Source: Rhizophagus irregularis
Taxonomy: Eukaryota > Glomeromycota > Glomeromycetes > Glomerales > Glomeraceae
Direction of reading: 5' to 3'
Length of the DNA: 64,000 nt
NCBI RefSeq assembly: GCF_026210795.1
Contig: NC_089447.1
Span: 3,040,501-3,104,500 of the forward strand
Part shown: one piece after another, positions 1-64,000 of the stretch
Position numbering within the stretch: position 1 is the stretch's first letter
How the letters are laid out: each line of letters opens with the position of its first letter
The notes under the pieces: model-generated
The model's input: the letters and a program-made list of their open reading frames with translations, nothing else
The model's database searches: none
Told to the model about the DNA's origin: nothing
Program-made: the position numbers and the translations under genes

Positions 1-426
1 TTAAGTTAGTCACTTGTAACATGAGTGATATTTCTAGATTAACCAATACCCAAATTCAAAATATTATAGATTATATGAATGATCAGCAGGTTCATAAAAC
101 CATTACCATTGATAATGATCAGAATCATATGACTTTAGCAGAAACGATTTCATCAGCCACATCTCAAACAAGTAAAACTAGTCTAATCTATAACCGCACA
201 TATTTTTGCAACAAGATATTGGATCAATATCCATCTATATAAAGAATTTAGTAGTGAAAATTTTGATTATTATGGGATTATCAATGATACATCATGTGGT
301 CTCAAAAGGACCTGCTCATTATTATGCAGTTTAGATCATGATGATGAGGAAAGTATAGAAGGTAGATATAAGGCTGGATCCTATTTTATTAAATGTAAAC
401 AGCACGAAATTGAGATAGTTGCATAG
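1..426 (+). pseudogene. Zinc-ribbon-like family protein, C-terminal part, frameshifted (copy A1)
   Basis: Reading starts at the ATG at 21 (possibly a continuation of a longer gene cut by the window edge). The N-terminal part contains an LTNTQIQNIIDYM-type helix that matches LTDMQIDTIKNHF in the gene at 7458-8081. The frame breaks near 240. The next frame continues with a FSSENFDYYGII segment and ends at the TAG at 424-426. The intact paralogue at 3174-3518 reads straight through this point and carries a CPLC pair; here that site is disturbed by an insertion around 300-320. Function is unknown. The CxxC pair and conserved tryptic-like core suggest a small zinc-binding module. The copy is broken, and homology to 3174-3518 is clear. 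Confidence 0.6.
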
Positions 427-562
427 TCTCATTGCTTTACAATAGTCTGGGTAACTCTTTGAGATGATAATCTATCTGTGAATTTTTAATCTTTTTTTAA
501 ATGAATAGGTCTATATAAGAAAAAAGGAATTTAAATTGATTTGCAATCATATAAAAGGCAAT

Positions 563-1100
563 ATGAGCAAGTCCAATAAAGTATTAATCCCAAGTATCTG
601 GATTGGCATGCCAAATTAACTGGTTTACCAAGAGTTTGACGGATAAGATCCGTTCCAACTTATACAAATAATATAAAAGAGAAATGGGACTTGAGCTATG
701 GCAACTATCAGAAGTACATGAATCGGAAGTCATAAATTTGCCAGAAAATAAAGTATCCGATTTATCTTTTCCTTCTTCGGTGAGCAATGTCAAGAAAAAG
801 GGCCTATCACTTTTGAAGCTAGATCCAATCCAGAATTAATTATCAAATCCATCTTAGAGCACTTCCCATACTTGAAATTCTGAAATAGTTTCAGAGGGAT
901 TGATAATTATGAGCTCAACATGTCCTATTTGCAATGGAAAACATGGGAATTATGGATTACATGGCTCATGGTACTGCAAAAATGGGAATCAGCTCCCTTA
1001 TGATCCTGAATTAGCGAAGTTCTATTCTCAAGATAAGTTGGAATATTGTCTTACCTGCAACACTTCAAGCAATAAACTCAAGTTCGTGATCATAGTATAG
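563..1100 (+). pseudogene. Companion zinc-ribbon-like protein, degenerate (copy A2)
   Basis: This is a decayed paralogue of 3645-4117. Starting at the ATG at 563, segments recognisable in different frames are YLDWHAKLTGLP, LTDKIRSNLYK, SEVH-SEVI, ILEHFPYLKF and CPICNGKHGNYGLHGSWY, ending in EYCLTC near 1070. Lesions against the other copy include a TAA in the LYK-YK region, a TGA where the other copy has Arg before NSFRG, and at least two frameshifts. The last 66 codons (900-1100) remain open and preserve both Cys pairs (CPIC and CLTC). Together with 1-426 it forms one half of a tandem duplication, the other half being 3174-4117. Function is unknown. Confidence 0.6.
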
Positions 1101-1467
1101 ACCTGAAAATGCGCAGTTGCAATGTGATGATGTAATTCTGATTCCGATTTGTGCGAATCACATCCTCTAAAATATTATTCGAATATAGGTATTTTTTTCG
1201 TCAATCATCATTTCGTCATTTGAAATGTCAGAATGCAAGTTCGTTATAACTGTTATAAAATGGTAATATTAAATGACGGGGATCGTTCATTCTGCAGAAT
1301 TTACAAGCACGCATATGTATAGAATTTTTATTTTGTATAACTTGCAATGTATAATCTACTATCTATTCATTCATCTACAATAATATTTATGAAAAATTAT
1401 AATTATTCTAAATTTTCATAATCATGTTTGGAAATATTCATGCATACCATAATAACTTCATTCACCA
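1101..1467. other. Intergenic, nothing recognised
   Basis: AT-rich spacer with no convincing coding frame, repeat pair or RNA structure visible. Confidence 0.5.
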
Positions 1468-2270
1468 TCATGGCCTAGAAATTGAACCAAGTACATTATT
1501 TAATTCCAATGTCCATCCACATCCTAATACCAAATGTTCATTCCAATTAAATTTATAGTAAGTCGCATTGGTACCATTCCAGTAAATAAAATATGGTGCA
1601 CGATTTGTTCTGACATTTGGAGGATTTTCAGGAGTTGAAGGAACTGATGCAACTCCAGGATTCGGATTCTGACGGAAAGGACCTTGACTATCGGGCAATG
1701 CGATTCTAACAAATTCTATCGCAGGAAAATTCTGCTGAATCACAGGAAGTTTATCAAATGCACGTTGACGATTGGGGTCACGGTTATAAAATACCTATCA
1801 AGTATTTAGATCTGATGAGCAAAGCCATTTGCAATTTCTGCAAGAATTTAATAAATTACCTCAATATACACATTTGGTGGCAGACATGCATTAGCGATTG
1901 GGTTATGCAATTGCTGGTAAGTTAGCCTTTGAAACCAGACACCAACATCTGGTTTATAATCATTTCCCGCCATCACACAATATGTATTAAGTGTTACAAA
2001 CCAATTTGGATTATATACTCTGCCTGAATCAGAAAATTGGCTTGAATATCTTCTTTATAGCCCCCGTCAATCTAAAATAAAAAGTGGTCAGATTCAAATC
2101 AATGATATGTAACTTGAAATAAACTTACTTTGATGAACAAGTCGTTATTAATTATTTCAGGGCCATATTTATCAAGTATCACCTGGCGTACATGTACATC
2201 ACATTTAACTAGCTCAGGGAGGGTAATCTTGACAAGAGTTTGATTTAGTTTTTGCGCTAATATTTTGTCA
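1468..2270 (-). CDS. Spliced gene with possible Uma2-like (PD-(D/E)XK) nuclease domain, 5' end unclear
   Basis: Three minus-strand exons are visible: about 2270-2129, 2071-1860 and 1794-1468. They are separated by GT-AG introns at 2072-2128 (donor GTAAGT) and 1795-1859. The protein reads LPELVKCDVHVRQVILDKYG, DLFIKIDGGYKEDIQ, then KPDVGVWFQRLTYQQLHNP, PPNVYIEVFYNRDP and ends at the stop at 1468. The pattern PDV...VYIEV resembles the PD-...-EV core of Uma2-type putative restriction endonucleases, but the Lys of the EXK core is not evident. Exon 2 needs one extra base in a T run near 2040 to join its two open parts, so it is either a pseudogene or carries a sequence error. Upstream of about 2275 the frame is closed, and the true start was not found. 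Family assignment is tentative. Confidence 0.45.
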
Positions 2271-2430
2271 ATTTTCGTGCAGATCTATTGTATGTAGTCA
2301 TTAGCCATACTTTGCTATTTTAAAACAGTCTTGAGCATCACTTAAATACTTGGTTAATTTTAGAGGTCTGTCTGGTCTCTCGAGTAACTTGAACGAAGAT
2401 TTCTTTTGAGCCTTCCGTCGTGACACTCAT

Positions 2431-3173
2431 TATTTGATAAAATTGTTCAAGGTACAGAGAACAAGAGAAACGCAGAGCAAACGGGAAAACAAAAAAAACC
2501 ATACGTTTCCTTTATAACCGGGCGACTTTTCCATAACTTTTACGTCATTATCATTCCACGTTCATGTGATATTGGCTGGGCTGACTGACGTACTCCTATA
2601 CATCTAACGTGAGCTTGAAGTCCATTACAAACCTTCCATATAGAGCTTTTAATTCCAGTAATACGTTGTACTTCAGCTAAGGATGAAAATTCCCGTAAAA
2701 GAAATCAAAATGCAGGACAATGAGAAAGATTAGAAAATTTCACATTTGAAATAAAATCACATGACTTATTTATTAAGGAAAGTTTATTTTTTAAAATTGG
2801 AAAAGATCTTTTCGTCATATTTTTTTCTAGTTCCCAAGTTTTACTAACGTTAATAAAAATTTTGAATGCCTTTCATGGGAATGTTTTGTACGATTATTTA
2901 CGAGAATTTCCAATTTGTATAACCTTTTTTAATAATTATTTTTTTTTAAAAATCCAAATAGAAAGGTCATGAGTGAAAAAAATTTGCATAAATGATATAT
3001 ATTTTTTTTATTAAAAAAAGTATGGTATGAAAATTTTATCTTACACAAAATTTCAATTTTGGTCAGTTTTCGAAATTTTGATATTTTTTTAATGATTTTT
3101 GATTATGAGAAAAAGTCATCAGACTTTGTACTTCAATAAAAATTTCTGATAAGATTTCTACTAGATAGATCAT
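2431..3173. other. Intergenic, nothing recognised
   Basis: AT-rich spacer with long A and T runs. I see no coding frame, terminal inverted repeats or tandem array. Confidence 0.5.
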
Positions 3174-3518
3174 GTGAATTCAGTGACAAGTTTACACAAT
3201 GAAACCATGAAAATTCTTCACGATCAGAGTCATGTAACTTCAAAAATTAATCTGACTAATACATATATTCCTCCGAAAATACCTCAATCTAAGCCAACTT
3301 ATGATCGATCCTATTTTTGTAGCAAAATATTAGATCAATATCCAAATTTATATAGAGAATTTAGTAGTGAAAATGTTGATTATTATGGAATTATAGACAA
3401 GACTTCATGTCCATTATGCAAGTTAGATCATGATGATGAGGAAGGTATAGAAGGTAAATATGAAGCCAGATCCTATTTTATTAAATGTGAACAGCGTGAA
3501 ATTGAGATAGGTGCATAA
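3174..3518 (+). CDS. Small zinc-ribbon-like family protein (copy B1)
   Basis: Open frame of 114 codons, the least damaged member of the pair family here. It ends in FCSKILDQYPNLYREF, then DKTSCPLCKLDHDDEEG, then FIKCEQREIEIGA. The CPLC pair plus a later FIKC could give three of four zinc ligands. The ATG at 3174 is simply the first in frame; the homologous gene at 7458 is longer at its N terminus, so B1 may be a C-terminal fragment of a larger ancestor. It lies just upstream of copy B2 (3645-4117) in the same order as A1 and A2. Function is unknown; I recognise the family only by its repetition in this window. Confidence 0.5.
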   Translation: MNSVTSLHNETMKILHDQSHVTSKINLTNTYIPPKIPQSKPTYDRSYFCSKILDQYPNLYREFSSENVDYYGIIDKTSCPLCKLDHDDEEGIEGKYEARSYFIKCEQREIEIGA

Positions 3519-3644
3519 TCTCTTTATTTTATAATATATTCTATTTGCTTACGCTTCATTGTGTGATATTTTTTAGGGCTAATTATGTCAACTATTAGTC
3601 TATTACATAATTTAAATTGATTTGTGATTATAAAAAAAGGCAAT

Positions 3645-4117
3645 ATGAGCAAGTCTGTTAAAATACTAACCGCTGATTATCTGGATTGGCATGCCAAATT
3701 AACTGGGTTACCAAGTATTTGACAGATAAGATTCATTTCAAATTATACAAAAAATATAAAAAAGAAACTGGCAATGAGCCATGGCAATTTTCAGAAGTAC
3801 ATGGATCGGAAGTCATAAATTCAATGCCAGAAAACAAAGTATCATCTTTTTCCGAGCAATGTGAAGAAGAAGGGTCTATCACTTTTATTATCAAATCCGT
3901 CTTAAAGCACTTCCCATACTTGAAATTCCGAAATAGTTTTAGAGGGATTGATAATTATAATTTTGCATTACCTCAGCCATGGAACTCGCCATGCCCTATT
4001 TGCAATGGAAAATATGGGAATTATGGATTACAAGGTGAATGGTATAGGAATGGAACAGAATATTGTCTTACTTGCTTCACTTCAAGCAATAAAATCAAAT
4101 TCACGATCGTAGCATAG
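3645..4117 (+). pseudogene. Companion zinc-ribbon-like protein (copy B2), one frame break
   Basis: The ATG near 3645 opens MSKSVKILTADYLDWHAK and stops at a TGA at about 3719-3721. The overlapping frame then runs uninterrupted from LACQINWVTKYLTDKI to the stop at 4117 (about 140 codons). It contains KKYKKETGNEPWQFSEVHGS, VLKHFPYLKFRNSF, CPICNGKYGNYGLQGEWY and EYCLTCFTSSNK. The Cys pairs CPIC and CLTC frame a G-x-W-Y motif, which suggests a compact zinc ribbon. The same frame break exists in copy A2, so it predates the duplication or reflects an unrecognised gene structure. Function unknown. Confidence 0.5.
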
Positions 4118-4758
4118 GCCGGTCATATGTGACCGATTATTAGAGAAATAAATTATCCTTTCCTAGATTATTTTATGTTGATTGTATAATAGATTTCGAT
4201 CGCTTACTGCACCACAAATCATATGATATTATATGATATCACAACATTTATCCTTTAATTAATCAGAAAATCACACACGAAGACATTACAAGGTTTTTTG
4301 TATCTGTACTCTATAAACATTAATATCAATAAAGTTTTGCCCATAGTTCGGGCATTTATTTTTTACATAAAATATGAGTGTGGGAGTGTGGAATAAATAT
4401 TATATTTTTGATCATCGCTCTGACAAAAAATAAAGGTATCACTGCCCCATAAGTGTTTAACTTGTAAATGCTGTAAATAAACTGCTTAGTCGCACAATCA
4501 AAATTCAAAATATAAAAAACTTCCTTCTACTCTGCAGAAGATAACAATATTTATTTTGCATTTTTTATTACTATTTCGCAAATTTTACTGATTGTTGAAT
4601 AAAATGAAGAGGATACAAAAATAAGCGATTTTTTAAAAGGTAGTATTATTATTAAAATAAACATCTAAAAAATTGATGTATGATAAATGATCATTAAAGA
4701 ATGCAACAGCATGAAACTACCTTCCCTGGAGATGCCTTAAAATCAACCACTGATCATT
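4118..4758. other. Intergenic, nothing recognised
   Basis: AT-rich spacer; no supported gene or repeat boundary. Confidence 0.5.
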
Positions 4759-5487
4759 TTATAGAACTAAACAATATATATATCCTTCTTTATGAATAAC
4801 GTTCTGAACGTTAGCTGGAGGGTTTAAACGCGTTGCTTGGCCACTAAATACTCTCATGACGACACTCTTATTTCTGCCAATGAATTCGTTCAATAGATTT
4901 AATTGGTTTAGATCTCCTATCATCTCTCTTAAGTACCTCGACTGGACCGAAAAGTTTGTTTGGTTTAAAATCTCTACCACGATATTTATTGTCCTTACAA
5001 AAGTAGGTGGCTTTGGTTCTTCCAGCGGAAGTATTAAGCGAGCTTGCTTTCCTGGAAATATAAGTGGACCAATTCTGCGTGTAAAATGTGTTTCCATCAA
5101 CATGTCCTGTGCTACTGATAGAGTCACTTCTGCCGATTCCTTAACAAAAACTGTGTGAGTTTAACAACTTTATAGATCAAGCAAAACATTACTAAAAATA
5201 CCTGTTGATCCTGGGTGAGTAATGCTAGCGCCATTTTCACGTTCACGAGCTTCACGAGCTTCTTGAGCTTTCTTAAATTCTAAGTGTAGATAAAAAAATT
5301 TAAGTAAAATTTAATATAAAATCGGAACAGTATCAAATGAAACTTCCAAGTTATTGAGGCATTGAAAAGGTCTAAACTGCGAAATGATCATTATTACCTA
5401 GAACCTCTTCGTCTTCTTCGAAGGGGCATCCGTCAGCAAACCACTTTGCTAACGCAAGTTGTTTGTCCTGCTCATATTCATCAGACC
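4759..5487 (-). CDS. Hypothetical spliced gene, three C-terminal exons
   Basis: Minus-strand exons 5487-5398, 5279-5202 and 5150-4759 join in phase across GT-AG introns (5280-5397 and 5151-5201). The joined protein begins GSDEYEQDKQLALAKWFAD, passes through an Ala/Arg/Glu-rich helix (FKKAQEAREARERENG) and ends in a 130-residue C-terminal part. That part contains THFTRRIGPLIFPGKQARL, LPLEEPKPPTFVRTINIVVE and VFSGQATRLNPPANVQNV. Upstream exons must exist, because the first visible exon starts at phase 1, but I could not place them. I do not recognise the family. The splice junctions are supported by continuous reading frame on both sides. Confidence 0.5.
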
Positions 5488-5635
5488 CTATTTTATACAT
5501 AGTTTATAGTTTATGAAAGTTTGAGAAAGCTTATCAGTGACTCATCATCACTGATTCAGTCATATATATATAGTCCACGTTACCTCGTGATGTAAAGTAT
5601 CATTGTGTAACAAAAATTCTTTGGGAAAAGGTAAC

Positions 5636-5790
5636 TCGCCTATATTAAAACGCCTTATTCAGAAACTATCAACCAATAATTCTGAAGACGATATAACATT
5701 ACAATCAGCCACCACTACACAAAAAAGAAGAGAAAGCTTTTTGAGGAGGAACAGCTCAAATTATCTCAATTACTAGATGGATATATTGTG
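5636..5790 (+). pseudogene. Degenerate coding fragment, unknown
   Basis: One frame reads ILKRLIQKLSTNNSEDDITL and a shifted frame then reads KRKLFEEEQLKLSQLLDGYI before TAA. The amino acid pattern looks protein-coding, with one frameshift inside an A-rich run. Family is unknown. Confidence 0.25.
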
Positions 5791-6218
5791 TAAAAGTCTA
5801 ACTATTTCACAAATTACTTATTGTGGTTTCCTGTAATCCTAGTGTCTTATAATTAATAATCATGTATTTTACAGATATTTCGTAAAGAAGGAGGGTGAAC
5901 TTCCAAGTCACGTAAATGTAAGGTGATTAGTTAGACTGTAGAATTAGACATTAGCATAGATATCATGTATCATGGGCATAGTTCCGAACATTTGTATTTA
6001 TTTTCGCATGTAAGAATAAAAAATTTTTCTTGGCAAAAGAGCGTAAATTTTTTCATGCAGTCACATAATTTTTTATTACTTAAACATAACATAAATATAA
6101 TAAATTCATCGCTAACGTAAGGAATGGATCATATTATATATACTATATTAAATGCTAGAGAACTCGCCACGTGGTAGACACTTCTGTATAAGAAATTTTA
6201 GCTGGAAGAATTCGTGAA
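5791..6218. other. Intergenic, nothing recognised
   Basis: AT-rich spacer between a coding remnant and the gene starting at about 6219; no feature seen. Confidence 0.5.
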
Positions 6219-8081
6219 TTGCTCTTATGCCCAAAATGTCACGACCCTATTTTCACAAATCTGCAACAAAAAAATATTACTATTCTTACAGATAGACGCA
6301 TGGTTTATAGTATTTGTCTAAAATGTCCTACTACTAAAACTGAAAAAAGAAATGTTGTTTCTCAGATAAAAGCTTCACAGGATACTAAACCCTTGAATCA
6401 TAATTCTGATATGATTGAAACACCTATTATAAAAGAACAAGAAGCCTTAGAACCTATTTCTTATCCAGAAAATAGTACTTTACATAATAATTCACAAAAT
6501 GATCCAGAATCACGTTCTCGAAGAAACCACCTGCCCCTTGAAATCAGTTCCATTGAGAATGATTTAATATCTGACACTGATATCAAACAGCAAACTCAAG
6601 ACATTACTAATTTGCAGAATGTGTGTTCTATTGAAGAGGCCCTTCTGGGACCAGATATTTCTTTTAAAAAAGCTTCATTGGAGGATAGAGAGATGAATGC
6701 TTTCTTGGACAGAGAATACAAGAAAAAAGTCAGTAATGAAATCAGGCAAAGAAATAGGAAAAAAAAGCTTCGAGACTTAGATTTATCTGGTACTTCTGAC
6801 ATCTCTTCATCAGAATCATCCATAAGTTCGCATCCTATCCCTAATAACCCCATCTTATCAGAACAAAATGCTAAAATAAAAGTACCTGAAATAGATATAC
6901 TATACATACCACCCAAATTATTTTGGACTGCCGTAATTATAAGTAAAATCCCAAATTCAATTATGGCATCCCAAATTATTTTGGCACTTTACATAGTAAA
7001 TTATATATAAACCGAATGAATTATGGCATCCCAAATTATAATTATGGCATCCCAAAATAATTTGGGCAGCATGTATAAGATATACAGTCTTTGATATAAG
7101 AATTGCTCATAGAACTTTTGAAAGAAGATTGTATTAAGATTGTTAATGTAGAGGAGAATCCTGTTGTTGATCAATCGCCTGCAATCAAATTAGCCTATCT
7201 ATTTCAAAAAATAAAATTTGCTGAAATTAACACTATATGAGCCAAACAAGATGAAATCATGAGCTGGTATTGCTATAGAAGGTATTTTGAAAAAAGACAT
7301 GGCGAGAATTTACCTGAAATCCTGGAGAATGGTCTTATTATGAATAAAAAAGCCTATGAACTTGCAAGTGGGCAGATTTATGATGAAATGCTACAGTATC
7401 TTTCAGAAATCTCTCATGTAACTTGCGCAAAAAATACAGCTAACTAAGCCTATATATATGTTATTTAGTGAAATTGGAGAAGACAAGATTATGCGAATCA
7501 AATCCTATAGTGCAAATAAACTCTCAAAGTTAACTGACATGCAAATCGATACTATTAAAAATCATTTTACAACACCGCATAAAAAAAATTCACGCATTCA
7601 CGTGATTTCAGAAATGATCACTAGTGATGCAACTGTGAATGCCAAATCTGAGGTAAACATTTCAACTGCACCTATTCCTTCAACCCATGTCTCTAATAAT
7701 TCTTCAAATAATTCCTCTAGAAACGGTCCAGTAGCTGTGAGTATATCAACTGTGCCTCAGGTAGGATCATCTAACAGATACCGACTTCCAATTTCTATTT
7801 TACCTGATGATTCAAAAGAGAAACGAAAACATATTATTGGGTTGGTACTAGAACAGTTTCCTTCTCTATATCTAAGTAATAGTAGTGAATGTGATGAGCG
7901 ATTTGATCTTAATAGTTCAACACTCTGCCTACTATGTAATGGAGATCACAAAGAAGAAAGTTTATGGAAAGATATAAGGGGTGAATGGGGTGCTGGTGAA
8001 TATTGTGGAGAACGAACTTATCATATCACATGCAAAGATCCTCTTAATCATGGAACCCCAATAGTATCTGTAAAAGTATAG
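6219..8081 (+). pseudogene. Full-length zinc-ribbon-like family gene, broken by a MITE and point mutations
   Basis: This stretch appears to be one ancestral gene. The N terminus has paired CxxC (LLCPKCHDPIF, later YSICLKCP), then a polar linker, then KKKVSNEIRQRNRKKKLRDL. A 177-base MITE (6901-7077) interrupts it. Downstream the same frame resumes with LLIELLKEDCIKIVNVEEN, SWYCYRRYFEKRHGENLPEI and ASGQIYDEMLQYLSEISHV. The last part (7458-8081) has LFSEIGEDKIMRIKSYSANK, VLEQFPSLYLSN, CLLCNGDHKEES, GEWGAGEYCGERTYHITCK. Lesions are an in-frame TAA just after the MITE, a TGA before AKQDEIMSW, and a frame change around 7446. The start near 6219 uses TTG in the open frame; the real ATG is not identified. 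Function is unknown; two zinc-binding ends flank a helical middle. Confidence 0.6.
6901..7077. mobile_element. 177-bp MITE with 8-bp target duplication
   Basis: The ends are inverted copies: the left end TATACATACCACCCAAATTA pairs with the complement of the right end (GCCCAAATTATTTTGG core) over about 26 bases with three mismatches. The element is flanked by the exact direct repeat AGATATAC (6893-6900 and 7078-7085). Inside, ATTATGGCATCCCAAATTAT is repeated. An 8-base duplication points to a hAT-type transposase acting in trans. It lies inside the gene at 6219-8081 and supplies the apparent C terminus of the first open frame. Confidence 0.8.
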
Positions 8082-9020
8082 AGGGCGAAAACTTCGTCAT
8101 GTGAACTGATCACCTGAAATGCGCAGAAGATATCAAAGAAATTCTTGCCGAATTAATAAAATATATCATGTGCAGTAAGTACGTCATCTCTATACTTCTC
8201 CTGTGATTTAACTACGCCCTGTGCTATTTCTGCAGTGTTTTTATTTTTAGATCCAGATGTGCTATTTTCGTAATAATAGCTAAGAGGATTGTCTTTATGA
8301 GACCCGGGTATGCTATTTTTGTAATAATGAAACCAGGTCCAAGGTCCCGTCATATTTTTGCAAATTTATGGGGTTAGATCGTAGGGATAGATCAATGAAT
8401 AATTAATTCGTCAACTTTTTTTCCAGAAAGTTCTGGCATAATACACATATTACGAATCTTTGATTTAGCATTATGCGGATTAATCTGACATCCCTAATGT
8501 TAGAATGAGATAAGAATTGGAATTGAGCATCTTGATCTACCGATTTACAGATCTCGACCTCTTTTTTTCTCATATAGTTCAAAAAAAAGAAATGTAATGC
8601 GAAGTAATACACTTTCAGAGTTTTGGAAAAATCGACTGTCATACTGATAGGGATTTACATGTCATACATCTCGTGTATTCTTGTATCGTATGTTAGAATG
8701 AAAATGGAAATTGGGCACTCAAATCAAGAATAAACGGTAGATTTATTTTCTCTATTAGCATTAGCTTAACATTACGCATACTCGTTTTCTGTTTTTGGTA
8801 ATAATGTCTAATATGAAATTGGGTATTTCAAAGATGGTATGAATATTATTACATTGATCAGTTTCTCCAAAACATCAGATTTTCTTTTAAGCGCTATTAT
8901 TACAATTCAGGGGAGAGACATTTGTTATTATTGAACGGGATCCAGGCCGTCATTTTATTGCTTTAGGTGGAAAAAATATAATTATGAAAAAATGTAATAA
9001 TGACAAGTACACATAATGAA
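8082..9020. other. Intergenic, no supported gene
   Basis: Short open frames on the minus strand (8153-8353 and 8403-8642) show no recognisable motif or splice context. The first contains a loose internal repeat (YYKNSIPGS and YYYENSTSGS). I do not annotate them as genes. Confidence 0.4.
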
Positions 9021-9359
9021 CACAGGTAAAATGACGATCAATCGGGTACCATCCCGATTGGTATATATTTTTCCAATCAGATTAAATAGTTATCAATTGG
9101 ATAAAGTTTCAAATCGGATATCAATCAGGATATAATCTGATTTATAAAATATAATTCAATAGGTATACCGATTAGTTTCAATTTATTAAATAGTAATATA
9201 ATAAAATATTTATAGTAATTATATTAAAAATAAGACTATTTCTATTTATTGGCTAATTTTTTCGATTTTATGAATTTAATTAATCAATAAAAATTTGACT
9301 TTATTAAATCACATTACATAATGTTTTGATACAAAGGTGTTATAATACATAAAAAAAGA

Positions 9360-10075
9360 ACAAAAAAAAATGCAATAAGGAAGAATAAAGTGAAAGATCA
9401 AGGGAGAATAAAGGGAAGAAAAGATCATAAATTAAAAAGATGGAGATGAACTAAAAAGAAAGTGATGAGAAAAACGAAATGCAATGAAAAATGATGACGA
9501 AAAACAAAATGCAACGAAAGGTGATGATAAAAAATAAAATATATCAAAAATTAGTTATTAAGAACGAAATATAACGAAAAGTGATAATGAAAAATGAAAT
9601 ATAATGAAAGATGATGATAAAAAGCAAAATACAACAAAAGGTGATGATGAAAAGCAAAATAAAATGAAAGTTGATGACAAAAAACAAAATGCAACAAAAA
9701 TTAGTTATTAAGAATGAAATATAACGAAAAGTGATGATGAAAAATGCAAAAATTGATGATAAAAAGCGAAATACAATGAAAGGTAATGATGAAAAGTGAA
9801 ATGTAACGAAATTAGATGATAAAAAATGAAAGACGACGAAAAAGAGATAGATAAACAATAAAGGATGAAGGGAAATGAAAATGAATAAAGAAAAGTAATA
9901 AAATAAATGAAAAGGGATAAAGAAAATAACAGGTAAATGAAAAGAAACAAAGGAAAATGAAAATAAACAAAAAAAAAAAATAATGAAACAAAGGGACACG
10001 AAAATAAATAAAAGGAAAAAATAAGTGAAAAAATAAAGGAAGAACTGAAATATCCATCCATAAAAAAAGAAAAAA
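9360..10075 (+). repeat. Purine-rich degenerate tandem array
   Basis: About 700 bases of the plus strand are almost free of pyrimidine runs and built from variants of GATGATGAAAAAYAAAATRYAACGAAA, roughly 40-45 bases per unit. Larger direct copies occur at about 9546 and 9697 (both begin AAAAATTAGTTATTAAGAAY). The long minus-strand open frames across it (Phe/Ile/Ser-rich) are by-products of the composition. It lies inside the left end of the putative CACTA element. Confidence 0.7.
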
Positions 10076-10388
10076 AAGAACTGGTTAATATTGTCTTAAA
10101 GCAGTCAGCAAATAAATCTAAATAACTGAATGAAAAAGACTCATCTTGAATTTCTGCTGAAATGAAAACTGAAAACAGTTGCGCCTAAAAAAGAAAAGAA
10201 CAAGTTACAAAAGAAAGGAAAATAGAAGTGAAAAAAAAAAAAAAAAGAAAAAAAGACTTACCTATTTGAATCCCAAAGCTAAATTACAAAAAAATTCGCG
10301 TTTAAATTCCGATTATTTAAAATAGTAATTTTTACATTGTTATTTTTCAATAAATAAAAAGGTTCAAATAATTTTTTTTATTGTTCGA

Positions 10389-13300
10389 TTAATTAATAAT
10401 TAATAAAGTGTGATTATAAAAAATTATAAATGAAAATGCCTGTTGATTGGAATTACAGAATGTAACAGGATTCCTTTGACTTACTATAAATTTACTAGGT
10501 ATAAATCGGCTATAAATATGATGAATTGGTATAATACTATCTCTGCCAATTTTATAAAACCTATTTTTCCAAAGCTCTATATTACAAATATTAATATCAT
10601 TTTCAATCTGACAATAAAACCTTTTTTGATAGTTAGGTGCCGGTAAATACCATTTAACAAAGGCTAATTTATGGGTTTGTTTACCACTTGGAAGATTGAC
10701 TTCATGTTCAAGTTAATACTGCACTTGTCCAGGAAACACATCAGCTACATTATTATCTTGACCAAATTTTGCAAGAATAAATGAATTCTTATAAAAACGA
10801 GGCATATTTGCTGATCCAAAAATTTTAGCACCAATTCAGATACGTCCATACTGATTAATGATTGGCCGAACAACAATTGGACGTCTGGATTGTAATCTGC
10901 TTTCTATTGAATCAGCTATAGTAACAAATTCTAAATCATACGCATTATTGTAATAATCTACCAAAAGTTTATATATATCATTTGGCAGAATCACATCTTG
11001 TTTTCTTGGTGTCATCATCTCTCTGGGAAACTGTTCACTACCAGTTATTGTATCTTCAACTTCAAGGCTATAAATTAATCTAAATCAGTACAATTCATCC
11101 CATTTAAAATTATCATATGCTGATAAACTTCCTGTTGTTGGCTGAGGACCCCGGATATCTCCAAAACAGGTCATAAGTCACACTTTCGGCAGATTGGCCC
11201 ATTTTTCAGGTGCTCAAAAAATCGTTTTTTGTAAATATCTCGGCATCCAGTGGTCCAATTTTGATGAACATTTTTTTAAATTGTAGAGCTAAATGAGGGC
11301 TACAAAATAAAAAAAGTTCATTAAAATTGAATTACTGGATGCTGAGATATTTACAAAAAACGATTTTTTGAGTTTCAGCAAAAAGGAGTGTTTTTGGCCA
11401 AAAGTCCATTATGACCTTTATATTAGATATCTGGGGTCCTGTTGGCCAGGATTTTACCAATTTTAATTCTTCAACTAATTTTGAATTATTTAATTGATTG
11501 GATATTAGGTCATCCAACCGCCAATTTTGCATAATAATCCTCAATAATTCTGGTTCAATTTGGCGGTGAGAATTTAGAAATGATCCTTAATAATAAAATG
11601 AAATTAGTATATATTTAATCAATATGACCCAGTCACCAGTTCTTAATTATTTACCTAATAGTCCATTCATTCGTTCAAATGAATAATACCAAAATGAATA
11701 TAAAGGACCATAGTCTCGACAGCATTCTGAAATGTGAAGAGACAGATGAATATTTGGTGTAATCATTTCTGGTCCATAAATGTTTTCGATTAACTGAGCA
11801 ACCTTTAATAATCAGTTATGTGCTTCAGTTAATTTGCTTTCGTCAATAATACGTGATACTAGCAAGTAACCTGCCCTAACAAAATTAGCCAAAATCTTCT
11901 GATCAGGATCATCTAACAAATCCCACATCAATGGAGTCGCGTAAATTCATATAAATGACCTTCATTGATCGGCTGTAAATCCAGAGAATCCCTCTCCAGT
12001 TGATATTTTAGAAGGAATTCTTCCTAAATCAGCTGGGATTTTAATTTGTTTTGCACGAGATTCCATTATTTTTAGGTGAGATTTAGTAAGTTTCCCACCG
12101 TCAATCCATATTTTTTTAACGATCCAGTGGACAATTCCCAGAAATAAGCAGTGCATCGAATCTACGATCAGATGCCTGATCAGATTATGATAGGGTAATC
12201 TAAACATTTCAGATCACCTTACATAGGTAGCCCTGACGTGCTGTTTCCTATCTTCTTTGGTTAGTTTATATTTCCAGAGGATGGCATTATGCCGATGCTC
12301 TTCTGGATCTCGCATTTTAAACCAATTGGGCATATCTTCAAATCCTCCAAAATTTGCCCTTTCTCCATTTTTACTACTTGCACGCTTGTAACATCTGTGA
12401 CAACCAGCTAATACTGATATATGGCCACATAACTTTCTTTCAGCCAGAATGTCATTGCTACAACAAATTACAGCCAATCGAATTCTCTTTCCTGCTGAAT
12501 TTATCTCTGTTTCTGGCAAATCAACTCCATCTCACAATTCCAATAATTCATTAACAATTGGCTGTAGATAATTGTTAATTCAGTGTAATTTGACTTCATG
12601 GGGCTCTGGTAGTAATCCCAGAATAAGCATATTTTCTTTCTTAAATCTTATGTCACAGGGAAGATTACAAATTACACCATAGATCATCCTGCAACTATAG
12701 ATTGATGATTCAAATGGCTGGAACCAATCCAAATTTATCATGATTCCAAGATGGGAATCTGCAGTTCCAGCCGTAAAAAATTTAGATTCTGGAGCATCTA
12801 ATTGTGATGGGAAATTTTTCCAAATTTCGCCGTCATAGATATCAGACATCAGCCCAGTCACGTCCTGATTAGTCCATTTTTTTAGTAGTTCATCAAAACC
12901 CGGACGTTGGTACATAATTGATAATTGAGTCTTTAAACACGGTAATGGATATATCATTTTTGGCTTCCAAATATATCCATTTACTACTGGTACTCTTTTT
13001 AACAATTCTGTTTCACAAGGTTCACGTTGATTTCTCAAAGTATAGTTTAGAAACTCAACGTGGTCGCATCTGAATCCATTAAATTCACTATTACTTTGAT
13101 CACTTGGAGTAATATTTGCAATATTATATAACTTGTTGCATTTGAGACATACTGCATATATTTTGGGTTTTTTCTTAATTTCTAAAAATTTTCGTGCTAT
13201 ATGTGCTGTTGGAGGGAATTTATCAAATCTTTGTAAATCGACATCTTTTAAGACAAGATTAAAGAAACCAATCAAAGAGTTGATCGCAACATCAGGTAAC

Positions 13301-13967
13301 TTAAATCTTTCCTGATACTTGAAGATCCAAAACAAGATCCATGAATCATTAAATTTAAGTTTAGTATTTTTGAAATCTGAATCATCAATTTCAGGATCAT
13401 CACCCAGAACTTCTTTCTCGTTAACAAATGGATCAGTTTCAAATTGGTAGTTTCTATCATCACCATTACCATCCCCCAAATTTCTAATATCTTCTTCATC
13501 ACTAGATAAATTAGCCGATCAATTGGTTTCTTCTTCAATGTCAGGATGATTATAAAGTTTGACGAACTGGTCATTTCTTTTTTTTTTCTTTTTTACAACA
13601 ACAGGTTCTAGATCTTCATCATCAGATATCAAATGATCATTTCAATAGTCAGGATATTATGAGATTGAGGAGGTGAACTAATATCTACTGGTTGTCTTTC
13701 TACTGACTCAGAGATTGATTTACTTGATCTAAGATTATGAATTTTGTATTTATTTTTTTTCTTTTCTCTATCTCGTTTTAATCGTTCAATGCTTTCTTGT
13801 AGTCGATATTCTTCAGCTTCATGCACATTTCTCGTTCTTGTCTCCACCAGATCACCGTTACATTTTTTACAATAACATTGGACCATAGGCCTAAGTTTTG
13901 TTGAATTAACAGGTACCGATATCGCTGATTTGCCTTTAATCGATTGCTTTCTTGTTTGTTTTGGCAT
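10389..13967 (-). pseudogene. CACTA/EnSpm tnp2-type transposase with many in-frame TGA codons
   Basis: The reading frame starts at MPKQTRKQ (13967) with a CKKC pair, shifts once near 13655, and then runs to TAA at 10389. Diagnostic segments in order are GLMSDIYDGEIWKNF, GIMINLDWFQPFESSIYS, LPCDIRFKKENMLILGLLPE, HISVLAGCHRCYKRA, DSMHCLFLGIVHWIVKKIW, SWYYSFERMNG-type residues, then KIFGSANMPRFYKNSFILAK, DVFPGQVQY and FVKWYLPAPNYQKRF. An intron begins with GTAAAT after MNGLLG near 11655. The 296-base MITE at 11145-11440 splits the C-terminal third. In-frame TGA occurs at about 13642, 13519, 12580, 12532, 12214, 11962, 11947, 11812, 11085 and 10836; one TAA is at 10713. Several TGA sites are conserved Trp positions in the family. 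Confidence 0.75.
11145..11440 (+). mobile_element. Fold-back MITE, copy 1 of 3 (296 bp)
   Basis: The termini are AGGACCCCGGATATCT and its complement, and the interior is also largely self-complementary (TTTGTAAATATCTCGGCATC against GATGCTGAGATATTTACAAA). The flanks are GTTGGCTG (11137-11144) and GTTGGCCA (11441-11448), a 6-of-8 match. Copies 2 and 3 at 42673 and 62697 have perfect duplications. This copy disrupts the CACTA transposase. The 8-base duplication indicates mobilisation by a hAT-like enzyme. No coding capacity. Confidence 0.85.
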
Positions 13968-14015
13968 TTTTGCGATAGTTAGTATAATATTGCATAAATA
14001 TTTTAATTAGTTTAA

Positions 14016-14685
14016 TTGACGATCCGCGAGTCAACTAGAGAAATTACATATAAAATTTGACGCAAATCATATACTAATTTGTCATAATACGCCGACTTTA
14101 ATGATTTCTGATGTAACAAAAACTATAAGCATAGTTTACTAAAAATAACACAAACAATAAAATAAATGTCACACTTTTATTTTTCAAAGCTACAAAGTGT
14201 AAAACTTTTTTTTGACGAAGTTTACCTTGGAAGCACGCGGCATTTACTATGTTATTAGGTAAACTAAGGTTTTAAAAGTACAAATTATGGAAATTTTTTT
14301 ATATTTCACTAAACTTTCATACATATTGCTTTATTTTTGATTTATTTTATTAGTAAACTATGCTGTAATAACTTCTAACTCGACAAATTCAAGACTTTTT
14401 CACACTCATTATACAAGTGATATGGTATGATAAAACTAGTTTTTGTCTTTCGAATCTCAGATCTCTTAGAAATTGGACTTTTTTCCAATGTTACATTATG
14501 ATTTTTTTTGCATGAGATTGGTGGGAAAACTGTGGAAAACTATTTCATTAAAGAAAAATGGCGTTATTTAAACATTTGGCTAGAGAAATTCATGAACAAC
14601 CCCACATTCAGAAATGCGGCTTTTAATTAATAAATTTCCGTCAAATTTTATTATCGTTTTCACTACTTGACTCGCGGATCACCAA
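14016..14685. mobile_element. 670-bp TTAA-flanked MITE (piggyBac-like)
   Basis: The left end is TTGACGATCCGCGAGTCAAC and the complement of the right end is TTGGTGATCCGCGAGTCAAG. Similarity extends about 45 bases to ATAAAATTTGACG. Both sides abut TTAA (14012-14015 and 14686-14689). TTAA duplication is typical of piggyBac-type transposition. It sits between the two divergent transposon genes, where their promoters would be. No coding frame inside. Related in plan to 51337-51924. Confidence 0.75.
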
Positions 14686-14950
14686 TTAATTAACAATATA
14701 GTTTATACAATGGTATATAGTTTATCATATAGTATATAATTTATTATAGAGTATATAGTTTATTTTGGCACTGCGAACATTTAATAAGCACGCGTTGTCG
14801 CGTCTATATTTAACAGTGATTAAACTATAAATTAACTATAAATCAGATCCATTCGAAATAACATAAAAGGATCCATTTAAATTTTCTTTCAAAATTCTCT
14901 TTACACCCAATTCAATACACCCACATTTTTTTTTGATATCAAAATATATT

Positions 14951-16795
14951 ATGACTAAGTCTAAGAGGAAAAATAAACACTTAGGTCACGAACGGTATAG
15001 GAGTCGTTCAAGGTGATATGAAGACCAAATAAATAGAGACAGGCCACATTCTTCTAAGAAATATGAGACTAAAAAACACAAAAAATATAATCGCACTGAT
15101 AAGTATATCAAGTAAGTATTGAATTTTGCGTTATGTTTAATTGATAAAATTGTTCAGCAGTTTATACTTCATATTACCGATTTTAGTAAAAGGAAAAGAT
15201 ATCGTTATCGATCTCCATCTTACGATTCGGAGGATTTAGAGTCAGATAAATCATCATCATCGTTCGAAGAACATCTGGTAGAAAAACTCAACTACAAAAG
15301 GCTGGAATCATTTTCGTCTAAATAGCTGATAGAAAAATGACTAGAAGATGACGAAAGCAAATTTTCGATTTATTGATTATAATGCATGCGTTGATCAATG
15401 CATGATTATATAATTGTTCTATTTTACCGTAAATTTTTTTTTAAAAAAAAAATAGGTGTGTTAAGAGAACAAATAAAACGCTTAGAAGAGTATATAAAAA
15501 GTATTGAGACAGAGAAAAATAGTGAACCTGAACTGAAAGGGCGTGCATTAACACCTTCAGTACCAGAAAACGGGAATGAAAGATCAGACAATGAGTCTTC
15601 TGATCACGATACTTCAGAACAAAATCAACCAACTTCGACAAGGTACTATAGATTAAGTAATTCTGTAGATGGCGAAGCAATTACACCATCTAAGGCTTAT
15701 AGGAATAATGATTATAGAAAAAGGTCAAGATATTTGCATTCTAATACACCATCTAGACCTCTCAGAAATATTGATAATAGGAGAGAAAGACATTCTGCTA
15801 CAATAATATCGATTAGAAGTAGTTCCGAAAAATCTACTGAAAGCAGCTCCGAAGACTCCAGCCAAGAAAAAAGGATACCCAAATATTTATATTCAACCGA
15901 TATGCCAAAGGATTTATATGATGCTTTAAGAGTATATAATGTTTCATTTGCTCTCTATTTTATAAACAGTATTTATTAATAAAATTGATGTTATTTTTTT
16001 TAGAGATAAATAATCTGGATAATGAAAATGGTGCCGCCAGATAAGCAATTGGAATTAAACAGAATATATGAACAGCAACATGATCTGGTCAACAGCGTGA
16101 TTATTCTGACTGTTATGAATGCTTTAGATCAAGATACCTTTCCGATTATAGAAGGTAAATCTTACATAAATTACATTGGCATCAGCGTGAAGATTACTTG
16201 ATGAAAAAGAAATCCACGTCAAAACAAAATGAACATAATCGACAAAACATAGAAATAATCGCTGAAGTGAAGTAAGTAATAATTCAGCTTAAAATTGTTC
16301 ATAAATTACTACTAGATAATTATTATTTCACTAATAGAAAAGAAAACAGAGAGCTAAAATGATCGAGAAATTACAAGAGACAAAGGATCCATTGATGGAA
16401 AAGTTTTCTAAACATGAACTTCGTCCTTTCAATATAGATAATCGATATCACTCTCTGGAGAATAGTGAAACAGATCAATCCAGTCATCCTGGAGATAGAA
16501 TAATTGTTACAAAAGATTTAAAATGGCGTTTGGATACTGTAAGCAGATTTTAATTTAAGATGTATCACTAACATAATTATGCTAATTTTATTCTCTTTTT
16601 TTTAGTATCGTAGATTTTTGTACGAGTATGTTGATAAGATATTCAACGAATCATCAAAAGCGCCACGTCACTGAAATCGAACTTGTAGTCATTCTTACGT
16701 GCCAAATGAAGGAACGGCACCTTTAAATGCCCTCAAATGGTTAGTGTCAGGATATAGCAGATCATTGAAAAAGGAAGTGGACAAATTTATTCAGG
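14951..16795 (+). CDS. Second gene of the CACTA-like element (hypothetical, multi-exon)
   Basis: Plus-strand exons can be followed. The first starts at ATG 14951 (MTKSKRKNKHLGHERYRSRS) and ends at GTAAGT near 15113. The next opens after TTTTAG near 15186 (KRKRYRYRSPSYDSEDL). A large exon from about 15457 reads LREQIKRLEEYIKSIET and continues through a Ser/Arg/Glu-rich segment to DMPKDLYDALRVYN. Later exons hold QREDYLMKKKSTSKQNEH, EKLQETKDPLMEKFS, and RFLYEYVDKIFNESSKAPRH followed by GTAPLNALKWLVSGYS. In-frame TGA occurs after RSR near 15015 and before NRTCSH near 16672; a TAG interrupts near 15323, so the copy is probably broken. The protein is basic, low-complexity at the N terminus and coiled-coil-like in the middle. 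Function is unknown; position opposite the transposase suggests an accessory transposon protein. Confidence 0.45.
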
Positions 16796-17333
16796 TTAGA
16801 TCCTCTTATATTGGAAATAATTCAATCGATAATAATGATACAATTAACAATTAAAAAAAAAAATATTTTTTTCTCTTGCGTATACTAATCAATAGTTATC
16901 AAATTTCTTGTATTCATATAATAAATTATTAATGTATTTAATGTATTTGCTATATAATAATGAATATAATAAATAAATCGGGATTTCCAAATTATTACAT
17001 ATTGTAAAAAATAAATATGCATCGGATTTTAATAATTCATCTTATTATTACATATTTAATTAAAATACATCAATTGATATAGGAAAATTTACATATATCG
17101 GCTTCTAACAAGTCATTCTTATTAAATCCGGTAGATATCTTATTTATATATGATTTAATCTCAAAATTGCATCCCGACTGATACCCGAATTTATACTGAT
17201 TTCTGCCAAAAACTGACACTAATCGGAAGATCATTTTGGCTTCAAATATGGAAGAATTAGATATCAATCAGGCGTTTACCAGCCTGAGTTTTGATATCCG
17301 ATTGATACCTGATTTGACATCGTTCGACCTGTG

Positions 17334-18807
17334 AGTTTTAGCCAGAATTATCATCCAAAATTTTTGCTCACTTTTTTGGTCAAAATTTTGGTAATTCTGG
17401 CCATGTATTTTATTTTATGTATTATTTTTTGTTCGTCCTCCCCCTAGATTAGGACCTCTATATTATGTTAAACAAAGAATTGGCTTGGAGCAGCCTAAAT
17501 AAGAATTAATAATATGTTTTAAAAAATGCAAAAAATGGACAATTTTATGAAAGTTATTATAAAAAAAAAAAATTTTTTAAATATTAAATGAGTCTTAGAA
17601 TACTTTTATAAATATTTATAGCTATTGTGTCTATATAAATTTTATTTTACTTTTTGTTTTATTAAAACATACTTACTTTTTAATAATACATATTAAAAAT
17701 ACTATGCAGGTGAAAAATGGGTTTTTTGTTAATGAAATGGGTTTTTTTGTGTCTATTTTACGTTAAATAATTTAAGTTTTGCAAATGTAGATTTTCACTT
17801 GACTTATTATTTAGTCAAGTGATATTCAATCAGGTAATTTCATGACATTACAAACCGGTTTTAGGTGACGGATATTATGAAAATCATTCAAAATTTAGCA
17901 TTATGCAAAAGTGAACAAATCTGCCGATATGTAAAATAGTAATATAATTAATATTAAATATATTAGTTTTTAACAAAAATATAACAAATAAGCTTTTTTT
18001 TTTATTACATTAAATTTACTTTTTTTTAAAATTATTGATTATATATTTTTTTTTAAAAAAATCTTTATATAATAATTATTTATAAAATTAAGTTATTAAA
18101 TTATTAAAAAACTAGAAGGAATTATTTGAGCAGAGCAATTTAATCATTTTCTTAAAGTGGAATATTTGTAGTTAAAGGAATATTAGCATTATTTTATTAA
18201 TTTTCATTTACTAATTCTTTTCTTTTATTTTTTTTTTTATAAGTAATTTATTTTTTTTTACCTAAATATAATTTACTATTTTTTTAATTTTTTGTATACT
18301 ATGTCTCTTCCTGTTGTTATTATTCAATTTGTATATTTTTGTAATTTGTTTGTTGCATATGAAGCAATCTTTTAAAAGCATGTTGAATAACCAAAAGAAA
18401 AAAGTTTTTTTGTTTATTATATAATTTACTTTAATTTTATTTAGAATTGACAAATTTTATAATTTTGACCTGAATTTAGATTAATATATTATTGATTAAA
18501 TAACCTATACCTGATTTGCTATTAAAGCTATATATTTCATAAAAGGTTTATACTAATACATTTAAATTTAGGAAATAATTATTTTAAAAAAGTTTAATAA
18601 TTAAAATCCTTTGACACATATATCTTTCAATCCAAATATATTTAAATACATTATTTTATTTTTACAACTTAAATTAATGCATTATTATATACAACTCTAT
18701 TTTTTAATAGAATAGATTTTAACTTTACTATAAAAGAAAAAAAGATATAAAGATAATTTTATGAAGTAAATATTTAATCAAATGCAAATAAAATTGTAAG
18801 TATATAT
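17334..18807. other. AT-rich intergenic stretch
   Basis: Mostly A/T runs with no supported gene. A hairpin with arms AGCCAGAATTATCATCCAAA and its near-complement ending GGTAATTCTGGCC lies at about 17338-17402. The GGCCAGAATTA motif recurs near 51100, 52400 and 55375. Confidence 0.5.
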
Positions 18808-20518
18808 TTAATACATAATATTAATATTTTCAATAATACAATCTGAACACGTAGAATGACCTTTGGGAACGGTTAAAAAATTTGAATCTACATCTATATA
18901 TGATGATAATAATAAAAGTAAAAGGGCAATTTTAACAATGAAACTTTTTTTTTTTCAAAAAAAAACAATAACAAAATTTACCTGATTTTATAATAAATGA
19001 ATCCGAATTTATAGATGCTGGTAATTTTGGAAAATCAAAATCGAGGAGTTTACTCTTATATTTTATTTGAGGAACATCTTCTCGTGTTCCTGATGGTGAA
19101 TCTTTCGTTATTATTATAGTTGCGATATGTGATGATTCTTTAAGTTCCTCATATTGCTCGGTATGTTTCTTGAAATTATAAGAACCTCGATCATTTTTTG
19201 TATACATAAAATCTTGTAACATGGTATAAATTTGATAAGTATTTGGCCTATTTTCCGGAATTGCATCCAAACATTTATTGATTAAAATTTTCAAAGCTTC
19301 TGGTATTTCCGATCTAATTTCCGGACGTAATCCACGACAAATCTCAATCGCAAGACGATAATCATGTGGTATATTATGATATGGTCTACAACCAGAAATT
19401 ATTTCATTAATAATAATACCAAAAGAATAAATGTCAGATTTTTTTGTATATCCTTTTCCATTCCAAACTTCGGGTGCCATATACGGCATTACTCCAAAAA
19501 GTTTGTTCTTTTCTTTTAAGTTTGAAGTTTCAAATGCTGGTTTGCAAAATCCAAAATCACTAATAGATATATTAAGCTTTTTTTTATCAGTGTCGGTATA
19601 CAAAATATTCCCTAAGTGAAGGTCCCTATGAATTATATTATGATTATGAACACAATCAAGCCCCATGCAAATTTTTGATATAATATCTAATTTGTCTTTA
19701 AGTGTCAATACTTTATATTTTTTATCAAGATAAGAGCGCAAACTACCTTCTTTTAATTTAAGTACTAATGCATAATTAAGAGTACTAGGTTCTTGTGTAA
19801 TTCCAAAACATTCTACTACATAAGTACTATAATATGAAGTAGGAAATTTTTTTAAAAATTTCAACTACGAAATAAAAAAAATATATATTAAAAAAAAAAG
19901 GTGGTATAAAAATATAATTTTACTTAAAATTAAATTTTAACAAACCTCATTTAGGAAATCTTCGCTTAGATTATTTGAATCATTTAATACTTTTAAAGCA
20001 ACTTGAAAAGAACCGGACCTTTTCCAATTATTAAATTCTTGATCCCATTTTTCAATTCGCCCACCTCTCCAAATGGCCGAATATACTTTAGCAAAACCTC
20101 CCGAATCTATCATATGAACATCAATAAATTTGTTATATGGAATCCATTCTAAAATATGTTTACTATAGGCTGATGTTTGAATATCTTTTATTAAATTATC
20201 AATATCATCATTTCCACTGGTCCAATTAATAAAATCTCTTTGAAATCGTTTTGAATTACAAGATGGACACCAAAAATGAATTTTCATTACTTGAGAACAA
20301 CCATTACATCTTCCATGAAGCATACGATTTTTTTCTTCATCAGTTTCATTATTAAAACATTTTCTACAATGCCAATCACGATTAAATTTTTCTTTACATT
20401 TTTCGCATATAATAATGCCATATTTCTCATATTTTACTCTTCTCTCATCTTTATCCAGATCATAATCCGATGTCTCAAAAATGATTTTGTTATTATTTGC
20501 TTTATATCTTATTGTCAT
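18808..20518 (-). CDS. Protein kinase with N-terminal CxxC block (kinase 1)
   Basis: Three exons (20518-19946, 19864-18982, 18893-18808) join in phase to 513 residues. Residues 38-87 hold four CxxC pairs (C38/C41, C51/C54, C71/C74, C84/C87), probably two zinc ribbons. The kinase domain follows: Gly-rich loop SGGFAKVYSA (139-148), VALK with catalytic Lys176, HRDLHLGN (Asp272), DFG (294-296), MAPE (320-323) and the C-lobe Arg in ENRPNT. The HRDLHxGN loop and DIYSFGI segment are of the tyrosine-kinase-like sort. The tail exon encodes a CSDC motif. Predicted serine/threonine or dual-specificity signalling kinase, cytosolic with no membrane segment. Neighbours are other kinases of the same build at 31.5, 34.5 and 38.1 kb, indicating local family expansion. 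All catalytic residues are present, so it should be active. Substrate unknown. Confidence 0.85.
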
Positions 20519-22557
20519 AATTTCCTGAAATAAACTTATAATTTTATAAATTTAATTTGTTTTTTCTATACAAATGTATAAATATAAATATTTTTTGCCT
20601 GAAAAAATTTGATACTTTAATACAAGTCAGAGTATTGTCTCGAGACGAGCTTTATATTTTTTTTTAAGTGATGCTAACATGTAACTGTAGTACAAAACGA
20701 AGTTGGCTAGCGCCGTTATATATAAGTAAATGAAAATATGGAAGAAAAGGTGAAATGGCGTAGTAAAATCCAATAATCCTTATTGTGTATTTACCTTATC
20801 TGGAATAATTAATGAGACTGCAAATTTGAGACAATAAGTACCGTTTTTTAATAATATAGTTATATCATAATTGTACTTGTAGTGACTCATTACTATTTAG
20901 CCTTCCATTTAACCTTTCTTTTTTTCGAGTTTATCTTTCTTCTGCATAGTTTTTCGGAGCAAAAGCGATGGACGGTTTACAATAGACCATATAAATTTCT
21001 CCAATTAAACTAATTAAACTACCATTTAATGCAACCCACTTCATTTATTCCGTTACACGTGATTTACTCAATTATTATTTACAAAAATTGCATAATGAAC
21101 ATAAAGCGACGGACTGGTTTCTATTCGCCTAGTTTATAATAAGGATACACAAGTATAAGGTTTTTATACCAAAACTTTCCGATTAATTCGACAAATCATG
21201 ATGAACATAAAGCGACGGACTTCAACGGCTGGTTTAAGGATACACAAGTATAGGGTTTCTATACCAAAAATTTCCGATTAATCTGACAAATGAAACAATG
21301 AATTTTAACAAGAAGGAAGTAAATATACAATAAATAAAATTTAATTTCTTTGTTATAATAAATTATTAACTCGTGAAAAATCCGCAACATGATCGGCAAA
21401 TCAGATTAAGGCGCAACTTTTGATTTAGTTAACGGTTTTGATTGTTAACAATACTACTATCGAACAGAAAGAAAAATAGAAATATCATTCATCTTACATC
21501 AATGAGGCGATTTCCAACTAAAATTCCGAAGTAATATCTTTGTTGATTTTGTAGATTTATAAAATATGAAAATAAAAGGATTATCTGAAATACAAATTAT
21601 TTATAACCATTTCTTCTGGTCTTTCTGGCCGTCAAGTGTCAAATGGACACGTTTAAATTTCGAAATGCAGAAAGAATTGAATCGAAAGAAATAAGTTATA
21701 AATATAATAAAAAAGATTTTTTCTTTTTTTTTTAAAAAAAAAAATGCGTTTGTGACTTATTGAAAATTAATGTAGAAAAATTACAGATTAAGGACTCTAC
21801 ATAATACCCACTCGAAAGCTAAATCTTGCCCTTAAAGAATAGCTCACCGTATAACGAACGAGACGCATACAGCAGTAAGCTCAAGATTACGAAAAAGGTG
21901 AAAGTAAAGGGGAAAGGGGAAAACGGAACCGAAAAGAACAAAGAGAAAAGAAAAAAAACAAATCATAAATCGAAAAGAAACCGTAGAATCCTTAACCTAC
22001 AAAAATAAATCTATACTCCTAAATGTTAGTGATAGAAAAATGATAAAAATAACTAAAAACTAAACATCCAAATTTCTCTGCACTTTTATAAAATGAAGAT
22101 CGCATATGTTTAATACTCTTTTTGCCTTGATTTTATCGCCGAAGTGTTTGCTAATAAAGAGGATTTCAACCTACCGAAAGACAAGACCTGTTTTTTCGGT
22201 GTGATCATTAAAAAGTAACTATATTAAAACATAAGATTAATAATTGTGTTAGGAGATTTCTGCGCTAAATGAAAATAAAAAAACATCATTTCGTATAATG
22301 AACATAATGAACTTATTTATTATATAAATAAAAATGCTTAAACTCTGAACGAGTAATTTCATATTCATATACAAAGGACGCTCTGGTAAAATATTAATTA
22401 CTAATCCTATCGAAATAAAAACTACAATTTTAAAAAATTTTTTATCTATCGAAATTGTTAAATCTTATTACAACTTATTAAATATTTTTTTAAGGAAAAT
22501 CAATAACATATAAATATAAACCTAAAGATTTTTTCAAAACATATTATTAAATTGGTA
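20519..22557. other. Intergenic with a local duplication, no supported gene
   Basis: AT-rich. The open frame at 21826-22008 lacks an ATG and is Lys-rich low complexity, so it is not called. A local direct duplication lies at 21090-21291 (separate entry). Confidence 0.5.
21090..21291. repeat. Tandem duplication of about 100 bp
   Basis: Two successive copies begin with ATGAACATAAAGCGACGGAC (about 21095 and 21203) and both end in TTTCCGATTAAT-TGACAAAT. The second copy lacks part of the middle. A more distant copy of the AAAGCGATGGACGG motif sits near 20961. Confidence 0.7.
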
Positions 22558-23087
22558 TTATCGTAATTCGTAATCACAATTTTTTCTCATTCGTTCAAAA
22601 TCTAATTTTTTATTATTATCTAAAATTCTATAATCGTACCACTTATTTAAAATATGCAGTAATCTTGTTCCACTTTTACAATTAACTTCCATTACTGGAG
22701 TTGAATTTTTGCAATGAAGTTGTTCCGCATGTTCTGAAGTATGCGTGTTATTATTGTTAATACTTATCTCCAACCTCATCTTAGATGAACCTTGATACTT
22801 CCTTGTTCCATTCAAGAATAATTTTCTAATAACGCTACAATAATGATTATTATCTTGCCCTTCGTCATCATGTAATTCAAACCTAAGTATTGGATAAAGA
22901 CCCTCCGCGATCGTTGTACGATTAAGCTGTAATGATGAGAATTCACAAACAAGTGTTTCATAATATTCCATCCAATTAAAGATTGAATCTTTTGTTCCGA
23001 TAACTATGAATCTTGATCTTGAAGGCGTAAGTTGAATTTTATTAAGTTTATGAGGTACAAAAAGCCTAAGTGAATCGATCTTATTAC
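22558..23087 (-). CDS. Hypothetical protein, last exon
   Basis: An acceptor TTTTTTAG ends at 23088 and the open frame runs to the stop at 22558 (about 176 codons). The frame continues upstream of the internal ATG at 22971 with IDSLRLFVPHKLNKIQLTPS and RFIVIGTKDSIFNWMEYYE. Downstream are LYPILRFELHDDEGQDNN and a basic C terminus. Upstream exons were not located. There is no domain that I recognise, no membrane segment and no low complexity. It may be a real host gene given the length and the splice site. Confidence 0.4.
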
Positions 23088-24086
23088 CTAAAAAATTAAG
23101 AAATATATTACTTAAAACAATTATTTCTTCTTTGCTTGAATATCATATTGTATAATTACCCATTAAGTACCCGTATGCGACCATCTTTGCATGTCATTAA
23201 TTTTGTGATATAAATGTTTTAAATATTTTGATTTCGTGAAAAAAAATGGATGATGATAGGGAATCTGTCAAAAAATTGCTACCTTTTAAAATGAAACTTA
23301 TGATATACATTCCTTAATAACAAAATGAAGATTATTCCAATAATCTCTACACGTTTTTGAAACAGAAAAATCATTTACTAAATAGGTTAAGTAAGAGTCG
23401 CGTGTTAACATTTTGAATATTTTCTTTTTACCAATAAAATCCTTTTTTTTTTATAAATTGAAACTCATCGGTTTCCAGGAAAAATCGTATGCTATTGAGA
23501 TTTTTGCACTGAATTACTATAAAAAGATTCTTTCAATGCAGTGTTTAAGAAATTCTTTTTTAATTTCGTACTAATTTCTAAAAAAAAAAATCCGTGGTTA
23601 CGTTAGTAAGCATTTTATATTATCACATTATTAACAACATAATTAACCTGAATAAGAAATGAATCTCGTCCAAAAAAAAACTTTTCCTCACATAAACAAT
23701 ATATGCTAAAATTTCATGCTAACTAAACATAAATAAATGCAAATTTTTTTTTTTTTTTATTCCAATCAAAATTGACAGAATCTTGAAAGGTAATAAATTT
23801 TTAATTTTTTGATAATCTCAAACAAATTTATAAACCTCGAATGATGTATTAAAGGAATTTTCATATGCAAAATCGATTCGATTTCGTAAATAGGAAAAAA
23901 TAATTTGAAATTTACGCATACTAATAGTTTCACGAGAATTTTATGGATATATTTAATATCCGTGAAATCATCCCATTAATTCGAAAGTTTTGATCTTCAC
24001 GTGTTTCTATCTGAAGTAATTACTTAATATTTTTAATTAGTATTCGTGCCACAAAAAATTGAACTATCATATAATAAGTTAACTGT
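23088..24086. other. Intergenic, nothing recognised
   Basis: AT-rich spacer; upstream exons of the 22558-23087 gene may be here but could not be read. Confidence 0.4.
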
Positions 24087-24235
24087 AGCCCTGGTCGGTT
24101 GCATTTTTCGGTTGGTTGAGGTTTGCATTTGATTACGCGACCGACCAATATTTTTCTAGGTTTTTGAGGCTGACCACAAATAAACAATCCCATTGGTGCA
24201 ATACAGACCAACCGAAAAATGCAAATGAACAGGCC
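24087..24235. mobile_element. Short inverted-repeat element (MITE-like)
   Basis: The left arm GGTCGGTTGCATTTTTCGGT and the right arm CCGAAAAATGCAAATGAACA are near-complements over about 28 bases, enclosing about 90 bases with further GACCGACC-type repeats. A target duplication is not evident. Confidence 0.5.
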
Positions 24236-24650
24236 TTGTGTCACTTCGATCAATTAATACCTATTGTTTATACATTTTATCCGTCAAGAGATTAACTCCC
24301 ATAATTGATGATGGTCAAAAATATCATGTGTATATTAGGTAAAGTTTAAAAAAGTTTAAAAAGTTTGATGGGTACACCGGATAAATCACTTCGAGCCGAA
24401 TAACTAACGCTACCTAAAGGTAGCTTGTTATATTGGGAATCAAAATTTGATCGAGCCCGGATCAACCAATCAAACTTGATTTACCCAATATAAGGCACTT
24501 TCGTGCTGAATATTAAACTATTAAATATTTTTATGTTTTTAATCTTAAATATATTTAACTATATCATTTCGAGGATATAATTTAATTATAATCGTTAGAA
24601 AATGGTAAACGTATTAGATTTAATGAACAATTGATTTTTTTACAACAAAA

Positions 24651-24825
24651 TACAGTCAACTCTCGAATTGCTTTATAACGAAAATTTTCCAGCACGTGGC
24701 ATTTAACCTATCAATACGTCAAATATCCCTTACTATAACGAATTAGCCAATTAAATTATTTGAATTCTTCGCTATAATCTCATAGATGAAAATCGGAGAA
24801 TTCGTTATATCGAGAGCTGATTGTA
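24651..24825. mobile_element. pogo-like MITE
   Basis: The ends are TACAGTCAACTCTCGAATTG and the complement of CGAGAGCTGATTGTA. TA at each end fits the TA target duplication of Tc1/mariner-pogo elements. The interior holds TTATAACGAA-type motifs next to both ends. Confidence 0.7.
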
Positions 24826-24996
24826 GAACAAAAACAAAGGTTCTCCCTGTGTATTCCACTTCTCAATTTTAGTTGAACTATATACCATATGTAAATATAT
24901 TAGCAGACTTCATGCCAATGCATTAATACTCAAATGCAATGCACAAAATGATTTTGTGATTTTGCAATAGATATTTATTTTTGTTCTTCAATTATA

Positions 24997-25190
24997 ATGA
25001 AAAAATGTAGTATTAGAAAAGAAGTTTTACGTGGATATCAATATACAAAAGCAGCAGATATTTACTCATTTGGAATATTGATGAATGAATTTCTTTCTGA
25101 AGAAATTCCTTTTAATGATATTCCTCATAATGAATTTTTAGCTGTTAAAATATGTAAATCAAATTTTTATAAGTTTTTTTTAATGAATTA
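24997..25190 (+). pseudogene. Protein kinase fragment (activation segment to C-lobe)
   Basis: The frame reads EVLRGYQYTKAADIYSFGIL and NEIPFNDIPH-like residues ending in AVKICK. This corresponds to the region after the APE motif in the four kinases of this window (EVLRGNEYTQASDIYSLGII). The N-lobe, HRD, DFG and the rest of the C-lobe are absent. A TA-flanked MITE lies on each side (24651-24825 and 25590-25777). This is a retired kinase copy. Confidence 0.65.
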
Positions 25191-25589
25191 GATCATTTAT
25201 TATCAGAATCTAAGGTAGTAAAAGTAAAATATCTATAATTAATAAAATTATTTCTCTATTTACATATCTAATTACTTTCCTATTATAACTGATTCTTCTT
25301 TAACCTGTCTACTTTTAGCCAGGTTTTGTAAGAGAACTTCAATTAGATGGAATAATTTCAAACCTATAAAAAGAGATTAGAATAATGGCACTTTGTATTT
25401 AATATTAATAAATACTAATATGAATAAGCAAAAAAAAATCTTCTGATTTACTTTTCATATTACAGTTCTTTTTTCCAATATTCTTACAATAAAAAAAGTG
25501 CATTTTCTATTTTTTATTTATTTGGTAAATTACAATATCAAAATTTACAGTATATGATTAAAGTTAAATAAATTATAATTAATAAAACA

Positions 25590-25777
25590 TACAGTCAAAC
25601 CTTTATATAATGATATGTCGGGACTCATAAGAAAAAATTTAAAAAATATCGTTATATCAAATTATACCGATATTTATATGTCCTCACATATAGTGGGAAT
25701 GTAAAATTTTATCGGTATATCAAGTTTTTAATAATGTATCGGTATATCGAATATCGGTATATCGAGTTCTGACTGTA
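25590..25777. mobile_element. pogo-like MITE
   Basis: The left end TACAGTCAAACCTTTATATA is matched by the complement of ATATCGAGTTCTGACTGTA at the right end. TA flanks both sides. The interior repeats TATCGGTATATCGA. Confidence 0.7.
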
Positions 25778-25892
25778 TATTAACAATTATGATTTTTCTA
25801 ACAAATTATTAAATGTATTAAAAGATTAAGAAGAATAATATATTTTTGCTTTATTAACTTTATATATTTAACTTTGTAAATTTAAGCCATTT

Positions 25893-25986
25893 ATGACTAA
25901 ATAATCTAAATATGACTAAATAATTTAAATATAACTAAATAATCTAAATATGAATAAATAATCTAAATATAACTAAATAATCTAAA
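25893..25986 (+). repeat. Minisatellite of about 18-bp units
   Basis: Five units of ACTAAATAATCTAAATATG with small variations, in tandem. Confidence 0.75.
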
Positions 25987-28429
25987 GTTAATAATCAGAT
26001 ATTTTGTCTAGAAAGAAGATACATAGATTACTAATTATTGTTTTTTCCTTTTATGTAAAAAAGCAGAAATAACACTTACCTTCTTCTTATTGATCTCGTT
26101 TCGCCTGTTTAACTCCTCCACACCTTGCCAGAAGTCTTTAATCGCTTTAGTATTTTGCATTTCCTTTTTTATGAAAAAAATAATATTGTTAGTGATCGTC
26201 AGAATCGTTTTAATAATAATATGACTATCAGCCGGTATCCATAAACACATCGAACATGATAGTTCGTCAGCGACCTAACCTAGAACAGTCTGTTCAGATT
26301 GTTAAGTACTGTGATGTGCTAACGAGAAAGGTGGCCAACATCGAACATGATAGTTCATCAACGATTTGACCTAGAACTTCATATAATCCTGTTCAGATTG
26401 TCAAACGTTGTGACGTGGTATGACATGATAGTCAACTTGGAGATATTTGCATGCCTCCAAGCCCACCTTTACTCTACAGAAATGACAATCTTTTACTTAA
26501 CTGAAAAATTTTTCAAAGCGGAAAGCGCTACAGATTGCTGTTTTTCGTGCCAGTTCCTGAAATCATTCCTAGGGTCCTAGTATATGTGTTGTGCTCCCTC
26601 ATTTTATCTGCCTTCCTTCTGACGAAATTTCAAAAAGCTCAAAAGCGTCCAATCTGAACACTCTGTAAAAAATGTGTTTTCATATTTCAAATAATGCGGA
26701 AAGAAGTTTGAGACGAGGTTACGCAAGATCTGAGATGGGATGATCTCTTAAGTATTCGTCCTACCGTGTCACAGTATATTATTTTCGATGTAATGCGGTT
26801 GATGGTTTTTACTTATCGTACAACGACCGAATCTGAAAATTCGGTCACGTTTTTCGCAGCACTCATTAACGCGAACCTAATATTTATTATTATTATTATT
26901 ATTATTTCAGTTATTTTTCAGTATAAGTGGCTTCAAGATTTATAATAACCCACAGATTATTTGTTACTAGTGACTTAATGAACTTGAAGTTAAACAACCA
27001 TGGACGAGAGCCATAATAACGGATTACCATTACAGGACACATGTTCGGAGCTTCGATTCGTTATTCTGACCGCGGAGGAACAAGAAAATTGCCCTCAATG
27101 TTGGGTAATTGCTCCGAGTTAGTATCCCTTAAGAAGCTCCACGAAGCTGTGTCATTATGTATTCCCGGACAATCAATCTAATCGATGCGGAAAAAGTGAC
27201 AATGCTTCCTTGTATTAAGTGTCCGCTCATTCTAGTCGAATATATTTCAAGTGAATATGGCCGTCTTCGCGTGGCAAATTCTGTTGGTATGAGGATTATC
27301 AACAAAAAATCCTACTGAAGAAATATATTTGTAGTATACAGCAAATTAAAAAGTATGGATTTAATCACATTATTGTCATTGGGGAATTTATCTACGGAAT
27401 TCTTTGTTTCGCTGGAACTCTATGATTTCTTGGAGATTATTCACAAAGAGTGATGAAGAAATCCGAGGCTGATCGGGCTGCATGGGAAGTAGCTTATGAT
27501 GAGATCGAAGGACAATGTATGTATGCACGGGTTATCTCATTTTTTATCTTAATTTATTAATAAACTATATCTTTCTTCCAGAATCAGTTCTATCTTGCCG
27601 CCAAGGTGCGAGAAAAATAAGAAAATGTGGGGTCCCTTGTCACATGTTGCATGTTCTGGATTTTACTTTCGATTTAAGATCATTTATTATAAATAACGAT
27701 TACTATGCTACATTATAAAATGTGGATCTAATCTATGTAATGCTTAGTTGTAGTTTATTGCGTATAAATATTAATAAAAATTTGCTTGTTTACTTAAGTC
27801 ACGCTTTGGTTTTTACAATGGCAACTAAATTACAAGTGCATTATAAACGTATATAAATACTTCGAGAAGAAAAATAACTTCCAAAGCAAGGCGAGTAACT
27901 TTTCCGTCTCATATAGCAAGAAGTCTAAGAAACATGTTTGACCGGAGGATTCCAACATCTTGAAAAACCAAATTCACAATAGGAATGGATACTCTAGGAT
28001 TCGAATTTACTAAGTATTCGAGAAGGTTAGATGGCTGAAAATTGTTCTGGGGGAGTATTTCTGACGGATTGTCAAATCAACCATTAGATAATTTCCTCTT
28101 TGCAACCCAAACAATGTTCGGCTTTCTGGAAAGGTTCAGAAAAAAGTTCTGGTGGAAGTAATGAGAATATGAGATGGAATGTGGGGACGCCATAAAGTCA
28201 TAAAGCATTAATGTTAGTTTATTTAAAGTGGAAAATAATATATCTGAAGGCAGAAATGTTTACCGCAATACCATTAACATATTAATTCAAAAAACTGGAC
28301 ATTTGTGAATCTCTGATGTTCACGCATTTTTCGGCAAGAATTTTTTCCGGGTATCGTATTGTGCATTGATCTCACATGGAAAATTCCTGCCTCGCTCAAT
28401 GTTTTCACAGTCACTACTAATTTTATTAC
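25987..28429. other. Intergenic, no intact gene
   Basis: Contains an imperfect 91-base tandem duplication (about 26249-26430, each half beginning CATCGAACATGATAGTTC), an ATT microsatellite at 26882-26905, and a possible decayed coding segment at 27000-27500. Nothing else is supported. Confidence 0.5.
27000..27500 (+). pseudogene. Possible decayed gene, unknown
   Basis: ATG at 27000 opens MDESHNNGLPLQDTCSEL, continues to EEQENCPQCWVIAPS and stops. Shifted frames then show RSSTKLCHYVFPDNQSNRC, IKKYGFNHIIVIGEFIYGI and KKSEADRAAWEVAYDEI. The composition is protein-like across several broken frames. No family recognised. Confidence 0.25.
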
Positions 28430-29300
28430 AATGATTCTCCCAACATTCAAGATGGTAAGTTTGTAATCACCGCAATCCTATTGACCACGAATACCTTACT
28501 TTACATTTTCGCTTTTATGGTCTTTATTACACATCGGACAGGATACTGAACTGTTAAACACGAGAGATTCTATACTATATTCTTTTAATCCCGAGATAAC
28601 ACTTGATCCTATCTACTGTATGTCTCACCAAAAACCTTAAGGATTTTTCGAGCTCTTTCAGTTTTCTTATGCAAATTCACACCTGTAATCATGGATAGAA
28701 AAGGTTTCATTTCCTTATATATTTTTGATCTTGCTTTTTATCCTTAATATTGCCATAATAAAACCAGCGTAGAATTTGTTTCTGACCTTGTTTTTATTGC
28801 TTTATCATATAATTCTGATAATCTTTACGCAGAGCCCGGAACCATATCTTGCATACAAGACTTACTAATTTTGACAACGCCTGTCTTGTCGCCATTTGAA
28901 GAATTTAGAAGAAACAACACAGGTCAGCTCTCGAACTAAATCCTCTACTATTTGATTCTCTGATTCAAGTATTCAGAAGTAGTATCAGAATTGCCAAGAT
29001 CAATCTGATCGTAACTTCTTGTAGCGGTTTCTACGTCTTCCGAATACAGTATCACTAGAATTATCAGCAGAATTGTTATGATCAGAATTTTCCTGAGAAC
29101 TGTTTGGGATATTTTCTGCTGAGGATTGTTTTTGTATCGCATGACAAGCCAGAAGTATCATCCAATTCACATAAAAGTTTCTTTACCTTATTGCGTTGCT
29201 TAATCTCATCAATAACCTTTTTCTTATTTACCGATTCCAAGAAAGCACCATCTCTCTATCCACGAGGGAAATGTCTTCAATAGAACATACATCCTACATA
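28430..29300 (-). pseudogene. Remnant of the zinc-ribbon-like family (antisense copy)
   Basis: Minus-strand segments match the plus-strand gene at 6219-8081. CSIEDISLVDREM corresponds to CSIEEALLGPDISF...LEDREM, and KKKVIDEIKQRNKVKKLLCE to KKKVSNEIRQRNRKKKLRDL. Further downstream (lower coordinates), GVNLHKKTERARKILKVFGE resembles the segment preceding FSEIGEDKI. Frames are interrupted repeatedly. It shows the family is dispersed on both strands. Confidence 0.5.
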
Positions 29301-31513
29301 TCAGTAATAATTTTCATTGTTTGGTTTCCTCAATGTCGTGACTTAGTCTTGCTACCGTCAGCATATATATAAACGAGGTAATATCCTCACCAGAATTACA
29401 CTGCTAAATGTAGCTAATGCCTAAGGACCACACTTTACCTAAACTATTCATACCAACACAACACACATGATTCTAATTTATTTTTGATGACCATTTTTTC
29501 TATTCAGAATAGGCAAATCATGGAGTTGATAATGCTTCACACTGTGATTATTAAAAATCCTTTAATGATTTGACACTTGAATAAATCATTGGTAACAATA
29601 ATTCGTAAGTTATATTATTAAGTACTGTACAATACCCTGGACCCTTTTCTAAAACTTCTTTTCCATTATTTCAAAGATATACTATTTTTGATACCTATCA
29701 AATAATTATGAGCCTGATAATATTCTCAAAAATAACTCCGAAACTATGTTTTTGCAAAAAGCTGCCCAAAAATTATTTATTCGTATCGCTACAGTATTAT
29801 TGCCTATTATGTGGTTTACCTGGTTCACCTATTTCGTGATCCTCCCAATGACTTTATTCGGCTGGCTGGTCTGTCTCCTTACCCTCTCAACTTTTTTAAT
29901 CTATCGTCTCTCTAAATTGTTTCATTTCCACCAATGTCATATTAATGTCATATTCCTATGATAGTAACCGTCATCGGCAAACCAATAGGCCAATCTTGAA
30001 TTGATTGGACTATATATTCAAGTAAGCTTAGGGTGAGCTTAACCAAATCAAAGATTTAATGAATAAAGATTAACATCTTGTTATCTTAGGCTACTATTTG
30101 TCACCATTGCTTTGTTGCAATATCAAATTAGATTCACGTGAGATAAATGATAATCTAATAATTTATTCTAATAGTATGATAACATCTTAATCCAGCCATT
30201 TGTAATTAACCCTCTTCACATTATTTCTAGAATGTTCGTTTCTACCCAAGAGGCTGTTTTCCCGCAAGCCTCTGATGAAAATATTAGAAAGAACTTGATA
30301 ACGTGGATGATTTGATCCCGTTCTCATAATTTCTCCAAACCAAAATTGGATAAATCAACACTCATTGCAAGCTAATCAAGCAGTAATGAATGCGTTTACG
30401 ACCGATGGACTCCGACAAAATAATCGCAGAGATGAAAATTCGCTTACTGTATTCTACTTCGCAAATGTGACTGAAATGCACACTGTATGTGGAAACATTC
30501 GCACTAAATACCTCAATGCGTATTTTAACAAAATTCTCAACCTCAACAGACCGCTTAGGTACTTATTAGGCTTGGAGTGCGCAAGAGTGATTTTGGGAAA
30601 GATGATTTATTTTTTTAAGGATTAAAAGATTTAACAATTTACACTTGTTATTATGATTAATTGTTATCAATGAATTACTGTATAACATAAAAAATATACG
30701 TGAAGTAAACACAAAAGACAATGTTAAAAATCAATTTTATAGGTGAATTTTTTTAATGAGTTAAAGTTCAAGCCAATTTTTATAGTTCTACTGACCCACG
30801 CGCTAAGAAAATTCGAAGAAATTTAAGGTTAACAGTTTTTATTATTCCGATGCAGTTACATACCCACACGAAAAATGTTAAAAATCTTTTTTTCTCTCAT
30901 ATGTTCGGAAAAAATGTCTTTCTCAATTGTGATAATTTATAAAAATGCAAACCCGAAATATGGGCGAATCCTTATTAATTTTTCAGGCAAATAAGTTCTC
31001 CACAATAAAATTCAAAAGTGAGCAAAAAATACTAGAGAGCTATTGCATCCCAGTATTCTGCGGTGTTTTAGTTCCACATGATATTAATTTTTTATTAGCC
31101 AAATCTATTTTTTGGATTACTTTAATTAATATAGGAATTTCTGAAAAAAAAAATTCCGCAAGACTTCTAAAATATTTATTTATTCTTAATTACATTTATA
31201 TATTATTTTACATATTAAATAAGTAAAATTAACTTTTATATACGAATAATTGGTTTTTTGCTTGGTTAAAACCCATCAGCTAGTGTAATAATGTTAAAAA
31301 TACCAATTTTTACAGAATTTTTACTTTAAATTAATAAAATTCATAAAGTTTTATTTACAAAAAAAAAATAATAATAATAAATCTATTCTAACTTTATAAT
31401 AAAATAATGATTAATGATTATTAATTACAATGCAACATTTTTAAATACATTAGTTCCAATAGAAACTTTAATTAGAAATCTATATATACAGAATATAAAA
31501 AAGAATTAATATA
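29301..31513. other. Intergenic, no supported gene
   Basis: Short open frames (29746-29961, 30365-30625, 30945-31226) are hydrophobic or AT-biased and show no motif, start context or splice partners. Not called. Confidence 0.45.
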
Positions 31514-33167
31514 TTAATTACTAATAATGCAATCAGAGCATTCATCAAATCCTGTAAATCCTGTGAATATATATTTTATTTAAAAATAATGATAATGATT
31601 AATTTTTTTAATGTAAAGTTTAACCTATTTATAAAAATGATAGTAAACTTACTTGATGATGATAATTCATACATTGTAGATTTTGTGCGGATACAACTTG
31701 GTGCACTAAGAAAATTACTGTTATGTGTGTTATGACTGGTATATGTATCTATTTCTAAGTTATATGATGATTCTCTTAGTAATTCTTTATATTGGTTTGT
31801 GTACTTTCTGAAATCATAAGAATCTTCATTTCTTTTTGTATACATAAAGTCTCGTAACATACTATAAATTTGATTAGTATTTGGCCGATTTTCTGGAATT
31901 GTATCCCAACATTTTTGAATTAACTTTTTCAAAGGTTCTGGTGTTTCATCCCCTATTTTTGGACGAATTCCGTGGCAAATATCAAGTGCAAGAGTAAAAT
32001 CATTTGATTGATCATGAAATGGTTGGATTCCAGAGAATATTTCATTAATAATTATTCCAAAAGAATACACATCGGATGCTTGTGTATATCTTTCGTAACG
32101 TAATATCTCAGGTGCCATATATGACATTATTCCATAGACTCTCATTTTGTCTGAGTTTATTTCATTTACTGGTTTGCAATATACAAAATCACTAATAGAT
32201 ATATCCGACTTTTTTTTAAAGGAATATAAAATATTTCCTGAGTGAAGGTCGCTGTGTATTATATTATGACTGTGAATACAGTCAAGTGCCAAACATATGC
32301 GTCCTATAATATCTAATTTATCTTTCAATGTTAACATATTATAATAATAATGAAGATAATCACGCAAACTACAATCTTTTAATTTAAGTACTAATGCATA
32401 ATTAAGAGAATTAGGTTCTCTAGTTATTCCATAACATTGTATTACATGTGTATGATAATAATTAGAAAATTTTTTCAAAGTTTTTAACTATCAATGATAA
32501 TAAAAAAACATTAACGTGAGGAAAAAATGCGAAAAATGTAATTTTATTATATTTATTCAATATACAGTACCTCATTTAGAAAGTCTTCACTAGGGTTAGG
32601 GTTCATTGATTCTTTCATAACTTTTGATACTTTCAAAGCAACTTTGATTGGCTCAGATCTCTTCCAGTTATTAGATTCCTGATCCCATTTTTCAATTCGT
32701 CCATCTATCCAAGTAGCCGAAGATATATTAGCAAAACCTCCTTCAGTCAGAAATTTAACGTCTGTAAATCTATCGTATGGAATCCATTCTAAAATACAAG
32801 ATGAAGTTTGACTATCTTTTATTAATTTATCTATTTCATCATTCCCACTAGTCCACTTATTAAAATCTTGTTCAAATCGTTTTGAATTACAAGATAAACA
32901 CCAACTGCGGATTTTCATCGCTTGAAAACATCTTTTACACTTTCCATAAAGCATACGATATTTTTCTTCATTATTTTCATTATCATAACAATTTCTACAA
33001 TACCAATTATGATTAATTTTATTTTTACATATTTCACATAAAACAATGTTAAAATTTTTATATTTTACTTTTCTTTCATCTATATCCAAATCATAATCTG
33101 ATGATAAAAATATTTTGCCTTGATCTTTATTATCAAGCATTTTTAGTATTTGTATATTATAATTCAA
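31514..33167 (-). CDS. Kinase-fold protein with degenerate catalytic motifs (kinase 2)
   Basis: Three exons (33167-32571, 32487-31653, 31560-31514) join in phase to 492 residues with the same intron positions as kinase 1. The N-terminal CxxC block is complete (CEIC, CRNC, CKRC, CLSC). The ATP-binding Lys is kept (VALK), but the Gly-rich loop reads GGFANISSA instead of GGFAKVYSA. The catalytic loop reads HSDLHSGN (Arg of HRD lost) and DFG reads DFV. MAPE, the DVYSFGI segment and ENRPNT remain. Loss of the DFG Gly and HRD Arg together predicts weak or no catalysis, so it may be a pseudokinase. The tail exon again encodes ECSDCII. Frame and splice sites are intact, arguing against simple decay. 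Confidence 0.8.
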
Positions 33168-34544
33168 TTTGAATGATATGTTAAAAGAATGTAATGAAAT
33201 CTATAATAAATTTAAAAATTTTTCTTGTAGAAAAAAATCGAGAAAATCTGATCCTTTAAATATAAAATGATGGAAAGAATTTAGAATAGTGTTTTCAAGA
33301 GTCTTAACCAAATTTGAAAAAAAATCACGATCCCTTGATTAAAGTTTTATATAATTAGAATATGACGTTAAAATGATCTGCACAAATAAGAACTTTCCCC
33401 AATTGCCTTTTAAGTTTCCGAAAGATTGACCTGCACGGCTGCACCTGCATAAGCCGAAAGGTATAAAATAACTACCGGGAGGAAAATTAACCGGTGGGCA
33501 GAATTACATAATTCCTAGTCAAGCTTCATTAACGTAATTCCTAACCCGGTTAATTTCCCCCTGTTAAGATTCGCAACACTCTAATTTATAAATAGAAAGA
33601 ATATTGAAAGTAGTTTCTATTTATGTAATTCTATTTATAGAATTCGATCGTGTATATGATTCTAAGTCAAGGCAAATTGTTAATGATATATACATAAAAA
33701 TTATTTGTTAACGTACAGTATCACGATTTACAAAAGCATGGGAGCTATTGACTTGTCTATAGTCACCATTTGCGGTTTCGGTAAATTTTTCTAATTTTAA
33801 AATATGTAATTGTAAAAAGGTTTTATAAAGGGATGGTTGATGCGAATATTTAAATCTGTGAACTGCGCAACTTAACAATATAAGATTTGTGCAAAAACAT
33901 ATGTATGTTTAATTTCCGTAGGCATTTTGCAAATGCGTCACAAAATTAAGGCCAATTTTCATTTTAGAAATAATCAAATACTATATGCGGACAAACCCCG
34001 AGAAAATGCAGGGTTACCCATATATTTAGAACCGGGTTCACATCGTGGAACGTCATAATGTGATAGATTATATATATTAATGTTTAAAATGTAAAATTAA
34101 ATATAAACGTAAATTCTAACATAAATTTTACAGAAGGAAAAAAGGATCTCTATTGTTTTTTTCGCGGCAAAGACATAATAAAACTTTAATAGAAATGCTG
34201 TAGAACTGCAAAGGTTTTATGATTTTACACAGAGATTATATTATTTGCAATTGTAATTTTATTTAAACTTTACTAATTCATCACAAATACTAATAAAGTT
34301 GATAAGGAACTATAATTAGTTTTGATTAAATACAATAGTTAATATGTCATATTAATTGATAGGGCTATTCAATAAAATTATTAACTATCACAGGATTCGA
34401 AGAATCGATTGTTTGTGAAAAATTGATATTTCATCGAAACATATTAATTGTTTAATTTGTTGATTCAATAATTACAACTGCGGATTTTTTTCTGTAGTAA
34501 AAAATTAATGTAAGTTAGAATATGATTATGTAAAAATGAATAAT
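33168..34544. other. Intergenic, one inverted repeat
   Basis: AT-rich with no coding sequence seen. An inverted repeat at about 33475-33566 has arms GGAAAATTAACCGG and CCGGTTAATTTCC followed by GAATTAC on each side, possibly a very small MITE of about 90 bases. Confidence 0.5.
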
Positions 34545-36191
34545 TTACTGAACTTCTATATATTCAATTCTATGCACCGATCCCTGTTGAATTACACTTA
34601 AATGATCTACGATTCCACAGTCTGAGCATCCGTCAGAATTAACAGTGTATGCTATTTATAAATTTATAAATTTAAATAAATTCTAACTTGAAAATAAATA
34701 CAATATAATGATATATTATTTACCTGTTTTTGTTGTTTCTACAATAATAATCGAAGAAGCATTAGGAGACTGACTTTGGTTTTTTTCCTGTAACTCTGGC
34801 GGAGATATTATTATTGTTAATTCGTTAATTAAATCATACGATAAATTTTTGTTATCTTCATATTGTTTTGTATACTTCCTGAAGTTATAAGGATGCTCTT
34901 TGTTTCCTTCATTTTTTGTATATATAAAATTTCGTAACATGTCATAAATTTTGTCAGTATTTGGTCGGTTTTTAGGATTTTCATCCCAACATTTCTGAAT
35001 TATTTCCTTCAAAGGTTCCGGCGTTTTATCTCTAATGTTTGGACGTAATCCTTTGCATATATCGATTACGAGGTATTCATCATACGGCCGACTATTGAAA
35101 GGTCGATTTCCAAAAATTATTTCATTAATAATTATACCTAATGAATATATATCAGATGCCTGTGTATGTTTATTACCACGCAATACCTCAGGCGCAATAT
35201 ATGGCACTATTCCGAAGATCTCTTCCGATTTTCTTATTTCACCCGCTGATCTGCAAAGTCCAAAATCACTGATAGACACATCTGATATTCTATTGAACGA
35301 ATGCAAAATATTTCCCGAGTGAAGGTCTCTATGAATTATATTATAGCTATGAATACAGTTGAGTCCCAAACAAATGTGTTCTATAATGTCCAATTTGTCT
35401 TTCAATGTCAATGAGCTATAATGATTATCAAGATGATCACGCAAACTGCTCTTTTTTAATTCAAACACTAACGCATAATTAAGAGTTCCTGGTTCTCGCG
35501 TTATACCAAAACATTTTATTATATATTTATAACAATAATTGAAAAACTTTTTCAAAAATTTTAACTAAATTTAAAAAATGATCAATTAATATGAAGAAAA
35601 AGAAAGTTAATTTATACTCTCACTTGAACATACCTCATTTAGGAATTCTTCGCTTAAATCCTTTGAATTATTTAATATTTTTAAAGCAATTTCGAATGAT
35701 TCTGACCTTTTCCAGATATTAGATTCATAATCCCACTTTTCGATTTGTCCATCTGTCCAAGTGGCAGAATATACCTTAGCATTACCTCCTTTAGCTATAA
35801 ATTTAAGATCTGTAAATTTTTCGTATGGGATCCATTCTAAAATATGATTACTATAAGCTGAAGTTTGATTGTCTTTTATTAACTTATCAACATAATCATT
35901 CCCGCTAGTCCACCTATCAAAATCTTGTCGAAGTCTATTTGAATTACAAGATGAACACCAACGAGGAATTTTCTTTACTTGAGAACATCCTTTACATATT
36001 CCATATAACATACGATATTTTTCTTCTTCAGTTTCATTAATATAACATTTTCTACATTTCCAACCACGATTAAATTTATCGTTGCATTTTTCACATACAA
36101 TAATATTATAATCCTTATATTTTAATTTTCTTTCATCTTCATTCAAATCATAGTCGGATGATTTAAAAACAATTAGACTCCTTTTTGACAT
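34545..36191 (-). CDS. Protein kinase with N-terminal CxxC block (kinase 3)
   Basis: Exons 36191-35634, 35564-34724 and 34651-34545 join in phase to 501 residues. Cys pairs are CEKC, CRKC, CKGC and CSSC. The Gly-rich loop is altered (KGGNAKVYSA), the ATP Lys is in IALK, and HRDLHSGN, DFG, IAPE and NRPNT are all present, so activity is expected. The last exon gives GCSDCG and a longer tail than its paralogues, ending KVQ-like residues before TAA at 34545. It is very similar to kinase 4 (38097-39826) in coding and intron sequence, pointing to a recent tandem duplication. Start at the ATG at 36191 agrees with the SSDYDL motif spacing in the other copies. Substrate unknown. Confidence 0.85.
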
Positions 36192-36933
36192 TTTGATTCA
36201 ATTTAATCAGTTTGGATAATATGTTAATGAAACGCAAAAAAATAAATAAAATAAAGCAAAAAAGATGTAATAAATATTTTTTATGATAAGTTTAATCAAA
36301 TTTATTTTCTGATCCTTTAAATATAAATGAGCTCCCAAGGGGTTTAACCAAATTTGATCACGTTTAATTGATCTGCACAAATAACTGGAATTTTTCCGAA
36401 AAGACAACCTGCATAACCGTTTATAAATTTATAAATAGAAATATAGATTTTTAATATTTCGTTAACAATTATAAATTTATCGATCCAAATTTTAACGAAC
36501 AAGGCAAGGCAAAAATTGTCATTACAATCTGACCTCGGTAATCGGTATACCTATATTTGGTGTGATAATTTATTACTTTTCCACTATGTGAAAGAACGTA
36601 ATTCGATAACGATATAAGTTTAATTGTAATATCGAGCTAAAGATAGTTTTTATTTTTAGATGGTCAAAGCCACAAGTTCTGAACGAATTTCTTGCTGGAA
36701 TTCCCGGAAAGAATTTCACACACAAGCCACATAATTTTCATTTTTAGAAATAATCAAATGCGCCACAATTAGGTAAAATTTGATCACGTGACTAAATGCG
36801 TAGTTGCCGACTACGAGATCGCGTTGATAGTGTATTTACAATACTTGGTTTAATCATTGGCTTCAAGAACATAGAAGTTAATACGCGAGAAAATCAGTAA
36901 GAATGATTTTCGGAATAGGTTTATTTAGAGTAA
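36192..36933. other. Intergenic, nothing recognised
   Basis: AT-rich. The minus-strand frames here have no motifs. The stretch just upstream of kinase 3 presumably holds its promoter, but no element stands out. Confidence 0.4.
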
Positions 36934-37407
36934 TACGGAAAGGGCCCTAGATATAACGAAGTAGGCATCCGAACCGATCAGGCCTTCGTTATGAGAAAAT
37001 TCGTTAATGCTACTGTATAACGAATTATTCGGTATAGCGGAAAATTTGGTATAATGCAGTAAAATAGAGGAAAAAAAGGCAAAGGAAACTTCGAAACATA
37101 AATCATCCATCTTTGATAAAACGAATTAAAAAGTGGTAAAATTGCTTATTTGAGAAAAATTTCATAAAAACCAGCATCAAACTGCAAAAATCTCCGTTAT
37201 AAAAAAAAATCGTTCTAAAAGAAATTCGTTATAACAGGGGTCATTTACATACGTGAATTTATAAATTTTTTGTTATACGGCATTTTATATTAGTAAAATC
37301 CGGGGTAACACATTTTTTTTCATACGATTAAATGCGTACCACACTAAAGATTCGTTATATCGTGAAATTCATTATATCAAAATTCGCTATAGAAAGGGCT
37401 GACTGTA
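36934..37407. mobile_element. pogo-like element, imperfect ends
   Basis: The right end ATAGAAAGGGCTGACTGTA and the left end TACGGAAAGGGCCCTAGATA are imperfect inverted partners, followed on both sides by ATAACGAA motifs. The minus-strand open frame at 36925-37110 is inside the element and not a gene. No transposase coding. Confidence 0.5.
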
Positions 37408-37466
37408 TAGTGCACATTATACAATGATGTATATACAGTATAACAAAGAAATCACTGTGCAATAAT

Positions 37467-37822
37467 AAAGAAATCTAAGAAGACTATTGTGATTTCTGAT
37501 TCAGAGGACGATTGTGACGATAATAACAACAATAAGGAAACAAGGAAAACACTATTACAGAACTTTAATTGAGTATGATAACTAGATTTAAAAGTATGTG
37601 AACGTAACTTAAGGGAACGAGAAGCAAAGTTCGTGTAATGGAATTATCGAATCTTGAGAAGGACCGTGAATTAAATCTAAATCAGTTTTTAATTATTAGC
37701 TTAGAATACTATAAATTAATAATTCAGTCGGTGCTAGCAGGGTATGAGAATAAGAAAAATAATTCTTTGACTAAAAATGTAAAGCAGTGTTTTTATAAAC
37801 ATAACAATATAGTAATAAAATA
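37467..37822 (+). pseudogene. Coding remnant with acidic N-part and coiled-coil-like C-part
   Basis: The frame reads KKTIVISDSEDDCDDNNNNK, then after breaks CERNLREREAK and MELSNLEKDRELNLNQ, ending YENKKNNSLTKN. Stops interrupt near 37575. The heptad-like Leu/Arg/Glu pattern suggests a helical region. Family unknown. Confidence 0.35.
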
Positions 37823-38096
37823 ATTTTAAAAAATTAAGCTGTTGAGTATATATTATACTAATTAAACTTTATACATACAACTGTGTATAATAAATTCTAT
37901 ATACTCGATATCAATTTTAGCGTTCAGCAAACCGATCCTACCTATACTACTTTCTTACAGGTTTATTTATAATCACAGAATTTGAAGAATCAAATGTTTG
38001 TGCTTGTTGGAAAGTATCATTTATATATTAAAAAATTTAATTCGTCTATACTTCAATGTTTTATTAATTTTATTACTTGTCTAATGTCTATATCTA

Positions 38097-39826
38097 CTAA
38101 TCTTTATATAATGATTTCTTGTAAGAGTTAACGCTTAAATAATTTTCAATTGCACAATCAAAGCATTCGTCACATCCAGAAATGTTTACTATTATAATAA
38201 TTTAATGAATTTTAATAATTTTAATTAAATACTCGACTTAAAATAAATAAAATATGATGATATATTATTTACCTGACTTTGTTGTTCCTATAACAATAAT
38301 CGAAGAAGTTCGATTAACTTTAGCAGACTTATTTTGATTTTTTTCTTGTGACTCTGATGGCGATATTATTATTGTTGATTCGTTTAATTCATTAACTAAA
38401 TCATACGATGAATTTTTGTTTTCTTCATATTGTTTTGTATACTTCCTGAAGTTATAAGGATGTTCCTTGTTCCCCTCATTTTTTGTATATATAAAATCTC
38501 GCAACATATCATGAAGTTTATCAGTATTTGGTCGGTTTTTGGGATTTTCATCCCAACATTTCTGAATTATTTCCTTCAAAGGTTCCGGCGTTTTATCTCT
38601 AATGTTTGGACGTAATCCTTCGCATATTTCGATTGCGAGGCGTTCATCATACGCCCGACTATTGAAAGGTCGATTTCCGAAAATTATTTCATTAATAATT
38701 ATACCTAACGAATATATATCAGATGCCTGAGTGTATTCATTGCCACGCAATACCTCAGGCGCAATATATGGCACTATTCCGTAGATGTTCTCTTTTGAAT
38801 TTTCTGATTTTATTTCACCCGCTGGTCTACAAAGTCCAAAATCACTGATAGATGCATCTGATATCTTTTTGAACGAATGCAAAATATTTCCCGAGTGAAG
38901 GTCTCTATGAATTATATTATAACTATGAATACAGTTAAGTCCCAAACAAATGTGTTCTATAATGTCTAATTTGTCTTTCAATGTCAATGAGTTATAATGA
39001 TTATCAAGATAATCACGCAAACTGCAATCTTTTAATTCGAACACTAACGCATAATTAAGAGTATTTGGTTCTTGTGTTATACCGAAACATTTTATTATAT
39101 ATTTATAACAATAATTTGGAAACTTTCTCAAAAATTTTAACTAAATTAAAAAAAAAAATGATTAATTGATATGAAGAAAAAAGAGAGTTAATTTATACTC
39201 TCATTTAAACATACCTCGTTTAGGAATTCTTCACTTAAATCCTTTGAATTATTTAATATCTTTAAAGCAATTTTAAATGGTCCTGACCTTTTCCAGATAT
39301 TAGATCCGTGATCCCACTTTTCGATTCTTCCATTTGTCCAAGTTGCAGAGTATACTTCAGCAAAACCCCCTTTAGCTATAAATTTAAAATCTGTAAATTT
39401 TTCGTATGGGATCCATTCTAAAATGTGGTTGCTAGAAGCTGAAGCTTGATTGTCTTTTATTAAATTATTAACAAAATCATTTCCGCTAGTCCACTTATCA
39501 AAATTTTGTCGAAGTCTATTTGAGTTGCAAGGTGGACACCAACAGGGAATTTTCATTGCTTGAGAACATTCTTTACATATTCCATATAACATACGATGTT
39601 TTCCTTCTTCAGTTTCATTAATATAACATTTTCTACAATGCCAATCACGATTAAATTTTTCGTTACATTTTTCACATAAAATAATGTTATAATCCTTATA
39701 TTTTAATTTTCTTTCATCTTTATCCAAATCATAGTCCGATGATTTAAAAATTCCTTCAATTTTCTTTATTTTATCGTCATTATTATAGCTATTGTTATTG
39801 ATACTATTTCTTTTTGACAATAACAT
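38097..39826 (-). CDS. Protein kinase with N-terminal CxxC block (kinase 4)
   Basis: Exons 39826-39215, 39140-38273 and 38188-38097 join in phase to 523 residues. Cys pairs are CEKC, CRKC, CKEC and CPPC. The kinase motifs are canonical: KGGFAEVYSA, IALK, HRDLHSGN, DFGLCRP, IAPEVLRG and NRPNT. The N terminus carries an extra Asn-rich stretch compared with kinase 3. The third exon encodes GCDECFDCAIE. Intron positions are identical to those in kinases 1-3. Closest to kinase 3 throughout, so the two are tandem duplicates about 2 kb apart. Expected to be active; role unknown. Confidence 0.87.
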
Positions 39827-41118
39827 TATGTTATTTTACGGATAAGTTTATTATAAAATTTAATTAGAAAGGGGTAATCGAATTAGGTAAGGTTCACGTT
39901 AAAAAAAAGTAAAATATAAAATGAAAATGTAAAAATGTGCCCTTAAATAAAAATAATGATTTATTTTTTCGGAGTTTTATTTATGATCCTAACCATATTT
40001 ATTTTATTATTACAATACTTACGGAGTTATTTGTTAATCATGCATGCCTAATGCAAAGTCGTTTCGAATGGTGAATGAAAGTCTGCGGATTTGCAGATAT
40101 ATTCTTTCTTAAAAGAAAGGTAAAATCCGAAAATGTGAATAATCTTTAAGTATTTTTTTCTTTTTTTTTTCTTAATAGAAGGCCAAGATAATTTTTTCAT
40201 CATTACATAAAGGTATAATACAAATAATTTTCCGAGTTGTTAATTGAGTATAATCACGGGATTATATCACGTGACTTAGTGACAATTAATAAAATATTCA
40301 AACTATACTATTGATTGCTCCTCTTATAAGTATTCATAGAATAGAAAAAAAAATTCTTGGATGTTGTATTGATTGTTCCTTCTAAAATAACACTATAATT
40401 TATTATTATTATTATTATTATACTCAAAGGGAATGATACTGTAACAAAGAACAAGAGTAGTTATTTTAAAGATTATTATATTTCAATAAATGAATATAAT
40501 TAAATAACAATAAAATATAAAATTTATATAATTTAAAATCATTTTATTTTATTTATTTTAAAAAATTATTTGCATTTTTATTACAAATAATTTTTTTTGT
40601 TTTTCATAATGAATTCTAAATACTGTACTAAAATTTTAGATAATTACAATTCTAGTGAGATTACTAAATTTAAAGACAAATTTTTTTAGTATTATAATCA
40701 TTTTTAAAAGTGCAAAAATTTTATCAATAGGTAATTATTAATTTTTAATATATAATTAGTAAATTAATATAAATTGTTTATATTAATTTAATTATTAAAA
40801 AAAAAAATGTTTGAAATAGTTTAATTTTCACTAAAAATAGATGAAGGTTAAATTTATAGTAACTGTTTAAGGAATAAGGAATATATATATTAAAAAATAA
40901 TTGAAAATTTAAAACTATCACCTAAAAAAAAAAAAAAATTCTAAAATAATAAAAAATTTATTAGTAATTTTAATTTAAATTTTTAAAAAGTTATTAAAGT
41001 TTTAAACTTTTTAATATAATCACTAAGTATTATTTATATTTAACTTTATATTTTTTTAAAAAATAAATATAATATATTTTTTTTTAATTATTTAATAATT
41101 TTAAAAATATACAATAAT
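39827..41118. other. AT-rich intergenic stretch
   Basis: Homopolymer-rich with an ATT microsatellite at about 40398-40422. No supported gene. The region immediately above 39826 should contain the kinase 4 promoter; no motif is diagnostic. Confidence 0.5.
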
Positions 41119-42208
41119 ATAGTCAACTCTCTTTATAGTCACACATTTAGGACAGTCCATACTTGGTAATTATAAAGTATAAAAAATTTCTTATATAATA
41201 TATATCATAATTCCAGCCAAAAATTAACATAATTTTAACCAAAATTATACTTAAAACTTTATTGTATCGTAACTCTACCAATTTTAATCATAGAGGGATG
41301 ATCTTATTGCCATTTGATTCGTCTTAATAAAATGATTCTAATGATATAAAATACATCAAAATCCAATCACTAGATCAATTTTTGAAATTAAAAAATATTA
41401 ATAGTTTTTATGCAATAACTCTGCTAATATTGGAGATGATCTTACTACCATTTGATTTGTTTTGATAAGACAAATCTAATGGTATAAAATGCATCAAAAT
41501 CCAATTACTAGATCAATTTCTGAAATAAAAAATATTAAATAGTTTTTAAGTAGTAATTCCATCAATATCAATATTGATCACAAAGAGATGAGTTTACCAC
41601 CATTTGATTCGTCTTGATGAGGTGATTCCAATGAACTATTAATCGTTCTTTTATAATCACTAAGTATTAAGAAATTTAGCAAAATGTTAAATGGCATAGT
41701 AAACATAAATTAAAAAATATTATAATACTGATTTTTAACATTTTGTTGAATAACTCATCAGCCAGTGATCGTAAAAAGACAAAACTTTACAAATAAGTTC
41801 TGCTTGAGAAATTAAGTACTCAGTGGTTGCCTCGTAAGGATGATAGAATACTGGCCCAAAGATGCTTCAAAAAGAGGTAAAGAAAGGCCTAGTTATACAA
41901 TACTTAGTAAAGTAAAAAGATAAAACCACTACCACTCGATTCATTTCAATAAGACGAATCTAACAAACTATGATACATCTTTGTACAATTATTAGATGAC
42001 AAGTTATTTAATATATTTTTTATATAATTGTGATTATAAATAGTTTTTTTTAATATAAGATTTTTAAAGATAGGTGTAATAATAACTATAGATAGATTGT
42101 GACTATATAGAATAGATTTTAATAATAAAGTGTTTGAACATTCAACTAGTATGACTATATAGTAGAATATGACTATAACAGGAGTGACTATAGAGAAAGT
42201 TGACTGTA
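41119..42208. mobile_element. pogo-like element of about 1.1 kb
   Basis: The left end TATAGTCAACTCTCTTTATA and right end CTATAGAGAAAGTTGACTGTA are inverted partners with TA at each side. The interior carries several copies of a CATTTGATTCGTCTTRATRA motif (about 41309, 41451, 41601) followed by GATTCTAATG-type text, also seen near 57.7, 58.3 and 63.9 kb. No transposase frame. Confidence 0.65.
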
Positions 42209-42672
42209 TTAGAAAAAAAACTCTTTTTAGTCATAGTATTTATAGCTGTTTTTTTATAAAAATAATTTTTATTTAGTAATTTTTTCTTTTAGCATCTTGA
42301 AAAAAATTCTAGATGTAAACAGATAATAAAAAATAGTTAAACTGAAAATATACTAATGGAAAAAGATAAAAAAAATGAATATAGATGATAACCTATATTA
42401 AATAATAATGTTTTAACTGATATTAAATAACTTATAACTTTTGGTATTATAGATATTATAAAAAAGTATACATAAATTCTAATTGGTCCAGTTCTAATCT
42501 AATAATCTGGACTAAAAATTCAGATTTATCCAGTCTGGATTGATGTTTCAACTTAAACCAAAATATTCAGTCCAGTCCAATCCTAGATTATAAATCTAAT
42601 CTGAACTGAATTAAACAGGTTGGGACTAAATTAGACTGAATAATTATTTTCACAATAATTTTATATTAAAAC
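42209..42672. other. Repeat-like sequence, unassigned
   Basis: From about 42482 the sequence contains repeated GGACTGAA/CCAGTCCA motifs that resume after the MITE at 43205-43370. This suggests a decayed element with subterminal repeats in which the MITE landed. Its ends were not defined. Confidence 0.35.
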
Positions 42673-42969
42673 AGGACCCCGGATATCTAATATAAAGGTC
42701 ATAATGGACTTTTGGCCAAAAACACCCCTTTTTGCTGAAACTCATAAAATCGTTTTTTGTAAATATCTCAGCATCCAGTAATTCAATTTTAATGAACTTT
42801 TTTTTATTTTGTAGCCCTCATTTAGCTCTACAATTTAAAAAAATGTTCATCAAAATTGGACCACTGGATGCCGAGATATTTACAAAAAACGATTTTTTGA
42901 GCCCCTGAAAAATGGGCCAATCTGCCGAAAGTGTGACTTATGACCTGTTTTGGAGATATCCGGGGTCCT
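42673..42969 (-). mobile_element. Fold-back MITE, copy 2 of 3 (297 bp)
   Basis: Same element as 11145-11440 in opposite orientation. The ends are AGGACCCCGG and its complement. The target duplication ATTAAAAC (42665-42672 and 42970-42977) is perfect. Sequence divergence from copies 1 and 3 is a few percent at most by eye, suggesting recent spread. Confidence 0.9.
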
Positions 42970-43550
42970 ATTAAAACCATTATAATTATTTAATTATTAA
43001 ATAAAAAAATGTTGAAAATATTTTTTTTAATATATTATTATAAAAAAAATGTTTTTGTGATATTTTTATAATTAATTTAATAAAAAAATATTGCAAAACA
43101 TTTTTTTAAAGTAATTTTAATTAAAAAAATATTGTAAAATATTTTTCAAAGTAATTTTAATTAAAACAAAAAAATGTTGCAAAATATTTTTTCAAAGTAA
43201 TTATAATTATAGAACTGGACCGAATTAGACTAAAATAACTGGACTGATCTGGTCTAGCTCTGAATTATCTTTTAATATAAATTAGACTAAACTGAAATAA
43301 ACTAATTTTTCAGTTTGATTTTGAATTACTTTCCAATCTGAACCAATCTGAACAATTTAGAACTTTAGGTATGTAGAAATTTTAATATATAAAATTCCTA
43401 TACAAAAAATACTTTAAGAAAATTTTTGATAATACTTTAGAAATTTTTCAATATAAGCTATTCTCACTAAAGATAATAAATAATTTTTTTTTTAAATTTA
43501 CTCAATTCTAACTACAGTTTTTAAAAGTTTTTTGAAAAGTAATAAAACTA

Positions 43551-43795
43551 TACATCCAAATTTTTATTATATTACAAATTAGTTAAAGATTAAAATGTAG
43601 CAAAATTTGAATTTAATTCAATCAGCCAATTTAAAATTAAATAGATTTTATAGGTTTTTATAACAAAAGTTTTAAGATTGCAATTTTTTAGCTAATTTAA
43701 TCTCTGCTGATTTTTAAAAAAGTAAGATAAAGGTCAAATTTTGCTACTTTTTGGTCTTTAGCCAATTCTGCTATATTACAAAAAATTGGATGTGT
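43551..43795. mobile_element. Inverted-repeat element of about 245 bp
   Basis: The left end TACATCCAAATTTTTATTAT and right end CAAAAAATTGGATGTGTA are inverted partners, with further pairing through TGTAGCAAAATTTGAA and TCAAATTTTGCTAC. Flanking TA is compatible with a mariner-type duplication. Confidence 0.5.
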
Positions 43796-44858
43796 AATTT
43801 TCTGAAAATTTTTCAAAAACCGAAAAAGACCAAAAAACTATTTTCCATCTTTAATTCTCACTTTCTTCTTTGTTTAAAATTATTTACTCTATTTAACTAG
43901 TTTTTCAGAGCTTTTCCAATTCAAATGCATATACAGCTATTAAAAAAGAAACTCTTTAAAAGATTTTGGCAACTCTTTTGCATAAAATTGGATACATATC
44001 TGGCTATTTTTCAAAATCTGCTAATAGTACAACAAATTACAACAGAAATGGAAAATAATTTATATTTTTGGAATATTTGAATATTAATGGCAGCTATCCT
44101 AGTATTATATATAGCCAAATAATTTTCAGTCTTGTGGAACGAAATTATTTTTCATTTTTAAACAACTTTAATAATCTTGGTCTTATATATGCTTACTTAT
44201 AGTAAGAAAGGACAGAGGCAAATAAGGTTTTTTATGGAATAAATAGCTTTAAATTTTCTTTTCTTCTTTTTGTTTTTATTAAATATATTTGTTTTTTTTT
44301 TATTTTTTACCATTTTGCATTTTTTTGATTCATCAAATTATAATATAAATAGAATTATATTATTAAATGAAACAGAAATCTATAGATTTGAAATAAACTA
44401 CCAGTATTATTTTATTTCTTTAATGATCATCATTTGTTTAAAAATGGAATAGCCAAAATTCAAAACGGAATAGTTTAAATTAAACAATAAGACTTAATCG
44501 GCAAAACAAAGCCCACGCCCACTGTGCGAAGGATGTTTATATTAGAATTTTTTACTTTGTTAAAAAAAGTGGGCAATTTAATTTAATTTACTTAAAGTGG
44601 GGAAGCAAATTAAAACTGGTGTCCAAAATCCAAAGTTTAAAAATTAAATATTGTCGGATTTATATGAATAACTGATTTATTTGATGTATTTTTATTATTT
44701 ACAGTATATTAAAGACGTAAACTTGACTACAAACTAATGCGTCAAGATATTAAATTATTAGGAATTGAGAAGGTTAAAAATTTATTATATTCGTAAGATT
44801 TTAAATTTACAGGCTCGAAAAAAAAGTATTTATTATACATATAAAGAATATTTTAAAA
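43796..44858. other. AT-rich intergenic stretch
   Basis: No supported gene. The plus-strand frame at 44270-44452 is a T-rich hydrophobic run without a motif. Confidence 0.45.
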
Positions 44859-47116
44859 CTACAATACTTCACCATAAAAATCACCAAACCAAAAGCCATT
44901 AGGACTTTTTCTTTGATTACCTAAAATTTCTTCAGATACTTTAGCCATCCTTAAAAGAGTAGCTTCATCAAACCACTTTGCAACAAATTGTAGTCCGATA
45001 GGTAATTGATTATTATCATAACCTGCTGGTATTGTTACTGCTGGTATACCAGAAAAGTTAACAAAGTTAGTAAATCTTGTTAAAACTGGGATTAAATTTG
45101 AATTATCTCCATAAGTTAATGATTGTGAATAAATTTTCGGTGCCGTAATTGGTGTGGTTGGAGTTAAAATTAAATTTACTTGTGTATTAAATAAATTTGA
45201 AAGACTGCGCATAAAACGTGTACGTAATTGTTGTGCGATAACTAAAGAAATTAAAGGATCAAAAGGTTAATATTTATTGTTATTGAAAAGAAATTGTAAA
45301 AATTTATACTCACCATAATCCTATAAAGAAAATTTTAAACCAATTTTTTTAGTAAGAAAATATAAAAATTTCAAAAAGATTAAATTAGTAACTTACCGTT
45401 GTCGTTATAGATTCAAGCGGATATGCATTATATCTAGTATTGCAATTAAATTTATGAAAATCCTCTTTGTACTGTTTCAAAGGAATAAGTAGTTCTGAAC
45501 CAGCAGTAACAAAAAGAGCAAGCTCAACTTCCTTCAGATCAGGGATATCGATTTCAATGATTTTTGCTCCACGTAGTTGTAATTTTTTAATAAAATCATT
45601 TAATGATAAAGTTATGGCTGAATTGTAAACTTCTCTATTCCATTCTGAATATATTCCAATTTTTAAGTCTGATAAATCTTTGGTATTATACAGACCAGTT
45701 AACGTCGGTAAGGGTTGGTGATACGTGTTGAGATCTTCATCATCTCTTCCTGCCATCACAAAATAGGCTAATGCTAAATCATCTGCAGTTGCTGCAATAG
45801 GACCTGACACGGTTAGCGTAGGAAAGGTTGAAACTAAATAAATAAAGTTTTATTATCACCATTTCACATTTCAGAACATTTTAAAATAATATAACTAAAT
45901 AGTACATTCTCCTTTTGCAGAAAATCTTCCCCATGTGGTTTTTAATCCGTAAATACCACAACAGGCAGAAGGAATTCTAATTGATCCGCCAGTATCGGAA
46001 CCAATCGCGATTGGACATAATCCCGAAGCAACTGCAGCGGCACTACCAGAACTTGATCCACCAGGATAATAATTGATGTTATAAGGATTACGTGCTGTAC
46101 CCACACTTGGGTTATTTCCAGTAACGCTGTAAAACTTTTTTTTTAAAAAAAATTCTTTAAAAAACTTAAAAAAGAAAAAAAAAATTTTTTACCCAAATGC
46201 CATTTCATGCATACTAGTCTTCCCTATAATAATTGCACCCTTTTCTCTAAGCCTTTTGATAATAGTAGCGTCAGTTTGAGCAGAAGCTCCTCGATTAATA
46301 AATGTTGTGCCAACATTTGTTTCGTATCCTTTTACATCCATGTCATCTTTAATTGCTACAGGTACACCATCAAGTGGTCCTAATGAACAATTACTTGCAT
46401 ATCGATTTGCAGATGCTGTTGCCTGCGTTATAATATCTCCTCGATCATATTTTATAATGGCATTCAGAGGTGGATTGCATTTAAGAGATTCTTCTAATTT
46501 TCCTATAAGAATTTCGCATATCTATTTTGATTTTTACATTTGAAATTTTTTTTAAATTTTTAAATTTTAGATTGATTTGACTGGTTTGACCCTGACTCAC
46601 TTGAAGAGGTGTTGTCCTTTTGGTAAGATAAGCTTTACGAAGATCACTTGCACGTAAAAATCCAGAATAACTTTGTTCTACACTTTCAAAAATTTTCAAT
46701 CCATCTACTACCTTTTAAAATAAAATTAAAATTAAATTATTGCTGAAAATTTTTTTAAAACAATGAGCAAACCTTAGTTTCTTCAATTCCAAAATATTCT
46801 TTTGGTAGAGGAAGTGATAAATTTGTAGGACATTCTTCAAGTTTAAGCTTTCCCAAACCGTTTAATTCTGCGTTTCGAAGTAGTAAAGATGTTAATCCTG
46901 GCACGTAATCTAGAAGGAATAAATAAATTCGGAATGAAAATCCGCTAATCGACGGTGTTTCTATCCGTTTGGTAACCTAAAGTAATATTTAAAAATTTAT
47001 ATAGTTCTTTTTCTTTAAAAAAATAAAATAAAATAAAATAAAATAATAAAAAAAGTATAGCTTACTTCATGATTCCTGCTTTCTTCGGCTTTTAATCGTT
47101 GTTCTGAGGAAGACAT
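44859..47116 (-). CDS. Amidase (amidase signature family), eight exons
   Basis: Exons 47116-47066, 46976-46773, 46711-46601, 46521-46193, 46126-45906, 45833-45397, 45320-45314 and 45241-44859 join in phase to 580 residues. The Ser-cisSer-Lys triad is visible: Lys180 in GVPVAIKDD, Ser256 in YPGGSSSGS and Ser280 in [21 protein letters not shown]. The 24-residue Ser-Ser spacing is that of fatty acid amide hydrolase. The C-terminal [21 protein letters not shown] and [14 protein letters not shown] are standard. It hydrolyses C-N amide bonds; the substrate (acetamide, fatty acid amides or other) cannot be read. N-terminal 90 residues precede the core, with one hydrophobic stretch ([15 protein letters not shown]) that could touch membrane. 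Exon 7 is only seven bases and is required for the [11 protein letters not shown] motif. No damage seen. Confidence 0.92.
47022..47049 (+). repeat. AAAAT microsatellite
   Basis: Five to six AAAAT units within the first intron of the amidase gene. Confidence 0.8.
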
Positions 47117-48095
47117 TTTCTTAACCAAAACTTAGAGAAAAAAATGCGTAACAACGGTGTGTAATTATTGCGTAAAGGCGTAGATACTATCCAGTTTTTA
47201 GCTGGCAGTAACGCAAAAATTACGTTCTTGACCCTCCTCGTATTACTTTCTTGACCCGTTCAATTCCTATCTTGACTTGAAACGCGATATGAGATAAACA
47301 AAAAAGAAATATTTATTTTTTATCATATTTTTATTTAACAAAAATAGCGTTCTTTTAATACTTTTTATTTCTACAATATACAACCGCATAAAACTAAATA
47401 TTAAAATAAATAAAAAAATAATAACTGATAAATTATTTTGCCATTAATCATTAAAAAATAAGTACTATATTTTTTCGATTAATCAATCTCTGTGATCTTG
47501 CTAGATCCTTACATCACATGATTTCCATTCATTATAATCTTTGTGTTTGGAAATCGTCTAAGTATGAAGCCTATACAATGGTAAACTGATTAATGAAGGA
47601 TCATATGTCTGCAAAGTACTTGTGCCATTAATAAATATAGTAATGAGTGATTTACCCAGAAATCCTGCTGTGTGGGATATATGGTAAGCACTATCTCTAT
47701 TATTAATTATAAAATATTTCTTTTCTGCCATACTTTTCTTTCACCTAATAATTTTCCTAAATAGGAGTGAAAAGGGGAGTTTGGCTAGTACTATATGAAA
47801 AGGATCTCATAAGATTGCATGAAAACCTAATTATATGACAATAGTGCAATTAGGAAAATATGTATAGTATATCTTAAAAACTTAAAAGAATACTCAATCA
47901 TCCAAGAGACAGAATTTCTATTAACATTGCAAGTAATATATTATATTTTTACTTTTCTTTAGTCCTACCCTTGTTTTTATGTTTTAGAACTTTATGCTAT
48001 ATGAAAAGAATTGAGTATTTACAAGTACTGCCTAATAGAAAAAGCAACAATTCCATTGCATATGATTTTACCAAGTGCTATATATCCGCTTATCC
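47117..48095. other. Intergenic, upstream of the amidase
   Basis: No gene supported. Would contain the amidase promoter; no diagnostic element seen. Confidence 0.45.
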
Positions 48096-48270
48096 AGGAC
48101 CCGCTTACTTATAATAAAGGTCACTGTAGAAAATTGACCCTTTACTAATAGTTTTTACCTTACTTTTTTCTTAAATTCCTTTTATAGTAGGATCTGCAAA
48201 GAATTTTATATATGATTTTTACCTTGGTACTGGCCGGGGGTGGACCTATCTTATAAGTAAGCGGGGTCCT
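48096..48270. mobile_element. 175-bp MITE (hAT-like)
   Basis: The left end AGGACCCGCTTACTTATAAT and the complement of the right end AGGACCCCGCTTACTTATAA are inverted partners. The flanks are GCTTATCC on the left and GCTTTATCC on the right, a duplication with one extra T. The first seven bases match the ends of the 297-base fold-back MITE, although the interiors differ. Confidence 0.75.
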
Positions 48271-49059
48271 GCTTTATCCATACTTTATTGATATTAAGGA
48301 TGTCTGTAATATATACAATTTCCAAAATATTATATAGTTCTAACTCTAGGAATAATGAGCATAGTTCTAGTGAAATGGTAATAATAGTTTTAACTCCAAA
48401 AATTTATAGAATAGAGATTTGATACATGTATTTTTATTTTTATGTTATATGGCATGCTATTATTAATAAAATTTAATTTCAGTAAACTGAGTTCATCCAA
48501 AATCACATGATTTTTTATTTTTGAATATTAACATACTACATTACGCAAGCATACAATCTGTAATAGATAGTTCCCAGTCCAGTGAGACTAATTCATTAAA
48601 ATAATGCATTAGTAAGCTTAAGGCTGAGAACAATATAATTAAGGCTGAAAATGTTAAACCTGAGACCAGGATTATTTATTTTATTTCTAAAAGAGTAGTG
48701 AATTTAAGACTATTACAAATAGAAGCAGATAGTACTTTCGTGCAAAATAACTAATATACGTGTATAAAATCCAGATCATTATCCCATATGAGACCTCACT
48801 TTTCGATCAAAACTATTTAAATAAGTAGAAATACGCTAATTAATCAAATGGAAATCATAAAAATAAAAATCATTTGAAAAAAAACCAGCCAAAAAAGAAC
48901 TAAAAAAAAAAAGAAAAAAAGAAAAAAAACTTACTAAATAAAAAGAATAAAGAATAAAAAGGTTATATATTAAAATAAAATAAATTTTTGGTAGTCCATA
49001 ATAGAATTGCTTTTCCTGGATGTTAATTATTAAAATAGTTTACTATTGGTTAATATCAC
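48271..49059. other. Intergenic, nothing recognised
   Basis: AT-rich, poly-A runs near 48880-48960. No gene. Confidence 0.5.
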
Positions 49060-49303
49060 TAAGGTTGCTTGTCTAAACCTCTTCAAAATCCTACGATTAG
49101 TTTCGTCAAAATTTTACTATAGATTTATTATAGTTTCGGCAGAGTTTCGGCAGTTTCGGCATTTATAATAAGTTTCGGCAGTTTCGTCTTTCTCCAAAGT
49201 TTTGCCAGTTTTTTAATATAACTTTAATATAGTTTCGGCAGAATTTCGCTTTTCGGCGAAACGCCATCTTGCCTAAACCCCTAGGTTTCGGCAAGCAACC
49301 TTA
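49060..49303. mobile_element. 244-bp MITE with GTTTCGGCA repeats (hAT-like)
   Basis: The termini TAAGGTTGCTTGTCTAAACC and the complement of GGCAAGCAACCTTA are inverted. The target duplication AATATCAC (49052-49059 and 49304-49311) is perfect. The interior contains at least six AGTTTCGGCAG-type repeats. Confidence 0.85.
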
Positions 49304-49572
49304 AATATCACAGTTGTAACTAAAATCAGTGCGATATCATGATCTACGCATTTTTCCACCACTATTTAATTATGATCTAGTAAAGAATCTACACCTTCTA
49401 AGTCTATAGTATAGGCCTACGCAGTATAATTTATAAAGCATCTGTTGGCTAGACAGATCGAACTTGCATCCTCTATTCCTGTCTTAGATGATCATAGGAG
49501 ATATACACCAGGCCAGCGCAATACAGATTAGCTTACATCTTGGAAGGCAGAATTATAAAATTAAAAAATAAG

Positions 49573-51288
49573 TACAGTCGACTCTGGTTATAACGAACCT
49601 GTTTGTACCAAAACCTCGCTATACTGAATCATAATTTTCAGAACTGATTTTTTATAAATAATTTCACTGGATATAATAAACTTTTATAATAAAATACTAT
49701 ATAATGCATCTGAACCAAACTTAACCAGCTCCTATATATCAGCTATATAATAACTTTATACTTTTTATAATGAACGGTCATGAATCATTGTATTAGATGA
49801 TCATCGTACTTTCTCTCCCGTTGGCTCTGCCCATTTTTTCCTATGAAGTTATGGATGAAAAATATGAGGATTTTTTGCCTTGAGTGATAGTAAAAGGACT
49901 TTTCGACGTTATATGAAGTTATTACTGAGGTCTTTAGTTTCGCCCAAACTCCTTACGGCTTATATTGAGTTAGGACCGTTATCATGAGTCCTTGGAGTTA
50001 CCAATAATACTGTAAGATGGCAGTTCCATACGAACATTTCCCTGGGCTTTCTGAAAGGTTGCAAAGTAGTGTGTCTTGGTTCCTACGCCTTTAAAGTCTA
50101 ACTGGCCAAGTGGTTCGCAGGCCGGACCGGTATTTCTTGAAAGGAGCACTGACCAACGTATTTCTTGCTAGTTGATGTTGTTAACTGGGGAGTTAGTCTT
50201 CTAAAATAAGGAGACGGAGTTGAGATGTATATTTGGTGTTTTTTACTCAGGTTTTTCTCATTGCACTTCGAGTTTTCCTGAGGTTTATGTCTTTATTTTT
50301 TGCTTTTTGTTTTTCTTGGTCACTTTTTTCAGTGTAACCTTATTTTCTTTGGGGGGTGGGGGATACTGGAAAATTTGATTGTCATGGTGGCTTGGTGTTA
50401 CTAATTTTCAAAATTGATGATCATCCGGGTGATAAGGGGGGTGACAGGTTGGGTACTGCAGTTTTTGTAGTATGCCGATCAAGGTGGTCACATGATGGAC
50501 TATCATTGGATTGACTTATCTAGGTAGATCTTAGGTTGATGGATCATTCGCAATGAGGTGGGTGTCCTCCGTTTGGGATCGTTCGAAATGAGGTGGGTGT
50601 CCCTTCGGGGATTGCACGACACTAAAAAGTTCCCCATCGGCTGGACTGCATGACACTAAAAAGTTCCCAGAGGTCTTTGTGAAATAGGTTTGTTATCCAT
50701 AGGATGTAGTCAAATAGGGGAAATTGAATTTTATGTGTTTCTGATAGCGCTAATTGGTAGCTCGGAGGTTCTTTACCGATTCTAGGAGTGGGTACGGCGC
50801 TGGATGGGTTACATATAGCATAGTCGACTTTACCCATTTTGAGATATATTTGGGGGGAGTAGCCGTAGTTATTTATATAGAGAGGGTGGGGTTTTTAATC
50901 TTAGCTTTTCTTATATGTAATTTTGGAAGATTATTTGTTCTTTGTTTTTCTATTAGTTCTGCACTTGTTGCAGTGCTTTTTAGATCACTCTGTATTTCTC
51001 TAAAGTCACTTCGGCATTAATTAATAAAATTCAAGCTCATATGTTTACCTAATAATAAACGGTCATGCGACTATAGTAGCTCTAGCCAATTTTATAGCTG
51101 CTGGCCAGAATTACTAGTAATTTTTTCGAAAATTTATGTTAAAAGAAATTATAATTTTGGCCAGCATTACAAATTTGGCCTAAATTACCTATAAAGAAAA
51201 CTAGTTCAGTATATTATATAACGAATTCACTATATACTAAACTAAACCTTCTGAAATGGAGGGTTCGTTATATCCAAAGTTAACTGTA
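49573..51288. mobile_element. pogo-like element of 1.7 kb carrying unrelated interior
   Basis: The left end TACAGTCGACTCTGGTTATA with ACGAACC and right end GGTTCGTTATATCCAAAGTTAACTGTA (quoted in parts: GGTTCGTTATATCC, AGTTAACTGTA) are inverted partners with flanking TA. The interior from about 49800 to 50900 is visibly richer in G and T than its surroundings. It includes a direct repeat (AATGAGGTGGGTGTCC twice near 50550-50600, GACACTAAAAAGTTCCC twice near 50610-50670). Open frames at 50622-50837 and 50754-51020 show no motif, and no transposase was found. Confidence 0.6.
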
Positions 51289-51336
51289 ATTGCAAAATAA
51301 ACCTGTATTATGTGATAAAAATTATTAACTAGTTAA

Positions 51337-51924
51337 TTGCCGATCCGCCTAAAATCGGCACTGCGTTACTAATAAAATTCGGGGTTAAATTTGCCGATTT
51401 TGTGCTAAGAACAAACTTCTTCAAAAAAGGATATCTCATAGATGACATATTGACTATAAAAAAAAATCATATGATATACTGAAAAAATACTTGAATAAAA
51501 CGAATTTGCAAAAAAAAGTTATACATTCGTATGCAAAATAATGAGTTTACTATGCGCGCGCGTCAGATTTACACCTTAAAATATACGAAATTTCAATATT
51601 TCATTTTACTATATTGCATTATTTACAATAAAAACCTATAATTTTTAGCTTCTAAAGTTGGTTTTAAAAGCTTTTTTAAAATATTTTTATTATTAAAAAC
51701 AAGTGAAAGTTGAAGAAAACCAGTTACAGAAATATAATTATAAAATTTTTTGGCAAATATGACTTGTCATAAAATGAAAGAAAATATTGTTTTTATGATA
51801 TTTCTGTTTGTAAAATGGGTGAAACTTATTTCGCGCGCGAGATGCAAAAAATGCTTTTTTTTATTATCGCTATTATCCCCGAATTTTATTAGTAACGCAG
51901 TGCCGTTTTTAGGCAGATCGGCAA
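51337..51924. mobile_element. 588-bp TTAA-flanked MITE (piggyBac-like)
   Basis: The ends TTGCCGATCCGCCTAAAATC and the complement of GGCAGATCGGCAA are inverted. Pairing runs about 50 bases through GGCACTGCGTTACTAATAAA and ATTCGGGG. TTAA at 51333-51336 and 51925-51928 flanks it. The first bases TTG-CGATCCGC resemble the element at 14016-14685. GCGCGCG motifs near 51555 and 51833 stand out in this AT-rich setting. Confidence 0.8.
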
Positions 51925-52356
51925 TTAAGCATCTTTAACCTATATCCCAGTCTTCAGGTATAGGTTATTATCTTGCATTCAAACAATTTGCATATACTTT
52001 CTAATGTAACATGATCACATACTAGCACATATAAAATAGGATCAACATTTATTTATACATATATACATGTAATAAAGTGTATGTAAATTGTTTAAATGCT
52101 ATTATCTTATATCCACTTTTTTCTTAAATATAATTAGTCCAAAATGTAGCACATTTAATCATTATTAACTACAATACAATTGTATAACATTTTCTAAGAA
52201 AATATTTTTTGCTATTTCATGTAAAAAAATATAATTCAAAATATTTTAATTTCAAATATAATAAGAACCAAAACTTTAATATTTTTAATGTTTTAATATT
52301 TGCATTTTATATTAAAATAAAATATTTTGTATATATTTTATGAATATAACTACTAT

Positions 52357-52490
52357 ACAGTTCCAAAATTAAGCAACCCCTGAAAATAAGCAACCCTGGC
52401 CTGCATTAAGCCAATTTTGGCCAGAATTATGAGGACTTTGGCCAGAATTAAGTGCAAAAAATGGTTGCGTAATTTCAGAACCATACAGTA
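52357..52490. mobile_element. Small TA-flanked MITE
   Basis: The left arm CAGTTCCAAAATTAAGCAAC and right arm GTTGCGTAATTTCAGAACCA are near-complements about 80 bases apart, ending in ATACAGT on each side. The middle has two GGCCAGAATTA motifs. Confidence 0.6.
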
Positions 52491-53099
52491 ATTTACATTC
52501 AGGATGATTTTAATTATTTTCATCTAGATGATTTAACCTGATAATTTTATATAATTTTAATATAATTCAGGTGAAATCACCTAATTAATTTTATTGATAT
52601 AGTTCAAAAGGTAATTAAATTATTTATCGCCGTTTTCAGAAATATGTGTATTTGTTATTTTGTAAAAGTAGTTCACGTGCAAAATTCGAAACTCAAAATT
52701 TTGTATAACAATTAAAAATTATCCAATAATATTTATCCAGATTTCACATGCTAACTATTAATAATTAATTATCACACCTTCGCATACAAAAACAATTACA
52801 ATAAGTAATTGCGAAGTTGAAAAACCAGAAACCTTTAGTATAAATGTATAATATTAAATAGAAACCTGTTATATACATGTCAAAAGTGCCTTTACTGTAG
52901 TACTATTAAACCAATAATACAACAAACTTTTCTTATCTTTTACAAGTGAATCTAAAATCTGTAATATCAAATGTTTAATCAATAAATAATTTATCAATTA
53001 ATAAATTAAATATTAATAATAGTTAGGGCGAACTATATTACTTTTAATTATTAATATTTATCTTAATTAATAAAGTAATTTTACAATAATAATAAATCA
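52491..53099. other. AT-rich intergenic stretch
   Basis: No supported feature. Confidence 0.5.
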
Positions 53100-53290
53100 A
53101 AATAAATACATTTAAAACAACAAGATTCAGTTTTTCTTCTTCCTTGATGACCTTTAAATGGATGAATTACACACAATCCCAATGATCATAAATTCTTCTG
53201 ATCTCATATACAGTAGAAATGCCAATGTAAAGACTAAGAGCAGTTTCTATTGCTGAAAACCCATCAAGTTGATGGTAAATGATACATCAT
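53100..53290 (-). pseudogene. Helix-turn-helix remnant of a Tc1/mariner-like transposase
   Basis: The minus strand reads LDGFSAIETALSLYIGISTV and YEIRRIYDHWDCV, then in a shifted frame PFKGHQGRRK. This matches the layout of the N-terminal HTH and GRP-type linker of Tc1-like transposases, where a W-x-C-V followed by P-x-x-G-x-x-G-R-x-x-K is common. Nothing of the DDE catalytic domain remains nearby. Short and frameshifted. Confidence 0.4.
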
Positions 53291-54176
53291 CTTATATCAT
53301 TACTTAAAGTCTACTATGTTAATGCTAAATATTTTAAAAGATGATAAATAAGTAAAATTTAAAACGAAATTAAATCATAATAAGAACCAGAATAGTCTAT
53401 AATAGTTTTAAATTTTTAAAAAAATGTTTCAGAAAAAAAAATCATGCAATATACCTCAGTAAGCAAAAATTATAAGAATCTCAAGAAAGTACCGTGAGTT
53501 TTGTGATAAATAAAGTAACTATCTATATATCATAAAATTTATATTAAAATCTTGTATAAAGTAATATATTTATATGGAAAGGAAAAAATCACGTATTATT
53601 ATAACAACTTACTGTCTTGTAATATATTCCGTCGTAAAGTATAAAATCGCAAAAAAATCACAAAAATTCTCGTAAATATTAGCAAGTTTTGCAGCAAAAA
53701 AACTTTTTATATATTATAAAACTTATGTCAAAGCTTTATATAGAGTAGTATGTTCATATGGAAAAAAAAATTGTGGTTTGTCTTAGTAAAGTGTAAAAGT
53801 TTTATATTCAGAAAAATTATTTTTACAAAAATTTAAGTGATCATCGTGTGGCTTGAATTACACATATTTCTGAAAACGGCAATAAATTTAATAATTACGG
53901 CAGATGATAATACCTGATAAATATTACACAAATAATAAATGGTTGTGATACAAAATTACTATTGTTTATATAAATGCATTTAAGCCCATTTCTTTTAAAA
54001 AAATTCTGATACACATTAACGTGTTTTTTTTTAAAGAAAATTTTAACTTTTACTGTTTATAAGCACATATCTTATTCTGTTTTTCTAAAACATCATTTCC
54101 TAAAGTAAATTCATATCAATTATAATAATTTATATGAAATTACGAAACTTTAAAATTATTAATAAAACCACTTACA
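53291..54176. other. AT-rich intergenic stretch
   Basis: No supported feature; possible left flank of the MULE element, whose end I could not find. Confidence 0.45.
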
Positions 54177-55243
54177 ATGGAAAATATTTTAAACCCAAAT
54201 TTTTCCTATAGTTCTGATATGTTATTCAACTCTTATTATAATTTTTTATATAGTAGTTCAGATCTACTTAATGGTTATCAATACGAATCTTCTGATTGAC
54301 CGATATTTGAATTTTATGGTTTTCTGTATGATTTTTCTGATTTATTTCTTAAAGGTCATGATATACTTAATGAAACCTAAATAGAAAATGTAAGAAAAAT
54401 AGATGTTTTAGTAAATAAGGATATAAATAGGTATAATTTTCTGGAAGATGAAAGAATAAATAGCCGCTGGTATGATGTTTCAAATAATGAAAATAGAAAT
54501 TTTAATCATTAAGAATAGGAATATGATGATAGCGAGTATGAAGAAGAAGAGAATAGATTAAAATTAAATCAAGAGATGAAATTTGAAACATGAGAACTTG
54601 CTGAATCATATCTTAATGAATATGCAAAGTAACAGTGATTTTCTTTTTGTAAAAAAAAACATATATTAGATCCAACTGATAGTACAATAACAAGATGTAG
54701 AACATATAAATGTTCATATGCCCGAACTTATGAGATTCAAAAGGTTATTTTAGAAGAAAATAGAAGGGATAGGAATTCCAAAATGATTAAATATCTTTAG
54801 CATATTAATCTTTTTTTTAAAAAATCTGAAAATGATATTCGTATTAATAGTATAGTTGGGATACATATTTATAATACGAATCCTTGCATTACTAAGATAA
54901 CCCTAAAATTCTGAAAATTGACGGATAAAATACTTAAAAAAGTAAAGTTTTGAATAATTGAAGGAAAATTAAGCATATTAACTCAATATAACTTACTAGT
55001 AGTCTCATTTTCAAATAAAGTAATTAATAAAAAAGGTCTAAGTAACACTATTCAACAATTTAAAAAATAAGTGAAACCTATTAAAAATGATGCATATCAA
55101 ATACTTACTAAGCTATACTTAAAAAAAAGATGATTATCCAAAGATGGATTATAAAGCCACGCTTTGATCATAAAGAAAGAAGATTAAATTTATTATTTTG
55201 AATATCATCTGATCAAGTTAATGTATATGAAAGATACCATAAT

Positions 55244-56085
55244 TAAAGATGACTCTGAAATTGAAATATTTCAGATTTGCTGAAATTCCAAAACCGTAAC
55301 TGTAATTCCAACCAAATCCGAAATTCCGAAATCCAAAATTTCAGCTGAAATGCCAAAATTAAATATGTAAATTTGGCCAGAATTATGCACTTAATTCCGG
55401 CAGGAATTATAGAATTTTTTAAAATGGAAATTGATGTTACTCAAAATTCCATATTCATTCCTACCAAAATCGATTTTATGGAATGCTATCGCCAAATATG
55501 GGGGTCGTCTAAAGCCGTGTTCGATCACGTGACTCGATATTTTATAAATAAGCCATTTTTTTATGAACTAAGATTAATATAAGTATGAAAGTTATAAAAT
55601 AAGTGTATTTTAGCCTGCTTTACAAGTTTACTTGGTTAAAAAAAGCTGATTTTAAATACTGTTTTTGACTTTACATATGAATGAATAATCTTTACCGATC
55701 ATATCCAAAAATGGATAATGAAAATGAAAAAATTCAAATAAGTCAAAAATGGTGTTTAAAACCCCATGTTGCGCATTAAGTAAACTTGCACAGCAGGCTA
55801 AAATACACATATTATGTGTAACTTGAAAGTTTTATATATTGGCGAAAAGTTTTATTTGTAAAAAATAAATTTTTTACAAGTCACGTAATCGAACACGGCT
55901 TTAGATGACCCTCAAATATGGAAATGATTGATATATCTGTTTTGACCGGAATTACGATTTTCAGCTGGAATTATGAATTCGTCTGAAATTATGAATTAAT
56001 TTCAGAAAAATTTCAGATTTCAGATTCGGAATTTCAGATTTCAGATTTTTGCCAAATCAATTTCAGATTTTCAGGGCCATCCTTA
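55244..56085. mobile_element. 842-bp hAT-like non-autonomous element inside the MULE
   Basis: The ends TAAAGATGACTCTGAAA and the complement of TTTCAGGGCCATCCTTA are inverted over 17 bases with few mismatches. The flanks are ACCATAAT (55236-55243) and ACCATGAT (56086-56093), a 7-of-8 match. Subterminal zones are packed with TTTCAGATT and AATTCC motifs. The end TAAGGATGG is shared with the full hAT element at 56787, which may supply its transposase. It carries a nested 412-base element. Confidence 0.8.
55502..55913. mobile_element. 412-bp MITE nested in the 842-bp element
   Basis: The arms GTCGTCTAAAGCCGTGTTCG and the complement CGAACACGGCTTTAGATGAC enclose about 340 bases. The duplication AAATATGG (55494-55501 and 55914-55921) is perfect. 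Pairing runs 34 bases to CACGTGACT against AGTCACGTA. No coding potential. Confidence 0.85.
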
Positions 56086-57697
56086 ACCATGATATTGTGA
56101 TTGTCAATATGATGTTCAAAACTAATCAATTTGATATGATATTAATGCTAATCATTGTGCTTGATAATAATTTTAGAAATATAATAGTAACTGCAGCAAT
56201 TTTAGAAGATGAAACAGAAACAACTTTCACATGGATTTTACAAGAATTAAAAAATTCTTGTAATTTTACATCAAGTAATTTTACATCAACAGTCCTATAT
56301 TCTAATGCTGATCCAGCCTTAATATCAGCAATTATCCAGAAACACATTATTTCCATTGTATTTTCCATATAGATTTAAATCTAAAAAAGAATTTTAAAGG
56401 AAAATTACATGATCAATTTGAACTTTTTTGTGCTAGATTTTTAGAAATACGCAATTCTCTATGTCATAAAACATTTAAATAAAATGGAACACACTTATTA
56501 ATAAATTTTCAGCTTGTGAACAATATCTTACAAAAGCTTTATATTCTTGTAAAAGTAGTTAGGCTTGTTATGCTATCAATCAGAATTTTACAGCAGGAAT
56601 TCAAAGTACATAACAGGTAAAGTTTACTAATAAAATAATCAAAAATAGATTAAATAGTAGATCTTCATATTTGATTGATGTTGTTAAAGAAGTTCAAAAA
56701 ATATTTAATCAATAATTAAAAAAAGCAATATTAACTGAATGTAAAAATGAAATTCCTACTAGAGGAATACCTAAAGCTCTGCAACTTAAGGATGGTCATC
56801 GGTCCTACCGGTTCTACTCGGTCTTGGACCGGTCAGTCTCAGGACTTGTAGGACCGGACTGCGGTTTTGCATTTTTTTGTGGCGCAGTAGGACCAGTCCT
56901 GAAAACCAAAACATAGCGGACATGCTTTTATCACTTTGCCGATCATTTATTGATCATATAATATATCATGTCACATTAATTTTGAAGCTATGGTTAAAGC
57001 CATAAAATGCTTAGCCAAACTATACTAATGTCTTTTTAGTAGTATAATTTATGAAAAATAAAAAAAAATTATATTGTCAAAGTTAACCTTAAACTGAAAT
57101 TTTCAATAATTTCAATAATTTGATATTTGCCTTATTTGCCAATCATCTGCTAATTTGACTTTGAAGCTTCGGGCGAAGCCACAGATTTATGGGCAAAACT
57201 TGAAATTTTCAAAATATATTATTTAGGTATTCAAGAATTAATGGCCAAAATAATCATGTAGAATTTTAGGTAATCAAAAAGTTATCGTTGCGAAGCGTTT
57301 ATGAATATTATTAAAATACACATATAGACAAAATTTGTAAAACTTTATTAACTGTTTAAAAAATTTTTTTTGATAAATTTAATATGCAGTAAATTTAAAT
57401 GAATGTTAAATTGTCTGTAAAATTATTATTATGTAGAATTTTCAACCAAAGTAATTATAACAAAGTGATAAAATTGAATAAATGATCGACAAATGATCAA
57501 CAAAATTGTGATAAAGTAAAGATGTCCGCTATGCTGAGGACTGACCAGTCCTCGTATTGGTCTTCATATAATAAATGATTTTTATATTGAATAAACCTAT
57601 TAATATGATAAAGGTCTTTATAAAATAATATAAAGACCAGCCATTTTCAAACCAATAAATAATGACAATCACTCTTCCCACTTGTAGAAATTGTAAT

Positions 57698-58395
57698 CAA
57701 AACACTGAAACTCCGATACTCCAAAAAAAATGTTTAAGCGGAATATTTCATCATCCAGTGATCAGAAAAGGATGAAATCACCACCATTCGAATCGTCTCA
57801 GTGAGACGCGTCAAATGGTAACTAAATCATGTTTCTAGGATAGATAGATAGTCAGTAATTATTGAATTTATTATCAAATAGTTTTGATAACGTAAGATTT
57901 TTTTATTGATTATAAAATCATGATTTTAATACCATTTGACGTGCTGCAGCGAGATGATTCGAATAGTGGTAAATTAGCCCTTTATAATCACTGGATGGTG
58001 AGATATTGCGTTTTGAAGTATTTTTTCTCAAAGCTTTAAATTTTTGAAACTATGACTTCGGAAATTTCAAAAAAAAATTTTAAAACGTAATATCTCATTA
58101 TCCAGTGATTATAAAAGGATAAATTTACTACCATTTGAATTGTCTTACTGAGATGCATCAAATGGTATTAAAATTATGATTTTAGAATCGATAGAAAAAT
58201 AATTACATCAGCAAAACTATTTTATAACAAATTCAATAATTGTTGGTTATCTATTAATCCTGGAAATATGATGGGAATTATTCGACGCGTCTCACCGAGA
58301 CGATTCGAATGGTGGCGGTTTCATCCTTTCGATCACTAGATGACAAGATATTCTGCTTAAATGCTTTTTTTTAAGTTTGAAGTTTCAGTGTTTTG
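57698..58395. repeat. About 700-bp nested palindromic repeat
   Basis: The outer arms begin CAAAACACTGAAACT and are complementary over about 150 bases, including CCACCATTCGAATCGTCTC and GAGACGCGTC. A second inverted pair lies inside (about 57945-58020 against 58085-58160; CCAGTGATTATAAAAGGAT). The motif CATTYGAATCGTCTC with GTGAGAC also occurs near 41.3-41.6 kb and 63.93 kb. No target duplication was found, so whether it is a separate element is open. Confidence 0.65.
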
Positions 58396-58406
58396 ACAGG
58401 TAACTC

Positions 58407-59772
58407 TAGAGCTCCGCACGGGTCGGGTCGGGTCAGGTAATTTGTCTGACCTGAACTGAAAAATTTTTATCAGGTCGGGTCGGGTCGGGTAACCTGCTCT
58501 GACCCGACCTGACCCGTCTGACCTGAAAGTATTCAGGTCATTTTTCTATAAAATAATATGAAAAAACGCCGTTTTGGCGATTTTTTTCATAAAAGAAGTG
58601 GAAAAAAATGCCGTTTCGGCATTTTTCCATTAAATAATATGAAAAAACGCTGCTTTGGCGATTTTTTTCATAAAAGAAGTGAAAAAAAATGCCGTTTTGG
58701 CATTTTTCCATTAAATAATAGAAAACGCGCTTTGGCGATTTTTTTCATAAAAGAGGAAAAAAAATGCCGTTTTGGCATTTTTACATAAAATAATATAAAA
58801 AAGAAAAAACGCCGTTTTGGCGATTTTTTTCATAAAAGAAGTGATGCCAAAACGGCATTTTTTCATAAGATAAATGAAAAAATGCCGCTTTGGCGATGTT
58901 TTCATAAAAGAAGTGAAAAAAATGCTGTTTCGGCATTTTTCCATTAAATAATATGGAAAAATGCCGCTTTGGCGATTTTTTTCATAAAAAAAGTGGAAAA
59001 AATGCCATTTCGGCATTTTTCCATTAAATAATATGAAAAAACGCCGCTTTGGCAATTTTTTCATAAAAGAAGTGGGAAAAAATGCCGTTTCGGCATTTTT
59101 CCATTAAATAACATGAAAAAACGCCACTTTGGCGATTTTTTTCATAAAAGAAGTGGGAAAAATGCCGTTTCGGCATTTTCCCATTAAATAATATGAAAAA
59201 ATGCCGTTTTGGCGATTTTTTTCATAAAAGTAGGGGAAAAAATGCCGAAACGGCATTTTTCCATAAAATAATATGAAAAAAGCCGCTTTGGCGATTTTTT
59301 TCATAAAAGAAGTGGAAAAAATGCCAAAACGGCATTTTTCCATAAAATAATATTTAAAAAAGCCGCTTTGGCGATTTTTTTCATAAAAGAAGTGGAAAAA
59401 AATGCCAAAACGGCATTTTTCCATAAAATAATATGAAAAAATGCCATTTTGGCGATTTTTTTCATAAAAGAAGTGAAAAAAATGCCGAAACAGCATTTTT
59501 CCATAAAATAAAATGAAAACCGCCATTTCGGCGTATTTGTTTATAAAAAACAATGCCAAAACGGCGTTTTTTTCATAAGTAACATGAAAAAACGCTGTTT
59601 CAGAGTATAAACATTTTTTTTGAGCTAAAGTATTCGGGTTGACAGGTCAATCGGGTCGGGTCAAACCTGTAACCCGACCTGATACCGGGTCACGAATTTG
59701 ACAACCTGACCTGAATATTTCAGGTCAACCCGACGGGTCACCCGAATTGACCCTTACCCGTGCGGAGCTCTA
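58407..59772. mobile_element. Inner GGGTC-family element (1366 bp) inside the hAT
   Basis: The ends TAGAGCTCCGCACGGGT and the complement of ACCCGTGCGGAGCTCTA are perfect inverted partners. The target duplication GGTAACTC (58399-58406 and 59773-59780) is perfect. Subterminal zones are built of GGGTC/GGTCAGGT tandem units, and the centre is the hairpin array at 58549-59600. No transposase frame; the 8-base duplication suggests a hAT-type enzyme. Confidence 0.88.
58549..59600. repeat. Hairpin-rich tandem array, about 80-bp period
   Basis: About 13 units of roughly 80 bases. Each has a GCCGTTTTGGCG-type hairpin, then TTTTTTTCATAAAAGAAGTG, then TGCCGTTTCGGCA or TGCCAAAACGGCA, then TTTTTCCATTAAATAATATG. 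Alternating hairpins vary by compensating changes (GCCGTTTCGGC, GCCAAAACGGC, GCTGTTTCGGC). Long open frames on both strands here are repeat artefacts. Confidence 0.9.
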
Positions 59773-59780
59773 GGTAACTC

Positions 59781-60024
59781 TGCCTACTTACATGCTTATA
59801 TTCTTTCAAAAAGAATTTTCTAATGCTAATTTATTAATTTTTAAGATTATTTGTTCATTCTGAAATTTAGTAATTTATTCATTTTTTATAAATGTTAATT
59901 TATTTTTAATGTTAATAATAAATACATATATTTTTAAAGAGAATACATAAAAAGTTACAAAAAAAATAAAATAAAAGATTTTTTAATTATATGAAAAAAT
60001 AAAATATCAAAATTTTTTAATATT
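59781..60024. other. hAT interior, non-coding
   Basis: AT-rich 3' flank of the transposase gene. Confidence 0.5.
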
Positions 60025-61967
60025 TTATTCAATTTTTCCTTGTTCTAACCAAGATTTTAAGCATAAACATGCTCGTGTTGTATTAGCATCAATTCTGTTA
60101 CGTGTTTGACTAAATTGGTTTTCTGTAATTAAAAAAAACTGTTCACAAGGAACAGACGTTGGCATTATGGCTAAGTAGTCCTTTGCCATTTTTGATAATG
60201 TTGAGTATTCCATAGAATGGTTTTTCCACTATTCTAAAGGTACTACTTCATCACCCGGTGAGTTAGAAGTAAAATAAAGTTCCAATTCATTTAAAACAGG
60301 CTGCGGAGTTTGATTTAGTGCTATTAAATTGCGAAAAAAATTTCTTGTTTCAATTGCTGATAAATTCATTAAATGACGCTGAGAAGCCTGAATGGGTTGA
60401 GATGGTATATGAGTATTATTAGATTCTCTATAATTGGCTATTACTCTACAAATTGGTTCAAAAATATTATTTTGAAACATATCACCATATGCTAATTTTT
60501 TATAACGGGAATTAAAAAAGGCTGGAACATGTAATGTCTCACTTATTTCATCAAAATAATTTGTAAAAACACGGTTCATTTCATCTACTTGGTCTTGTAA
60601 AATAAAATTTTCACCTCGAGATTGATTTAAATGCATTCTAATACCTTTAAAAAGTAATTTAACTTCACCGATAGTTGGATAACTAGAAGCAGATATCACT
60701 CTTGTTACTGATGCAAAAGGAGCTAATAAGTCTGCTAAAATAGTAAGTATATTCCATTCTTCTTCATTTGGCTAATTATTTGATAATGATGTAAGATTTG
60801 ATACTAAATGAGCCAAAAGAGGTTTAATTTCTAATGCTCGATCTATTATATAAAATGTATAGTTCCATCTTGTAGTACAATCTGGAAGTGGTACTTTAAA
60901 TTTAATTTTTTCAACTTGAAAAAACTCCTTTAACTTATCTATTTGTTTAGGTGAATTTCTTACTGTACTAATAAATATACGCAACTTTTTGACACAATTA
61001 GGAACTATACTTGTATTAAGTGCTGCTTCAACAGCAAGGTTTGAAATATGTGCTGCACAGTGATAGTGGCAAAATTCTGATAAATTAAGATCTTCTTTAA
61101 TCAGTCGAGTCACAGCTAACATCTTTGCTTCATTGTTACTAGTAATTCCAATTAATCGATCTGCAATATTTAATTCTGAAACAATTTTGATAATAGAATC
61201 TTTAATTGCTAAAGCTGTGTGTGGTGAAGAAATATACAATACATCTAATACAAAGTGATCAAACTGCCAATCATCTTTTATAAAATGAATTGTTACTGCC
61301 AAAATACCTAATGAACTAATTGTTGTCCACATATCTATTGTTAACGAAATTTTGGAAGTTGAAAGTTGAAGGTAATTTTTTATTTGAATTTGTGCATTTT
61401 TAAACTTTTTCATTATCATATCTTTTATTGTGTGTCGAGATGGAATTTTGTATTTTGGTTGAATAGATGCTATAAATTTTTTAAAACTTTGATTTTCAAC
61501 AATGGTAAATAGTTGCTGGTCTGTGATAATTCAATTAACAAAAAGATTATGCTTTTCTTGTTGTATATCAACTGTCCAGGGTTTTGCATTAGATTCAACT
61601 TGACCTAAGTCTTTATATACATTAAAATGTTTAGCTTTTAAATGACGTTCAAGAGTTGTAGTAGAATTGTTTGCAGAGAAATGGCCTTCACAAATATGAC
61701 ATAAAATATAAGTTTCAGTTTGTTCATCATCTTTTTCAATTGTCTTTTTTTCAAAATATTTCCAAACACGAGCTTGTCTTAATTCTTTAGATCTAATACT
61801 AGAAGTTTCAGTTTCAGTTTCAGTAATTTTTCAGCCATTTCTGTTGTTATTTCACTATTTCTTTCTTGATATTCCTCATCCTTATAATCAATAAAAATTT
61901 GATCTTCTATAAAGGATTCATATGGAAAAGAGTTGTAATTATCCTCTTGTTCTTGCTCTTCAGCCAT
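60025..61967 (-). pseudogene. hAT transposase, nearly intact
   Basis: The reading frame starts at MAEEQEQEDNYNSFPYES (61967), shifts by one base near 61825, and then runs through to the stop at 60025. A BED-type zinc finger is visible (ARVWKYFEKK, YILCHICEGHFSANNST, LERHLKAKH). The catalytic region has SLTIDMWTTISSLGILAVTI, GITSNNEAKMLAV, CHYHCAAHISNLAVEAAL (CxxH) and TTRWNYTFYIIDRALEIKP. The C-terminal dimerisation domain has YPTIGEVK, DYLAIMPTSVPCEQFF and RNRIDANTTRACLCLKSWL. Lesions are the frameshift, one TGA (before IITDQQ, near 61531) and two TAG (near 60771 and 60226). Length is about 640 codons, close to normal. With only four breaks it is a recent pseudogene or a suppressible copy, and could have mobilised the TAAGGATGG elements nearby. 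Confidence 0.85.
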
Positions 61968-62504
61968 AATTCAAAAAAGGAAAAAAAAAATTTAATAAAA
62001 AAAAAAATTGCGATGGGAAAAATTTTTTAACTACTGTGCAAGTTTGAACACAGTGATGCATTTTTGCATAAATACAACTAGTTTTATCATGCTTAACTCA
62101 TATTTAGCTAAAAGGTTATGATTACCAAGTGTTTGATTAAATGAAAATGATTATATGATTGTCACTAATACAATAATAGTAAGTGCATGACGTATGTGAT
62201 GATCATAAATTCAGGTGATTTGTAAAAAAAAAATTTATATTAAAAATCATCACAATTAGTGTTCATTTATAAAACAAGGCTATTCCTAATAAAGTTAAGG
62301 AAGAAAATCTTTTTTTATTTGCAAAAAAAAGAAAAAAGACTGATTGGTCATAAAAAGACTGCGGTTCTTAAAAAGACTAATGGTCTTATTATATGTGATA
62401 CGAAGGCAGAAGGCTAACGATTAACATTTAAGACGGACCGGTCTGTCCTTTTATGGTGTAGGACCATAGGACCACGATCTTCTAGAACTGATGACCATCC
62501 TTAC
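61968..62504. other. hAT right flank, non-coding
   Basis: AT-rich with GGACCGGTC subterminal motifs near the right end; presumably contains the transposase promoter. Confidence 0.5.
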
Positions 62505-62696
62505 TGCAATTTGACCTGACAGATTAGGTGACCTAACGGGTTGATTTAAAATATTCAGATCAAGTCATCAAATTCATGACCTGATACAGGTCAGGTCAGT
62601 GCTAATCGGTACCTGACTTGACATGTTAACCTGACATATATTTGAGTCAAATAAATTAAAAAATACTGAAACTAATAATAATTCCAGTGTTTTTAC

Positions 62697-62993
62697 AGGA
62701 CCCCGGATATCTCCAAAACAGGTCATAAGTCACACTTTCGGCAGATTGGCCCATTTTTCAGGGGCTCAAAAAATCGTTTTTTGTAAATATCTCGGCATCC
62801 AGTGGTCCAATTTTGATGAACTTTTTTTTAAATTGTAGAGCTAAATGAGGGCTACAAAATAAAAAAAAGTTCATTAAAATTGAATTACTGGATGCTGAGA
62901 TATTTACAAAAAACGATTTTTTGAGTTTCAGCAAAAAGGGGTGTTTTTGGCCAAAAGTCCATTATGACTTTTATATTAGATATCCGGGGTCCT
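62697..62993 (+). mobile_element. Fold-back MITE, copy 3 of 3 (297 bp)
   Basis: Same orientation as copy 1. The target duplication GTTTTTAC (62689-62696 and 62994-63001) is perfect. It landed in the first unit of the hairpin array of the outer GGGTC-family element. The open frames at 62885-63160 derive from it and the array. Confidence 0.9.
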
Positions 62994-63001
62994 GTTTTTA
63001 C

Positions 63002-63470
63002 ATGTAAAATCAAAAAAAATGCCAAAACTAATAGTTTTGGCAGTTTTATATGTAAAATCAAAAAAAAAAATGCCAAAACTAACAATTCTGGCATTTTTAC
63101 ATGTACAATAAAAAAAAATGCTAAAACTATCAGTTTTGGCATTTTTACATATAAAATCAAAAAAATGCTAAAACTATCAGTTTTGGTGTTTTTATATATA
63201 AAATAAAAAAAAAAATGCCAGAACTAATAATTTTAGCATTTTTACATATAAAATTGAAAAAAAATGCTGAAACTAATGGTTTTAGTATTTTTATACTTTG
63301 GAGTAAAGCTAATTTCTTATTAAGGAGTCTTTCAGTATAAAATTAAAAAGAAAAATGCTGAAACTAATAATTCTGGTGTTTTTACATGTAAAATCAAAAA
63401 AAAAATATGCTAAAACTAACAGTTTCAGCATTTTTACATGTAAAATCAAAAAAAATATGCCAGAACAGGA
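63002..63470. repeat. Hairpin-rich tandem array, about 60-bp period
   Basis: About eight units of TTTTTACATGTAAAATC, an A run, then a hairpin such as TGCCAAAACTAATAGTTTTGGCA (stem ATGCCAAAACT and AGTTTTGGCA). Stem bases change in pairs between units (CCAAAAC, TAAAAC, TGAAAC). Analogous in plan, not in sequence, to the array at 58549-59600. Confidence 0.85.
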
Positions 63471-63484
63471 TCTCGAAGAATACA

Positions 63485-64000
63485 TATACAACTCAGATCT
63501 AAATCCAAAATTTTAATATAACTTTATATGCCTAATTTTATTAGAAGCTTTATACAAAATCATCACATAAATTCAAATTTTATTATAAATTATACAATTA
63601 TAAATTTGAGTTTATATAAAAAAAAAATTTTTAAAGAAAAATTTCAAATAAATTTTATTGAAAACATTATTAAAAATTATTTAAAAATTCTAACAAATAC
63701 TTAAAAAATTTCTTAAAAAAAAATTATTAAAAAATAACTTAAATAAAATTTTTAAACAAAATTGCATGTTAAAATTTTAAATACCTTATAGATATTGATG
63801 CCCAATATGTATAATATAGTAAGTTTTATGCAAAAATTTGAGTGTATACTACAAAATAAAAGAAAATACATTTTGTTATATATCTCACCACCCAGTGATC
63901 GTAAAAAGATGAAACACAGCTCGTTGGATTCGTCTTGACAAGACGAATCGAATGGTAGTAGTTTCGTGTTTCTAGGTGTGATAGATGTTGAGCTATACCA
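63485..64000. other. AT-rich stretch with a dispersed repeat fragment
   Basis: The last 120 bases (63885-63990) contain CACCCAGTGATCGTAAAAAG and GATTCGTCTTGACAAGACGAATC. These match the palindromic repeat at 57698-58395 and the interior of 41119-42208. Continues past the window end. Confidence 0.55.

What the first reader, a model, noticed from the sequence alone, without database searches (positions are those of the whole stretch)
54177..63484. Four-deep nest of DNA transposons with datable order
A MULE transposase gene is interrupted by a GGGTC-family element (56772-63476). That element is interrupted by a 5.7 kb hAT (56787-62504), which is itself interrupted by another GGGTC-family element (58407-59772). 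A separate branch has an 842-base element (55244) carrying a 412-base element (55502), and a fold-back MITE sits in the outer GGGTC element. Most junctions show 8-base duplications of 6 to 8 matches, and match quality generally improves from outer to inner layers, fitting the expected age order.
Basis: seen in the sequence. Interest (0 to 1): 0.75.

Follow-up and report, generated by a model that had tools for sequence, protein, structure and literature searches.

The report
Jumping genes nested four deep
A broken jumping gene in what looks like a symbiotic soil fungus holds a stack of other jumping genes inserted one into another; other copies in the same genome confirm most of the stack and its rough age order, but its outer right edge was misplaced, and the structure is of an ordinary, known kind.

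Summary
The nest is real and four layers deep: MULE, GGGTC element, hAT, GGGTC element. The outer right edge is wrong: joining 56771 to 63485 matched 0 of 19 MULE copies. Another element, X (63467-64594, 8/8 duplication), starts there; the GGGTC element resumes at 64603 and runs to 64976, where fold-back element Y interrupts it. Y breaks off at 65808; the right ends of Y, the GGGTC element and the MULE were not found up to 82,700. Divergence from sibling copies fits the age order (MULE 7.1%, hAT right part 2.0%, 626 element 1.0%, inner GGGTC flanks 0.3%), with some pairs unresolved and an uneven clock. Duplication quality does not show it: the 626 element has 5/9. Ordinary nested transposons, unusually well resolved.

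The parts
52489..52626 (+). Left end of the host MULE, separated from the rest by the TA-flanked element
   Evidence: 137 bases, 92% identical to the left end of MULE copy L003
52627..53882 (.). 1,256-base element flanked by TA, with inverted ends (TCGCCGTTTTCAGAAATATGTGTA / TTGCCGTTTTCAGAAATATGTGTAA), inserted in the MULE; probably Tc1/mariner-like
   Evidence: Empty site in 4 of 4 MULE copies tested; ends read; no ORF of 70 aa or more listed there
53883..55243 (+). Host MULE, middle part
   Evidence: Matches MULE copies L001-L004 over this stretch
55244..56085 (.). 842-base element in the MULE, duplication 7/8; about 420 bases without its 412-base insert
   Evidence: empty site in 10 of 10 MULE copies; siblings with both ends found 9 of 10, duplications 7/8 to 8/8
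55501..55912 (.). 412-base element inside the 842 element, duplication 8/8
   Evidence: empty site in 9 of 10 siblings of the 842 element; family of about 412 bases
56086..56771 (+). Host MULE, part with the MULE transposase domain; its right part (about 1.33 kb in L002 and L003) is missing from the locus
   Evidence: Pfam MULE PF10551, E 4.3e-10 for the 107-aa ORF 56049-56369
56772..64000 (+). Outer GGGTC element with its inserts; continues beyond the window to 64976; right end not found
   Evidence: Left end TAAAGCT at 56772 follows the MULE break; array resumes at 64603 after X and matches siblings to about 64976
56787..62503 (-). hAT transposon, about 3.7 kb without its two inserts; transposase remnants on the minus strand
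   Evidence: 7 full-length siblings at 93-96% over 59773-62503; empty site in 12 of 13 GGGTC siblings by script, 13 of 13 by eye; sibling sizes 3,697-3,742
56910..57535 (.).
   Evidence: Absent from 7 of 7 hAT siblings; family with 9-base duplications
58407..59772 (.). Inner GGGTC element inside the hAT, duplication 8/8
   Evidence: empty site in 7 of 7 hAT siblings
62697..62993 (.). 297-base fold-back MITE in the outer GGGTC element, duplication 8/8
   Evidence: empty site in 13 of 13 GGGTC siblings; 39 other scored places at 99-100% over the full length
63467..64000 (.). Element X, 63467-64594 (runs past the window end), inserted in the array of the outer GGGTC element, duplication GCCAGAAC 8/8
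   Evidence: siblings of 1,124-1,162 bases with 7/8 or 8/8 duplications, 8 of 8

Best explanation
A MULE transposon was broken up by successive cut-and-paste insertions of other DNA transposons, most of which left a target duplication that is still visible. It took a TA-flanked element, an 842-base element (which holds a 412-base element) and a GGGTC element. The GGGTC element took a hAT (which holds a 626-base element and a second GGGTC element), a recent MITE, element X and fold-back element Y. All decayed afterwards, largely by C-to-T and G-to-A change. A deletion or rearrangement with a breakpoint near 65808 then removed the right ends of Y, the outer GGGTC element and the MULE. Shown: the junctions, the empty sites, the failure to find the right ends up to 82,700, and the divergences. 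Inferred: that the inserts came singly at this site, and that one event removed the right side.
For: Ends and duplications. Empty sites: TA element 4 of 4, 842 10 of 10, 412 9 of 10, hAT 12 of 13, inner GGGTC 7 of 7, 626 7 of 7, MITE 13 of 13, X 13 of 13. Families have the same ends and mostly intact duplications at other places. X is followed by its duplication and the resumed GGGTC array. Y, the outer GGGTC element and the MULE all lack their right parts. Non-CpG divergence supports host older than guest for MULE/842, outer/hAT, hAT/inner GGGTC, hAT/626, outer/X and outer/MITE (bootstrap 0.97 or more).
Against: MULE/outer (0.362) and 842/412 (0.486) are unresolved and outer/Y is weak (0.915). 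The clock is uneven: the hAT left arm gives 0.055 against 0.020 on the right, and the outer array 0.020 against 0.080 in its unique part; uncorrected values put the inner GGGTC (0.057) above the hAT right part (0.028). The X join lies in a tandem array, so its empty-site test is weaker than the others. The outer GGGTC duplication cannot be checked because its right end was not found. Movement of ready-made composites is not excluded.
Confidence: 0.88

Rival explanations
1. One reading: one GGGTC element spans 56772-63476 and the MULE resumes at 63477.
For: 6/8 bases agree at the proposed flanks, and the left edge is right.
Against: 0 of 19 MULE copies join there. The sequence from 63467 belongs to another repeat, flanked by its own 8/8 duplication and followed by more of the GGGTC array.
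Confidence: 0.02
2. Some inner pairs arrived as ready-made composites, for example the 842 element already carrying the 412 element, so nesting gives the order within the composite but not the order of arrival at this locus.
For: 842 and 412 are equally diverged (0.039 and 0.040). L055, another 842 copy, carries a 412 relative at the same position.
Against: The L055 insert is only 73% identical to the window's 412 element while the 842 left parts agree at 85% and other 412 copies reach 94%, so it looks like a separate insertion. The inner GGGTC and the 626 element are absent from 7 of 7 hAT siblings, and the hAT from the 13 GGGTC siblings.
Confidence: 0.15
3. The right parts of Y, the GGGTC element and the MULE are not lost but lie further away, pushed off by more insertions, or the assembly is misjoined near 65808.
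For: Only 18.7 kb right of the window was read, and the region is full of repeats.
Against: A search with the first 578 bases of the MULE right part scored all 29 first-look candidates; its only place on this contig is near 912,552, over 2 Mb away. The downstream stretches hold no N.
Confidence: 0.2

Closest known systems
Nested insertions in coding MULEs of maize and rice (PMC3903597; passages seen)
   Same: MULEs interrupted by other transposons, with insert and one duplication removed before alignment.
   Different: There a survey of plant genomes, with maize inserts mostly LTR retrotransposons; here one apparently fungal locus with only DNA transposons recognised.
Transposon landscape of Rhizophagus irregularis (PMC11075540, abstract, outline and passages; PMC8647823, start of abstract and passages)
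   Same: About 50% repeats; hAT, MULE, Tc1-Mariner and MITEs reported; CG methylation of transposons, which fits C-to-T decay.
   Different: 'Nested' occurs 0 times in the main text of PMC11075540 and once, about genes, in PMC8647823. No tool names the organism of this window; the identity is inferred.
hAT superfamily, non-autonomous members
   Same: GGGTC and Y elements have 8-base duplications with the hAT-like nTnnnnAn pattern (pattern recalled, papers holding it seen only as a listing).
   Different: No transposase was found for the GGGTC or Y elements; the GGGTC elements carry long tandem arrays between their ends.

Membership tests
MULE (host) | MULE transposase domain | tested here: met
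   PF10551, E 4.3e-10, above the curated cut-off, in the window; E 5.2e-20 in copy L003
MULE (host) | Inverted ends with 8-9 base duplications | tested here: inconclusive
   Ends of copies L002 and L003 look alike and inverted, but the duplication was not measured; the window copy lacks its right end
hAT (56787-62503) | 8-base duplication and short inverted ends | tested here: met
   7/8 in the window, 14 of 14 end bases paired; 8/8 in 6 of 6 siblings with both ends found, of 7
hAT (56787-62503) | BED finger and hAT transposase domain | tested here: inconclusive
   BED finger E 8e-08 in sibling L022; hAT-like RNase-H E 1.4e-4 in L022 and 0.0029 in the window, both below the curated cut-off; the 215-aa window ORF has no family
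hAT, non-autonomous (GGGTC and Y elements) | 8-base duplication with T at position 2 and A at position 7 | tested here: met
   27 of 46 positions in 23 duplications, P 0.00015 by shuffling within duplications; three outer and one Y duplication with poor matches were left out
hAT, non-autonomous (842 element) | T at position 2 and A at position 7 of the duplication | tested here: inconclusive
   8 of 20 positions, P 0.33; for the hAT itself 6 of 14, P 0.07
Tc1/mariner (52627-53882) | TA duplication and inverted ends | tested here: met
   TA on both sides and inverted ends; empty site in 4 of 4 copies
Tc1/mariner (52627-53882) | DDE transposase | tested here: inconclusive
   No ORF of 70 aa or more listed in this stretch; no family search was run on it

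The most novel reading that the evidence does not exclude
The 297-base MITE is in, or has only just ended, a genome-wide burst: the 39 other places scored (40 scored of 877 first-look candidates; the rest unscored) are 99-100% identical over the full length. It could therefore differ between strains and mark present-day transposition in a fungus group long considered asexual.
Probability: 0.35. Interest if true: 0.45.

Novelty: new member of a known kind. Interest (0 to 1): 0.25.

Why it matters
It gives one well-checked layering of DNA transposon families in an AT-rich, repeat-heavy genome. It also shows that the match quality of target duplications is a poor clock, and that a nest edge read by eye can turn out to be the start of yet another insertion.

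Tried and rejected
The fold-back at 57698-58395 was first suspected to be another insert; it is part of the hAT in 7 of 7 siblings. Divergence over whole elements, with CpG and arrays included, put the inner GGGTC at 0.057, above the hAT right part at 0.028; non-CpG sites and array-free flanks (left flank covered in 9 of 10 copies) gave 0.003 and 0.020. Both results are told. The search for the MULE right part downstream gave only short matches, mostly AT-rich, among them 61 bases of L009 at 68,121-68,177. The ends of six outer GGGTC siblings matched only 64917-64986 and stretches of 19-45 bases elsewhere. The shift control of the empty-site test showed that the aligner bridges gaps: shifted by 25 bases, 9 of 10 still spanned (8 with 25 gaps, 1 with 2); shifted by 60, 1 of 10. 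Gap counts at the true joins were 0 to 2. The 626 join was placed two bases off, which explains its 2 gaps. The hAT join had only 15 bases of left flank.

Full report
Setting. The window lies at C19:3040501-3104500 of a 146.7 Mb genome in 32 contigs. No tool names the organism; genome size, AT richness and transposon content suggest Rhizophagus irregularis, which is an inference. Downstream sequence was read to window coordinate 82,700.

Junctions. A script placed the ends and duplications: 842 element 55244-56085, 7/8; 412 element 55501-55912, 8/8; hAT 56787-62503, 7/8; inner GGGTC 58407-59772, 8/8; MITE 62697-62993, 8/8.

Empty sites. Sibling copies were fetched and each join was tested: TA-flanked element 4 of 4; 842 in MULE 10 of 10; 412 in 842 9 of 10 (L055 missing); hAT in outer GGGTC 12 of 13 (L037 missing by the script, though 13 of 13 read through by eye); inner GGGTC in hAT 7 of 7; 626 element in hAT 7 of 7 with 2 gaps, because the join was placed two bases off; MITE 13 of 13; X 13 of 13, a weaker test because it joins within a tandem array. 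Controls: a join shifted by 25 bases was still bridged in 9 of 10 (8 of them with 25 gaps), and by 60 bases in 1 of 10.

The outer edge. MULE copies continue past 56771 with sequence that L002 and L003 share for about 1.33 kb. It was not found in the window or downstream to 82,700, and the only place on this contig that matches its first 578 bases is near 912,552. Eight of eight fetched copies of the repeat on the right begin to match at 63462-63467 and share nothing with each other upstream. This element, X, ends at 64594 and has GCCAGAAC on both sides; the GGGTC array resumes at 64603 and runs to 64976, where fold-back element Y starts. Y has an insert of about 245 bases after 65523, resumes at 65769 and breaks off at 65808, while six of six fetched siblings are about 1.2 kb long. 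One deletion or rearrangement near 65808 would explain why the right ends of Y, the outer GGGTC element and the MULE are all missing; this is inferred.

Missed layers. The left arm of the hAT holds a 626-base element, 56910-57535, absent from 7 of 7 siblings, from a family with 9-base duplications. The left end of the MULE lies near 52489 and is cut off from the rest by a 1,256-base TA-flanked element, 52627-53882. Without the 626 and inner GGGTC inserts and their duplications the hAT is about 3.7 kb, like its siblings (3,697-3,742 bases, 6 of 7 with both ends found).

Age order. Divergence of the window copy from the majority of its siblings, outside CpG: MULE 0.071; outer GGGTC unique part 0.080 (12 of 150 sites); 842 0.039; 412 0.040; X 0.038; Y 0.048; hAT right part 0.020; 626 element 0.010; inner GGGTC flanks 0.003 (1 of 290 sites); MITE 0.0035. 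Bootstrap share with host more diverged than guest: MULE over 842 0.993; outer over hAT 0.999; hAT over inner GGGTC 0.999; hAT over 626 0.971; outer over X 0.972; outer over Y 0.915; outer over MITE 1.000; MULE over outer 0.362; 842 over 412 0.486. No pair is clearly reversed. The MITE is as young as the innermost GGGTC element (0.350 for inner over MITE) although it sits one layer further out. Against a simple clock: the hAT left arm gives 0.055, the outer array 0.020, and uncorrected values put the inner GGGTC at 0.057 against 0.028 for the hAT right part. Duplication quality does not follow depth: the 626 element has 5/9.

What the parts are. The host carries a MULE domain; hAT sibling L022 has a BED finger and, below the curated cut-off, a hAT-like RNase-H domain. 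Duplications of GGGTC and Y elements follow the hAT-like pattern nTnnnnAn in 27 of 46 positions, P 0.00015 (four poorly matching duplications left out; the pattern is recalled, and papers holding it were seen only as a listing). They are therefore probably non-autonomous hAT elements. The same test was not significant for the hAT itself (6 of 14, P 0.07) or the 842 element (8 of 20, P 0.33).

Literature. [quoted passage not shown] Two papers on R. irregularis transposons were seen in part. The paper searches listed no title about this locus; this is a limited search.

Verdict. The nest is real and mostly as described, wrong at its outer right edge, larger than described, and ordinary in kind.

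Noticed in passing
L055 (G000:C24:85600-86710): Another 842 copy carries a relative of the 412 element (73% identical) at the same position as in the window, which hints at a preferred target.
   Followed up: partly
57534-58406: The left arm of the hAT, with its fold-back, is more diverged from its siblings than the right part (0.055 against 0.020 outside CpG).
   Followed up: partly
62184-62503: The last 310-350 bases of the hAT match alone at 20 listed places at 83-88%, as expected of internally deleted derivatives.
   Followed up: no
62697-62993 and 63467-64594: The MITE and element X share the terminal bases AGGACCCCG and 8-base duplications, so they may use the same transposase.
   Followed up: no
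L005 (G000:C13:4664800-4671042): This MULE copy is interrupted at the equivalent of 56734 by sequence that includes hAT end pieces and a relative of the MITE.
   Followed up: no
L021, window coordinates 65524-65768: An insert of about 245 bases in element Y, outside the window, matches other loci at 79-96%; its exact duplication was not settled.
   Followed up: partly
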